Assembly (NCBI GenBank): GCA_945865815.1
Contig: CAMBFR010000020.1
Coordinates: forward strand, 1 to 43,142
DNA from: Candidatus Sulfopaludibacter sp. SbA3
Lineage (GTDB): Bacteria > Acidobacteriota > Terriglobia > 20CM-2-55-15
Reading direction: 5' to 3'
DNA length: 43,142 bases
Both the position numbers and the translations under genes were made by a program. The notes beneath the pieces were generated by a model that worked only from the letters and a program-made list of their open reading frames with translations, was not told the origin of the DNA and ran no database searches. Positions 1 to 43,142 of this stretch are shown here, piece after piece. The stretch's first letter is position 1. The number at the start of each line of letters is the position of its first letter.

Positions 1-50
1 GTCTGTCCCCAGATCTCAGGGAATTGAGTAGCCTGTCCCCGAATTACCGG
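1..50. repeat. Partial GTCTGTCCCC-type repeat at window edge
   Basis: GTCTGTCCCC occupies the first ten bases and CTGTCCCCGAATT recurs at about 33-45. The same GTCTGTCCCC core lies in one arm of the large palindrome at 26117-26180. This is probably the inner end of a similar element cut by the window boundary; the missing arm cannot be seen. Confidence 0.4.
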
Positions 51-68
51 GTTAACCTTTTTAGGCTC

Positions 69-88
69 GCGGACGTCTAAACGTCCGC
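69..88. repeat. 8-bp hairpin just upstream of the sigma factor start
   Basis: GCGGACGT at 69-76 and ACGTCCGC at 81-88 are perfect inverted repeats around a CTAA loop, ending 5 nt before the ATG at 94. No clear Shine-Dalgarno sequence precedes that ATG, so the hairpin would occupy the space where ribosomes bind. It could reduce translation or be a small dispersed repeat. Confidence 0.5.
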
Positions 89-93
89 AAACT

Positions 94-714
94 ATGGAAG
101 CCACATTGAAAAGGGTCGCTCAACGAGTGCACGAATCCGAGGACGAAAAGCTCCTTATCGAACAAGCCCAAAGCGGAGACCGCGAGGCGTTTGAACAGCT
201 GGTCCACAGGCACGATCGGGACATCTTGCGCCTTGCTTTCCATATGCTTGGGAATCGCGAGGAAGCGCAGGAAGTCTTCCAGGAGACGTTCCTGAAGGCT
301 TATCGGTCGTTAGCCCGCTTCCGTTTCGAGTCGAGCTTTTACACCTGGATCTACAGAATCGCCACAAATGTGGGCCTGGATCACCTCCGCAAGCGCCAAA
401 CACTTAAGGAGGAGATTTCCTACGAATCCGACACCAACGCTCATCCGGACCGCCCGGCGCTAAAAGACACGCTGGCGGCAACAACGTATTACAGCAACCC
501 GGAGCGTCGGCTCTACGGAAAGGAAGTTGGAGAAAAGATACAGGAAGCCCTAAAAACTCTTTCCGAAAAGGAGCGTCTTGTATTTGAATTAAGGCATTAT
601 CAAGGGCTCCGATTAAGGATGATCGGCGAAATCATGGGTAGTACCGAGGAAACCGCGAAGAACTATCTGTTTCGCGCAACTCAAAAACTGAGAGCGCATC
701 TAACCACCGTATGA
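94..714 (+). CDS. ECF-type RNA polymerase sigma factor
   Basis: A 206-residue sigma-70 family protein of the ECF (RpoE-like) type. Region 2 spans about residues 20-100, with the core-binding stretch around DREAFEQLVHRH and the -10 recognition helix ending in YRIATNVGLDHLRKR. Region 4 spans about 145-200, with LSEKERLVFELRHYQGL and a helix-turn-helix ending RATQKLRAHL. There is no region 1 or 3, as expected for ECF factors. The ATG at 94 has no good Shine-Dalgarno and follows a hairpin, so the start is uncertain by a few codons. The next gene encodes a zinc-finger membrane protein with HEAT repeats that is probably its anti-sigma factor; an exported repeat protein follows. The trio suggests an envelope-stress regulon. 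Target promoters are unknown. Confidence 0.9.
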   Translation: MEATLKRVAQRVHESEDEKLLIEQAQSGDREAFEQLVHRHDRDILRLAFHMLGNREEAQEVFQETFLKAYRSLARFRFESSFYTWIYRIATNVGLDHLRKRQTLKEEISYESDTNAHPDRPALKDTLAATTYYSNPERRLYGKEVGEKIQEALKTLSEKERLVFELRHYQGLRLRMIGEIMGSTEETAKNYLFRATQKLRAHLTTV

Positions 715-736
715 CCAGCGTATGACCAGCGTATGA
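709..736 (+). repeat. 11-bp tandem repeat at the sigma/anti-sigma junction
   Basis: GTATGACCAGC occurs at 709-719 and again at 720-730, followed by GTATGA at 731-736. Each copy brings an ATG (711, 722, 733), one in each frame, and the first overlaps the sigma factor stop (TGA 712-714). Only the third ATG opens the anti-sigma gene. Gain or loss of a copy by slippage would change spacing between stop and start. Confidence 0.8.
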
Positions 737-1671
737 ATTGCAGAGAATATCAACACCACATCACGCTGCTCCTGCATGAGGAGCTTCCGGAATTCGAAAA
801 GCCCGAACTTGAAGGGCATCTTCTTCAGTGTGCCGGCTGTAAGCACTTTTTCGAGGAGGCCAAGGGCCTGCACACTCTGCTGTCCGAAGATGCTGCCGCC
901 CACTGGGATGTTCCCGCCGATCTGCTCATAGAATCCAGGCGCGGCCTCGCCAACCAACTGGACCGGCTGGAGAGAAAGCGGACATGGTGGCGAATCCCAA
1001 CTTTCTCGGTGGTCCTTACACCCATGCGGATGCTGGAATCGGCTGCGCTGGTGGCCATGGGCCTCGCCCTGGGCGTATACGTCAGCCAGCAGCAGCAAGG
1101 CACGACGCAAACGGCCGCCACTCCTCAGGTACAGCAGGATCCGACAAGCGCCTCCCTCATTCCCAGAAACGCAGCTCTTTCCAACCTTCGAATCGTGAGT
1201 TCGGACCCCGTTACGGGCGATGTCGAACTGGCTGGTGAAGTCGTGCAGCCGATGCGATTCCGCGGGACGATGGAAGACGCTACGGTTCGCCGTCTGTTGA
1301 TGAGTTCACTGCGCGATGCCAGCAATCCATCGTCGCGTCTGCGCGCGGTCGAGATACTGTCGCAGAACCCCACCGATGAAACGGTCGAGCAGGCGTTGAT
1401 CGACGCTCTCATATACGACGAAAGCCCGGCAGTCCGGCGGCAGGCATTGCAGGCGTTGCAGCAGTTTGCCGCAGAGGAACACGTTCGTACCGCATTCATG
1501 CAGGCGCTCACCAACGACGACAATACCGGCATTCGGATCGACGCCATCGAGGCGCTTACCCGCTATGCAAACGACAGCGAAACGGCGAAGTCGATACAGG
1601 AACTGACGCGGGAAGAGGAAAATCCCTACGTCAGGATGAGGGCGTTGCAGTTTGTGGGCGGAGGGAAATGA
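733..1671 (+). CDS. Putative anti-sigma factor: zinc-finger, TM segment, HEAT repeats
   Basis: A 312-residue protein with three parts. Residues 1-50 form a zf-HC2-like anti-sigma zinc finger, with an early Cys and the His-x3-Cys-x2-Cys pattern in GHLLQCAGCK. A hydrophobic stretch around residues 95-120 (ALVAMGLALGVYV) is probably one membrane helix. The C-terminal part, about 180-310, repeats helical units such as SSRLRAVEILSQNP, SPAVRRQALQALQQF and TGIRIDAIEALTRY, typical of HEAT repeats. The zinc finger would hold the upstream sigma factor at the membrane, and the HEAT part is a likely scaffold for partner proteins on the other side (inference). The start follows an 11-bp tandem repeat, and the stop overlaps the next ATG by 4 bp, indicating translational coupling. 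Confidence 0.82.
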   Translation: MNCREYQHHITLLLHEELPEFEKPELEGHLLQCAGCKHFFEEAKGLHTLLSEDAAAHWDVPADLLIESRRGLANQLDRLERKRTWWRIPTFSVVLTPMRMLESAALVAMGLALGVYVSQQQQGTTQTAATPQVQQDPTSASLIPRNAALSNLRIVSSDPVTGDVELAGEVVQPMRFRGTMEDATVRRLLMSSLRDASNPSSRLRAVEILSQNPTDETVEQALIDALIYDESPAVRRQALQALQQFAAEEHVRTAFMQALTNDDNTGIRIDAIEALTRYANDSETAKSIQELTREEENPYVRMRALQFVGGGK

Positions 1672-2795
1672 CAGCGCAGCCATCAAGAATCGGAATCTCC
1701 TCTCTTTGTCTCCTCGCAATCCTCTTCTTCCAGCTTCCCCTGTTTGCATCGTGTCCTGTATTTCCTGGTGCAACCCTCGTCGTCAGGGCTCCTGCCGGTA
1801 ATCTGATGGTCGATACGACGGGCACGGACGCGGTAGACGTTCAGGTCAACAGTCCGCAGGTCCAGGTGCAGGAGACCTGCGGAAGGGATCGGATCGAGAT
1901 TACCAGTAACACCCCGGCTCAGGGTCAAAACGCCATCCAGTGGAAGATCACGGCGCCGAAAGCGATCAACCTCGATGTGGTTGCCTATGCGGGCAGCATC
2001 ACCGCCGGCGATTCGGACGGGAATGTAACACTGCGTTCGACGGGAGGCCCCATCATCGTGGGTCAGATCAAAGGCCGCGCCGCGATCATCACGCAGGGCG
2101 GGCTCATCAAATCCGGAAATATCGGAGGCGATGCGGAACTGCGAAGCCAGGGCGGCTCTCTCGAGGTCGGAAACGTGGCCGGCAATGCGGAACTGGAGAC
2201 GGGAGTTGGCCCGATCCGGGCAGGCATTATCGGAGGCCGGACCAGAGCGGAGACGGCGGGCGGAAGCATCACCATCGCCGAATCGCGCGGCGAACTCCTC
2301 GCCACGGCCGTTGGCGGCACTGTTTCGATCGGCGAGGCCGGCCGAATCAACGCCAAAGCCGATGGCGGAATTACCGGCCGGCGAGTACGCGGACCATTTC
2401 AAGGACAGACTCAGGAAGGCGATATCCGGCTGGATAGCGCCGGGTCATGGGTCGAGGCTTCAACCGGTTTCGGTAACATCGTCGTGAAGCTCGTTCCGGA
2501 AAACCTCGAAGGCGACCTGCACGTGAATCTGGAAACCGGAGTCGGAGATGTCACTGTTTACCTGCCGCAGCGGATGAAGGCTACCGTGGAAGCAACGGTA
2601 GAACGCCCCGCATTCGAAGCTCAGAGAATCTTCTCGGATTTCCCCGGCGTTACAGCGCCCGGTCCCGCCCGCCGCGGCTCGGCCCTCGCTCCGAGAGTTC
2701 AGACGCCCTCCCGCTCGCAGACAATCGTCAACGGCGGCGGCAATCCCGTCAGACTGCATACCTCGCTGGGAAAAATCGAGATCAGGAAGCAGTAA
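1668..2795 (+). CDS. Exported DUF4097/adhesin-like beta-repeat protein
   Basis: A 375-residue protein with an N-terminal signal peptide (hydrophobic stretch around SLCLLAILFFQLPLFA) and a Cys just after it; the context FASC is only a weak lipobox. The body is a long series of short Gly-rich beta units such as GDSDGNVTLRSTGGPIIVGQI and GGSLEVGNVAG, which would stack as a beta-solenoid resembling DUF4097/DUF2807 proteins. No catalytic residues are visible. Its ATG overlaps the stop of the anti-sigma gene (ATGA), making it the third gene of the sigma operon and a likely effector or sensor at the envelope. The molecular function is unknown. The family call rests on repeat style only. Confidence 0.7.
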   Translation: MTAQPSRIGISSLCLLAILFFQLPLFASCPVFPGATLVVRAPAGNLMVDTTGTDAVDVQVNSPQVQVQETCGRDRIEITSNTPAQGQNAIQWKITAPKAINLDVVAYAGSITAGDSDGNVTLRSTGGPIIVGQIKGRAAIITQGGLIKSGNIGGDAELRSQGGSLEVGNVAGNAELETGVGPIRAGIIGGRTRAETAGGSITIAESRGELLATAVGGTVSIGEAGRINAKADGGITGRRVRGPFQGQTQEGDIRLDSAGSWVEASTGFGNIVVKLVPENLEGDLHVNLETGVGDVTVYLPQRMKATVEATVERPAFEAQRIFSDFPGVTAPGPARRGSALAPRVQTPSRSQTIVNGGGNPVRLHTSLGKIEIRKQ

Positions 2796-2850
2796 AGAGA
2801 ACGCTCTTGGCCTGCGTCGGCAACAATCGTGGGCGGGCGTTGATTAGGAA

Positions 2851-3414
2851 CTAGAAAACTCTGCGGTACACTTCTCCGAGGGTGAGTGAGATGTACGGTT
2901 CCGATATGGCGACAATATCGCTCCTGTCCCGCATCGAGTGGCACTGCCACTCATCTGCCCCGACTCTGAGAAAATGATCGACGAGGATCTCAGTTTGGGA
3001 AATAAGCAGATAGTGATGGAGCGCCGGAATGGACTTGTAGAGCGTGAACTTCTCGCCGCGATCATACTGTTCAGTCGCTTCCGAAAGGACTTCCGCGAGA
3101 ATGACGGGATTCGTTGCCGTGTCCGAACGATCCGGAACGAGTTGGACCGGACCGCAAATCACGCTGACGTCAGGATAAGTGTAGAGTCCGCTGGGTGTCT
3201 GCACTCGTAGATCGCTTCCGTATGCTCCACAGCCGGTTTCCCGCATCCTGACACGGAGTTCCGTCAGTACATTCGCGGCGATCTCGTTGTGGCGAAGAGA
3301 CGCGCCGGCCATCGCGAATATCTCGCCATTGTAATACTCGTGTTTGACCTCCGAGATTTCTTCCACCGAGAAGTAGTCGTCAACGCTGTAATGTCTCTGG
3401 GAATCCCGGCTCAC
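2851..3414 (-). CDS. Uma2 family (DUF820) PD-(D/E)XK nuclease-like protein
   Basis: A 187-residue protein matching the Uma2/DUF820 family. The start has the family's typical YSVDDYF and EVKHEYYNGEIFAMAGAS stretch, followed by HNEIAANVL, then YPDVSVICGP, where the Asp is the nuclease-fold acid, and PVILAEVLSEATEQYDRGEKFTLYKSI with the Glu and Lys of the active-site region. The family has a restriction-endonuclease fold, but its cellular role is not established. The start is GTG at 3414; no ATG is available upstream in frame. It lies 13 nt downstream of the M16 protease gene on the same strand and may be the last gene of that transcript, although such genes are often mobile and unrelated to their neighbours. 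Confidence 0.88.
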   Translation of the reverse strand: MSRDSQRHYSVDDYFSVEEISEVKHEYYNGEIFAMAGASLRHNEIAANVLTELRVRMRETGCGAYGSDLRVQTPSGLYTYPDVSVICGPVQLVPDRSDTATNPVILAEVLSEATEQYDRGEKFTLYKSIPALHHYLLISQTEILVDHFLRVGADEWQCHSMRDRSDIVAISEPYISLTLGEVYRRVF

Positions 3415-3427
3415 GCTGCACCCCGTT

Positions 3428-6133
3428 TCACTGTCTTCCTCGTACTACAGCTTCTCTCAGTCCTGCGGGATCCAGATACTTCGCCGCCACGCTTCTCACC
3501 TGTTCAGGCGTAACCCTTCGAACGGCGTCGCTGTAGCCGGCGACTCCCTGCACGCCCAGGCCGGAATAGATGGCGCGGGCATATTCGAGAACGAGCCCGT
3601 ACCGCGTTTGAAGCCGCATTTCATGAACGCCGATCGAATAGGCGGCCGACTTGCGAACCTCCTCCGCCGTTACGCCCTGGGTGCGCAGGCGTTCAATTTC
3701 CTTCAATAACGACTCTTTGACTTTGGCTTCATTATCGGGCGAGAAGGCCGTGTAGGTGTACACCGCCCCGCTGTTGGCGAAGAAGGCATTGCCGGTGTGT
3801 ACGGTATATGCGAGACCTTGCTTTTCGCGGATCGCATCAAAGAAGCGGCCACCCAGTCCGGACACGATATTTTCCAGGACCGTGAGGACATGCCGGTCCG
3901 TGCTGGCGCGATTGGCGCCGGGGAAACCCCAGACCAGGGCGGTCTGGCGGCGCTGAACCGTTTCCACTCTTTCGCCCGTTTTTTTCCCCGGTTCGGCCAG
4001 GCCGAGCGTCAGGATGTCGCGCTCGTGCAGGTCTTCGTTGGTCAAGGCGTCTGCAATGGGCGCCACAAGGCCGGTCCCTTGCGTGTCGCCGACAATCACG
4101 ATCGACGGAACGAGCGGCCGCTGGTTTTCCCTGAACCACTGCTGCAGATCTTCGCGCGTGATTTTCTGGATCGCGGATTCCGTGCCGGTTGCGGGCCTCG
4201 AGTACGGATGATCACCGTAGAGAGTATTGAGGAACAGTTGAATCGGATAAGCGAAGTTGTTTTCCCGAAGCTGCTTGATTCGGGCCGTCTGCAGCATCTT
4301 CTCCCGCTCCAGGTCGTCTTCCTGAAAAGCAGGCTGCTGTAATACATCGACCAGGATCTCCAGCGCCTCGTCCATCTTTCCGCTGAGCCCCTCGACGACG
4401 TAACCAAAGAAGTCCGTCTCGTTGACCGAGTGAATGCGCGCTCCGGAGTTTTCCAGACGGCGCGCGATATCGGAAGAATTGAAACGCTGTGTTCCGCGGA
4501 TGGCGGTTCGAAGCATCAATTCCGTGATGCCGGCATTTTCCGTCGTCTCGAGAAGACGTCCGCCGGGAAAGAAGATGCCGAAAGATACAAGGGGCAGCCG
4601 ATGATCCTCGAGGATATACACGTTTGGCCCGCGCAGAATCGATCGCCGCTGGATCGGCTTAACAAGGTCATGTAAAACGGCGTCACCCGGCGCCGAAATA
4701 TCCACGGTCACCGGCAACTCGTCGATCTCGCGCTGCTCGGTCGCAGCCGCCACGCCGGCAATCACGGCTTCCCGGTATTCGACATCACTGAAGCTTCGCG
4801 CTTCGGACTCGGGCAGATACTCAAACGCCGTCATATTCTCGACCGTGAGATACGTCCTGGCGGCGCGAACCGCATCCTCAACCGTAACGTTCTGAACATC
4901 CGACAGATAGGAATCCGCCTTCTTCCAGTCTCCGAGAGATTCGTAGTACGCCAGCTCTTCGGCGACATCATCCACTTTCTCCCGGCCCAGATAGCGGCGC
5001 TGAGCAATGAGCGCTTTTGCCCGCGCGACCCCCTCTTCGGTGATGCCATAACGCCGGATGTTCTCGATTTCCGCAAGAACTCCGATCTGCGCCTCAATCG
5101 GCCGGCTGGTTTCGAGATCGACTTCGAACAAACCGAGGTCGCGGAAGGCCTCCATGTGTGCGGAGCCGGATGTGATCAATCCCTTTTCATCGCGCAGAAA
5201 CCTGTTCAGCCGGGAGGCACGGCCTTCGCTGAAGACCGCCGCCAGAACCTCCAGAGCGTGCGCGTCCGCGCTCAACAGGCCGGGCGTGTGATAGCCAATT
5301 GAAACGCGGTTCTGTACGATGGCGCCCCGCTGCCATCCATATCGCAAGGCCTGCTGCGCAGGTTCTTCAGGAGACAGGTCCCTCTCCACGGGCTGGTCCA
5401 CTATCGGGCCATAAAGCCGGACGACTTCCGTGAGAACCTGTTCGCGATCGATCTGGCCGACGATCGTCAAAATGATGTTTGAGGGCTGGTAGTACTTCTT
5501 CACATAGCCGGTCACATCGTCGCGCGTGAGCGCGCGCAAACCGTCAACGGTCCCGATCCTCCAGCGCCGCATGCGATGTTGCTGGAACGCAACGGAGTAA
5601 AGCTTTTCCGCGGCGACAGCCGATGGATTGTCCAGCTTGCGGTTGTTTTCCTGGAGCACAACCTCGATTTCGCGCTTCAATTCGACGGGATCGTATGTCG
5701 AGTTCCACAGGGCGTCGGACTGGATGTCGAGCGCCTTGAGCGCATTCTCGGCGGGAACCACCGTCTGGTAAACGGTCCGATCGTAGTATGTGGAAGCATT
5801 CAGGTATCCGCCGAGCCCCTTGGTTTCGGTGGCGATTGTTCCGACAGCGCGCTTCGCCGTCCCCTTGAAAAACATGTGCTCGATGACGTGGGAAATTCCG
5901 GAGATCCGATCGTCTTCATCGAAATACCCGGCTTTCACATAGGTGGTCACGCTTGTCAGTGGAACCGCCTGCTGCTCACGCAGAATTACAGTAAGACCGT
6001 TTCTGAGAATCGCCTTGGTGGTCTGCCCGGAATCTTCGCGAAATATATAGGGACCTTCGAGTTGCATTACCTGTGGCTCCGGTGAAAGCAGTTGTGGAAT
6101 GACCTGCAAAAGGAGGATCAGCGCTGGAAACAT
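3428..6133 (-). CDS. M16 family zinc metallopeptidase, two-domain fusion
   Basis: A 901-residue exported protease with two M16 (pitrilysin/processing-peptidase) units in one chain. A hydrophobic N-terminus (FPALILLLQVIPQLL) is a likely signal sequence. The first unit has the inverted zinc motif HVIEH at residues 82-86, with the third ligand probably the Glu near 162 (EIEVVLQE). The second unit, from about residue 480, keeps the fold (FFPGGRLLETTENAGITELM) but lacks HxxEH and so is presumably the inactive partner. A late R/Y-type element near YTAFSPDN and GLGGRFF is typical of the C-terminal domain. It probably degrades peptides in the periplasm. The start overlaps the end of tsaE by 16 nt; the Shine-Dalgarno is weak. 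Confidence 0.92.
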   Translation of the reverse strand: MFPALILLLQVIPQLLSPEPQVMQLEGPYIFREDSGQTTKAILRNGLTVILREQQAVPLTSVTTYVKAGYFDEDDRISGISHVIEHMFFKGTAKRAVGTIATETKGLGGYLNASTYYDRTVYQTVVPAENALKALDIQSDALWNSTYDPVELKREIEVVLQENNRKLDNPSAVAAEKLYSVAFQQHRMRRWRIGTVDGLRALTRDDVTGYVKKYYQPSNIILTIVGQIDREQVLTEVVRLYGPIVDQPVERDLSPEEPAQQALRYGWQRGAIVQNRVSIGYHTPGLLSADAHALEVLAAVFSEGRASRLNRFLRDEKGLITSGSAHMEAFRDLGLFEVDLETSRPIEAQIGVLAEIENIRRYGITEEGVARAKALIAQRRYLGREKVDDVAEELAYYESLGDWKKADSYLSDVQNVTVEDAVRAARTYLTVENMTAFEYLPESEARSFSDVEYREAVIAGVAAATEQREIDELPVTVDISAPGDAVLHDLVKPIQRRSILRGPNVYILEDHRLPLVSFGIFFPGGRLLETTENAGITELMLRTAIRGTQRFNSSDIARRLENSGARIHSVNETDFFGYVVEGLSGKMDEALEILVDVLQQPAFQEDDLEREKMLQTARIKQLRENNFAYPIQLFLNTLYGDHPYSRPATGTESAIQKITREDLQQWFRENQRPLVPSIVIVGDTQGTGLVAPIADALTNEDLHERDILTLGLAEPGKKTGERVETVQRRQTALVWGFPGANRASTDRHVLTVLENIVSGLGGRFFDAIREKQGLAYTVHTGNAFFANSGAVYTYTAFSPDNEAKVKESLLKEIERLRTQGVTAEEVRKSAAYSIGVHEMRLQTRYGLVLEYARAIYSGLGVQGVAGYSDAVRRVTPEQVRSVAAKYLDPAGLREAVVRGRQ

Positions 6134-6534
6134 ATGTCTATTCTACGAGAATGATCATCCACGTAAGACAGAAATACATTGATGGCTCCCGGCACTTCGA
6201 ACTGCCCCAAACGCTCCGCCCATTCAATGATAACGGCCGCCCTGGCGTCGTCCAGGATCTCCTCGATACCCAGGCCGTTCAGGTGGCCGGTTTCGATCCG
6301 ATATAGATCGATATGATAGATCCGGCACCGGCCGGCGTACTGATTCACCAGTGTGAATGTCGGACTCGAAACTTCATCGATATCCTTGACGCCAAACCCT
6401 GCGGCCAGTCCCTTTGCGAACAGGGTCTTCCCCGCCCCCAGTTCACCATGCAGGAGTATGTGCGCGGGAATTGTCAGGGATTCGGCCAGTTCTTTCGCTA
6501 TCTGGCAGGTTTGTTGCTCTGAAGTCGAGATCAT
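6118..6534 (-). CDS. tsaE: tRNA threonylcarbamoyladenosine biosynthesis ATPase TsaE
   Basis: A 138-residue P-loop ATPase matching TsaE (YjeE) in length and motifs. The Walker A loop is GELGAGKT at about residues 30-37; SSPTFTLVNQY is the family's switch region, and IEWAERL near residue 104 is the conserved Trp-containing segment. TsaE works with TsaB and TsaD to transfer the threonylcarbamoyl group onto A37 of ANN-decoding tRNAs. It lies 10 nt downstream of the NAD(P)HX repair gene on the same strand; nnr-tsaE neighbourhood is common in bacteria. Its 3' end overlaps the M16 protease start, so the three genes are probably cotranscribed. Confidence 0.95.
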   Translation of the reverse strand: MISTSEQQTCQIAKELAESLTIPAHILLHGELGAGKTLFAKGLAAGFGVKDIDEVSSPTFTLVNQYAGRCRIYHIDLYRIETGHLNGLGIEEILDDARAAVIIEWAERLGQFEVPGAINVFLSYVDDHSRRIDICFQR

Positions 6535-6544
6535 GCCCGCGCGC

Positions 6545-8098
6545 TTAACTGCGCAGCTCGTTCCAGGCCTTGGGCAGGAACCGCAACAAATCGGTGGCTG
6601 TCATCGTTTCTTCACCCATCTCGTCGGCTGCCAGATCGCCTGCCAGACCATGCAGGTATACGGCCAGGCACAGGCGCTCGACAAAATCACCAAGATGTTC
6701 CTGGCACAGGATGCCGGCAACCATGCCGGTCAGAATATCGCCGGCGCCGCCCGTAGCCATTCCAGGGCTGCCGGTCGGATTGATGAAGAGTCTGCCATCG
6801 GGGGTCGCAACGACGGTGCGAAACCCTTTCAGCACGACGTAGATTTTCCGGGCGATCGCGAAGTCACGGGCAACATCCACTCGATTTGCCACGACATGCT
6901 CGACGTCTTCGCCGATCAAACGCGCCATTTCACCCGGATGGGGCGTAATGATAATGGCGCGGCCATTGCCGCGAAGCTCATCCGTGAAACCCACGAATGC
7001 ATTGATGCCGTCAGCGTCTATTACGACAGGCATCGAAACGTCGCGCACGACGGATCGCACGAATGCGCTGGTTTCGCCCGACGTTGTCATGCCCGGCCCG
7101 ATCGCAAGCACGTTCTTGCCTTCGACAATATTCCAAATGGTTTGCGCCGCGATCGTGCCTTCGGCGGTCTCCTGCAGCGGTTCCGTCATGAGTTCGGGCA
7201 TCGTGGACGCCACGATGGGAAGGACGCTGGCAGCCGTCGCCACCGTCACCAGGCCCGCGCCCGCGCGCAATGCGGCCTGCCCGGTCATGGCGGCGGCGCC
7301 GGACTTTCCCCGCGAACCGCCGATAACCAGCACCTTGCCGTACGTGGATTTGTTCGAGTCATCCGGCCGCCCATACTGCGCTTCGGGAAAGTCCTCCGGC
7401 TGAATAAGGCTCACCTTCAGTTCATCGGACTCGAGTAAGTCCGGAGGGCTCCCGATCTCGGCAACCACGACGTCTCCCGCCCTTTCATGATTCGGCGGCA
7501 AAACCAGACAGGGCTTCAAAGCCGTAAACGTAACAGTCAGATCGGCGTCAACGGCCGGGCCAATCGGATAAGCGCCGTTTGACGGAAGGCCCGAAGGCAC
7601 ATCCACCGAAACGATGGTAGCCGCCGGGAAATCCTCCGACAGGCTTTCGATTACGGCTCGATACAAGCCTTCGACAGGTTTCGTGAGGCCGGTCCCGAGC
7701 AGGGCGTCGATAAGAATATCGGCATCCAGCAGTTCGAGTTTTTCCTCGTCCCAGTCGTGTTCGTTCGTGATGACGGTCGGCGGACAGCCCAGAGCCTTCA
7801 GGATATTCAGATTGGTTTTGGCATCGCCCTTAACTTCATCCTCGGCGGCCAGAAGAAACACGAACGGGAAACAACCCTTCAGCATCAACTGACGCGCAAC
7901 GACGAAACCATCGCCGCCGTTGGATCCCTTTCCGCAGACGATACCGATCGTCAATTCATCGAGATTCTCGAATCGCTCCTCAAGGGCCTCCACCACACGC
8001 ATCCCGGCGTTCTCCATCAGGAGAATGCCCGGAATGCCGTATTTCTCAATTGAAAGCCGATCGATCTCGCGAAGTTGTTCAGCGGTGAGAATTTTCAT
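6545..8098 (-). CDS. nnr: Bifunctional NAD(P)HX epimerase/dehydratase
   Basis: A 517-residue fusion of two repair enzymes for hydrated nicotinamide cofactors. The N-terminal half (about 1-215) is the YjeF_N epimerase, with LSIEKYGIPGILLMENAG, the VCGKGSNGGDGFVVARQL loop and the substrate-site Asp in DALLGTGL. The C-terminal half (about 240-510) is the ribokinase-like ADP-dependent dehydratase, with RGKSGAAAMTGQAALRAGAG, ITPHPGEMARL and the nucleotide-site sequence GMATGGAGDILTGMVAG. It converts both epimers of NADHX and NADPHX back to usable cofactor in the cytoplasm. The ATG at 8098 fits the family N-terminus. It is the first gene of the probable nnr-tsaE-M16 transcript. Confidence 0.96.
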   Translation of the reverse strand: MKILTAEQLREIDRLSIEKYGIPGILLMENAGMRVVEALEERFENLDELTIGIVCGKGSNGGDGFVVARQLMLKGCFPFVFLLAAEDEVKGDAKTNLNILKALGCPPTVITNEHDWDEEKLELLDADILIDALLGTGLTKPVEGLYRAVIESLSEDFPAATIVSVDVPSGLPSNGAYPIGPAVDADLTVTFTALKPCLVLPPNHERAGDVVVAEIGSPPDLLESDELKVSLIQPEDFPEAQYGRPDDSNKSTYGKVLVIGGSRGKSGAAAMTGQAALRAGAGLVTVATAASVLPIVASTMPELMTEPLQETAEGTIAAQTIWNIVEGKNVLAIGPGMTTSGETSAFVRSVVRDVSMPVVIDADGINAFVGFTDELRGNGRAIIITPHPGEMARLIGEDVEHVVANRVDVARDFAIARKIYVVLKGFRTVVATPDGRLFINPTGSPGMATGGAGDILTGMVAGILCQEHLGDFVERLCLAVYLHGLAGDLAADEMGEETMTATDLLRFLPKAWNELRS

Positions 8099-8104
8099 AT
8101 GGTG

Positions 8105-8172
8105 CGTGCACAGTCATAGACCGCGCCTACAGTGGAACATCGGACTGTAGGCGCGGTCTATAAACGTGCACA
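8105..8172. repeat. Palindromic element bounded by 8-bp direct repeats
   Basis: A 17-bp perfect inverted repeat (8117-8133 and 8144-8160, arm beginning TAGACCGCGCC, extendable by one A-T pair) encloses a 10-nt loop. CGTGCACA is present on both sides, at 8105-8112 and 8165-8172, like a target-site duplication around a 52-bp insert. It lies between the peroxiredoxin stop and the nnr start. It can be a miniature element, a terminator for the peroxiredoxin transcript, or both. There is no coding capacity. Confidence 0.75.
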
Positions 8173-8188
8173 ATTTTGAAGTCCGAAA

Positions 8189-8743
8189 TCAGTTGGCCTT
8201 TGACACTGCGGACAGGTCGGCAAGCAGCTTCTCTACCGGTATCAACTGACCCGTCGTGTTCTTCCAGATGAGCGTGCCCTGTTCGTTAATCAGGAAGTAG
8301 TAGCGCCGTGCGATTCTGTTTTCAGAATTCAGCGCTCCATAGGCCGTTATCACTTTCGCATCCACGTCGCTCAAGAAGATATTCTGGGCCTTCACCGTCT
8401 CCTTGAATTTCGCCTGCGATGGGGGAAGATCCCTGGAAATTCCGATGACTTCAATGTTCAGATCCACGAATTTCTGATGATTTTCACCGAACTCGGTGAA
8501 TTCTCGCGTTCAGCCAGCGGTGAAATCGGCGGGATAAAAGGTGATCAATACTCTTTTCTTACCGGCAAAGTCTTTCATCCCGAGCGTATCTTTCGGATTC
8601 AAGCCTTTGGGAAGCTCGAAATCGGGTGGTTTGGTTCCCACTCCCGGCGTGTTATCGATGCCCGGCACAACAAGCTGCCCGTAGAGGGCAGCACTCATCG
8701 ACAGCACCAGAAGAGGAAGAAGCACAAGAGAGATTCTATTCAT
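8189..8743 (-). CDS. Exported peroxiredoxin with in-frame UGA (probable selenocysteine) at the peroxidatic site
   Basis: Read through one TGA (8510-8512, codon 78), this frame encodes a 184-residue BCP/AhpC-type peroxiredoxin. Residues 1-22 are a signal peptide (LVLLPLLVLSMSAALYG). The thioredoxin-fold part runs PPDFELP, RVLITFYPADFTAG, then the UGA and TREFTEFGENHQKF, IEVIGISRD and ARRYYFLINEQG. The active-site motif PxxxTxxC is present as PADFTAG plus UGA, so UGA replaces exactly the peroxidatic Cys; the conserved Arg is in ARRYYF. No other cysteine exists, which suggests a 1-Sec enzyme. A 7-bp hairpin begins 9 nt after the UGA. AAGGAG lies 5 nt before the ATG at 8743. An ordinary caller would split it into 77- and 92-residue pieces. 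A Cys-to-stop mutation is the alternative, but the hairpin and intact downstream frame argue against it. Confidence 0.82.
8483..8500 (-). promoter_or_regulatory. Candidate bacterial SECIS hairpin
   Basis: In the mRNA, UUCACCG pairs perfectly with CGGUGAA around the loop AGUU. The loop starts 16 nt after the UGA, and G is its second base. Known bacterial SECIS elements have a short apical loop with G among its first two bases, about 16-37 nt after the UGA, so this sits at the near edge of the permitted range. SelB binding is inferred, not shown. Confidence 0.68.
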
Positions 8744-8820
8744 GTTTACTCCTTCGGCAGCTAGCCGTGAAACGGGTAGATGATATGCTAAGCTTCCCCT
8801 CCGTTCAAAGGCGGATAAAG

Positions 8821-10068
8821 ATGCAACTCAGTCAGGTCAAGGAACTTGAGCAGAAATACCTTCTCGGAACGTACTCCAGATACGAAATGCTGGTCGACCG
8901 CGGAAGCGGCGCGTATCTGATCGACAGGTCCAACAAGAGATACCTCGATCTGCTCTCCGGAATTGGCGTGAACTCGCTCGGCTACAACCATCCCCGGATC
9001 AAGCTGATGCTTCGAAAGCAACTGAAGAGGCCGCTTCACGTTTCGAATCTCCTGTATCACGAGTATCAGGGACGGCTGGCCCAAAAACTTTGCGAGCTGT
9101 CGGGCCTGGATCGCGCTTTTTTTACAAACAGCGGAACCGAAGCCATCGAAGGGTGCCTGAAGTTCGCGCGCGCCTTTGCCAGCCGCCAGGCGCAAGGCAA
9201 CGGTGGCAAACCGAAGTTCCGGATTCTGGCCCTGGAAAATTCCTTTCACGGCCGTACCTTTGGAGCGCTGTCTGCAACCTCCGGGAAGAAATACCGGGAA
9301 CCGTTCGAGCCGCTGGTTCCGGGTTTTGAATTCGTGGACTTCAACGACACCGCGGATCTGGAGCGCAAGTTCACGGACGATGTTTGCGCCATCCTGTTGG
9401 AAACGATCCAGGGCGAGGGCGGCATCCGCCCGATATCGGAAGCGTTTTATGCCCGCGCGCGCCGGCTGGCCGCCGATCGCGGCGCTCTTCTGATCGCCGA
9501 TGAAATCCAGTGCGGCCTGGGACGCACGGGGCAGTGGTTTGCGTTTCATCGATTCGCGCCGGCGGCGGAAAAATCGCTGCTGCCGGACCTCGTTGCCACC
9601 GCGAAACCGCTTGGACTGGGAATTCCGCTCGGCGCCGTCATCCTTAAGGAGTCCGTCGCAAATGCCATCAAGCCCGGTGAGCACGGCACGACGTTCGGCG
9701 GCGGGCCACTGGCATGCCGGGCAAGCCTCGAGTATTTCAAAATAATGGAAGAAGAAAAGCTGCTCGAACGCAACCGGTCGGTTGGCGCCTATTTCAAGGG
9801 ACGTCTCGAGGAACTGCGGGACCTCCCCATAGTGAAGGAAGTTCGAGGCGAGGGCCTGATGCTCGCCCTCGAACTGACAGTTCCGGGCAAGGATATCGTC
9901 AGGAAGCTGCTGGAGCAGGGATTCATTCTCAACTGCACGCACGATGTCGTGTTGCGGATGTTGCCGCCGTTCATCATTACCGAGAAACAGATCGACAAGT
10001 TCATCAAGGTCCTCAGGCCGGTCCTGCAGAAGGAAATGGAAAAGGAAACGGGGCAGGAAAAGGCTTGA
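8821..10068 (+). CDS. Class III PLP-dependent aminotransferase (ArgD/acetylornithine-like)
   Basis: A 415-residue fold-type I aminotransferase. Visible class III elements, in order, are YLDLLSGIGVNSLGYNHP, FTNSGTEAIEGCLKFAR, SFHGRTFGALSATSGKKYR, LLETIQGEGGIRP, LIADEIQCGLGRTGQW with the PLP-pyridine Asp, and ATAKPLGLGIPLGAV, where Lys262 is the Schiff-base lysine, then GTTFGGGPLACRASLEYF. This resembles acetylornithine/ornithine-type enzymes, but the substrate cannot be fixed from sequence, and no other arginine genes are nearby. The start chosen is the ATG at 8821; an in-frame ATG at 8785 would add 12 residues. It is divergent from the peroxiredoxin (77 bp between) and coupled by overlap to the Nudix gene. 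Confidence 0.9.
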   Translation: MQLSQVKELEQKYLLGTYSRYEMLVDRGSGAYLIDRSNKRYLDLLSGIGVNSLGYNHPRIKLMLRKQLKRPLHVSNLLYHEYQGRLAQKLCELSGLDRAFFTNSGTEAIEGCLKFARAFASRQAQGNGGKPKFRILALENSFHGRTFGALSATSGKKYREPFEPLVPGFEFVDFNDTADLERKFTDDVCAILLETIQGEGGIRPISEAFYARARRLAADRGALLIADEIQCGLGRTGQWFAFHRFAPAAEKSLLPDLVATAKPLGLGIPLGAVILKESVANAIKPGEHGTTFGGGPLACRASLEYFKIMEEEKLLERNRSVGAYFKGRLEELRDLPIVKEVRGEGLMLALELTVPGKDIVRKLLEQGFILNCTHDVVLRMLPPFIITEKQIDKFIKVLRPVLQKEMEKETGQEKA

Positions 10069-10592
10069 GCAACGGACCGGCCCCAAAAATCATCCATCAG
10101 CAGATCGCCTACGCGGGCCACATCACGGTTCGCGTCGACCGCGTTGTCGAACCCTCGGGCAAGGAAGTGGTCCGCGACATCGTTGTCCATCCCGGAGCGG
10201 TGTGCATTGTCGCTCGTCCAACACCTGAACAGGTAATCCTGATTCGCCAGTACCGGCATGCGGCGGGACGTGAACTCATCGAGCTCCCCGCGGGCACTCT
10301 GCATCCGGGCGAAGATCCGCTGGAATGCGCCATTCGCGAATTGGAAGAGGAGACCGGCTACCAGGCAGCCCGAATGATTGAGCGGGCGCGCTTCTTTACC
10401 ACGCCCGGGTTCACGAGTGAATTCATGTACCTGTATGAAGCGGCCGGCCTTGTCGAGACGCAAACCAATCCGGATGACGACGAAGCGATCGAGGTCGATA
10501 TCGTCACCGTCGATGAAGCCCTCCGCATGGTCGACTCGGGCGAAATTCAAGACGCGAAATCCATCCTTGGCCTGCTCCGAGTCCTCAGGTAG
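10065..10592 (+). CDS. Nudix hydrolase, ADP-ribose pyrophosphatase-like
   Basis: A 175-residue Nudix protein. The Nudix box is complete at about residues 83-105 (GTLHPGED, then ECAIRELEEETGY), matching Gx5Ex7REUxEExGU. Upstream RQYRHAAGRELIELPAG and downstream FFTTPGFTSEFMYLYEA are typical of ADP-ribose pyrophosphatases (NudF-like), which split ADP-ribose into AMP and ribose-5-phosphate. The frame is open far upstream, but homology starts at about residue 10. The best start is the TTG at 10065, which overlaps the aminotransferase stop (TTGA) and is preceded by a GGAAAAGG purine run. The gene is thus coupled to the aminotransferase and stands 3 nt before the MFS gene. Confidence 0.9.
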   Translation: MSNGPAPKIIHQQIAYAGHITVRVDRVVEPSGKEVVRDIVVHPGAVCIVARPTPEQVILIRQYRHAAGRELIELPAGTLHPGEDPLECAIRELEEETGYQAARMIERARFFTTPGFTSEFMYLYEAAGLVETQTNPDDDEAIEVDIVTVDEALRMVDSGEIQDAKSILGLLRVLR

Positions 10593-10595
10593 AAG

Positions 10596-11783
10596 ATGAA
10601 ACTGGAAGTCTGGCGGAAAAATCAGATCGCCGTAAACATCTCCGGCGCCTGCCACTTTCTCGGTTTTACGCTCGTCATGCCGTTCCTGCCGCTTTTCGTC
10701 CGCCAGCTCGGTGTCGAATCCACGGCGGGAACCGCCTTCTGGACGGGACTTATTCTCGCGATCAGCCCGATGATTGCTTCGTTTGCGGGACCGCTGTGGG
10801 GCAGACTGGGCGACCGCTACGGAATGAAGCTCATGGCCTCGCGGGCCACGCTGGCCAACTGCACCTTGCTTTTCTTGATGGGGCTCTCTCAGAACGTTTA
10901 CCAGCTCTTCGCTCTGCGCGCGCTGATGGGACTGCTGGGCGGGTTCAATACGGTGTCGGCGGCGCTCGTGACTCAGCTTGCGCCGAAAGAAAAGGTCGCG
11001 AAGGTCATTGGGACGTTGCAGTCGGTTCAGATCCTGAGCGCCGCGGTCGGTCCATTCGTTGGAGGGGTTCTCGCGTCCCTGATTGGAATCCGGGCGACGT
11101 TTTTCGTGACGGGCGCCGTAACGGTCGTATCTTTCCTGAGCATCGTCCTGCTTTACAGCGACAGCGACCCGAAAGCCGCCGACACTTCCCCATCCGTTCC
11201 GGGAGCGCGGATCAACCTCCTGAAACACCCTGAATATCTCACCACCATGCTCGTGCTGTTCTTTGTGAACATGGCGGATCGAACGTTTGGGCCAATCACG
11301 CCGCTGTTCCTCGAACAACTGGGTACGCCGCCAGTGCGTCTTGCCGCGGTCTCGGGCGCGCTTTTTTCGGTGGCGGCGTTTGGTGAAGCGTTCTCGGCAT
11401 GGCTTGCGGGCCGGCTTGCATCGCGGATGTCGCTTCGCCGCCTCACGATAGGACGGCTGATACTCAGCGTATTCGTTCTCGTTCCGATGGTCTTCCTGAC
11501 CTCCGCGGCCCAGTTTTCGGTGCTGCGCGTCATACTGGCCCTGCTGGCCGGCGGCACCCTGACACTGGCGTTGACAACGGGCAGCCGCATCATTCCGGAA
11601 GAGCAACGTGGCGCCGGATTCGGCATGCTGTCGGGCACCAGCCTGCTCGGTGGCGCCGCCGGACCGCTCATCGCAGGAAGTTTGGCCGGCCTCAGCATCC
11701 GCTCGGTCTTCGTATTCAATTCCATCGTTTATGTCTTGATGATCGGATTCGTCTATTTCAACGTGGAACGGAACCGGAACTGA
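10596..11783 (+). CDS. MFS transporter, probable multidrug-type exporter
   Basis: A 395-residue integral membrane protein with about 12 hydrophobic segments. Between helices 2 and 3 it has GRLGDRYGMKLMA, the major facilitator signature A loop, and RALMGLLGGFNTVSAALV resembles helix 4 of drug:H+ antiporters such as MdtG. A central loop near residues 188-205 (SDSDPKAADTSPSVPGA) separates the two halves. The substrate cannot be told. It starts 3 nt after the Nudix stop, in the same operon as the aminotransferase. A GC-rich hairpin follows the stop at once. Confidence 0.88.
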   Translation: MKLEVWRKNQIAVNISGACHFLGFTLVMPFLPLFVRQLGVESTAGTAFWTGLILAISPMIASFAGPLWGRLGDRYGMKLMASRATLANCTLLFLMGLSQNVYQLFALRALMGLLGGFNTVSAALVTQLAPKEKVAKVIGTLQSVQILSAAVGPFVGGVLASLIGIRATFFVTGAVTVVSFLSIVLLYSDSDPKAADTSPSVPGARINLLKHPEYLTTMLVLFFVNMADRTFGPITPLFLEQLGTPPVRLAAVSGALFSVAAFGEAFSAWLAGRLASRMSLRRLTIGRLILSVFVLVPMVFLTSAAQFSVLRVILALLAGGTLTLALTTGSRIIPEEQRGAGFGMLSGTSLLGGAAGPLIAGSLAGLSIRSVFVFNSIVYVLMIGFVYFNVERNRN

Positions 11784-11801
11784 GCGGGGCTTCAGCCCCG
11801 C
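11784..11801. terminator. GC-rich hairpin after the MFS gene
   Basis: GCGGGGC (11784-11790) and GCCCCGC (11795-11801) form a 7-bp stem around TTCA, directly after the MFS stop codon. There is no T-run, so it is a weak intrinsic terminator at best. It may instead belong to the short GCGGGC-type hairpins also seen at 36699-36777. Confidence 0.5.
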
Positions 11802-11876
11802 GACGACAGGCCGACTGAACCCAGCTCCCCCAAAAAAACTAAAGAAACCTTCTTTCCCGCCGATAAGCACGTAGAC

Positions 11877-11915
11877 AGCGCGACGACCGCCTTGGCAGGC
11901 GGCACGATCGACGCT
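11877..11915 (+). promoter_or_regulatory. Structured leader upstream of the subtilase gene
   Basis: An inner hairpin (CCGCCT 11887-11892, AGGCGG 11897-11902) is enclosed by an outer stem (AGCGCGA 11877-11883 with TCG 11908-11910 and CGCT 11912-11915, one bulged A). It ends 14 nt before the ATG at 11930, next to the GGGAG ribosome site. It matches no riboswitch class that I recognise. A mere stability or terminator role is possible. Confidence 0.35.
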
Positions 11916-11929
11916 GATGGGAGACGCAT

Positions 11930-13609
11930 ATGAAACGATTTCTTATCATCCTGATTACGGGACTTTGGCTTTGCGGGAGCTTGTCTGCTCAAGACCGCAA
12001 GCTGGATAAGTCACTCAACGAAAAGGTCCGAGCCCACAAAGAGGAAAAGGGCAGAATAGGCGATAAGGGGAACAAAGGGAAAGAGAAGGTCCGTGTCATC
12101 ATGAAATTCATCCCCTCGTTGAGGGTGGGCGCCGAGGCGGAATCCAAAAAGAACGGCGGGAAGGAACTGAAAAAATTCAATGTCCTCTCCGGCAACGTTG
12201 TCGAGTTGTCCGTCGATGCCCTGGACACGTTGACCAAGCATCCTGGAATCCACGGCATTTCCCTTGATGTCCCGGTCGAGAGCAAGCAGGCCGTGGTACC
12301 CACGGCTTCGGCTTCGGCTTCGCATCTACGGGTCACGTCTGGCGCGATGGCCGCGATGGCGACCTACGGCTCGAGGGGAAACGGAGTCGGCATTGCGATC
12401 ATCGACAGTGGCATCGCGAAAAGTCCGGATCTCAACAACGTCGTCAAGAGCGTCAATTTTACGGGCGACGGCCTGCCTGCGCGGTCCGACCCATACGGCC
12501 ACGGCACGCACGTGGCGGGCCTGGCGGCCGGTAAAGGTACCACCGCCAACGGCCGTTTCCGTGGGATCGCCCCGGAGGCGTCGTTGATCGACCTTCGTGT
12601 GTTGAACGGTGACGGAGCCGGCTACACGAGCGACGTCATAGGAGCCATCGAGTGGGCCATAGCCAACCGCAACGCCGTGGGCGATAACGGCCTTCCTATG
12701 AACATCCGGGTGATCAATCTCTCCCTCGGACATGCGCCGAATGAATCCACGGCGACCGATCCGCTCGCCGCGATCTGCCGCGAAGCTGTGCGGCAGGGGA
12801 TCGTCGTCGTTGTTGCCGCGGGTAATTTCGGGAAGAACGCCAATGGCGTCGCCGTTTCCGGAGGCATCACAAGCCCCGGCACGGAAAGGTCCGTTGTGAC
12901 CGTTGGCGCCATGACCACATGGGGTACGGACGTGCGCACCGACGACTCCGTGGCGACCTACAGCTCGCGTGGGCCAACATACCTGGACGGCATTGCCAAG
13001 CCTGACATCGCCGCTCCGGGTACCGCCCTTGTCGGCCCGAAGAGCCCCAAGTCAAAGCTGGTGACCCTGCATCCCGAGCTCAGCATTGACACCAACCACA
13101 TGAAGTTGACCGGAACCAGCATGGCCGCTCCAGTCGTGGCCGGCGCAGCCGCTTTGATTTTGCAGAAGAACGGCGGACTGAAACCGAACGCTGTCAAGGC
13201 CATCTTGATGTACACGGCCGAGAAGCGCAACGACAGCGCCCTGGCAGTCGGCGCCGGATACCTCAACATCGTCGGCGCTGTGAACATGGCGGTGAATATC
13301 AATTCAAGCGCGCCCGCAGGCGCATTCTGGCTCGTGAACAACGGTCTCGGCCTGAACTACACCAACATCATCAAGAACTCTCCGGTCGTCTGGAGCAAGA
13401 GGATGCTGTGGGGAAATCGCCTCTATGGCGGCACGCTCCTCAACTACAACACCGCATCATGGGGCCAGACCATCGTCTGGGGCGAAACCATTGTCTGGGG
13501 CGAAACCATCGTCTGGGGTGAAACCATCGTCTGGGGTGAAAGCGCCGAAACCACTTCAACAACTGAAACCGTCGTCTGGGGCGACGCTACAGAAACAGAA
13601 GAGTTCTAA
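11930..13609 (+). CDS. Secreted subtilisin-like serine protease (S8) with WGETIV repeat tail
   Basis: A 559-residue secreted protease. Residues 1-20 are a signal peptide (FLIILITGLWLCGSLSAQ). Residues about 50-115 resemble an I9-type inhibitor propeptide (VRVIMKFIPSL, NVLSGNVVELSV). The S8 domain has the catalytic triad Asp159 (AIIDSGIA), His191 (GHGTHVAG) and Ser397 (GTSMAAP), with the oxyanion Asn in VVAAGNFG. The C-terminus holds a tract of five six-residue units of the form WGETIV followed by an acidic Thr/Glu-rich end. Similar tails occur on acidobacterial subtilases; their purpose is not known to me. GGGAG lies 7 nt before the ATG. A membrane protein gene follows 30 nt later. Confidence 0.93.
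   Translation: MKRFLIILITGLWLCGSLSAQDRKLDKSLNEKVRAHKEEKGRIGDKGNKGKEKVRVIMKFIPSLRVGAEAESKKNGGKELKKFNVLSGNVVELSVDALDTLTKHPGIHGISLDVPVESKQAVVPTASASASHLRVTSGAMAAMATYGSRGNGVGIAIIDSGIAKSPDLNNVVKSVNFTGDGLPARSDPYGHGTHVAGLAAGKGTTANGRFRGIAPEASLIDLRVLNGDGAGYTSDVIGAIEWAIANRNAVGDNGLPMNIRVINLSLGHAPNESTATDPLAAICREAVRQGIVVVVAAGNFGKNANGVAVSGGITSPGTERSVVTVGAMTTWGTDVRTDDSVATYSSRGPTYLDGIAKPDIAAPGTALVGPKSPKSKLVTLHPELSIDTNHMKLTGTSMAAPVVAGAAALILQKNGGLKPNAVKAILMYTAEKRNDSALAVGAGYLNIVGAVNMAVNINSSAPAGAFWLVNNGLGLNYTNIIKNSPVVWSKRMLWGNRLYGGTLLNYNTASWGQTIVWGETIVWGETIVWGETIVWGESAETTSTTETVVWGDATETEEF
13460..13549 (+). repeat. 18-bp in-frame tandem repeats coding WGETIV
   Basis: Five consecutive 18-bp units beginning TGGGG start at 13460, 13478, 13496, 13514 and 13532. 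The inner units are nearly identical in DNA; the first and last are diverged. They keep the reading frame of the protease and code for hexapeptides WGQTIV/WGETIV. Near identity at silent positions points to recent expansion. Confidence 0.88.
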
Positions 13610-13639
13610 GCAAACGAACGCGCTTAACCGGATACAACC

Positions 13640-14350
13640 ATGAAGCCCATAACTGACTTCAAAACATTATCGACCCAGGCCCGGCTCGTGATCGTGCTCT
13701 TCGGTGCGGCCGGTCTCCTGGTGGCGGGAATGGCGATGCTCGCGGGAGAAGTTCAGCAATACGAACGGCTCGTGTTGCTGGTCCTCCTGGGAGCGGCAAC
13801 CGCCCACGCCAAGGTCAAGCTGTCAAAGACGTCGACGCTGTCGCTGTTGACTTCGGTAGTCATGATGTCCCTGATGATGGAGGGAATTATTGGAGCCGTG
13901 GCAGTAGGCGTCGCCGGAGTCACCGTTCAGGCATTCCTGCCTTCACAGAAATTTGTGGTGCACAGGTTTGTATTCAACGCTGCAATGGTTATTCTGGCGA
14001 TTCAAGCAGCCTCGATTCCTTACTACTGGGTCATTTCTCAACAACTCGCGGTCACGTTCCTGGGCAACCTGCTCGGGATCGCCGCCGCTTCGCTGACGTA
14101 CTACCTTGGAAACTCGATCTCCGTGTCCCTGATTGTTGCAGCCACCGAATGCAAATCCGTCTTCCGGGTCTGGTACGACCATTTCCTGATGGCTGCTCCT
14201 TCGTTCCTCAGCGCCGGCCTGGTCTCGCTGGTAGTTGTCGAGGTGCTGGCCAAGACGTTGCTCGGAGCAGCAGTCCTGCTGCCCTTCCTGTATGTGAGTT
14301 ATCGCGCGGTGCGGATGGCCGGAAGGCTTGCCACCAGCGCTGCGCAATAG
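13640..14350 (+). CDS. Multi-pass membrane protein of unknown function
   Basis: A 236-residue protein made almost entirely of hydrophobic segments, roughly six to seven helices: LVIVLFGAAGLLVAGMAML, YERLVLLVLLGAATA, SLLTSVVMMSLMMEGIIGAVAVG, FVFNAAMVILAIQAA, LAVTFLGNLLGIAAASLTYYL, FLSAGLVSLVVVEVLA and LLGAAVLLPFLYVSY. There is no signal for a catalytic or nucleotide-binding domain. The layout resembles the membrane sensor modules found at the N-terminus of some HD-GYP or GGDEF proteins, but no output domain follows before the stop; this likeness is impressionistic. It begins 30 nt after the subtilase stop and is probably cotranscribed with it. Confidence 0.7.
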   Translation: MKPITDFKTLSTQARLVIVLFGAAGLLVAGMAMLAGEVQQYERLVLLVLLGAATAHAKVKLSKTSTLSLLTSVVMMSLMMEGIIGAVAVGVAGVTVQAFLPSQKFVVHRFVFNAAMVILAIQAASIPYYWVISQQLAVTFLGNLLGIAAASLTYYLGNSISVSLIVAATECKSVFRVWYDHFLMAAPSFLSAGLVSLVVVEVLAKTLLGAAVLLPFLYVSYRAVRMAGRLATSAAQ

Positions 14351-14364
14351 CCAACAGCCGCAAT

Positions 14365-14405
14365 GTGAAGGGCAGACGCCAGCCACGGTGGCGTCTGCTC
14401 TTCAC
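14365..14405. terminator. 17-bp hairpin between convergent genes
   Basis: The arms 14365-14381 (starting GTGAAGGGCAG) and 14389-14405 pair over 17 bp with one G-T wobble and a 7-nt loop. It lies between the membrane protein stop and the convergent PIN gene, as expected for a bidirectional terminator, though without a long T-run. It could also be a dispersed palindrome. Confidence 0.6.
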
Positions 14406-14433
14406 ACTCTTCATCGGACTCTATTCAGAGTGG

Positions 14434-14844
14434 CTAACTTCCCGCCGAAACATGCCGCGCTTTGATTGAGAGTTTTCTGGCTGCGCTTGCGAATGTCTTG
14501 TCCGCGGTCACAAGTTCGAGGCGTTCGGCGGCGGCGATCGAGAGGTGTAGTGCGTCGAGCGTGCGCAGAGGAGTCGCGAGACTGCAGATGAGTTCGCGGG
14601 CAGAGCGAATATGATGGGAACCAAGCGAAGTGCGCCGGTAGATACCCTCTTCCAGGTGCGAGATAAAATGATTCCGCACCGCCGCCGCGTCTTCGGCCGA
14701 CAACTCCCGCGTCCGGACTTTCCGTGACAGCGCGGAAATGACCTCGACCTCCGTCAGATCGCTTATCACGACAGGTTGTTTGCCGCGAATGATCGATTCC
14801 GCGCTCTTACTGATGGGCTCGGGGCAGTAATACGCGACAACCAC
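14434..14844 (-). pseudogene. PIN-domain (VapC-like) toxin gene with damaged N-terminus
   Basis: From a GTG at 14844 this frame gives 136 residues with PIN-domain features: VVVAYYCPEP, DLTEVEVISAL with the Glu, LRTLDALHLSIAAAE and LVTADKTFASAA with the acidic residues of a Mg-dependent RNase. The expected opening (Met, 2-3 residues, Asp, x, Ser) is missing. The only ATG with a good Shine-Dalgarno (AAGGAG at 14865-14870, ATG at 14858) is in another frame. In the PIN frame the codons before GTG read DVHGS with no start codon before a stop at 14881. A short indel near 14850-14856 would explain this. No VapB-like antitoxin gene fits in the 95 bp upstream. An intact toxin translated from GTG, lacking the first Asp, is possible but unlikely to be active. 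Confidence 0.6.
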
Positions 14845-14938
14845 GCTTCCGTGAACATCGCAGTCTCCTTGTGTACATAGCTAGCGTACAGTGTCGCAAT
14901 TTCTCAAGAACCCTTAAAACCTGTTTCCATTCCCTCTC

Positions 14939-17653
14939 TCATCGCAACGGCACACGCTCGTTTAACTCTTCAAACCAGTTGAGCACGACGTTGATCTGCG
15001 CGGTGGCGCGCCGGGCCGAGTCCGCCGGGGAGGCATCCGGCGATACCAGGATGAACTGTTTGCCATCCGGCGTGACGTCATAGTACCGAACGTTTGCGGT
15101 GGCGTTCAGGAATCCCTCAATCGGGAGTGGCCTGGCAGATCCAAAAGTGAAGCTGGGCGCCGTTCGAATATCGACGGCGAGCATCCTTGGGCCGACGAGG
15201 TGATAAAACAGTTGCCTGCCGTCGGGTGACCACACCGGAGACGTGCTGATTTCGGTGCTTACCTGGTACTTCGCCCCCGTACTGGGAAAAGGCTGGACGA
15301 AGATTCGGGGAGTGTTGCTCGCCTCCGTGGAGCTGTACGCCAGCCATCGCCCGTCGGGAGAAAAGACGGAGTTGGCCTGGAATGAGCCTGGGAGTCCGAC
15401 AAACTGTTTCGGGATCTTGTCGCCATCCGGAGAAACTGTCCAGATTTCTCCGCTCCCCGCTCGCGCCATGTGGAATGAGAGAGTCTTTCCATCGGGACTC
15501 CATGCTTCCGGTACATGCGCCACTCCCTGCTCCGCCTTCGTCAGGCGCCCGGCCGAACCGCTGCCGTCGGCGAGTTGATGGAACAGGCCGCGATCGCCCT
15601 CCCGATCCGACTGAAATGTGATGTAACGGCCATCACGCGACCAGATCGGAAAGAGGTTGCGGCCGCCAAACGTCAGGCGCCGCAGGGCGCCGCCGCTGCT
15701 CAGGTTGTAGACCCAGACGATGGCGTCCTTCCCGTCGTCGGTGGCCACGGCGAGCTGTTTTCCGTCCGGCGAGATCCGGGGACTGGAGTAGGCGTTCGGA
15801 GGTAACGGGAGTGGTTGAACCTTTCCCTCATGATCCATCAGCACAAGTGCTTGCTGAGACGAGCGCCCGCCACCCGGAATGTAGAACATCGCCCCGTTGT
15901 TCGAAAATGCAACGTGAGCCGTGGCGCCCTGGGCCTCGGGATTCGGCCCCCGCCTCACGCCTTCGACCACTGGAACCGGACCGCCTCGGACCTCGAGCGT
16001 GCCGAGATCGAACGGAATCGCCAGGAGCGTTCCTCCCAGAGCGTATACCAGGTGGCCGGTCGGCAAGTAACGCGCCGCGCTGCCGCCCCTTATGACAACC
16101 TTGCGTTCGTTGGAACCGAGCGGCTGCACCACGATTTGAGCATTGTCCCAGCGGTCCGCCCCTCCTTGTCCATCCGCCAATGTAAACAACAGGGCTTTTC
16201 CGTCACCCAGAATCTGCGGGCTATCCGCTATGGCGGGGGGCTCGACCGCAGCCAGAACCTCCGGCTCTCCACCGTTGGCGGAGACGCGCATGATGCCCTT
16301 GCCAACCACTCCAAATATGATCTGGCCACCATCCCAACTGACGCCAAAGGGCCAACCTGTTTTCGAGATCGTCAGCGCTCCGCCGCCGGTAATCGCAATC
16401 TTCTTGAGCGCAAGATCCTGCAGAGACCAGAATCCGACCCATTGGCCATCCGGTGAAAAGAATGGGCTGCCAACCGCACCGTCCCCACTGCCTAACAGCG
16501 GCCGGGATTCCGTTTCCGACATTGAACGGAAAAAGAGATTGCCGTTCGCGGCGTAGACAAGCGATGTGCCATCGGGCGAGACCGCCAGCGTCTGAAAACC
16601 GGCGCCGGCGCCCACGAAGCCCTGGCCTTCCGGAAGCAACAGCGGGAATCGCGTGACTGTCACACGCGGGGGAGGCCTCAGGTTCCACGCAGCAAAGCTT
16701 CCAAGGGCGCCGGCGATGACCGCGGCAAGCACTACCGGAATGGCGCGCTTCCAAAATGGCCTTCGTCCCGCCGCCGGCTGTCCCTCGATGAGCGTTCCAC
16801 GCGGATCGGCAAGTATCGATTCCATCTCGATCCGCACATCGCCCACGGCATGCCAGCGGCGCTTGGGACTTTTTTCAAGCATCCGGCAAAGGAGCGCGTG
16901 AAGCCTTGGATTCAGTTTCGCCGGCACCTGACTCATGTCCGGATCGCTCTTCAGAACCGACGCCAAAATGTCCGACACCATCTCGCCCTGAAACGCCTGC
17001 CTGCCTGTGAGCATTTCGTAGAGGACGCAGCCGAACGAAAAGACATCGCTGCGCGCATCGACGTCAAGGCCCCGGGCCTGCTCCGGCGACATGTATGCGG
17101 CGGTGCCCATGATGACTCCGGCGTTTGTCGCCGCGAGGCTCATGGTCGGCGAATTCGACATCGCCGCGTTGGCGGGCGCGCTCTCGAGAGCTTTCGCCAA
17201 TCCGAAATCCAGCACCTTCACCTGACCTTCGGACGTGATCTTGATATTGGCGGGTTTCAGATCGCGATGGATGACGCCCTTGTCGTGCGCCGCTTCCAGA
17301 GCCTCGGCGATCTGCCTGGCAATTTCGAGCGTTTCCTCAACCGGAATGGGGCCGCGCCTGAGGCGCCCGGCCATGGTTTCGCCCGGCACGAGTTCCATGA
17401 CGAGGAATTTCCGGCCGCCGGCCTGTTCGATTCCATAGATCGCCGCGATATGGGGATGATTCAGCGAGGCCAGCACGCGCGCTTCGCGCTCGAATCGCGC
17501 CGCGCGTTCGGCGTCGCGCGCGAAGGCTTCGGGCAGCAGTTTGATGGCGACGCTTCGGCCCAGCCTGGAATCCGTGGCCTGGTAAACGTCGCCCATTCCA
17601 CCCGAGCCGAGGTGACTTGTAATTTCGTAGTGTGCGAGCCGGGTTCCGATCAT
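14939..17653 (-). CDS. Membrane Ser/Thr protein kinase with TolB/WD40-like propeller
   Basis: A 904-residue PknB-type kinase. The kinase domain (about 9-275) has the glycine loop LGSGGMGDVY, Lys38 (VAIKLL), HRDLKPAN with Asp131, DFG at 149-151 and SPEQARG in place of APE. One membrane helix follows near residues 310-335 (VVLAAVIAGALGSFAAW). The rest, about 345-900, is a beta-propeller of PD40/TolB-type blades, each with a SPDG or SRDG turn (SPDGTSLVY, WSRDGRYITFQSDREG, FSPDGRWLAYSS). The propeller probably faces the periplasm and senses a ligand or partner (inference). The frame is open to 18073, but the kinase start MIGTRLAHYE at 17653 matches the paralog at 18555. It is divergent from that paralog. 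Confidence 0.93.
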   Translation of the reverse strand: MIGTRLAHYEITSHLGSGGMGDVYQATDSRLGRSVAIKLLPEAFARDAERAARFEREARVLASLNHPHIAAIYGIEQAGGRKFLVMELVPGETMAGRLRRGPIPVEETLEIARQIAEALEAAHDKGVIHRDLKPANIKITSEGQVKVLDFGLAKALESAPANAAMSNSPTMSLAATNAGVIMGTAAYMSPEQARGLDVDARSDVFSFGCVLYEMLTGRQAFQGEMVSDILASVLKSDPDMSQVPAKLNPRLHALLCRMLEKSPKRRWHAVGDVRIEMESILADPRGTLIEGQPAAGRRPFWKRAIPVVLAAVIAGALGSFAAWNLRPPPRVTVTRFPLLLPEGQGFVGAGAGFQTLAVSPDGTSLVYAANGNLFFRSMSETESRPLLGSGDGAVGSPFFSPDGQWVGFWSLQDLALKKIAITGGGALTISKTGWPFGVSWDGGQIIFGVVGKGIMRVSANGGEPEVLAAVEPPAIADSPQILGDGKALLFTLADGQGGADRWDNAQIVVQPLGSNERKVVIRGGSAARYLPTGHLVYALGGTLLAIPFDLGTLEVRGGPVPVVEGVRRGPNPEAQGATAHVAFSNNGAMFYIPGGGRSSQQALVLMDHEGKVQPLPLPPNAYSSPRISPDGKQLAVATDDGKDAIVWVYNLSSGGALRRLTFGGRNLFPIWSRDGRYITFQSDREGDRGLFHQLADGSGSAGRLTKAEQGVAHVPEAWSPDGKTLSFHMARAGSGEIWTVSPDGDKIPKQFVGLPGSFQANSVFSPDGRWLAYSSTEASNTPRIFVQPFPSTGAKYQVSTEISTSPVWSPDGRQLFYHLVGPRMLAVDIRTAPSFTFGSARPLPIEGFLNATANVRYYDVTPDGKQFILVSPDASPADSARRATAQINVVLNWFEELNERVPLR

Positions 17654-17731
17654 GTTCGCGATAAGATACCCTACGTTGCAGCCGGGACTCACGAGATTAC
17701 GCACGCAAAACGCTGTGGTAAAGTGGGACGC

Positions 17732-17962
17732 ATGATCCCCGCAGACACCAGCCCGGAAGCGGCCGCCTTGCAACTCCGGATGTTGGGGGGGCTGAGTGGG
17801 GCGCGACGCTTGAAAATGGCGATCGAGATGAGCGAATTCCTGAAGCGTCTTAAACTTTCGGCGCTGCGAAGCGAAAACACAGGGCTTTCTGACACAGATC
17901 TGCAAAAACTGTTGCTGAAGAGTTGCTTCAGATCCACTGAAGTCCCGCCGCCGCTTCGATGA
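17732..17962 (+). CDS. Small helical protein, possible antitoxin partner
   Basis: A 76-residue protein starting at the ATG at 17732, with SPEAAALQLRMLGGLSGARRLKMAIEMSEFLKRL and then a second helical part, GLSDTDLQKLLLKSCF. It resembles small proteins, commonly annotated hypothetical, that occur just before nucleotidyltransferase-like genes. The stop overlaps the next ATG by 4 bp (ATGA), so the two are translationally coupled. A toxin-antitoxin or minimal regulatory pair is inferred from size, order and coupling. No DNA-binding motif is evident. Confidence 0.72.
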   Translation: MIPADTSPEAAALQLRMLGGLSGARRLKMAIEMSEFLKRLKLSALRSENTGLSDTDLQKLLLKSCFRSTEVPPPLR

Positions 17963-18513
17963 GCGCGGATGACGTCCTGGCCCGCATCGTTTCCACTCTG
18001 GAAAGAGCAACCATCCCTTACATGCTGACGGGCTCGCTCGCCAGTTCCATCTACGGGACTCCACGAGCCACAATGGACGTCGACATTGTGTTCGCCCCCA
18101 CAGAAGAGCAGCTCCGCAGACTTAAGGAACTGATGCCTGAGGCGGAGTACTACTTCGATCTTACCGACGCTCTGGACGCCCATCGCCGGCGGAGTCAATT
18201 TAACGTGATCGATTTTGCGACGATGTGGAAAGTCGATCTCATCTTTCAGAGGCATCGGCCTTACGATCGAACGGCATTCGAACGCAAAGTGGCGATCGAC
18301 CACCAGGGCTTTCAGGTTTTCGTCGCGAGTGCTGAAGACTCGATCATCTCGAAACTCGAGTGGGCGAAACTCGGAGACTCGGAACTTCAGATCAGGGACG
18401 TTGTCGGCATCCTCAGGATGCGTTCGGAAGTCCTGGATCGCGCATACATCGAACACTGGGTTCACCAGCTACAGCTTGAACGGCAGTGGGAGACTGCATC
18501 GAGGCTCGTCTAG
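17959..18513 (+). CDS. Nucleotidyltransferase-fold protein (AbiEii/MNT-like)
   Basis: A 184-residue protein with a minimal nucleotidyltransferase core. GS at residues 25-26 (LTGSLASSIYG) and the metal-binding pair Asp40-x-Asp42 (RATMDVDIVF) fit the Pol-beta signature GS...DxD. A third acidic residue is likely the Asp in WKVDLIF. The later stretch ASAEDSIISKLEWAKLGDSELQIRDVVGIL, with its essential-looking Lys and Asp, is typical of AbiEii/DUF1814-like proteins, which act as type IV or NMP-transferring toxins. The upstream 76-residue gene overlaps its start. The pair sits alone between two divergent paralogous kinase genes, so it may be an insertion. Whether it is toxic is unknown. Confidence 0.8.
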   Translation: MSADDVLARIVSTLERATIPYMLTGSLASSIYGTPRATMDVDIVFAPTEEQLRRLKELMPEAEYYFDLTDALDAHRRRSQFNVIDFATMWKVDLIFQRHRPYDRTAFERKVAIDHQGFQVFVASAEDSIISKLEWAKLGDSELQIRDVVGILRMRSEVLDRAYIEHWVHQLQLERQWETASRLV

Positions 18514-18554
18514 CGGACATCTGATAGAATTCCCATGCCGATTTTCCTCACATC

Positions 18555-21164
18555 ATGATTGGAACCAGGCTCGCACACTACGAGATCACCGGCCACCTCG
18601 GTTCAGGCGGCATGGGCGATGTCTATCAAGCCACTGATTCGAAGCTGGGGCGCAGCGTCGCCATCAAGCTTCTGCCTGAACAATTCACGCGCGATACGGA
18701 CCGCGCCTCGCGTTTCGAGCGCGAAGCCCGCGTACTCGCATCCCTCAATCATCCCAATATCGCGGCCATTTATGGGTTCGAACGAGCCGGCGGCCGGAGC
18801 TTCCTCGTCATGGAGCTTGTCGGCGGCCAGACGCTGGCCGAACGCATCAAGCGGGGAGCAATTCCAATAGGTGAGGCGTTGGGGATTGCAAGGCAGATCG
18901 CGGCGGCCGTGGAGGAGGCGCACGAGAATGGCGTGGTTCACCGGGACCTGAAGCCCGCGAATATCAAGATCACGCCGGACGGAAAGGTGAAGGTGCTGGA
19001 TTTTGGATTGGCCAAGGCGATGGACTCCGGGGCGTCCCATCAAAGCGACTCGAACTCTCCCACGATGAGCATGGCCGCAACCTATGCAGGAGTCATCCTG
19101 GGAACCGCCGGCTACATGTCGCCGGAGCAGGCGAAAGGGAAACCGGTGGACCGGCGCGCCGACATCTGGGCCTTCGGCGTTGTCCTTTTCGAGATGCTTA
19201 CCGGCCGCGCCTTGTTCACAGGCGAGACGGTCTCGGAAACGATGGCGCAGGTGATGATGAAAGATCCCGCCTGGAACGCGCTTCCCTCCGGCACACCGCA
19301 ATGGCTTCGCGAGGTGTTGCGCCGCTGCCTGGTGAAGGATCCGCGCTACCGCCTGCAGGCCATTGGCGAAGCCCGCATCGCGCTCGAAGAGCCGCAGGAC
19401 TCCGCGGCCGGGCCGGCACAGGCTTCCGCCGGCCGGGCACGAGGGGCACGGGCACGGGTCTGGAAAGTGGCGGCTCTGGCCCTGTTTTTGGCGGCGTCCG
19501 GCCTTGCCGTTCGGCTTCTCGTCCAGCCCGCGCCGGAATCACCAGTAGTGCGATTCGAAATCATCCCTCCCGGAAATCCGCCGTTTGCGCAAGGCGCCGC
19601 CGTCCTTTCTCCGGATGGACGGAAGCTGGCATACGCGGCCGCATTTGAAAACAGGCCGCTCGTTTGGGTTCACTCGTTCGAAACCGGTGAATCGCATCCG
19701 ATTCCCAGCACCGAAGGGCTCGTTGGCGCCGTGTTGATCTGGTCGCCGGACAGCGCATACATCGGATTTGCCACTGAAGGAAAACTGAAGAAAGTTGCGG
19801 CGGCCGGAGGCCCGGCGCAAGTGATCTGCGATCTGCCGCCGGGAGGCAGGTACACGGGCACATGGGGCTCGGACGACGTGATCCTGCTTGGTGTACCCCT
19901 TGGAGTCACAGGGCGCCCTATTATGCGGGTCTCCGCAACGGGGGGGCAGCCCGTCGCGGCCACGGAGCCGGACGCTGCCCAAAACGAATCGCATGCCCTC
20001 CCCAGTTTTCTTCCGGACGGACGTCACTTTGTCTTTCAGGCCGGCGGCGGCGGCCAGAGGGCGGCGTATGTGGGTTCGCTGGACAGCAAAGACCGAAAGC
20101 CGCTCCCCGGCATTGCATCCGAGATTCGGTATTCACCGAGCGGCCACATCCTTTTCATTCGTGACGGCGCGCTGATGGCGCAATCCTTCGATATTGAAAA
20201 ACTGGAAATCGCGGGTGAAGCCGTTGTCGTAGCCGATTCGGTCGGGGTAACCAGCACGGCCCCCTTCAGCGTTTCGGCTATAGGATCACTCGCCTTCCGC
20301 GCGGACCCGTCCGAGGGAGCCTCCCAATTGTCTTGGTTCGACCGGGCTGGCAAACAAATTGGCCCCGCCGGACTGCCCGGAAACTTCCAGGATATCGAGC
20401 TCTCCCTGGACGACATGTATGTCGCGTTTGAGTCGGGTCTTCCCGGCGACATCTGGGTTCTGAACATCGAAAGCGGTGTGACCAACCGCGTCACCTTCGA
20501 CCCTTCGCGCGAGGCGGATCCGGTGTGGTCCCCGGACGGTAAAACCATCGCGTTCCGCGGAGATCGCGAGGGCGGCCGCCTTTATACCCGGGCGTTCGGC
20601 GCCGTTGGCGAAGACAAACTGCTGCTGCAGGGCGAAACCCGCGATTCGCCGGACGCGTGGTCGCGCGACGGACGCTACCTGGCCTATACCAGCGCGAACG
20701 ACCTGTGGGCGCTGCCGATGCCGGGCGGAGGAAAACCCCTGCGCATAACGGAAACCCCGTTCCTGAAAGAGAACAGTCAGATCTCTCCCGACGGCCGCTG
20801 GATCGCGTACGAATCGGACGAGCCGGGCCGGTTCGAGGTGTACATCCAATCTTTTCCCGAGCCCGGCCTGAAGCAGCAGGTCTCCACCGCCGGAGGAACC
20901 GTTCCCCGCTGGAGCCGGGACGGCAAGGAGCTTTTTTATATCTCGCCGGACCAGACGTTGGCGGCGGTCCCATTGAAACTCGCGGAAGCGTCGTTGAGCG
21001 TCGGCACGCCCGTCCCCCTTTTCAAAATGTCCATCGTCAGTAACGGCGAAGGCAACTACGATGTTTCTTCATCCGGGCGTTTTCTGATCAACACCCCCAC
21101 AGCCGAACAATCGGTTCGTCCCATCACGGTGGTCCTCAACTGGGCCGCGAGCCTGAAGAAGTAG
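18555..21164 (+). CDS. Membrane Ser/Thr protein kinase with TolB/WD40-like propeller (paralog)
   Basis: A 869-residue close relative of the kinase at 14939-17653, on the opposite strand. The kinase domain has LGSGGMGDVY, Lys38, HRDLKPAN (Asp131), DFG at 149-151 and MSPEQAKG. A membrane helix lies near residues 300-320 (VAALALFLAASGLAVRLLV). The C-terminal 540 residues form TolB-like blades (SPDGRKLAYAA, WSPDGKTIAFRGDREGG, WSRDGRYLAY, ISPDGRWIAYESDEPG). The two kinases share nearly all residues of the first 40 positions, so they arose by duplication, while the propellers differ more. It is convergent with an FHA-GAF-PP2C phosphatase gene 17 nt away; FHA domains bind phosphothreonine, so a functional link is plausible but unproven. 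Confidence 0.94.
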   Translation: MIGTRLAHYEITGHLGSGGMGDVYQATDSKLGRSVAIKLLPEQFTRDTDRASRFEREARVLASLNHPNIAAIYGFERAGGRSFLVMELVGGQTLAERIKRGAIPIGEALGIARQIAAAVEEAHENGVVHRDLKPANIKITPDGKVKVLDFGLAKAMDSGASHQSDSNSPTMSMAATYAGVILGTAGYMSPEQAKGKPVDRRADIWAFGVVLFEMLTGRALFTGETVSETMAQVMMKDPAWNALPSGTPQWLREVLRRCLVKDPRYRLQAIGEARIALEEPQDSAAGPAQASAGRARGARARVWKVAALALFLAASGLAVRLLVQPAPESPVVRFEIIPPGNPPFAQGAAVLSPDGRKLAYAAAFENRPLVWVHSFETGESHPIPSTEGLVGAVLIWSPDSAYIGFATEGKLKKVAAAGGPAQVICDLPPGGRYTGTWGSDDVILLGVPLGVTGRPIMRVSATGGQPVAATEPDAAQNESHALPSFLPDGRHFVFQAGGGGQRAAYVGSLDSKDRKPLPGIASEIRYSPSGHILFIRDGALMAQSFDIEKLEIAGEAVVVADSVGVTSTAPFSVSAIGSLAFRADPSEGASQLSWFDRAGKQIGPAGLPGNFQDIELSLDDMYVAFESGLPGDIWVLNIESGVTNRVTFDPSREADPVWSPDGKTIAFRGDREGGRLYTRAFGAVGEDKLLLQGETRDSPDAWSRDGRYLAYTSANDLWALPMPGGGKPLRITETPFLKENSQISPDGRWIAYESDEPGRFEVYIQSFPEPGLKQQVSTAGGTVPRWSRDGKELFYISPDQTLAAVPLKLAEASLSVGTPVPLFKMSIVSNGEGNYDVSSSGRFLINTPTAEQSVRPITVVLNWAASLKK

Positions 21165-21181
21165 CTTTTGTTCAGACCCGC

Positions 21182-22819
21182 TTAGACGCGTTGGAGAATC
21201 ACGATCGTGATGTCGTCGGTCTGAGTGTGTCCCCGAGTGAAGCCACGGATTGCGGCAAGCATGGCTTCATCCAGTTGCACGGCTCCATGCGGCGCATGCT
21301 CGAGTATTACTTCCTTCAAGCGGTCCTCTCCGAACATTTCTCTCGAGGCGTTTTCCGCTTCGGTCAGGCCGTCCGAGTACACGACAAGAACGTCTCCCAC
21401 ATCGAGGGAGAAATCACCGGCCTGGAATGCGGCAAAATCAAAAGCGCCGACAGGCAGACCGTTGGACTGCAACTCCTCGATTTCATTCTTCGACGCGCGG
21501 TACCAGTATGCCGGATTGTGGCCGGCGCTGACGAACTGCCCCTTTCCATCCGGCAGAATGGAAAACAGGAACATGGTTGCGAACCGGCCCGAGGCCTTTT
21601 CATGAAGGAATCCATTCAGGCGGCCCACCGCTTGCGGAAGAGCGTGGCCCGCTCGCAGGAGCAACTGCAGGCAGCCGAGCAGCATTGAACTCAACAACGA
21701 GGCGGCAACTCCCTTGCCGGAAACATCGGCCAGAACGCCGATCAGCTCGCCCTGCTCCCTGACGTGAAAGTCATAAAAATCGCCTCCGACGTAGCGGGTG
21801 GGACCGCAATACGCCCGCAGGACGAAGCCATCCATCTGAGGGAGTTCGTGCGGCAGCAGGCTTCTCTGTGTTTCTTCGGCCAGGGCAAGGTCGCGCTCCA
21901 GATTCTTCCGAAGCTCGATGCTCTTGATCATTTCGACGCGTTCGAGCACGTTGCCGGCATCGAGGGCGAGCTTGTTGATGATCCTCTGATCGAGACCCGA
22001 AAGCGAGTGCATGGCCTTGGTGCTGTCCAGGTAAAGAATGCCGAGAATCTGCGGCGAGTCGCCGCCGGTCGGGATACCGTACAACGGCATCGACGCCACG
22101 GCGCGAAGGTTCATTGCCACAATGCTGGCCTGCGCGGCAAAATCGCCTTCAATACCTTCAACCATGGACACCGGCTTACCCGTCGCAACCGCCTGCCGAA
22201 CGACGCTCTGGCTCGTTCGAAAATGAGACTCCGACAGCCGCCGCCCTCTTCCATCCAATCCGGCGGCGTAACCGAATTCGTCTCCCTTTCGAACCATAAT
22301 GAACGCGCGCTCCGCGCCGCTGATCTTGAGCGCCGCCTCCAGGATCTGCTCGAGCCCGGTCTCGGGAGTAAAAACCTGGTTCCACTGATATTGGAAATCG
22401 AGAACGCAGAGGATATTTTCCAGATCCGATGCCGGAGAGGGCAGGACGCGGTTCAGATCGTTGAGCGACCGCTGAATGACCTGGCTGGTGTCCGCGCTGT
22501 TGAAATGGACAGCTTCCCTGGTCAGGTATTGATACTCGAGATCGTTTGCGCCAAACGCGATCCTGTCGCCATGCCGCAGGATGTGCGTATCGATCCGCTG
22601 ATCGTTGACGAACGTGCCATACGTACTCCCCAGGTCCGACAGGTGATGGCCATGATCGGTCGCAACGATCTTGGCGTGGAGCCTCGATACATGATGCTGG
22701 CTGGCAGGAACGATGACATCGGCATCGCTCTTCCGGCCAATCACGATCTCAGCCTTGGAAAGCGGGAAAACCTGATCCCTGCCGTCGAAATCCTTCCATT
22801 GCAGATATGGAGTTATCAT
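21182..22819 (-). CDS. FHA-GAF-PP2C (SpoIIE/RsbU-type) serine/threonine phosphatase
   Basis: A 545-residue three-domain signalling protein. Residues about 1-100 are an FHA phosphothreonine-binding domain (IVIGRKSDADV, SQHHVSRLHAKI, DLGSTYGTFVND). About 140-310 is a GAF-like sensor. About 330-545 is a SpoIIE-type PP2C phosphatase with the metal Asp residues in YVGGDFYDFH, VLADVSGKGVAASLL and the late TDDITIVIL. Such enzymes dephosphorylate STAS-domain antagonists and so release sigma factors or other RsbW targets; candidate partners are encoded at 31573-32348. The start chosen is the ATG at 22819, with AAGGGA 8 nt upstream; a GTG two codons earlier lacks spacing to a ribosome site. Confidence 0.92.
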   Translation of the reverse strand: MITPYLQWKDFDGRDQVFPLSKAEIVIGRKSDADVIVPASQHHVSRLHAKIVATDHGHHLSDLGSTYGTFVNDQRIDTHILRHGDRIAFGANDLEYQYLTREAVHFNSADTSQVIQRSLNDLNRVLPSPASDLENILCVLDFQYQWNQVFTPETGLEQILEAALKISGAERAFIMVRKGDEFGYAAGLDGRGRRLSESHFRTSQSVVRQAVATGKPVSMVEGIEGDFAAQASIVAMNLRAVASMPLYGIPTGGDSPQILGILYLDSTKAMHSLSGLDQRIINKLALDAGNVLERVEMIKSIELRKNLERDLALAEETQRSLLPHELPQMDGFVLRAYCGPTRYVGGDFYDFHVREQGELIGVLADVSGKGVAASLLSSMLLGCLQLLLRAGHALPQAVGRLNGFLHEKASGRFATMFLFSILPDGKGQFVSAGHNPAYWYRASKNEIEELQSNGLPVGAFDFAAFQAGDFSLDVGDVLVVYSDGLTEAENASREMFGEDRLKEVILEHAPHGAVQLDEAMLAAIRGFTRGHTQTDDITIVILQRV

Positions 22820-22900
22820 GAGCACGGTCCCTTGTGATTAGCTGTCGACATTGGACTGTAACCTAAACGAAATTCGGTCCCCAGACCAGCAATACCGAAA

Positions 22901-22931
22901 TTGAACCTGGAAGCCGGGCCTGCTTTATAAT
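22901..22931 (+). promoter_or_regulatory. Sigma-70-type promoter for the DAHP synthase gene
   Basis: TTGAAC at 22901-22906 and a perfect TATAAT at 22926-22931 are 19 nt apart, slightly long. The ATG follows at 22961 with GAGGG about 10 nt before it. Position and -10 quality make it a likely promoter. Confidence 0.55.
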
Positions 22932-22960
22932 GACGCGTCTACTATGAGGGATGTTCGATA

Positions 22961-24040
22961 ATGACGAAGATGATTCACAAAACGGATGATCTCCGGATCA
23001 AAGAGATCAAGGAACTCGTTCCCCCGGGCGACGTGCTGCGCGAAATTCCCGTCACCGATCGCGCCGCCGAAGTCACGGCCAGGACGCGTCAGGCCATCCA
23101 TCGGGTTCTGCATGGAGCCGACGACCGCATGGTCGTCATCATCGGACCGTGTTCGATTCACGATAAAAAGGCGGCGCTGGAATATGCCGGCAAGCTGAGA
23201 GCGGAAATGGATCGGCATGAAAACGAACTGCTGATCGTCATGCGGGTATATTTCGAAAAGCCCCGCACGACTGTCGGCTGGAAGGGACTAATCAACGATC
23301 CGGATCTCGACGGAAGCTTCAGGATCAACGACGGCCTGCGTATCGGTCGCACACTTCTGGTCGAACTCAACGACCTCGGCGTCCCGGCCGGCGTCGAATA
23401 CCTCGACATGATCTCTCCTCAGTACCTGGCGGACCTGGTGAGCTGGGGCGCGATCGGGGCGCGCACGACCGAAAGCCAGGTGCATCGGGAACTCGCGTCG
23501 GGCCTGTCCTGCCCGGTAGGGTTTAAGAACGGAACGGACGGCAACCTGAAGATCGCCGTCGACGCCATCCGCACATCGCAGCAACCGCATCATTTCCTTT
23601 CCGTCAACAAGGAAGGACATTCGGCCATCGTTTCCACTATGGGGAACGAGGACTGTCACATGATCCTGCGCGGCGGAAAACTGCCGAATTACGATTCGGC
23701 AAGCGTGGAGTCCGCCTGCAAACAACTTTCAGCAGCCGGGCTCTCCCAGCGGGTCATGATCGATTTGAGTCATTCCAACAGCCAGAAGAACTACATGCGC
23801 CAAATCGATGTTGGCCGTGAAGTGGCGGCGCAGGTCGCGCGTGGCGATGACCGCATTATGGGCGTCATGATCGAAAGCCACTTGCAGGCCGGACGGCAGG
23901 ATTTGCAGCCTGGCAAGGAACTGGTCTATGGGCAGAGCATTACGGACGCCTGCATCGGCTGGGAAGCGAGCGTCCCGCTGCTGGACGAACTGGCCGAATC
24001 GGTTCGCAAGCGCCGGCTTGAGCACGAGACTGAAGATTAG
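22961..24040 (+). CDS. aroG: 3-deoxy-7-phosphoheptulonate synthase (DAHP synthase, AroG/F/H type)
   Basis: A 359-residue class I-alpha DAHP synthase, the first enzyme of the shikimate pathway, joining phosphoenolpyruvate and erythrose-4-phosphate. Characteristic parts are VIIGPCSIHD, MRVYFEKPRTTVGWKGLINDP, LDMISPQYLADLVSWGAIGARTTESQVHRELASG, PVGFKNGTDG and MIDLSHSNSQKN, with the metal-site Cys, His, Glu and Asp in these segments. Length equals the E. coli enzymes. The N-terminus includes IKELVPPGDV, a feedback-site region in that family, so aromatic amino acid inhibition is likely, though the effector cannot be told. It shares 4 bp with the convergent M24 peptidase stop. aroA is at 30229-31515. 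Letters F, G and H are not distinguishable. Confidence 0.95.
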   Translation: MTKMIHKTDDLRIKEIKELVPPGDVLREIPVTDRAAEVTARTRQAIHRVLHGADDRMVVIIGPCSIHDKKAALEYAGKLRAEMDRHENELLIVMRVYFEKPRTTVGWKGLINDPDLDGSFRINDGLRIGRTLLVELNDLGVPAGVEYLDMISPQYLADLVSWGAIGARTTESQVHRELASGLSCPVGFKNGTDGNLKIAVDAIRTSQQPHHFLSVNKEGHSAIVSTMGNEDCHMILRGGKLPNYDSASVESACKQLSAAGLSQRVMIDLSHSNSQKNYMRQIDVGREVAAQVARGDDRIMGVMIESHLQAGRQDLQPGKELVYGQSITDACIGWEASVPLLDELAESVRKRRLEHETED

Positions 24041-25212
24041 ACCGTATGGATTTCCTGCGGGCACGTCGTCAACCGCTCGCATCCGGTTTCCGTAATGACG
24101 TACGTGTTCTCCGTGCCAACGCCGCCCAGTCCCGGATAGAAGACCTTGGGCTCAACCGCAAGCACCACGCCTGCCTGGAGCGGCGTATCGAATTTCGGAG
24201 CGATAACCGGTAGTTCATCCAGCTCCAGCCCCACACCGTGCGCGACGAACTTCACCTGATTCTCTCCCGCGCCCATGAAATGCCGGGCGAAGGAAGTCTT
24301 CGACACGCGCGCCAGAATGTTCGAGTACACCTCGCTCGGGATACTTCCAGGCTTCAGTTGATCCTCGATCCATGAATTGAGTTCGAGGATGAATTCATGC
24401 GTATCCCGCATCTGCGGCGAAACCGCGCCCAGTGAATAAGTGCGGGAGCCGTCGGCGATGTATCCGGCATATCCGCCCAGGACATCCACCATTACCGGCT
24501 CGCCCCGCTTCAAGCGCCTGCGGCTGCCCATCGATGGCGCGGCGGGGTAAAGGCCGCGAACGCCTACCGGGCCATCGAAGTTGTGCGGGTACGACGCCGT
24601 TTCACCAAACGAAACCGCTCCATAGAACATCTCCATGTTGAAGCGGCGCACCCGCGTAAGGCCCTGGTGCCCCTCCATGCGCATGACGTATTCGATGCGC
24701 GCCGCCAACTCGTATTCGGCCAGGCCTTCGCGCAACTGGCTCGGGATATCGAGGAAAGCCTTGTCCAGCATACGGGCGGCGCGGCGAATGCATTCCACTT
24801 CGTATGGAGTCTTTACGGACCGCGCGGTCCGCAGCGCGCCCGAGCCATCGACGGTTTTACTCCCGGTAAAATATTTGGAAACCATCTGGTATGTGGCTGC
24901 AGGAACGACGTCGAGCTCAAAGCCGAGAGTTTCGCCGGCATTGGGAACCAGGCCGGGCAGGTCCGAATAAGCGTTCAATTGCACGATGTTCTTCAGGGCG
25001 GACTCGGCCTTCGCACGCTCGAAGCTCTTCCGTACGGCAAGCAACGGTTCGCCTTCCATGGGAAACCACAGCACGCCGTTTTGCAGAGTTCCCGTCAGGT
25101 AATATTGATCGACGTTCTGCAGCACGACCAGCGCATCGCACTCCATGCGCTCGCGAACCTTCGACCATCGCTTCTCCAATTCCTCACGCGGAATGTATTC
25201 GGGCAGCTCCAT
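24037..25212 (-). CDS. M24 family metallopeptidase (Xaa-Pro aminopeptidase-like)
   Basis: A 391-residue pita-bread-fold peptidase. The N-terminal creatinase-like domain (about 1-165) includes MECDALVVLQNVDQYYLTGT. The catalytic domain has the five metal ligands in order: Asp in MVDVLGGYAGYI, Asp in ADGSRTYSLG, His in VAHGVGLELDELP, Glu in AVEPKVF and Glu in GTENTYVI. It probably cleaves Xaa-Pro dipeptides, although some members have other roles. The open frame runs far upstream; ATG codons at 25248, 25230 and 25212 are possible. I chose 25212 because homology begins there and no site has a clear Shine-Dalgarno. The divergent BtuF-like gene begins 39 bp away. Confidence 0.88.
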   Translation of the reverse strand: MELPEYIPREELEKRWSKVRERMECDALVVLQNVDQYYLTGTLQNGVLWFPMEGEPLLAVRKSFERAKAESALKNIVQLNAYSDLPGLVPNAGETLGFELDVVPAATYQMVSKYFTGSKTVDGSGALRTARSVKTPYEVECIRRAARMLDKAFLDIPSQLREGLAEYELAARIEYVMRMEGHQGLTRVRRFNMEMFYGAVSFGETASYPHNFDGPVGVRGLYPAAPSMGSRRRLKRGEPVMVDVLGGYAGYIADGSRTYSLGAVSPQMRDTHEFILELNSWIEDQLKPGSIPSEVYSNILARVSKTSFARHFMGAGENQVKFVAHGVGLELDELPVIAPKFDTPLQAGVVLAVEPKVFYPGLGGVGTENTYVITETGCERLTTCPQEIHTV

Positions 25213-25251
25213 AGTGCTCACGATGCACATGATAATATACCGTTCCATATC

Positions 25252-26187
25252 ATGATCATTCCGCGGCTCTCCTGGTTTTCGACGGCCTGCCTGCTCGTTG
25301 CTGTCTACTGCACTTCCTGCACGCAGGAGCAGCAACAGCCCCAGCCTCAGGCCACACCCCGGCGCATCATCTCGGTGGTTCCGTCCGCTACGGAGATGCT
25401 TTTCGCATTTGGCGCCGGCGAACGCGTTATCGCAGTCGGCGACTACGACCACTTTCCTCCGGAAGTCAACGCGAAGGAGAGGATCGGCGGGCTGCTCAAT
25501 CCCAATATCGAGAAGATCATCGAGCTGAAACCCGATCTTGTGATTGCTTACGGCAGCCAGGATGTCCTGGGCGAAAGGTTGGAGGGTCTCGGCATCCGGC
25601 TGCATCCTTTCACGCACGGAAACGTCGAGCACACGCTCCGGTACATGCTGGAATTGGGCCGGACGCTTCAGGTGGAAGACGCCGCTCAGGAAGTTGTGAC
25701 CGGAATTCGAAAGTCTTTCGAAGAACTTCGCGCCCAGGCGCCGGCAGTACGGCCGAAAGTGATGCTCCTGCACAACCGCGAAGCCGGAACATTGGGATCT
25801 GTATACAGCATCGGCTCCCAGGCATTTCAGCACGATCTGATTGCCATCGCGGGCGGGGACAACATTTTTGGCGATGTGGACAAGGAGGTTCTCCAGCCGT
25901 CACTGGAGGAAATCATCAGCCGCGCGCCGGATGTGATCATCGAAACCATGCCGGCCCCGCTTGACGAGGAACAAGCCCGGGAGCGAAAAAACGACTGGTC
26001 GAAGTTGCCGTTGCCTGCCGTCCTGAACGATCGAGTCTATGTCGTGGCTGAAGATTCCTTGTTGGTCCCCGGGCCAAGGCTGGGCGTGGCAGCCCGGCGG
26101 CTGGGCGAAATTATTCGGAATTCCGGGGACAGACTCCGAATTCTGCACTTCAGGAATTCGGAGTCTGTCCCCGGAATTCCCCGATAA
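25252..26187 (+). CDS. BtuF/FhuD-like substrate-binding lipoprotein
   Basis: A 311-residue periplasmic-binding protein of the helical-backbone type (PF01497-like). Residues 1-23 are an export signal, ending in two cysteines (VYCTSC); Cys23 is the likelier lipid site. The mature part has RIISVVPSATEMLFAFGAGERVIAVGDYDHFPPEV near its start, NIEKIIELKPDLVIAYGSQ, and DLIAIAGGDNIFGDV with SRAPDVIIETMP, all typical of cobalamin or ferric-siderophore receptors. No permease or ATPase gene is nearby. The last 24 codons lie within a palindrome that also encodes the end of the convergent decarboxylase, so the C-terminus (after EIIRN) is probably foreign to the family. Confidence 0.9.
   Translation: MIIPRLSWFSTACLLVAVYCTSCTQEQQQPQPQATPRRIISVVPSATEMLFAFGAGERVIAVGDYDHFPPEVNAKERIGGLLNPNIEKIIELKPDLVIAYGSQDVLGERLEGLGIRLHPFTHGNVEHTLRYMLELGRTLQVEDAAQEVVTGIRKSFEELRAQAPAVRPKVMLLHNREAGTLGSVYSIGSQAFQHDLIAIAGGDNIFGDVDKEVLQPSLEEIISRAPDVIIETMPAPLDEEQARERKNDWSKLPLPAVLNDRVYVVAEDSLLVPGPRLGVAARRLGEIIRNSGDRLRILHFRNSESVPGIPR
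26117..26180. repeat. Large GGGGACAGAC-type palindrome
   Basis: Two 27-nt arms, 26117-26143 and 26154-26180, are perfect inverted repeats around a 10-nt loop. The left arm contains CCGGGGACAGACTCCG. It spans the 3' ends of two convergent genes and encodes the C-termini of both. The stem would be a strong bidirectional terminator. The core is close to that of the palindrome at 34372-34433 and the fragment at 1-10, suggesting a dispersed REP-like family. Confidence 0.9.
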
Positions 26188-27583
26188 GGTCCCAGGCCAT
26201 GCGCACGTGATCCTCCGTGGTGCGCAGATTTCCGATCGCAAAGCGCAGCGTAAGCCGGTCGTTAAGGCGTGTGTGCGAGATGAAGATCTTTCCCGACGCA
26301 TTAACGCGATCCATGAGTTTCTGGTTGGCGGCGTCATCGGCTTTCAGCCTGAAGCACACGACGCTGAACGGCGCGGGAGCGGCAACCTCGAACCGGCTGT
26401 CCGCAGCCACCCAGGACGCGAACAATTTTCCCAGCCGGATGTGCTCCCGGATCCGCGCCTGCAGGCCCTCGACTCCAAAATAACGCACGACCATCCAGAA
26501 CTTCAGGGACCTGAACCGCCGGCCGAGCTGGATGCCGTAATCCATGAAGTTGGTGACACTGTCGCCTTCCGCCGTCTTCAGATACTCGGGCGTAAGGCTG
26601 AAGGCACGCTTCAAAACGTCTGGCCGCCGGCAGTAAAAAGCGCTGAAATCGACGGGCGTAAAAAGCCACTTGTGAGGATTCATTACAAACGAATCAGCGT
26701 TTTCGCATCCTTCCAGTATCCACCGCATCTCCGGCAGGATCGCCGCAGCGCCCGCATACGCGGCATCGACGTGCAGCCAGAGGCCATATCGCCTGCAGAT
26801 CTCCGCAATCTCGGCGACGGGATCGATGCTGGTAGTCGATGTAGTCCCAATCGTCGCCGAAACGCAAAATGGCTTCCAGCCATCGGCAAGATCCGTTTTG
26901 ATGGCGGCCTCGAGGGCTACGGGATCCATTCGGAATTCCCGATCGACCGGTATTTTGACGATGCCGCGGCGGCCGAGGCCGATGGCCATTGCCGCCTTGT
27001 CGACCGACGAGTGCGCCTGGCTTGATGTATACATTCGCAGCCTTGGCGCATCCGGACCGGCAATGCCCTGCTCGCTGACGTCATATCCGGTAATTGCTTC
27101 GCGGGCGGCCGCAAGGGCATGGAATGTCGAAGTGGACGCCGTGTCGTAAACGATGCCCTTGAAATCCGGCGGCAGTCCGAGCATCTGGCGGAGCCAGTCG
27201 AGCACATGCTCCTCGAGTTCGGTGAATGCCGGAGAGGTTCGCCAAAGCATGCCATTCACGTTGAATCCCGCGCTGAGCAATTCGCCAAGAATTCCCGGCC
27301 CCGACCCCGTCACCGCAAAGTAAGCAAAGAACGCAGGATGGTTCCAATGCGTAATGCCGGGCACAATGATGTTATCCAGGTCGCCGAGCATCGCCTCCAT
27401 GGGCTCCGGCTTCAGGGGCGGAGCCGGTGGCAACTGGCGCCGGATATCACCCGGCTTGACCTGAGAGAGAACAGGATAGCGTTCCGGATGAGCCAGATAG
27501 TCCGCTACCCAATCCACAAAGCGGTGGCCCCACTCGCGAAACTCCTCGGGAGACATGTCGGGAGACGGTGGTTTGTCTGTCAT
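26150..27583 (-). CDS. PLP-dependent aromatic-L-amino-acid decarboxylase family protein
   Basis: A 477-residue group II decarboxylase. It opens with MSPEEFREWGHRFVDWVADYL, as aromatic amino acid decarboxylases do, followed by HWNHPAFFAYF, TELEEHVLDWL, TASTSTFHALAAARE, TIGTTSTTSIDPV, LHVDAAYAGAAAILPE with the PLP Asp, and NPHKWLF, where Lys305 binds PLP. Substrates in the family include Trp, Phe, Tyr and DOPA; which applies here is unclear. The ATG overlaps the stop of the GT9 gene (ATGA), so they are cotranscribed. The end (GEFRGQTPNS) lies inside the palindrome at 26117-26180, and the gene overlaps the convergent BtuF-like gene by 38 bp. Confidence 0.93.
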   Translation of the reverse strand: MTDKPPSPDMSPEEFREWGHRFVDWVADYLAHPERYPVLSQVKPGDIRRQLPPAPPLKPEPMEAMLGDLDNIIVPGITHWNHPAFFAYFAVTGSGPGILGELLSAGFNVNGMLWRTSPAFTELEEHVLDWLRQMLGLPPDFKGIVYDTASTSTFHALAAAREAITGYDVSEQGIAGPDAPRLRMYTSSQAHSSVDKAAMAIGLGRRGIVKIPVDREFRMDPVALEAAIKTDLADGWKPFCVSATIGTTSTTSIDPVAEIAEICRRYGLWLHVDAAYAGAAAILPEMRWILEGCENADSFVMNPHKWLFTPVDFSAFYCRRPDVLKRAFSLTPEYLKTAEGDSVTNFMDYGIQLGRRFRSLKFWMVVRYFGVEGLQARIREHIRLGKLFASWVAADSRFEVAAPAPFSVVCFRLKADDAANQKLMDRVNASGKIFISHTRLNDRLTLRFAIGNLRTTEDHVRMAWDLIGEFRGQTPNS

Positions 27584-28362
27584 TTTGCCTGCAGCGCCAG
27601 CGCCACTTCCTCCACAGAAATGCTTTCGATCGGTCTCTTCCAGATGATGCGGGCCCTTCGTCCGATCGGCCCCCAGACGCGCGGATCGGTAGGCCCGAAC
27701 AGTGCTACTGTCGGACAGCCGATGTAAGCCGCCAGGTGCGTGAGTCCCGAATCGTTGCCGATGTAGGCGCGGCAGGATCGAAGCCGATTGAATACTTCAG
27801 GGAGCGACAGGTCGCGAAGCACCGGATGTTCGGTCTTGTAATCACCCTCATTCGGGCCGGCCAGCACTACGGGTTTCGCCAGCATCTTGCCCAACTGATT
27901 GAAATATGGCCAGCACTTTTTCGGGCTGCCGCTTCCGGGATGCATGATGATTTCATCGGTGTCCGGCCTCCATAAGTCGGGAAGGGGAGGACGGGCCAGC
28001 TTGAGCGTCCTGAGCAGATGGTCTCCGGCGTGGCCGAATGACGGGAACGGCTCGGCCCAAACGAGATTGGATGTACCGGAAGCCAGCAGGTTGCCGGCAA
28101 AAGCCGCATCCTTCATCCACACGACCGACAGGTCATAGTTCAATCCCGGCAGAGTTCTGTTAAAGAGGTTGCTCCATGGAGGGGTGTCAATCGATTGAAT
28201 CGCTCTAACTTCTACAAAGCATTGGGCAATCTGAAGCGTGGCGGGATAGCCTACGAGCGTAAACTCGGCGTCACCCAGCGAATGCGCCAGGGCCTGAATC
28301 GCCGGGAGATTCAATACGAAATCCCCGATTGCGCACGCACGGACAATGAGCACTCGCTTCAT
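27580..28362 (-). CDS. Glycosyltransferase family 9 (heptosyltransferase-like)
   Basis: A 260-residue GT9 protein, shorter than typical heptosyltransferases (about 320-350). It begins MKRVLIVRACAIGDFVLNLPAIQAL, the nucleotide-sugar transferase opening of WaaC/WaaF/WaaQ, and ends with the donor-binding part HPGSGSPKKCWP, YIGNDSGLTHLAAYIGCPTVALFGPTDPRVW. It likely adds a heptose or other sugar to lipopolysaccharide core on the cytoplasmic side. The frame is open 133 codons upstream, but homology starts at the ATG at 28362. It is the first gene of a two-gene transcript with the decarboxylase and is divergent from carD. Confidence 0.88.
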   Translation of the reverse strand: MKRVLIVRACAIGDFVLNLPAIQALAHSLGDAEFTLVGYPATLQIAQCFVEVRAIQSIDTPPWSNLFNRTLPGLNYDLSVVWMKDAAFAGNLLASGTSNLVWAEPFPSFGHAGDHLLRTLKLARPPLPDLWRPDTDEIIMHPGSGSPKKCWPYFNQLGKMLAKPVVLAGPNEGDYKTEHPVLRDLSLPEVFNRLRSCRAYIGNDSGLTHLAAYIGCPTVALFGPTDPRVWGPIGRRARIIWKRPIESISVEEVALALQAK

Positions 28363-28449
28363 ATTCAATACTGGCGCGGGTTCGGGGCCACTACCCGCTT
28401 GACCTCCAGCCGCCTGCCGCTTACAATAATTACAGTTTTCTGGAAGAAT

Positions 28450-28959
28450 ATGGATCAATTTGAGATCGGCGACAAAGTTGTATACCCCAATCATGGGGTC
28501 GGCATAATCGAAAAAATCTCCAACAGGCTGGTCCAGGGTCGGTTTGAGCGGTTTTATCTCCTTCGGATATGCTCCAACGACATTCTCGTGATGGTTCCAA
28601 CGGCCAATGCCGGGGATGTAGGCCTTCGAAAAATCATCGAACGACGCGACGTCGAGCAACTCCTCACATTCCTCGCCAATAATAAGTTCTTTGCCCAAAA
28701 AGACTGGAAAGACCGATTCAAGGAAAACTCCGAAAAGATGCGCTCCGGATCGATTTTGCATGTAGCCGAGGTATTCAAGAACCTCGTATACCTCAGCCGG
28801 GTCAAGCCGCTGTCCTTTCGGGAGAAACGGATGCTCGACCGGGCCCGCTTTCTTTTGATTTCCGAGATTTCAACCGTAATGAACATCAAAGAGTTGGAAA
28901 TCGAGGAGCGCATTGAGAAGGCCGTTACGAAAGCGTGTGGCCAGGTTCCGGTAGCCTAG
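28450..28959 (+). CDS. CarD/CdnL family transcriptional regulator
   Basis: A 169-residue CarD-type protein. The N-terminal RNA polymerase interacting domain (about 1-60) shows the hallmark FEIGDKVVYPNHGVGIIEKI with YLLRI and VMVPTANAGDVGLRKII. The helical C-terminal part (about 65-165) binds DNA near the -10 element in the family (KMRSGSILHVAEVFKNLVYLS, LSFREKRMLDRARFLLISEIS). Such proteins stabilise open complexes at rRNA and other housekeeping promoters. The frame is open to 28195; the ATG at 28450, preceded by GGAAGA, is the natural start. It is followed 13 nt later by the CNNM/CorC gene. Confidence 0.95.
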   Translation: MDQFEIGDKVVYPNHGVGIIEKISNRLVQGRFERFYLLRICSNDILVMVPTANAGDVGLRKIIERRDVEQLLTFLANNKFFAQKDWKDRFKENSEKMRSGSILHVAEVFKNLVYLSRVKPLSFREKRMLDRARFLLISEISTVMNIKELEIEERIEKAVTKACGQVPVA

Positions 28960-28972
28960 ACCCTAACCTGTC

Positions 28973-30232
28973 ATGTCTACATTTTTCCTCATCCTTCTTC
29001 TGCTCGTCTTTCTCGTCCTGTCTGCATTCTTTTCTGTTTCCGAGACGGCGATTCTTTCGAACAATAGATACAGACTGCGCCACCTGGCTTCGGAGGGTAA
29101 CAAGCGGGCCCAGAAGTTGATCGACTGGCTGGATTCTCCGGAGAGACTGCTTGCCACGATTCTTCTGGGAAATAACTTCGCAAATATCGGAGCCGCGACG
29201 ATTGCAGCGGTCCTTATAGGGCGTTTCATCGCAAACCCGGAGTGGCTCGATATTGCGCTGGCGATCGAAGCCCTCTTACTCACAATCTTTGTACTGCTCT
29301 TCTGCGAGCTCATTCCCAAAGCCCTTGCCGCGCGCTACCCCGAGCGGATCAGTTTACGTCTGGTGATTCCAGTGGAAATCTGCACACGGCTTTTCTACCC
29401 GGTGACAAGGCAGGGACTGAAAATCGCCGAACTGTTCTTTCGAGGCGTCAAGGATGCCCCGGAGGCGCGGGAAGCTTCGGCCATGGAGGCTGAACTCCGG
29501 GCCCTGATCAACAGCTCGCGGCATGAGCGAATGAAGATGCTCGAGCGTACGCTCGATTTCTCCGAACGGCAGGTCAAGGACGTGATGATTCCTCGCATGG
29601 AAGTCACCGCGCTCGACATCAACACCTCATTCGATTCCATTCTGCTGGTCGTCGAAAGCACGCGTTACTCCCGATTCCCCGTTTACCAGGGAGTGCTCGA
29701 CAGCGTGGTTGGAATTCTGCATGGCAAGGACCTGATGCCCTACATGCACCATCCGAAAACATTCCGGCTTTCGCAGCTGCTGCGCAAACCTGTTTTCATC
29801 CCCGATACTGCCCGGCTGAACCAGGCGGTGCAGGCGCTCCAGAACGCTCAGACGCATCTTGGCATCGTTGTGGATGAGCACGGCGGCGTTGAAGGTATTG
29901 TCACGGTCGAAGATCTCATCGAACAGATCGTTGGAGAGATCCAGGATGAGCACGACGTGGAAGTCGACTCCGTCGTGCCGCACGCGGACGGAAGCATCAT
30001 GATTGACGCCAGCATTTCCGTTCGCGAGCTGAATGAACGCCTGAGCCTGAACGTTCCCGAGACGGGTCACTACGTCACTCTCGCGGGATTCCTGCTGGCC
30101 AGATCGGGACGATTGCCCAAAGAAGGTGAGGAGATCGCCTTTGAAGGCAACGTATTTTCGATTGAACAGATGGTCGGACGGCGGATTATGCGGGTGCGGA
30201 TGCTCGTCCCGGCTGCAACTGCCACGCGCTAA
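28973..30232 (+). CDS. CNNM/CorC (hemolysin-like) transporter-associated membrane protein
   Basis: A 419-residue protein with the standard layout. Residues about 1-190 form a DUF21/CNNM membrane domain (FLILLLLVFLVLSAFFSVSETAIL, TILLGNNFANIGAATIAAVLI). About 205-325 form a CBS pair (VKDVMIPRMEVTALDI, RFPVYQGVLDSVVGILHGKDL, LGIVVDEHGGVEGIVTVEDLIEQIVGEIQDEHD). About 340-415 form a CorC_HlyC domain. Family members mediate or regulate Mg2+ or other divalent cation transport at the inner membrane; a haemolytic role is not implied. It shares 4 bp (CTAA) with the convergent aroA stop and is probably cotranscribed with carD. Confidence 0.94.
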   Translation: MSTFFLILLLLVFLVLSAFFSVSETAILSNNRYRLRHLASEGNKRAQKLIDWLDSPERLLATILLGNNFANIGAATIAAVLIGRFIANPEWLDIALAIEALLLTIFVLLFCELIPKALAARYPERISLRLVIPVEICTRLFYPVTRQGLKIAELFFRGVKDAPEAREASAMEAELRALINSSRHERMKMLERTLDFSERQVKDVMIPRMEVTALDINTSFDSILLVVESTRYSRFPVYQGVLDSVVGILHGKDLMPYMHHPKTFRLSQLLRKPVFIPDTARLNQAVQALQNAQTHLGIVVDEHGGVEGIVTVEDLIEQIVGEIQDEHDVEVDSVVPHADGSIMIDASISVRELNERLSLNVPETGHYVTLAGFLLARSGRLPKEGEEIAFEGNVFSIEQMVGRRIMRVRMLVPAATATR

Positions 30233-31515
30233 CGGCTTACTAAACCTTCCAGTAATTCGAAGAATCCCGGAAACGAAACGTCCGCGCACGATGCGTCGCC
30301 AATTGTAACGGGGCCGGTTGCGAAACATGCGGCAACGGCGAAAGCCATTGCGATCCGGTGATCGCCAAACGCCTCGACTCGCCCGCCGCTCAATACCTGA
30401 TTCCCCGGAACATACAGTCCGTCAGGCGTCTCTTCCACCTTCGCTCCCAATACCCGCAAATTGACGGCGACCGTTCGAATCCTGTCACTCTCCTTGGAAC
30501 GGAGTTCCGCGGCGTCACGTATCCGGACGCCCTTCCGAGTGCGCGTTCCCAATACAGCCAGCACTGGAATCTCGTCGATCACGTTTGGAACCCACTCGGC
30601 TCCAATGTCGATTCCGTCCAGTTCGGAACTCTCGACCACGATATCGCCGACGGGTTCTCCTCCGTCTTCGGAAACATCACTTACGAATATGCGGGCGCCG
30701 ACATCCTGCAGCAACGTGATGAAGCCGGAACGAGTCGGATTCAAGCCCACACGAGCCAGCTTTATCTTTGAACCTGGTACCGCGAGAGCCGTTGCAATCA
30801 GGAATGCCGCGGAAGAAAGATCGCCCGGAACGTTGAAGACGCCTCCGCGCAGTGCGGCTCCGCCGTCGATCTCAATAGTTCCATCCGCGATTCGGATTCC
30901 GGCGCCGAACTGCCGTAAAGCAATTTCGGTGTGGTCGCGAGAGCGAATAGCCTCGTGAACCCGTGTTGTTCCGCGAGCCTGGAGTCCGGCAAGCAGGACA
31001 GCGGACTTCACCTGCGCGCTGGCCACCGGAAGCGTGTAATCGATTGCGGTGAGGGGCGCCCCGTGAACGCGCATGGGCAGATAGTTGTCATCCCGCGCAT
31101 CGAGCCTGGCGCCAAACCGGCGCAGCGGTTCGATGATTCGCTTCATGGGCCGGCGCGACAAGGACGCGTCGCCGATGAAAGTGGACTCAAACGATGTGCC
31201 GGCAAGAATTCCTGAAAGCAGTCTTACGGTCGTGCCTGAGTTTTCGGCATTAAGTTCACGAGCAGGCTGGTGGAGACCCTGAAATCCATTGCCCTGAATG
31301 ATAACGGAGGAGCCATTTCGATTGATCGGAACGCCGAGGCCGGCCAGGCATTCGAGCGTGCTCGAACAGTCGGCGCTTGCCGCAAAGTTGTGAATGACGG
31401 TCCGGCCTTCCGCAATGCTGCCGATCATCGCAAGACGGTGGCTGATGGACTTATCTCCGGGGACGGAAGTCTCTCCTTGCAATCTCAGGGCCGGCGCGAG
31501 TTCTACAACATTCAT
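30229..31515 (-). CDS. aroA: 3-phosphoshikimate 1-carboxyvinyltransferase (EPSP synthase)
   Basis: A 428-residue EPSP synthase, sixth step of the shikimate pathway (shikimate-3-phosphate plus phosphoenolpyruvate gives EPSP). Family motifs appear in order: SVPGDKSISHR, AENSGTTVRLLSGILAG, SLSRRPMKRIIEPL, ASAQVKSAVLLAGL, SRDHTEIALRQFG, VIDEIPVLAVLGT with the catalytic Asp, LRSKESDRI and FGDHRIAMAFAVA. The stretch around LLSGILAG differs from the plant/E. coli LAGNAGTAMRP type. The frame is open further upstream, but MNVVELAPALRLQGETSVPGDK at 31515 is the natural start. DAHP synthase is 6 kb away on the other strand. Confidence 0.96.
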   Translation of the reverse strand: MNVVELAPALRLQGETSVPGDKSISHRLAMIGSIAEGRTVIHNFAASADCSSTLECLAGLGVPINRNGSSVIIQGNGFQGLHQPARELNAENSGTTVRLLSGILAGTSFESTFIGDASLSRRPMKRIIEPLRRFGARLDARDDNYLPMRVHGAPLTAIDYTLPVASAQVKSAVLLAGLQARGTTRVHEAIRSRDHTEIALRQFGAGIRIADGTIEIDGGAALRGGVFNVPGDLSSAAFLIATALAVPGSKIKLARVGLNPTRSGFITLLQDVGARIFVSDVSEDGGEPVGDIVVESSELDGIDIGAEWVPNVIDEIPVLAVLGTRTRKGVRIRDAAELRSKESDRIRTVAVNLRVLGAKVEETPDGLYVPGNQVLSGGRVEAFGDHRIAMAFAVAACFATGPVTIGDASCADVSFPGFFELLEGLVSR

Positions 31516-31572
31516 GCGCTCAGAGTAGCATGCCGATTGACACGGCCAAAACCTCATGTTACCTAGTGAGTA

Positions 31573-32007
31573 ATGACGCGGAACAAGCCAAGAAGCTTCG
31601 AGCTGACGATTTCCAGCTGTGTCGAAGAGATGCACGCCGTTCATGACCTGATCGAGCAGGCTGTTCGCGAATACGGACTGGATGACGAACTCGCTTACTG
31701 GATAGAACTGGCCATCAGCGAGTCGATGATTAACGCCATCAAGCACGGCAACAAGTCGGATCCATCCAAGTCGGCCACGCTGAGACTTTCATCGGACGGA
31801 GAGAACCTGGAGATTATTGTTGAGGACCAGGGGAAGGGCTTTGAATTGGAAACAGTCGCAGATCCCACCGAGGGCGCTAATCTTCTCAAGCCCTGCGGGC
31901 GCGGCATTTTGATCATCCGGTCATTCATGGATGAAGTGGACCTTTCCAAACGTGAAGGCGGCTGCACACTGCGGATGGTAAAGCGGCTGCCGGAGAGTTC
32001 GTCGTGA
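31573..32007 (+). CDS. RsbW/SpoIIAB-like anti-sigma serine kinase
   Basis: A 144-residue GHKL ATPase of the anti-sigma type. The N box is ELAISESMINAIKHGN, the G1 box is VEDQGKGFE and the G2 region is PCGRGILIIRSFMDEV. In the known partner-switching system such a kinase binds a sigma factor or other target and phosphorylates a STAS antagonist on Ser/Thr. The antagonist gene follows at once, overlapping by 4 bp. The matching phosphatase may be the FHA-GAF-PP2C protein at 21182-22819. No sigma-B-like factor is in the window, so the target is open. The kinase is divergent from aroA. Confidence 0.92.
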   Translation: MTRNKPRSFELTISSCVEEMHAVHDLIEQAVREYGLDDELAYWIELAISESMINAIKHGNKSDPSKSATLRLSSDGENLEIIVEDQGKGFELETVADPTEGANLLKPCGRGILIIRSFMDEVDLSKREGGCTLRMVKRLPESSS

Positions 32008-32348
32008 GCATGAACCTGAAGGCCCGCCGAATCGACAACATCGTGATTCTGGACCTGGGCGGCCGCATCACCATCGGTGAAGGAACACTGATCCTGCGGG
32101 ACCACATCCAGAAATTGCTGGCCGCGGGCGACCGCAAGTTCCTGGTGAACCTCGGCGACGTGGATTACATCGATAGCTCCGGTCTAGGCGAGCTCGTGAC
32201 CTCCTTTACCACCGTACGCAACCAGGAAGGCGATCTCAAACTGATCAACCTGACGCGGCGCGTCCACGATCTTCTTCAGATCACAAAGCTTCTTACGGTC
32301 TTCGAAGTTTTCTCGAACGAAACTGAAGCCGTCAAGTCGATGAAGTAG
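32004..32348 (+). CDS. STAS-domain anti-sigma factor antagonist (RsbV/SpoIIAA-like)
   Basis: A 114-residue single STAS domain. The region LGDVDYIDSSGLGELVTSF has the conserved DSSGLG, the first Ser being the expected phosphorylation site. The end KLLTVFEVFSNETEAVKSM is also typical. Unphosphorylated antagonist binds the kinase and frees its target. The GTG at 32004 overlaps the kinase stop (GTGA), and an ATG two codons on (32010) is the alternative start. It ends 9 nt before the convergent two-receiver regulator gene. Confidence 0.93.
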   Translation: MSMNLKARRIDNIVILDLGGRITIGEGTLILRDHIQKLLAAGDRKFLVNLGDVDYIDSSGLGELVTSFTTVRNQEGDLKLINLTRRVHDLLQITKLLTVFEVFSNETEAVKSMK

Positions 32349-32357
32349 CCCTACCCA

Positions 32358-33092
32358 TCACAATTCAAACAGTTTCTTGCCGAGCTTGTTCTCGAGCTTC
32401 AGCGCGCGCACGCGGTCGAGAACTTCGATGACATCTTTTATCTTGAAAGGCTTCTGCAGTGTAGCGAAGGCATAGGGATTCGGATGGGGCTGGTGTTCGG
32501 TGGACATCACAATGATCAGGCACTTCGGGCTGCATTCCTTGAAATAAACGACGGAATCCAGCGAAGTCAGGCCATCGATCTCAACACTGAGCATCACAGC
32601 GTCATATTGGCCCGCAGCGACCATCGTGAGCGCCTCCGCGGAGGCAGAGGTAATTGCAACCCGGTAGCCGGCGTCGGTCAACACCTGCTGCAGCGTGGGA
32701 TCGGGACACTTATCGACGATCAACGCCGAACCTTTGAGTTCATCTATGATTGCGACGATCTTGTCGATGGATACCGGTTTCTGCACTATGGCCGCAACGC
32801 CTTCGGCGCGCGCCTCCTCGATCAGGCCCTGCACGGAGTACGCGGTCATCAGGATGACCGGAACCGTCGGGTCGATTTTCTTGATTTCCTTGAAAGCATC
32901 GACGCCGCTCATTTGCGGCATGCGAATATCCATGAGGATGCAGTCGAAGCTCGAAGACCGGACCCGTTCGACGGCCTGGTTTCCGTCGAAGGCGAGCTCG
33001 ACTTCGTAGCCTCTTGCCTCGAAAACATCTCCGAGAGCCTCGGTGAGCGAGCGGTTGTCATCGACGACAAGTATCCTGAATTTCGAACTCAT
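32358..33092 (-). CDS. Response regulator with two receiver domains, second degenerate
   Basis: A 244-residue protein made of two receiver (REC) domains and no output domain. REC1 (about 5-120) is complete: Asp11-Asp12 (VVDDN), phosphoacceptor Asp55 (LMDIRMPQ), Thr83 and Lys105 (VQKP). REC2 (about 121-235) keeps the fold and the final TLQKPFKI, but the phosphoacceptor position holds Ser169 (VMLSVEIDG), so it probably cannot be phosphorylated. The ATG overlaps the stop of the globin-coupled kinase gene (ATGA), indicating a cognate pair. The globin-coupled kinase AfGcHK of Anaeromyxobacter is likewise paired with a two-receiver regulator. REC2 probably acts as a protein-binding or dimer module (inference). 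Confidence 0.9.
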   Translation of the reverse strand: MSSKFRILVVDDNRSLTEALGDVFEARGYEVELAFDGNQAVERVRSSSFDCILMDIRMPQMSGVDAFKEIKKIDPTVPVILMTAYSVQGLIEEARAEGVAAIVQKPVSIDKIVAIIDELKGSALIVDKCPDPTLQQVLTDAGYRVAITSASAEALTMVAAGQYDAVMLSVEIDGLTSLDSVVYFKECSPKCLIIVMSTEHQPHPNPYAFATLQKPFKIKDVIEVLDRVRALKLENKLGKKLFEL

Positions 33093-34309
33093 GATTCCGC
33101 CACCCCGTCTTTCAGATGGATCGTGAAAGTGCTCCCCTCGCCGAGGGTGCTGGCGACCGTAATTCGGCCGGCGTTCGCCTGAACGAGCGATTCGCACACG
33201 GCCAGACCAAGACCGATCCCTTTCGCTTTTGTCGTAAACAGCGGTTGAAAAATCTTCCGGAGGACATCGGGCGCGATACCGCCGCCAGTGTCCTGGACCG
33301 CGATTTGAACCTCTCCGCCCTCGCGCCGGGCTGTTACACGCAACGTTCCGCCGCCGTGCATCGCTTGAATGGCGTTCGTTACCAGATTGCTCAGCACCTG
33401 CCGAATCTGTATCGGATCGGCCAGGATGCTTGTTCCTTGCGTCTCCTGCTCCACTCGAATACCGCTGAGATCGCTTCGCCGCAGAACGTCCTCAACCAGA
33501 TCGATCACACGTATCCTGGCAAGCTCCGGCTGCCGGATGCGCGAAAAATCCAGAAGGTTGCCGATGATGTCATTCGCACTGTTGGCTTCGTACTCCAGTA
33601 GTCCGATATGCCTTTGAATCTTGGCGTCGTCTGCCGGCAAAGCCATTCTCAGGTAGTACAACGAGGCTTGCATGGCGGCGAGCGGATTGCGCAATTCGTG
33701 CCCGACACCTCCCGCAAGCTGTCCAAGTATGGCCAGCCGCTCTTTCCTTGCAAGCTCCTGCCGCAATTCCTCGCTCACTCTTTGCTCCTGCCGCAACTTG
33801 TCTATGAATCCGCCTCGGATATAGGCATCCATGGCGAGGCCGATATCCAGGAAGATCAGCTTCAGCAAGGAAGGTATGACTTCAAGGGCGCGATCGGTAC
33901 TTCCATTTTTGACGATCTGCTCGACGATGAGATGGAAATACCGGGAATAAAGGCCGAGGTACCACTGCGGAAGAAGCTCTATCCGCTGATGCGTGTCACC
34001 AACCCTGAGACGGTTCTCAAAATAATCGCGGTCGGCGATTCCCTCGGTCAGCCGAATGAAATACTGCTTCTGGAACTCTTTGATGCGCTCGAGAACGCCG
34101 GTTTGCATGAAGAATGCGCGTGTCTCGTCGAATTTGAAAAGGTGTTCATAGAGCTGGTCGATGATCTCATCGGCGTGTTCCACCGCCATTTTATGGATCG
34201 ACCGCAGCTTCTGGGCGTCTTCCTGGGTGAAACCCAGAAACTCGAGCCGCCTCGCGCGCTCATCGTCATCCAATCCAAATTTTTCGATCAGATCATCCAT
34301 AGGCGCCAT
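33089..34309 (-). CDS. Globin-coupled sensor histidine kinase
   Basis: A 406-residue soluble kinase with a heme sensor. Residues about 10-165 form a protoglobin/globin-coupled sensor domain: FLGFTQEDAQKLRSIHKM, LYEHLF with Tyr54 as candidate distal residue, and VGDTHQRIELLPQWYLGLY, where His107 is the likely proximal heme ligand. A HisKA helix pair follows with the phospho-His in GVGHELRNPLAAM, then the HATPase part with VTNAIQAM, VQDTGGGIAPD, and GIGLGLAVCESL. There are no membrane segments. Such proteins sense O2, CO or NO through heme. ATG codons at 34309 and 34300 are both possible, and the start region lies in a hairpin. The next gene is its likely partner regulator. Confidence 0.9.
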   Translation of the reverse strand: MAPMDDLIEKFGLDDDERARRLEFLGFTQEDAQKLRSIHKMAVEHADEIIDQLYEHLFKFDETRAFFMQTGVLERIKEFQKQYFIRLTEGIADRDYFENRLRVGDTHQRIELLPQWYLGLYSRYFHLIVEQIVKNGSTDRALEVIPSLLKLIFLDIGLAMDAYIRGGFIDKLRQEQRVSEELRQELARKERLAILGQLAGGVGHELRNPLAAMQASLYYLRMALPADDAKIQRHIGLLEYEANSANDIIGNLLDFSRIRQPELARIRVIDLVEDVLRRSDLSGIRVEQETQGTSILADPIQIRQVLSNLVTNAIQAMHGGGTLRVTARREGGEVQIAVQDTGGGIAPDVLRKIFQPLFTTKAKGIGLGLAVCESLVQANAGRITVASTLGEGSTFTIHLKDGVAES

Positions 34310-34326
34310 CCAAAAGGTGGCGCCTA
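34300..34326 (-). promoter_or_regulatory. Hairpin covering the start codons of the globin kinase
   Basis: TAGGCGCCA (34300-34308) and TGGCGCCTA (34318-34326) are a perfect 9-bp inverted repeat with a 9-nt loop. In the mRNA the ATG at 34309 straddles the loop and 3' arm, and the ATG at 34300 begins at its last base. Initiation would require opening the stem. Confidence 0.5.
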
Positions 34327-34371
34327 TCGTGGCACGTGGGTCAGGCGGATGCAAGAGAGAGAGGGAAATCA

Positions 34372-34433
34372 GGGGTCAGACGGGTGAATTTCCATTTTCG
34401 AACGAGAAAATGGGAATTCACCCGTCTGACCCC
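34372..34433. repeat. Large GGGGTCAGAC-type palindrome
   Basis: Arms 34372-34399 and 34406-34433 pair over 28 bp with one G-T wobble and a 6-nt loop. The outer end is GGGGTCAGACGGGTGAATT. On the plus strand a T-run (CGTTTTTT) follows. It lies between tonB and the globin kinase, both on the minus strand, and could separate their transcripts. It is related in core sequence to 26117-26180. Confidence 0.88.
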
Positions 34434-34441
34434 CGTTTTTT

Positions 34442-35251
34442 CTACGACTGGGGCAGTTGTCGAAACTCGACCTTCGCAGTCAGCTCGATGGATATCGGTA
34501 CGCCGTTCAGATACGTCGGTTCGTACCGCCACTGTTTCACGGCCTTGATCGCGGCTTCGACAAGCAGCGGGTGACCGGAAACGAGGCGAATCTCTTCGAC
34601 GGTTCCTTCAGCCGTCACGACGGCGTCAAGTATCACGTAGCCGCCGACGCGAGCCATCGAGGCCAGCTTGGGATAGGCGGGCGGCACCATTTTCACGAGG
34701 CGGGGTTCGCGAACCTCGCCACCGACGCGCACCGGTTTGGTCGGCAAGGGAGGCGGCGGCGGGGGCGGAGGAGGCGGCGGTACCGGTTTCGCGACGACAG
34801 GCTCGCGATCTTCGTTCCTCGCCAGAATTCCGCCCAACACACCACCGGTCATTCCACCCGGAACTCCACCGGGGACGCCGCCGATCACGCCTCCCGAGAA
34901 AGGCGCCATCGGAACGTCGACGATCCGAGCGATTTCCTGCGGCACGACCGAAGGCATGATCAGCGCGTCTTCGCTCGGTGTGGTTACCGGCGCCTGCGCC
35001 GCTGGCTGCCGCACCTGCGATAGGGCTGGAGGAGGATCGGGCAGCGCGGGCGGTGGCGGACCGATTGGAGAGACCAGCCTGGCAATGAGTTCGAGCTGGT
35101 CGATTCTGCTTACCGTCAGAAACGGGATCAGTACAAGAACAACGACAAGGACCGCATGAAAGACTATCGAGCCATAAAATGACGGCTTAATGTATTTGTC
35201 CTCTTCCGGAAACGTAGCTGGTAATTCCCTAAAGATTTCGCGCGCATCCAT
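34442..35251 (-). CDS. TonB family energy transducer
   Basis: A 269-residue TonB-like protein. A cytoplasmic stretch (1-24) precedes one membrane anchor at about residues 25-48 (SIVFHAVLVVVLVLIPFLTV). The periplasmic linker is rich in Pro, with a run of about a dozen Pro near residue 165, and has a Gly-rich part built of GGVP/GGVL units (about 118-140). The C-terminal TonB domain (about 180-265) has VKMVPPAYPKLASMARVGGYVILDAVV, GTVEEIRLVSGHPLL and AAIKAVKQWRYEPTYLNG. It transmits proton-motive energy to outer-membrane receptors; ExbB/ExbD are not in the window. It starts 1 nt after the CheY-like gene and is probably cotranscribed with it and the UspA gene. Confidence 0.92.
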   Translation of the reverse strand: MDAREIFRELPATFPEEDKYIKPSFYGSIVFHAVLVVVLVLIPFLTVSRIDQLELIARLVSPIGPPPPALPDPPPALSQVRQPAAQAPVTTPSEDALIMPSVVPQEIARIVDVPMAPFSGGVIGGVPGGVPGGMTGGVLGGILARNEDREPVVAKPVPPPPPPPPPPPLPTKPVRVGGEVREPRLVKMVPPAYPKLASMARVGGYVILDAVVTAEGTVEEIRLVSGHPLLVEAAIKAVKQWRYEPTYLNGVPISIELTAKVEFRQLPQS

Positions 35252-35252
35252 A

Positions 35253-35612
35253 TCAGCCTCCCATTACCCTCATCGCGGTCTCTATCAAATCCTTACGGTG
35301 AAGCGGTTTCCGGAGCAGCTCCGCGGCGCCCATCGCTCTTGCGGTAATTTCGGTGCCGTAATCCGCGTACCCGGAAATGATGATGACCGGTACATCGGAG
35401 TGCCGCTTCGCCAGCTCCGTAAGCAAATCTATTCCGGTCTTTCCCGGCATCCGATAGTCACAGACGACGAGGTCGAATTTCCGCGAGTCGAGCCGGGCGA
35501 GAGCGTTATCCACGCTCCCCACCGTTTCAACCTCGTGCCCTTCTCTTTCCAGAACCATCTGGATCGAGTCGCGGCAGGTTTCTTCGTCGTCTGTGACCAG
35601 GATTATCGCCAT
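35253..35612 (-). CDS. Single-domain response regulator (CheY-like)
   Basis: A 119-residue receiver domain without output. Acidic pocket Asp8-Asp9 (VTDDE), phosphoacceptor Asp52 (VVCDYRMPG), Ser80 and Lys102 (LLRKPL) are all present. The likely kinases are those encoded nearby (33089-34309 or 38210-39253), since no kinase is fused or adjacent. Its gene stands between uspA-like and tonB genes, spaced 7 and 1 nt, so the three are probably one transcript. How a soluble receiver relates to TonB is unclear. Confidence 0.93.
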   Translation of the reverse strand: MAIILVTDDEETCRDSIQMVLEREGHEVETVGSVDNALARLDSRKFDLVVCDYRMPGKTGIDLLTELAKRHSDVPVIIISGYADYGTEITARAMGAAELLRKPLHRKDLIETAMRVMGG

Positions 35613-35619
35613 CGCGCAC

Positions 35620-36492
35620 CTACATCTTTACAGCCAGAACTGGATTTGTTGTCTTTATCAGCAAATCGTCGGTTGTCGAGCCCATCAGCGCCTTCCGGAC
35701 CGCGCCATATTCGTGCGTCCCGACAATCGTGACGTCGGCTCCGACTTCTTCCGCGATCTCGGCAATACGGTCACTGGCTGACCCGAATTCGACGAGACGG
35801 ATGACCTTCGGATCGTTGATGAATTCGTCGGGCGTGAGGTTGAGCAACTGGTTTCCAGCCCAAACCCTCATCCTCTCCACCGTGTTGAAAAACGCCGATT
35901 GGCGAACGCCAAACTCGAATACCTTGGGCGATTCGATCACGTGAACCAGATACACCGAAGCGTCAAACATCTTCTTCAGGCCGAAGGCATACCGTACGAC
36001 CCTGTGTGAATGCTGCGAGAAGTCCGTTGCAACCAGAATCGTGTTTATCTTGTGCATATGCGCCGCGGGACGGGCATCGCTGTACATGGAAACGGCCAGC
36101 ACGGGCCTCGACGTCAGCCTCAGGACGCTGTTGGTGAATTCACCATCGGCGGATCCCATTACCACCATGTCCACCATTTCCTTCTCGGCGAGGTCGGCAA
36201 TCTGTTTAGCGGTATCGCCCTTCGAGATCACCTTCCTGATGTTGATCTTCCCGGCTGTATCGCCCAGGATCGGCGCCACGTGGGTGCCTACATAACCGTC
36301 GATCTCCGTCTGCATTTCGTGGATTCCGAACAGGGCAGACCAGTGCGGATGTTGCTCAAAGTAGTCCGTCACGACATGCTGCACGATGATTTCACCTTCC
36401 GTGAAATTTGCCAGCCGGACGGCGTGCAGCAGAGCGTGGTCGGCATTAGGGAAAAAGTCAGTCGGAAACAGAATGTGCTTTATGCCTTCCAT
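35620..36492 (-). CDS. Tandem universal stress protein (UspA) domains
   Basis: A 290-residue protein with two Usp domains (about 1-140 and 148-290). The first opens IKHILFPTDFFPNADHALLHAVRLA and contains VVMGSADGEFTNSVLRL; the second opens INTILVATDFSQHSHRVVRYAFGL and contains VTIVGTHEYGAVRKALMGSTTDDLL, close to the ATP-binding G-2x-G-9x-G(S/T) motif. Such tandem proteins accumulate under stress, energy limitation or redox change; the exact action is not defined. The start at 36492 is set by GAGGAGG at 36500-36506, eight nt upstream; an upstream in-frame start at 36522 is less likely. It is the first gene of the usp-receiver-tonB group. Confidence 0.92.
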   Translation of the reverse strand: MEGIKHILFPTDFFPNADHALLHAVRLANFTEGEIIVQHVVTDYFEQHPHWSALFGIHEMQTEIDGYVGTHVAPILGDTAGKINIRKVISKGDTAKQIADLAEKEMVDMVVMGSADGEFTNSVLRLTSRPVLAVSMYSDARPAAHMHKINTILVATDFSQHSHRVVRYAFGLKKMFDASVYLVHVIESPKVFEFGVRQSAFFNTVERMRVWAGNQLLNLTPDEFINDPKVIRLVEFGSASDRIAEIAEEVGADVTIVGTHEYGAVRKALMGSTTDDLLIKTTNPVLAVKM

Positions 36493-36803
36493 ATTTCGTC
36501 CTCCTCGCTCGGTGTTTTGCACGCGGCCTTCCCAGATTTAAGTCACTTGATTACATAGCGTTGCAAGATGCGGTTTCGCCCACGTAGTCAAACAGTCAAA
36601 AACGCCCCCTCTGCAAGTGACTTTTCGACAATCAGTGATGCGCGATGGCCGGGTGGAAAGACATGGTGTCGAGTGGAATTGCGCGGTGGGACTGGCAGCC
36701 GCGGGCTTTATGCCCGCGTTCACGCACCATCAGGGAATTCTTCCGGCGGTACTTGAACGCGGGCATAAAGCCCGCGGTTACAACATCAACCTCACATGCC
36801 TCG
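36493..36803. other. 311-bp intergenic region with inverted repeats
   Basis: No gene is supported here. It holds a 10-bp inverted repeat (AAGTCACTTG at 36540-36549, CAAGTGACTT at 36614-36623) and, nearer the ntrC-like stop, the nested palindromes at 36699-36777. The promoter for the uspA-like gene must lie in the left part; only a poor -24/-12 match (GGGAAG...GTGC on the minus strand, 36533-36519) is visible. Confidence 0.7.
36699..36777. repeat. Nested GC-rich palindromes
   Basis: Two 24-nt arms (36699-36722 and 36754-36777) are perfect inverted repeats with a 31-nt spacer, and each arm is itself a hairpin, GCGGGC-TTTAT-GCCCGC. The element lies 26 bp beyond the stop of the NtrC-type gene and could end its transcript. 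Two small hairpins facing each other look like a REP/BIME-type or miniature element. Confidence 0.82.
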
Positions 36804-38213
36804 TTACGCGTCTGCGGCGAAGCTTTCTTCGGCGTCACCGATGGGTTCACCGTCGAGCTCGTGTTCCTGCTTCTCGAGGTGACGGTAGATCGTGCGCGTC
36901 GCGATACCGAGCAACCGCGCGGCCATGTTCTTATCACCGCGGGTGTGTTGCAGCGTGATCTCAATCGCCTTGCGCTCGAGCTCGCGCAAAGGCGTCCCGA
37001 TCTTGAACGTGAGTGAGTGTCTTGCTTCCGCAAAAGCCGACACGCCCTGCGGCAGGACGTTCAGCGGAATCTGCTTTCCGTTCGTGAAGACCACGGCCCG
37101 CTCAACCGCATTCTCCAGTTCCCGCACATTACCCGGCCAGTCGTAGGAAACCAGCGCGAGCATCGCATCTTCGCTGAATCCCTCGATCGCCTTGTTGTTC
37201 TTCTCGGCGTAGGTCTTCAGGAAGTGCATTGCGAGAAGCTGAATATCCTCTTTTCTGTCTCGAAGAGCGGGAACGTGGATATTGATGACATTCAGCCGGT
37301 AGAAGAGGTCTTCGCGGAACCGCTTCTCCTCTACCTCCTTGTGAAGGTCCTTGTTGGTCGCCGTTATGATACGCACGTCGGCGTCGATGGTTCGTGTTCC
37401 GCCAAGCCGCTCGAATTTTCCATCCTGGAGAACCCGCAGAAGCTTCACCTGAATGGCGGGCGGGATCTCTCCGACCTCGTCCAGGAAAAGGGTTCCGCCG
37501 TTGGCCAGTTCGAAACGTCCTTCCTTGCGGGCATTCGCGCCGGTGAAGGCTCCTTTCTCGTAACCAAACAGTTCGGCTTCGAGCAGTGTTTCCGGTAACG
37601 CCGCACAGCTCACCTTGATCAGGGGCCGCGCGCGCCTTGGCGAGGCGGCGTGGATGGCATCGGCAACAACTTCCTTGCCCGTGCCGCTTTCACCGGTGAC
37701 CAGGATGGTCGCCGAACTCGGGGCCACCTGTTCGATCATTCTGGCGATGTTGCGCATTTCGTGGCTTCCGTAGATGAGCCGGCGCGTGCCGCTCTGGGTC
37801 AGTTGCGAACGCAGTTCGCGATTTTCGCGTGAGAGGTATTGTTTCTCTGCTGCTTTTTCCACGGCGCGCAAAAGCTGCGCCTTCTTTACGGGCTTGGTAA
37901 TGAAGTCGTACGCCCCTTCCTTGATCGCTTCAACAGCCACCTCAACCGTGCCATGCCCGGTAATGAGGATCACCTCGATCTCGGGCGCGGCCGCCCTGGC
38001 GCGCTTGAGCAACTCGACGCCATCCATGACCGGCAACCGCAGATCGGTAACAAGAATGTCGATGTCGTTTTCGAGGATGAAGTCCATGGCCTGCTGGCCA
38101 TTGTCGGTTTCCAGCGGATTGTAGCCGGCTCCCTCGAACACCTTGACCATCGCCGCGCGATTTTCAGTATCGTCTTCAACAACAAGAATGGTGGGACTTT
38201 TTCGAATGCTCAT
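36804..38213 (-). CDS. NtrC-family sigma-54-dependent response regulator
   Basis: A 469-residue enhancer-binding protein with three parts. The receiver (about 8-120) has Asp14-Asp15, phosphoacceptor Asp57 (VTDLRLPVMDG) and Lys107 region (ITKPVKK). The AAA+ domain (about 145-315) has Walker A GESGTGKE, the sigma-54 contact loop GAFTGA, Walker B GTLFLDEVGE and the arginine-finger region FREDLFYRLNV. The C-terminal Fis-type helix-turn-helix is MAARLLGIATRTIYRHLEK. It hydrolyses ATP to open sigma-54 promoters. Its ATG overlaps the stop of the kinase gene (ATGA), defining the pair. A good -24/-12 promoter lies in front of the divergent cytochrome gene at 39640-39655, its probable target. The adaptor signal is unknown. 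Confidence 0.95.
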   Translation of the reverse strand: MSIRKSPTILVVEDDTENRAAMVKVFEGAGYNPLETDNGQQAMDFILENDIDILVTDLRLPVMDGVELLKRARAAAPEIEVILITGHGTVEVAVEAIKEGAYDFITKPVKKAQLLRAVEKAAEKQYLSRENRELRSQLTQSGTRRLIYGSHEMRNIARMIEQVAPSSATILVTGESGTGKEVVADAIHAASPRRARPLIKVSCAALPETLLEAELFGYEKGAFTGANARKEGRFELANGGTLFLDEVGEIPPAIQVKLLRVLQDGKFERLGGTRTIDADVRIITATNKDLHKEVEEKRFREDLFYRLNVINIHVPALRDRKEDIQLLAMHFLKTYAEKNNKAIEGFSEDAMLALVSYDWPGNVRELENAVERAVVFTNGKQIPLNVLPQGVSAFAEARHSLTFKIGTPLRELERKAIEITLQHTRGDKNMAARLLGIATRTIYRHLEKQEHELDGEPIGDAEESFAADA

Positions 38214-39253
38214 ATGGGTAATAGTGTGGAAAATATCGAACCCTTGCCAGGCTGACTCTCCACAAGCAAGTGTCCGTTATGCTCGAAGATTATTTGTTGG
38301 GATGTTGCCAGTCCGAGGCCGGTGCCCCGGGCCTTCGTTGTAAAGAACGGCTCGAACAGCTTGGGTTGAATCTCTGAGGGAATGCCGCAGCCAGTGTCTT
38401 TTACTCGAATGACCAGGAATTTCTCGATGACGTCCGTCTCGATCCGCACTACGCCTTCCGCGCCTTCGGTTTCGATGGCTTCGGCGGCATTGCGCGTCAG
38501 ATTCTCCAGCACCTGCCGGAGCAGGCGTTCGTCAAACCAGACTTCCGGACTGGAGTCCATCAGGGCCACTTCGACGCGGACCGCGGCGGGGGGTTTCCAA
38601 CTGCCAACCAGGTCATGAATGATTGCATCGACCTGCCCCTTCTTGAGCTGAGGCTTTGGAAAACGGGAGAATTGCAGGTACTCGCTCACGATATCGTTCA
38701 GCCGGTCCAATTCCCGCAGTACCGACCGGATCAGACCGCGCGCCTCGGCGTTGGATTCGCCGATCTCATCCTCGAGCAACTCGACGTTCAGTGAAATCGA
38801 ACTGAGTGGATTTCGGACCTCATGCGCGATCTGGGACGCAAAACGTCCAATCGTGGCCAGCCGTTCGAACTGCAGAAGCCGTTCTTCCATTGTTCGCAGA
38901 TCCGCGCAGTCCTGAAAAACATGGACGAGGCGAACTTCGCCGCTGTCGTCGACGCGTTCGAGCGACATGTTGACCAGCTTGCGCTTGCCGGCGGCATCGA
39001 CGACCAACGACCTGTTGAGACAACGCTTTTCCGCAACCGCCTTCCGGACCATTTCATCGTATACATCCAGTCCGCGGCAAAGAGTCCGGATATTGCTTCC
39101 TTTAAGACTAATGGATGGAGTTTCAAGAATCCGCTCGGCGGCGGTGGTCGCCTCAAGGATGGTACCGTCAGCCGAGGTTATGACCGTACCTTCGTGCATA
39201 CAACCCAGGCACTGCTGGACTTCGATGAGTTTGCTTTTCAGACTAGCGGTCAT
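38210..39253 (-). CDS. NtrB-type PAS sensor histidine kinase
   Basis: A 347-residue cytoplasmic kinase without membrane helices. A PAS domain spans about 12-120 (GTVITSADGTILEATTAAERIL), followed by HisKA with the phospho-His in SQIAHEVRNPLSSI and a HATPase domain with LTRNAAEAI, VKDTGCGIPSE and GTGLGLATSQQII. Two cysteines, CLGCMHEG near residues 15-18, precede the PAS; a CxxC there could bind metal or respond to redox state (inference). The partner is the NtrC-type regulator encoded downstream with a 4-bp overlap. The gene is divergent from the decaheme cytochrome across 436 bp. A -24/-12-like sequence at 39266-39281 would place transcription start only 2 nt before the ATG. Confidence 0.92.
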   Translation of the reverse strand: MTASLKSKLIEVQQCLGCMHEGTVITSADGTILEATTAAERILETPSISLKGSNIRTLCRGLDVYDEMVRKAVAEKRCLNRSLVVDAAGKRKLVNMSLERVDDSGEVRLVHVFQDCADLRTMEERLLQFERLATIGRFASQIAHEVRNPLSSISLNVELLEDEIGESNAEARGLIRSVLRELDRLNDIVSEYLQFSRFPKPQLKKGQVDAIIHDLVGSWKPPAAVRVEVALMDSSPEVWFDERLLRQVLENLTRNAAEAIETEGAEGVVRIETDVIEKFLVIRVKDTGCGIPSEIQPKLFEPFFTTKARGTGLGLATSQQIIFEHNGHLLVESQPGKGSIFSTLLPI

Positions 39254-39265
39254 GGTCTCAGAGAA

Positions 39266-39281
39266 TGCAACTACAAAGCCA
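39266..39281 (-). promoter_or_regulatory. Possible sigma-54 promoter toward the NtrB-type kinase
   Basis: On the minus strand TGGCTT, 5 nt, TTGCA matches 9 of 11 consensus bases with GG and GC correctly spaced by 10. The predicted start would be near 39255, leaving a 2-nt leader before the ATG at 39253. That makes the site doubtful unless the mRNA is leaderless or translation starts further in. Confidence 0.3.
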
Positions 39282-39310
39282 TTTTGTCATTTGAATTCCA
39301 TGCCGAGGTT

Positions 39311-39466
39311 CAATTTGTCACACAAGCTCATCGAATCAGATGCTTTAAGGACTTTACCGACGCGCCCCCTGGCACCGCTGCTCCTTCGGCTAAGTATCGT
39401 AAAATGAAGAAATTTGCCTGGATGGCACAAGATCGCAGAAATCTTCTGCCACACTGTGACAAATTG
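39311..39466. promoter_or_regulatory. Candidate enhancer sites for the NtrC-type regulator
   Basis: CAATTTGTCACA (39311-39322) and its exact reverse complement TGTGACAAATTG (39455-39466) lie about 345 and 200 bp upstream of the predicted cytochrome transcription start. Enhancer-binding proteins use such dyad-related upstream sites. Assignment to this regulator is by position only. Confidence 0.42.
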
Positions 39467-39639
39467 TCGTCGCTTTGCGCGGACACCTCTGTTGGGGGGG
39501 TGGCGAATGTCACCGGCGAGCCCATTCGCTGAATGATTACTGTCTGTCGTAGTGTGGCAGCATTGCATCGGGTGAGCTTACATCCCTGCGATTTCCCTAT
39601 CGACGCCAACGCTCATTGACAACACGATACTTCGTCTTC

Positions 39640-39655
39640 CGGTACGTAAATTGCA
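39640..39655 (+). promoter_or_regulatory. Sigma-54 (-24/-12) promoter of the cytochrome-porin operon
   Basis: CGGTAC, GTAAA, TTGCA matches the consensus TGGCAC-N5-TTGCW at 9 of 11 positions, with GG (39641-39642) and GC (39653-39654) exactly 10 nt apart. The predicted start is near 39666, 24 nt before the ATG at 39690 and ahead of its GGGGG ribosome site. A divergent NtrC-type regulator is next door. Confidence 0.7.
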
Positions 39656-39689
39656 GCGGTCCCGGCAGTTGAAATGCGGGGGTGTTGTG

Positions 39690-40667
39690 ATGCGACCGAA
39701 GAGGAATGGCGCAATAACCGCCTTGCTGGCGTGCTTGTCTTCCGCGACTGTCGTCGTGATGTTCACCACAGGCGAAAGCAAAGCCGTCGGCTCTGCAACG
39801 GGTCCGCAGCAGGCAGTTGACGAATCCCAGTACATTGGAAGTGAGGCCTGTCAAACCTGTCATGATGCGAGCTTTCAGAGTTGGAAGAACACAGCCATGG
39901 GCAAAGCTTTCCTGGATCACCCGAAGACCCAGTTAGAAAGAAAGGGCTGTGAAGCGTGTCATGGGCCCGGGCGCGCTCATTTGGAGAGTGGCGGCGATGT
40001 CACAGCCATCAAGCGTTTCGGTGAAAAGGCGCCGCTCTCGGTGCCGGAACAAAATGAGTTGTGTTTGCAGTGCCATGAAAAAGGCGCGCGGTTGTTCTGG
40101 GACGGGAGCACGCACGAATCCCGGGGTGTGGCGTGCGTCACCTGTCACCAGGTGATGCAGCCGAACATTCCTTCTCTACGGTTTGCGGAGCCTTTGACTG
40201 GAAACCGTCAGTTTGTCAAGCAAACGAAAATGGAGGTCTGCTTTCAGTGCCATCCGCTGCGGCGCGCTCAAGTGCAGCGCTCGGCTCACATGCCGTTTAG
40301 AGAAGGAAAGGTTACTTGCACGGATTGCCATAACCCGCATGGAACTCCCAATCCCAAGCTCCTGATCGAAAGTACGGTCAACGAGGGCTGCTACAAGTGT
40401 CATGCGGAGCGGCGTGGCCCGTTCCTGTGGGAGCATCCCCCAGTCCTGGAAAATTGCATGAACTGCCATGAAGCCCACGGTTCCAGCCGCCCCCAACTGC
40501 TGAAGGCGGCGATGCCCAGGCTCTGTCAGCAGTGCCACATCGAGGCGAGGCATCCGACCACTCCTCAACTGGCGACGACGCGTTTCGCATTCAACCGAGG
40601 CTGCACCAATTGCCATTCTCAGGTCCACGGCTCGAACCACCCCTCGGGGGTGAGGTTGCATCGGTAG
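39690..40667 (+). CDS. Periplasmic decaheme c-type cytochrome, MtrA/PioA/DmsE-like
   Basis: A 325-residue exported cytochrome. A signal peptide ends near SKA (about residue 31). Ten CxxCH heme sites follow: CQTCH, CEACH, CLQCH, CVTCH, CFQCH, CTDCH, CYKCH, CMNCH, CQQCH and CTNCH, with additional His residues for bis-His ligation. Heme number, length and the following porin gene match MtrA/PioA/DmsE proteins, which pass electrons through an outer-membrane barrel. The ATG at 39690 with GGGGG 7 nt upstream is preferred; a TTG at 39651 lies upstream of the predicted sigma-54 transcription start. Direction of electron flow (metal reduction or Fe(II) oxidation) cannot be read from sequence. Heme attachment genes are not in the window. 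Confidence 0.95.
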   Translation: MRPKRNGAITALLACLSSATVVVMFTTGESKAVGSATGPQQAVDESQYIGSEACQTCHDASFQSWKNTAMGKAFLDHPKTQLERKGCEACHGPGRAHLESGGDVTAIKRFGEKAPLSVPEQNELCLQCHEKGARLFWDGSTHESRGVACVTCHQVMQPNIPSLRFAEPLTGNRQFVKQTKMEVCFQCHPLRRAQVQRSAHMPFREGKVTCTDCHNPHGTPNPKLLIESTVNEGCYKCHAERRGPFLWEHPPVLENCMNCHEAHGSSRPQLLKAAMPRLCQQCHIEARHPTTPQLATTRFAFNRGCTNCHSQVHGSNHPSGVRLHR

Positions 40668-40683
40668 CGAATATGGAGGTCGT

Positions 40684-42894
40684 GTGAGAGAGAAACTTCT
40701 TCGATGGTTTGTAACTCTTACCCTTTTGCCCGTCGCCTTCATACCGGCAGAAACAGGGTACGCCCAGACGGGAGAAACAGCAGAAGACGAACGCGGGCGC
40801 ATCGAAATAGGCGTTCGGCAGCTCTTTGGGAATCGCTCCTCGTCCAAATTCAGCGAGTACAGGCACATTCCTCAGGGAGCTTTCATCCGGAGCTCCGACA
40901 TCCGATTGGGCAACTTGCTGAACAACACTTTCTTTTTCAACTTTCAGTCGCGCGAGTCGCTCGAACGGGATCAAAGCTATTTGGTTGATCTGGGCGTGTA
41001 CCGAAGTTACCGCCTGGACCTGCAGTGGGACCAGACGCCTCATATCTTCACAACGACAGCCAGGAGCTTTTTTCTGCAATCGAGCCCCGGTGTTTTCATT
41101 GCGCCGCCTCCACTGCGCAACCATTTGCAAAGCCAGCCCGGGGATCTCCGCGCCTTGCTGGATAGCGCGCGGCCGCTCGACCTTTCGCTCCGGCGCGACA
41201 AGGGTTCCGGGACTTTCACCTACACGCCCGCTGAAGAGTGGGCCTTACAGTTTCAGTACTCGAGAGAAAAACAGACGGGTACACGTCCATTTGGCACAAC
41301 AATAAACAGTTTCACGAATGTGTTAGAGCTGCCCGAGCCAATTGACTACAGGACTCATCAGATGAAGGCAGGGACAGAGTACGCCAATCAGAATTGGGGT
41401 TTCCAGGCCAACTACTCTGGCTCTTTTTTTAAGAACAGGATCGATTCGCTGGTCTGGGATAATCCGTTTCGGGAAACCGACTCGGTTGGCGGTGGATCCA
41501 AAGGCCGCCTGGACCTGTATCCGGACAACACCGCTCATAGTCTGAACTTTGCCGGCGCTGTCAACCTCACTGATTCCACCCGCTTCATGGCCAGTATTGT
41601 GCCGGGTTGGATGCGGCAAAATGACGCATTTCTGCCGTTCACCATCAATACGGCAATCCCCAATGTTCCTGCGCTTCCCGGCTCGAGCCTGAACGGCAAG
41701 AAACAGACGGTAGCGATGAACTATACGCTGGCCAGCACAGCGATTCCGGCTGTGCCGGTGACCCTCCGTTATCGCTCGTACGACTACAATAACAACAGCA
41801 GCAGCTTCATATTCACGCAGTATGTTGGAACGGACGGTAATGTTTCGGCGGCAGGTATTCCGCGCAGGAATCTTCCCTACGCATACGACCGAAAGACCCT
41901 GGCATTGGATGCTGCGTGGCAGTTCGCAAAGAGATCCTCGCTGAAATTCCTTTATGAGTGGGAGAGATTTGACCGTGAACATCGAGACGTGGAAAGGTCC
42001 CACGAGCATACCGTAGGCGCCGCATTCGATCTCAATCCAGGCCAATGGATTCTCCTCAGAACCTCCTACAGACGCTCCGAGCGGGAGTCCGGGCATTATG
42101 AGGCGAACGAGGAATCTTTCCCGCTAGGCGAGGGCCCGTTTGCCCTGGGTCAGATTCACGGCCTGCGGAAGTTTGACGAGGCGGATCGAAACCGGCATCG
42201 GGCCGAGGCTTTGATCCAGATCGATCCGGCGGACACATTTACCTTCGGCGCTTCCTATGGCACTACTCAAGATGACTACGACAAATCGGATTTCGGTCTG
42301 TTAAAGGATATCAGTTACAACCGCGGGTTTGAGTTGACCTACACTCCGCATCCTGTGTTGTCTTTCTTTGGGGAGTATATGCGGGAGAAATTCAAATACA
42401 GGCAGCGCTCCCGCCAGCGCACACCTCCCAGCGCAACCGCTCCCGCAAACGACAGTCCTAACAACGACTGGGAAAGCAACCGGCGCGACCTTGTCGATAC
42501 CTGGACGGCCGGACTGGATGGAGCCCCCTGGGAGAAGTTGACCTTTAACGCTTTCTATAGCCTTTCCACGGCAAGGAACTCCATTCTTACCCAGGCGTTG
42601 GGATCCCCTCTGATTCCTGGTTTTCTTGTCGCGACTGCTCAGAACTATCCGGACACCAGCAACCGATGGCATCAGATAGTTACCTCCGTTAAGTTCCCTT
42701 TGTCAGGGAGTCTTTCTCCCAAGTTCGAATATCGGTACGAGAAATACAACCGCATCGACTTTCAACTGGAGCGCCTGAGCGAATACATTACTCTCGATCC
42801 GGCCACCAGGACTTCGATCTTCCTGGGAGTCGGAGAAGATGTTCCCGGATACAACGCCCATATTGTTGCCGTCTCGCTCGAGTACCGGTTCTAG
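40684..42894 (+). CDS. Outer-membrane beta-barrel of the MtrB/PioB family
   Basis: A 736-residue exported porin. The signal peptide ends near GYAQ (about residue 28). The body alternates amphipathic strands and ends in VAVSLEYRF, a C-terminal outer-membrane signal with final Phe. Family features are LPEPIDYRTHQMKAGTEYA, NYSGSFFKNRIDSLVWDNPF and TFGASYGTTQDDYDKS, all highly typical of MtrB/PioB. Such barrels sheath the decaheme partner across the outer membrane. No cysteine is seen, so the N-terminal CxxC of Shewanella MtrB is absent. The start is GTG at 40684, with GGAGG 4 nt before it, 16 nt after the cytochrome stop; the two form an operon. No surface cytochrome (MtrC/OmcA) follows within the window. 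Confidence 0.94.
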   Translation: MREKLLRWFVTLTLLPVAFIPAETGYAQTGETAEDERGRIEIGVRQLFGNRSSSKFSEYRHIPQGAFIRSSDIRLGNLLNNTFFFNFQSRESLERDQSYLVDLGVYRSYRLDLQWDQTPHIFTTTARSFFLQSSPGVFIAPPPLRNHLQSQPGDLRALLDSARPLDLSLRRDKGSGTFTYTPAEEWALQFQYSREKQTGTRPFGTTINSFTNVLELPEPIDYRTHQMKAGTEYANQNWGFQANYSGSFFKNRIDSLVWDNPFRETDSVGGGSKGRLDLYPDNTAHSLNFAGAVNLTDSTRFMASIVPGWMRQNDAFLPFTINTAIPNVPALPGSSLNGKKQTVAMNYTLASTAIPAVPVTLRYRSYDYNNNSSSFIFTQYVGTDGNVSAAGIPRRNLPYAYDRKTLALDAAWQFAKRSSLKFLYEWERFDREHRDVERSHEHTVGAAFDLNPGQWILLRTSYRRSERESGHYEANEESFPLGEGPFALGQIHGLRKFDEADRNRHRAEALIQIDPADTFTFGASYGTTQDDYDKSDFGLLKDISYNRGFELTYTPHPVLSFFGEYMREKFKYRQRSRQRTPPSATAPANDSPNNDWESNRRDLVDTWTAGLDGAPWEKLTFNAFYSLSTARNSILTQALGSPLIPGFLVATAQNYPDTSNRWHQIVTSVKFPLSGSLSPKFEYRYEKYNRIDFQLERLSEYITLDPATRTSIFLGVGEDVPGYNAHIVAVSLEYRF

Positions 42895-43142
42895 CAGAAT
42901 TATCTAGAGCGCTGGGGGCCTGTTGAACACCACGCCAGTTCGCTTTAGAGGTGCCATGCTAGAATTCGTTCATGCGAATTTGGATCACCATTTGTCTAGC
43001 CCTACCTTCGCATCAGACGTCATAGAACTCGGATTTGGTGGCGGAATTATGCATGAATAGGCCGACTCGTCATACATGAAAGAAGAGTAGGAAACCAGCG
43101 GTCCAATTCGAAAGCTTTCACGGCACGGCGTTGTTGAGCGTT
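42895..43142. other. Region after the MtrB/PioB gene, no gene supported
   Basis: The last 248 bp contain only very short open frames (34 codons from 42956, 17 codons from 42972) without a ribosome site or recognisable domain. I see no convincing terminator hairpin. A third gene of the conduit operon, if any, would begin beyond the window. Confidence 0.55.

Follow-up and report, generated by a model that had tools for sequence, protein, structure and literature searches.

Gene locus and in-frame UGA

The window, meaning the whole 43,142-nucleotide stretch of DNA that was analysed, carries an AhpC/TSA-type peroxiredoxin gene on its minus strand, a strand that the original prediction did not name. 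The gene is flanked by a divergent class-III aminotransferase gene and by nnrD (NAD(P)H-hydrate repair), with no adjoining reductant gene. Its frame holds one UGA before the terminal stop (Table 1), and the Pfam AhpC-TSA match (PF00578; residues 35–160, 3.1e-27) of the read-through product spans this codon. The active-site motif of that product reads P71-ADF-T75-AG-U78, placing the UGA at the catalytic position of PxxxTxxC, and its 184 residues include no Cys. The continuous frame on either side of the TGA, the catalytic placement and the lack of cysteine all stand as first described. Elsewhere UGA acts as an ordinary stop, ending several clear genes of the window.

Table 1. Features of the peroxiredoxin locus, in window coordinates
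Feature	Positions	Strand	Details
Sec-peroxiredoxin gene, AhpC/TSA	8189–8743	minus	184 residues, Sec at 78, stop codon TGA
Start codon ATG	8743–8741	minus	
Final stop TGA	8191–8189	minus	
In-frame UGA, codon 78, predicted to be read as selenocysteine at the peroxidatic position	8512–8510	minus	Aligned UGA in L019–L025 and L028–L030; TGC in L026, L027 and L051
AAGGAG, Shine-Dalgarno-like, 5 bases upstream of ATG	8749–8754	minus	Direct sequence reading
Codons of the PxxxTxx part of the motif, P71 to G77, directly before U78	8512–8533	minus	T75 invariant in 26 homologues
SECIS-type hairpin, 7 bp, loop AGUU	8483–8500	minus	Covariation in 5/7 pairs; energy; absent in Cys homologues
Probable signal peptide, residues 1–22, mature start near Q23	8678–8743	minus	Inferred from hydropathy, invariant Q23 and model helix

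Conservation of the UGA, the hairpin and the locus

Homologues occur in all 61 genomes searched; an alignment-based scan recovered relatives, whereas a single-sequence scan of the genome contigs found none. Those relatives that bear a name come from Acidobacteriota metagenome assemblies, and the closest carries the label gp5. Within the same family, seven genomes (G002–G008; loci L019–L025, 53–76% identity) carry a UGA that aligns precisely with codon 78, the Sec copy of G006 running off its contig, while TGC occupies this codon in G001, G010 and a second gene of G006. Outside the family, many homologues have UGA here and others TGC or TGT, so that the alternation of UGA and Cys that had been proposed as a check is indeed present among relatives. 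In the tree, L026, L027 and L051, the three close homologues with Cys, cluster together (support 100/98) and lie at other loci, which speaks against simple Sec-to-Cys swaps at this locus and makes them look like a separate lineage. The tree over 26 rows needs four Sec/Cys changes.

The order aminotransferase–peroxiredoxin–nnrD is shared by seven genomes, namely this one, G002, G003, G004, G005, G007 and G008; in G006 the aminotransferase neighbour is kept. In G009 and G010 the peroxiredoxin gene is missing and its two neighbours lie 35–65 bases apart, which makes for a natural comparison: identical neighbours, with or without the gene between them. In G001, of the same genus, nnrD begins 36 bases from a contig end; selA was not found in this 81% complete genome.

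The gene end also carries palindromes. Between the peroxiredoxin stop and nnrD, positions 8116–8161 form an inverted repeat of 18 perfect bp, or about 28 bp with interruptions, that folds at -48 kcal/mol (z -8.8). A long palindrome lies 3′ of the Sec-peroxiredoxin gene in nearly every relative, and those at the same place are of unrelated sequence (36 bp in G004, 29 bp in G008, about 50 bp in G003, 12 bp in G002 and G005); G009 and G010 show none at that place. Because the arm of the G003 palindrome, GGCGCTTCGCGCCACCCC, is present in 386 copies in its genome, it seems that distinct REP- or MITE-like palindromes have landed at this gene end again and again. A second long perfect inverted repeat in the window, at 26117–26180 (27 bp with a 10-base loop; ATTCCGGGGACAGACTCCGAATTC...), is probably an interspersed palindromic element too.

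Just past the UGA, the predicted hairpin UUCACCG-AGUU-CGGUGAA was reproduced as originally drawn, its loop starting 16 nt after the UGA with G as the second loop base. Published bSECIS rules call for a loop of 3–9 nt, a stem of 4–16 bp, a G among the first two loop bases, a spacing of 16–37 nt and an energy of -7.5 kcal/mol or lower (PMC13188914). This hairpin, with its AGUU loop, 7 bp, 16 nt and -9.5 kcal/mol, falls within every one of these limits, bearing out the earlier appeal to bacterial SECIS rules. The 24-nt hairpin gives z -4.3, while the 51-nt fold by itself is unexceptional (z -0.86); the evidence for the hairpin therefore comes from covariation and from synonymous-codon shuffling, where an equally good, rule-abiding hairpin arose in 0.9% of shuffles. 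Across nine distinct Sec sequences from two families, 90.5% of hairpin cells are paired, against 24–51% in slid controls, double-sided changes occur in five of the seven pairs, and none of 500 shuffles reached the covariation score. Family f8, for example, has the stem CUCUCUG/CAGAGAG with a GGUU loop; in L021 and L025 the stem is just 5 bp. As the original prediction expected, the hairpin follows the UGA: it is found in every close Sec homologue and not in the three close Cys homologues, which form at most three pairs at that place. An Rfam SECIS_1 (RF00031) search gave no match here, and none in any control genome either, so that its silence is uninformative.

The coding sequence is constrained on both sides of the UGA. 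Specifically, pN/pS before and after it is 0.24 and 0.29 against L019, 0.20 and 0.30 against L020, and 0.33 and 0.25 against L021, so purifying selection is similarly strong on either side. The downstream frame is kept in relatives, the reverse of the loss that had been named as counter-evidence. In addition, five of the six invariant residues in codons 79–86 are written with one and the same codon in all eight rows; outside that stretch this holds for 5 of 55 (Fisher p 2e-4).

Predicted decoding of the UGA as selenocysteine

The genome (4.34 Mb in 193 contigs, 98% complete) contains all four Sec-insertion genes whose search had been proposed: selA, selB, the tRNA-Sec gene selC with anticodon UCA, and selD, which has an in-frame UGA of its own. 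In a metagenome-type assembly, a lone TGA as the one interruption of a peroxiredoxin frame could in principle be a nonsense mutation in a pseudogene or an assembly error for TGC or TGT, yet the chance of this is close to nil, given TGA at the same codon in seven other genomes, a covarying SECIS hairpin and selection on the downstream part, which a truncated gene would not keep. Equally negligible is the reading of the UGA as a real stop with separate or truncated products: UGA does normally serve as a stop in this genome, and long-ORF lists return the upstream or downstream half alone, but termination would cost the active site, the frame runs on without a break and is conserved to the same degree before and after the UGA, and all Sec genes are present. 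Insertion of another amino acid, Cys or Trp, through a general code change or a suppressor is very improbable too, if by a hair less so; homologues do have Cys at this position, but UGA terminates ordinary genes here, and the covarying hairpin together with the complete Sec machinery points to Sec.

The recurrence of the same UGA and hairpin in relatives places the observation far beyond chance. At the level of sequence, a selenoprotein gene with Sec at the peroxidatic position is confirmed, and sequence alone could hardly make read-through of the UGA as selenocysteine more secure. The original reading of a selenoprotein peroxiredoxin is supported overall, and those of its proposed checks that were run came out in its favour. 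Standard gene callers break the gene at the UGA, leaving two pieces that are of no use; with many such genes in the class, envelope peroxide defence in these bacteria is probably under-annotated.

The predicted model adopts a peroxiredoxin fold (pLDDT 90.7), and the top structural matches to it in the PDB are peroxiredoxins (Bcp, AhpC and Prx). T75, R147 and U/C78 are invariant over 26 homologues. The chain contains neither a resolving Cys nor a second Sec, and none of the eight family Sec rows has any Cys, in agreement with the proposed 1-Sec type and a predicted mature chain without cysteine.

The N-terminus runs from MNR through a hydrophobic stretch (hydropathy 2.4 over 14 residues) and a small residue to Q23, which is invariant, and the model places a low-confidence helix at residues 8–22. 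The hydropathy and Q23 would fit the originally proposed action outside the cytoplasm, the putative export being read from the N-terminal sequence. The accompanying remark that export would be unusual is doubtful within this class, where most Sec homologues sampled have a hydrophobic, signal-peptide-like N-terminus. An uncleaved N-terminal anchor, leaving the selenoprotein membrane-bound rather than free in the periplasm, is conceivable though on balance improbable; the single hydrophobic segment of about 15 residues and the helix at 8–22 would suit it, but the small residue before the invariant Gln at 22/23 fits cleavage. Less likely again is a selenoprotein of peroxiredoxin fold whose main role is peroxide sensing or thiol oxidation rather than bulk peroxide removal. 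The lack of a resolving Cys and of an assigned reductant leans that way, but the catalytic T75 and R147 are invariant and the peroxiredoxin family is peroxidatic.

Taken as a whole, the explanation that we favour, a probably exported, single-domain selenoprotein peroxiredoxin made by hairpin- and SelB-dependent Sec insertion and presumably reduced from outside, has a probability of roughly 95%. Insertion of Sec by SelB at such hairpins is established for bacteria. Here, on comparative evidence, the hairpin just past the UGA would recruit SelB with Sec-tRNA, leading to selenocysteine at codon 78. The general secretion pathway would then carry the product across the membrane with removal of the signal peptide, and the mature chain would fold as a single-domain peroxiredoxin. 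Following the family mechanism, the U78 selenolate, activated by T75 and R147, would attack H2O2 or organic peroxides, generating a selenenic acid. Because the chain has no resolving cysteine, this acid would have to be reduced by an external agent, which may be a thiol, hydrosulfide or a thioredoxin-like partner protein. Hydrosulfide has been proposed as reductant for 1-Cys enzymes of another subfamily (PMC12697902); for this Sec-peroxiredoxin it is speculation. A wider and tentative proposal, clearly less probable than its opposite, is that exported cysteine-free 1-Sec peroxiredoxins guard the cell envelope of these Acidobacteriota across the class, using a small-molecule reductant such as hydrosulfide and not a thioredoxin partner. 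With one selenium as its sole redox atom, apparently outside the cytoplasm, the protein is well suited to finding out which agent reduces a selenenic acid in that setting.

Relation to known selenoproteins

Other selenoprotein genes seen in this genome are selD, L048, L049 and L050. L048 (G000:C10) and L049 (G000:C77) are two further TxxU peroxiredoxins with a peroxidatic UGA and no signal peptide. L050 (G000:C105:5000-7400, minus strand) encodes a UxxC Prx-like selenoprotein (FYRTHNUGFCRTQLGELQ) with a hydrophobic N-terminus, carries the hairpin GCAGCTC-GGC-GAGCTGC past its UGA and has relatives in G001, G004, G006, G007 and G008. Among class relatives, L037, L038, L043 and L045 are adjoining pairs of Sec-peroxiredoxin genes with a UGA in each, in most cases followed 23 nt later by a hairpin whose three loop bases are GGC or GGA.

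That Sec-containing peroxiredoxins exist, as the original prediction stated, is borne out by the literature: those with PxxxTxxU have been catalogued as a family (PMC13188914), with 43 such genes in the Sargasso Sea set (PMC1088965), and by its sequence the gene is a new member of this TxxU family. The apparently exported, cysteine-free version appears common to many relatives and hardly described. No description of exported Prx selenoproteins was found in the literature searched, which took in few subscription papers, and the silence there on a signal-peptide-like N-terminus for Prx is weak evidence of novelty.

The closest known system is the Prx selenoprotein family PF00578/COG1225 (TxxU), with PrxU of Eubacterium acidaminophilum (PMC13188914, PMC9312934; NF040737), which shares the Pfam domain, the peroxidatic Sec and PxxxTxxU. 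Unlike PrxU, the window protein has a probable signal peptide and no cysteine in its chain, and it scores 47.2 bits against NF040737, far below the curated cut-off of 270 bits. The Prx-like thiol:disulfide oxidoreductase selenoproteins (PMC13188914) belong to the same fold family but carry UxxC, where the window protein has TxxU and no Cys. The thiol peroxidase Prx-SUH (NF045827) is also a Sec peroxiredoxin but is catalogued with CxxU (PMC13188914), the window protein scoring 27 bits against a cut-off of 298. Among the closest solved folds are the Bcp/PrxQ-type and AhpE 1-Cys peroxiredoxins (3hjp, 3drn, 4x0x), AhpE being a 1-Cys enzyme; at about 24–30% identity, these enzymes carry Cys where the window protein has Sec.
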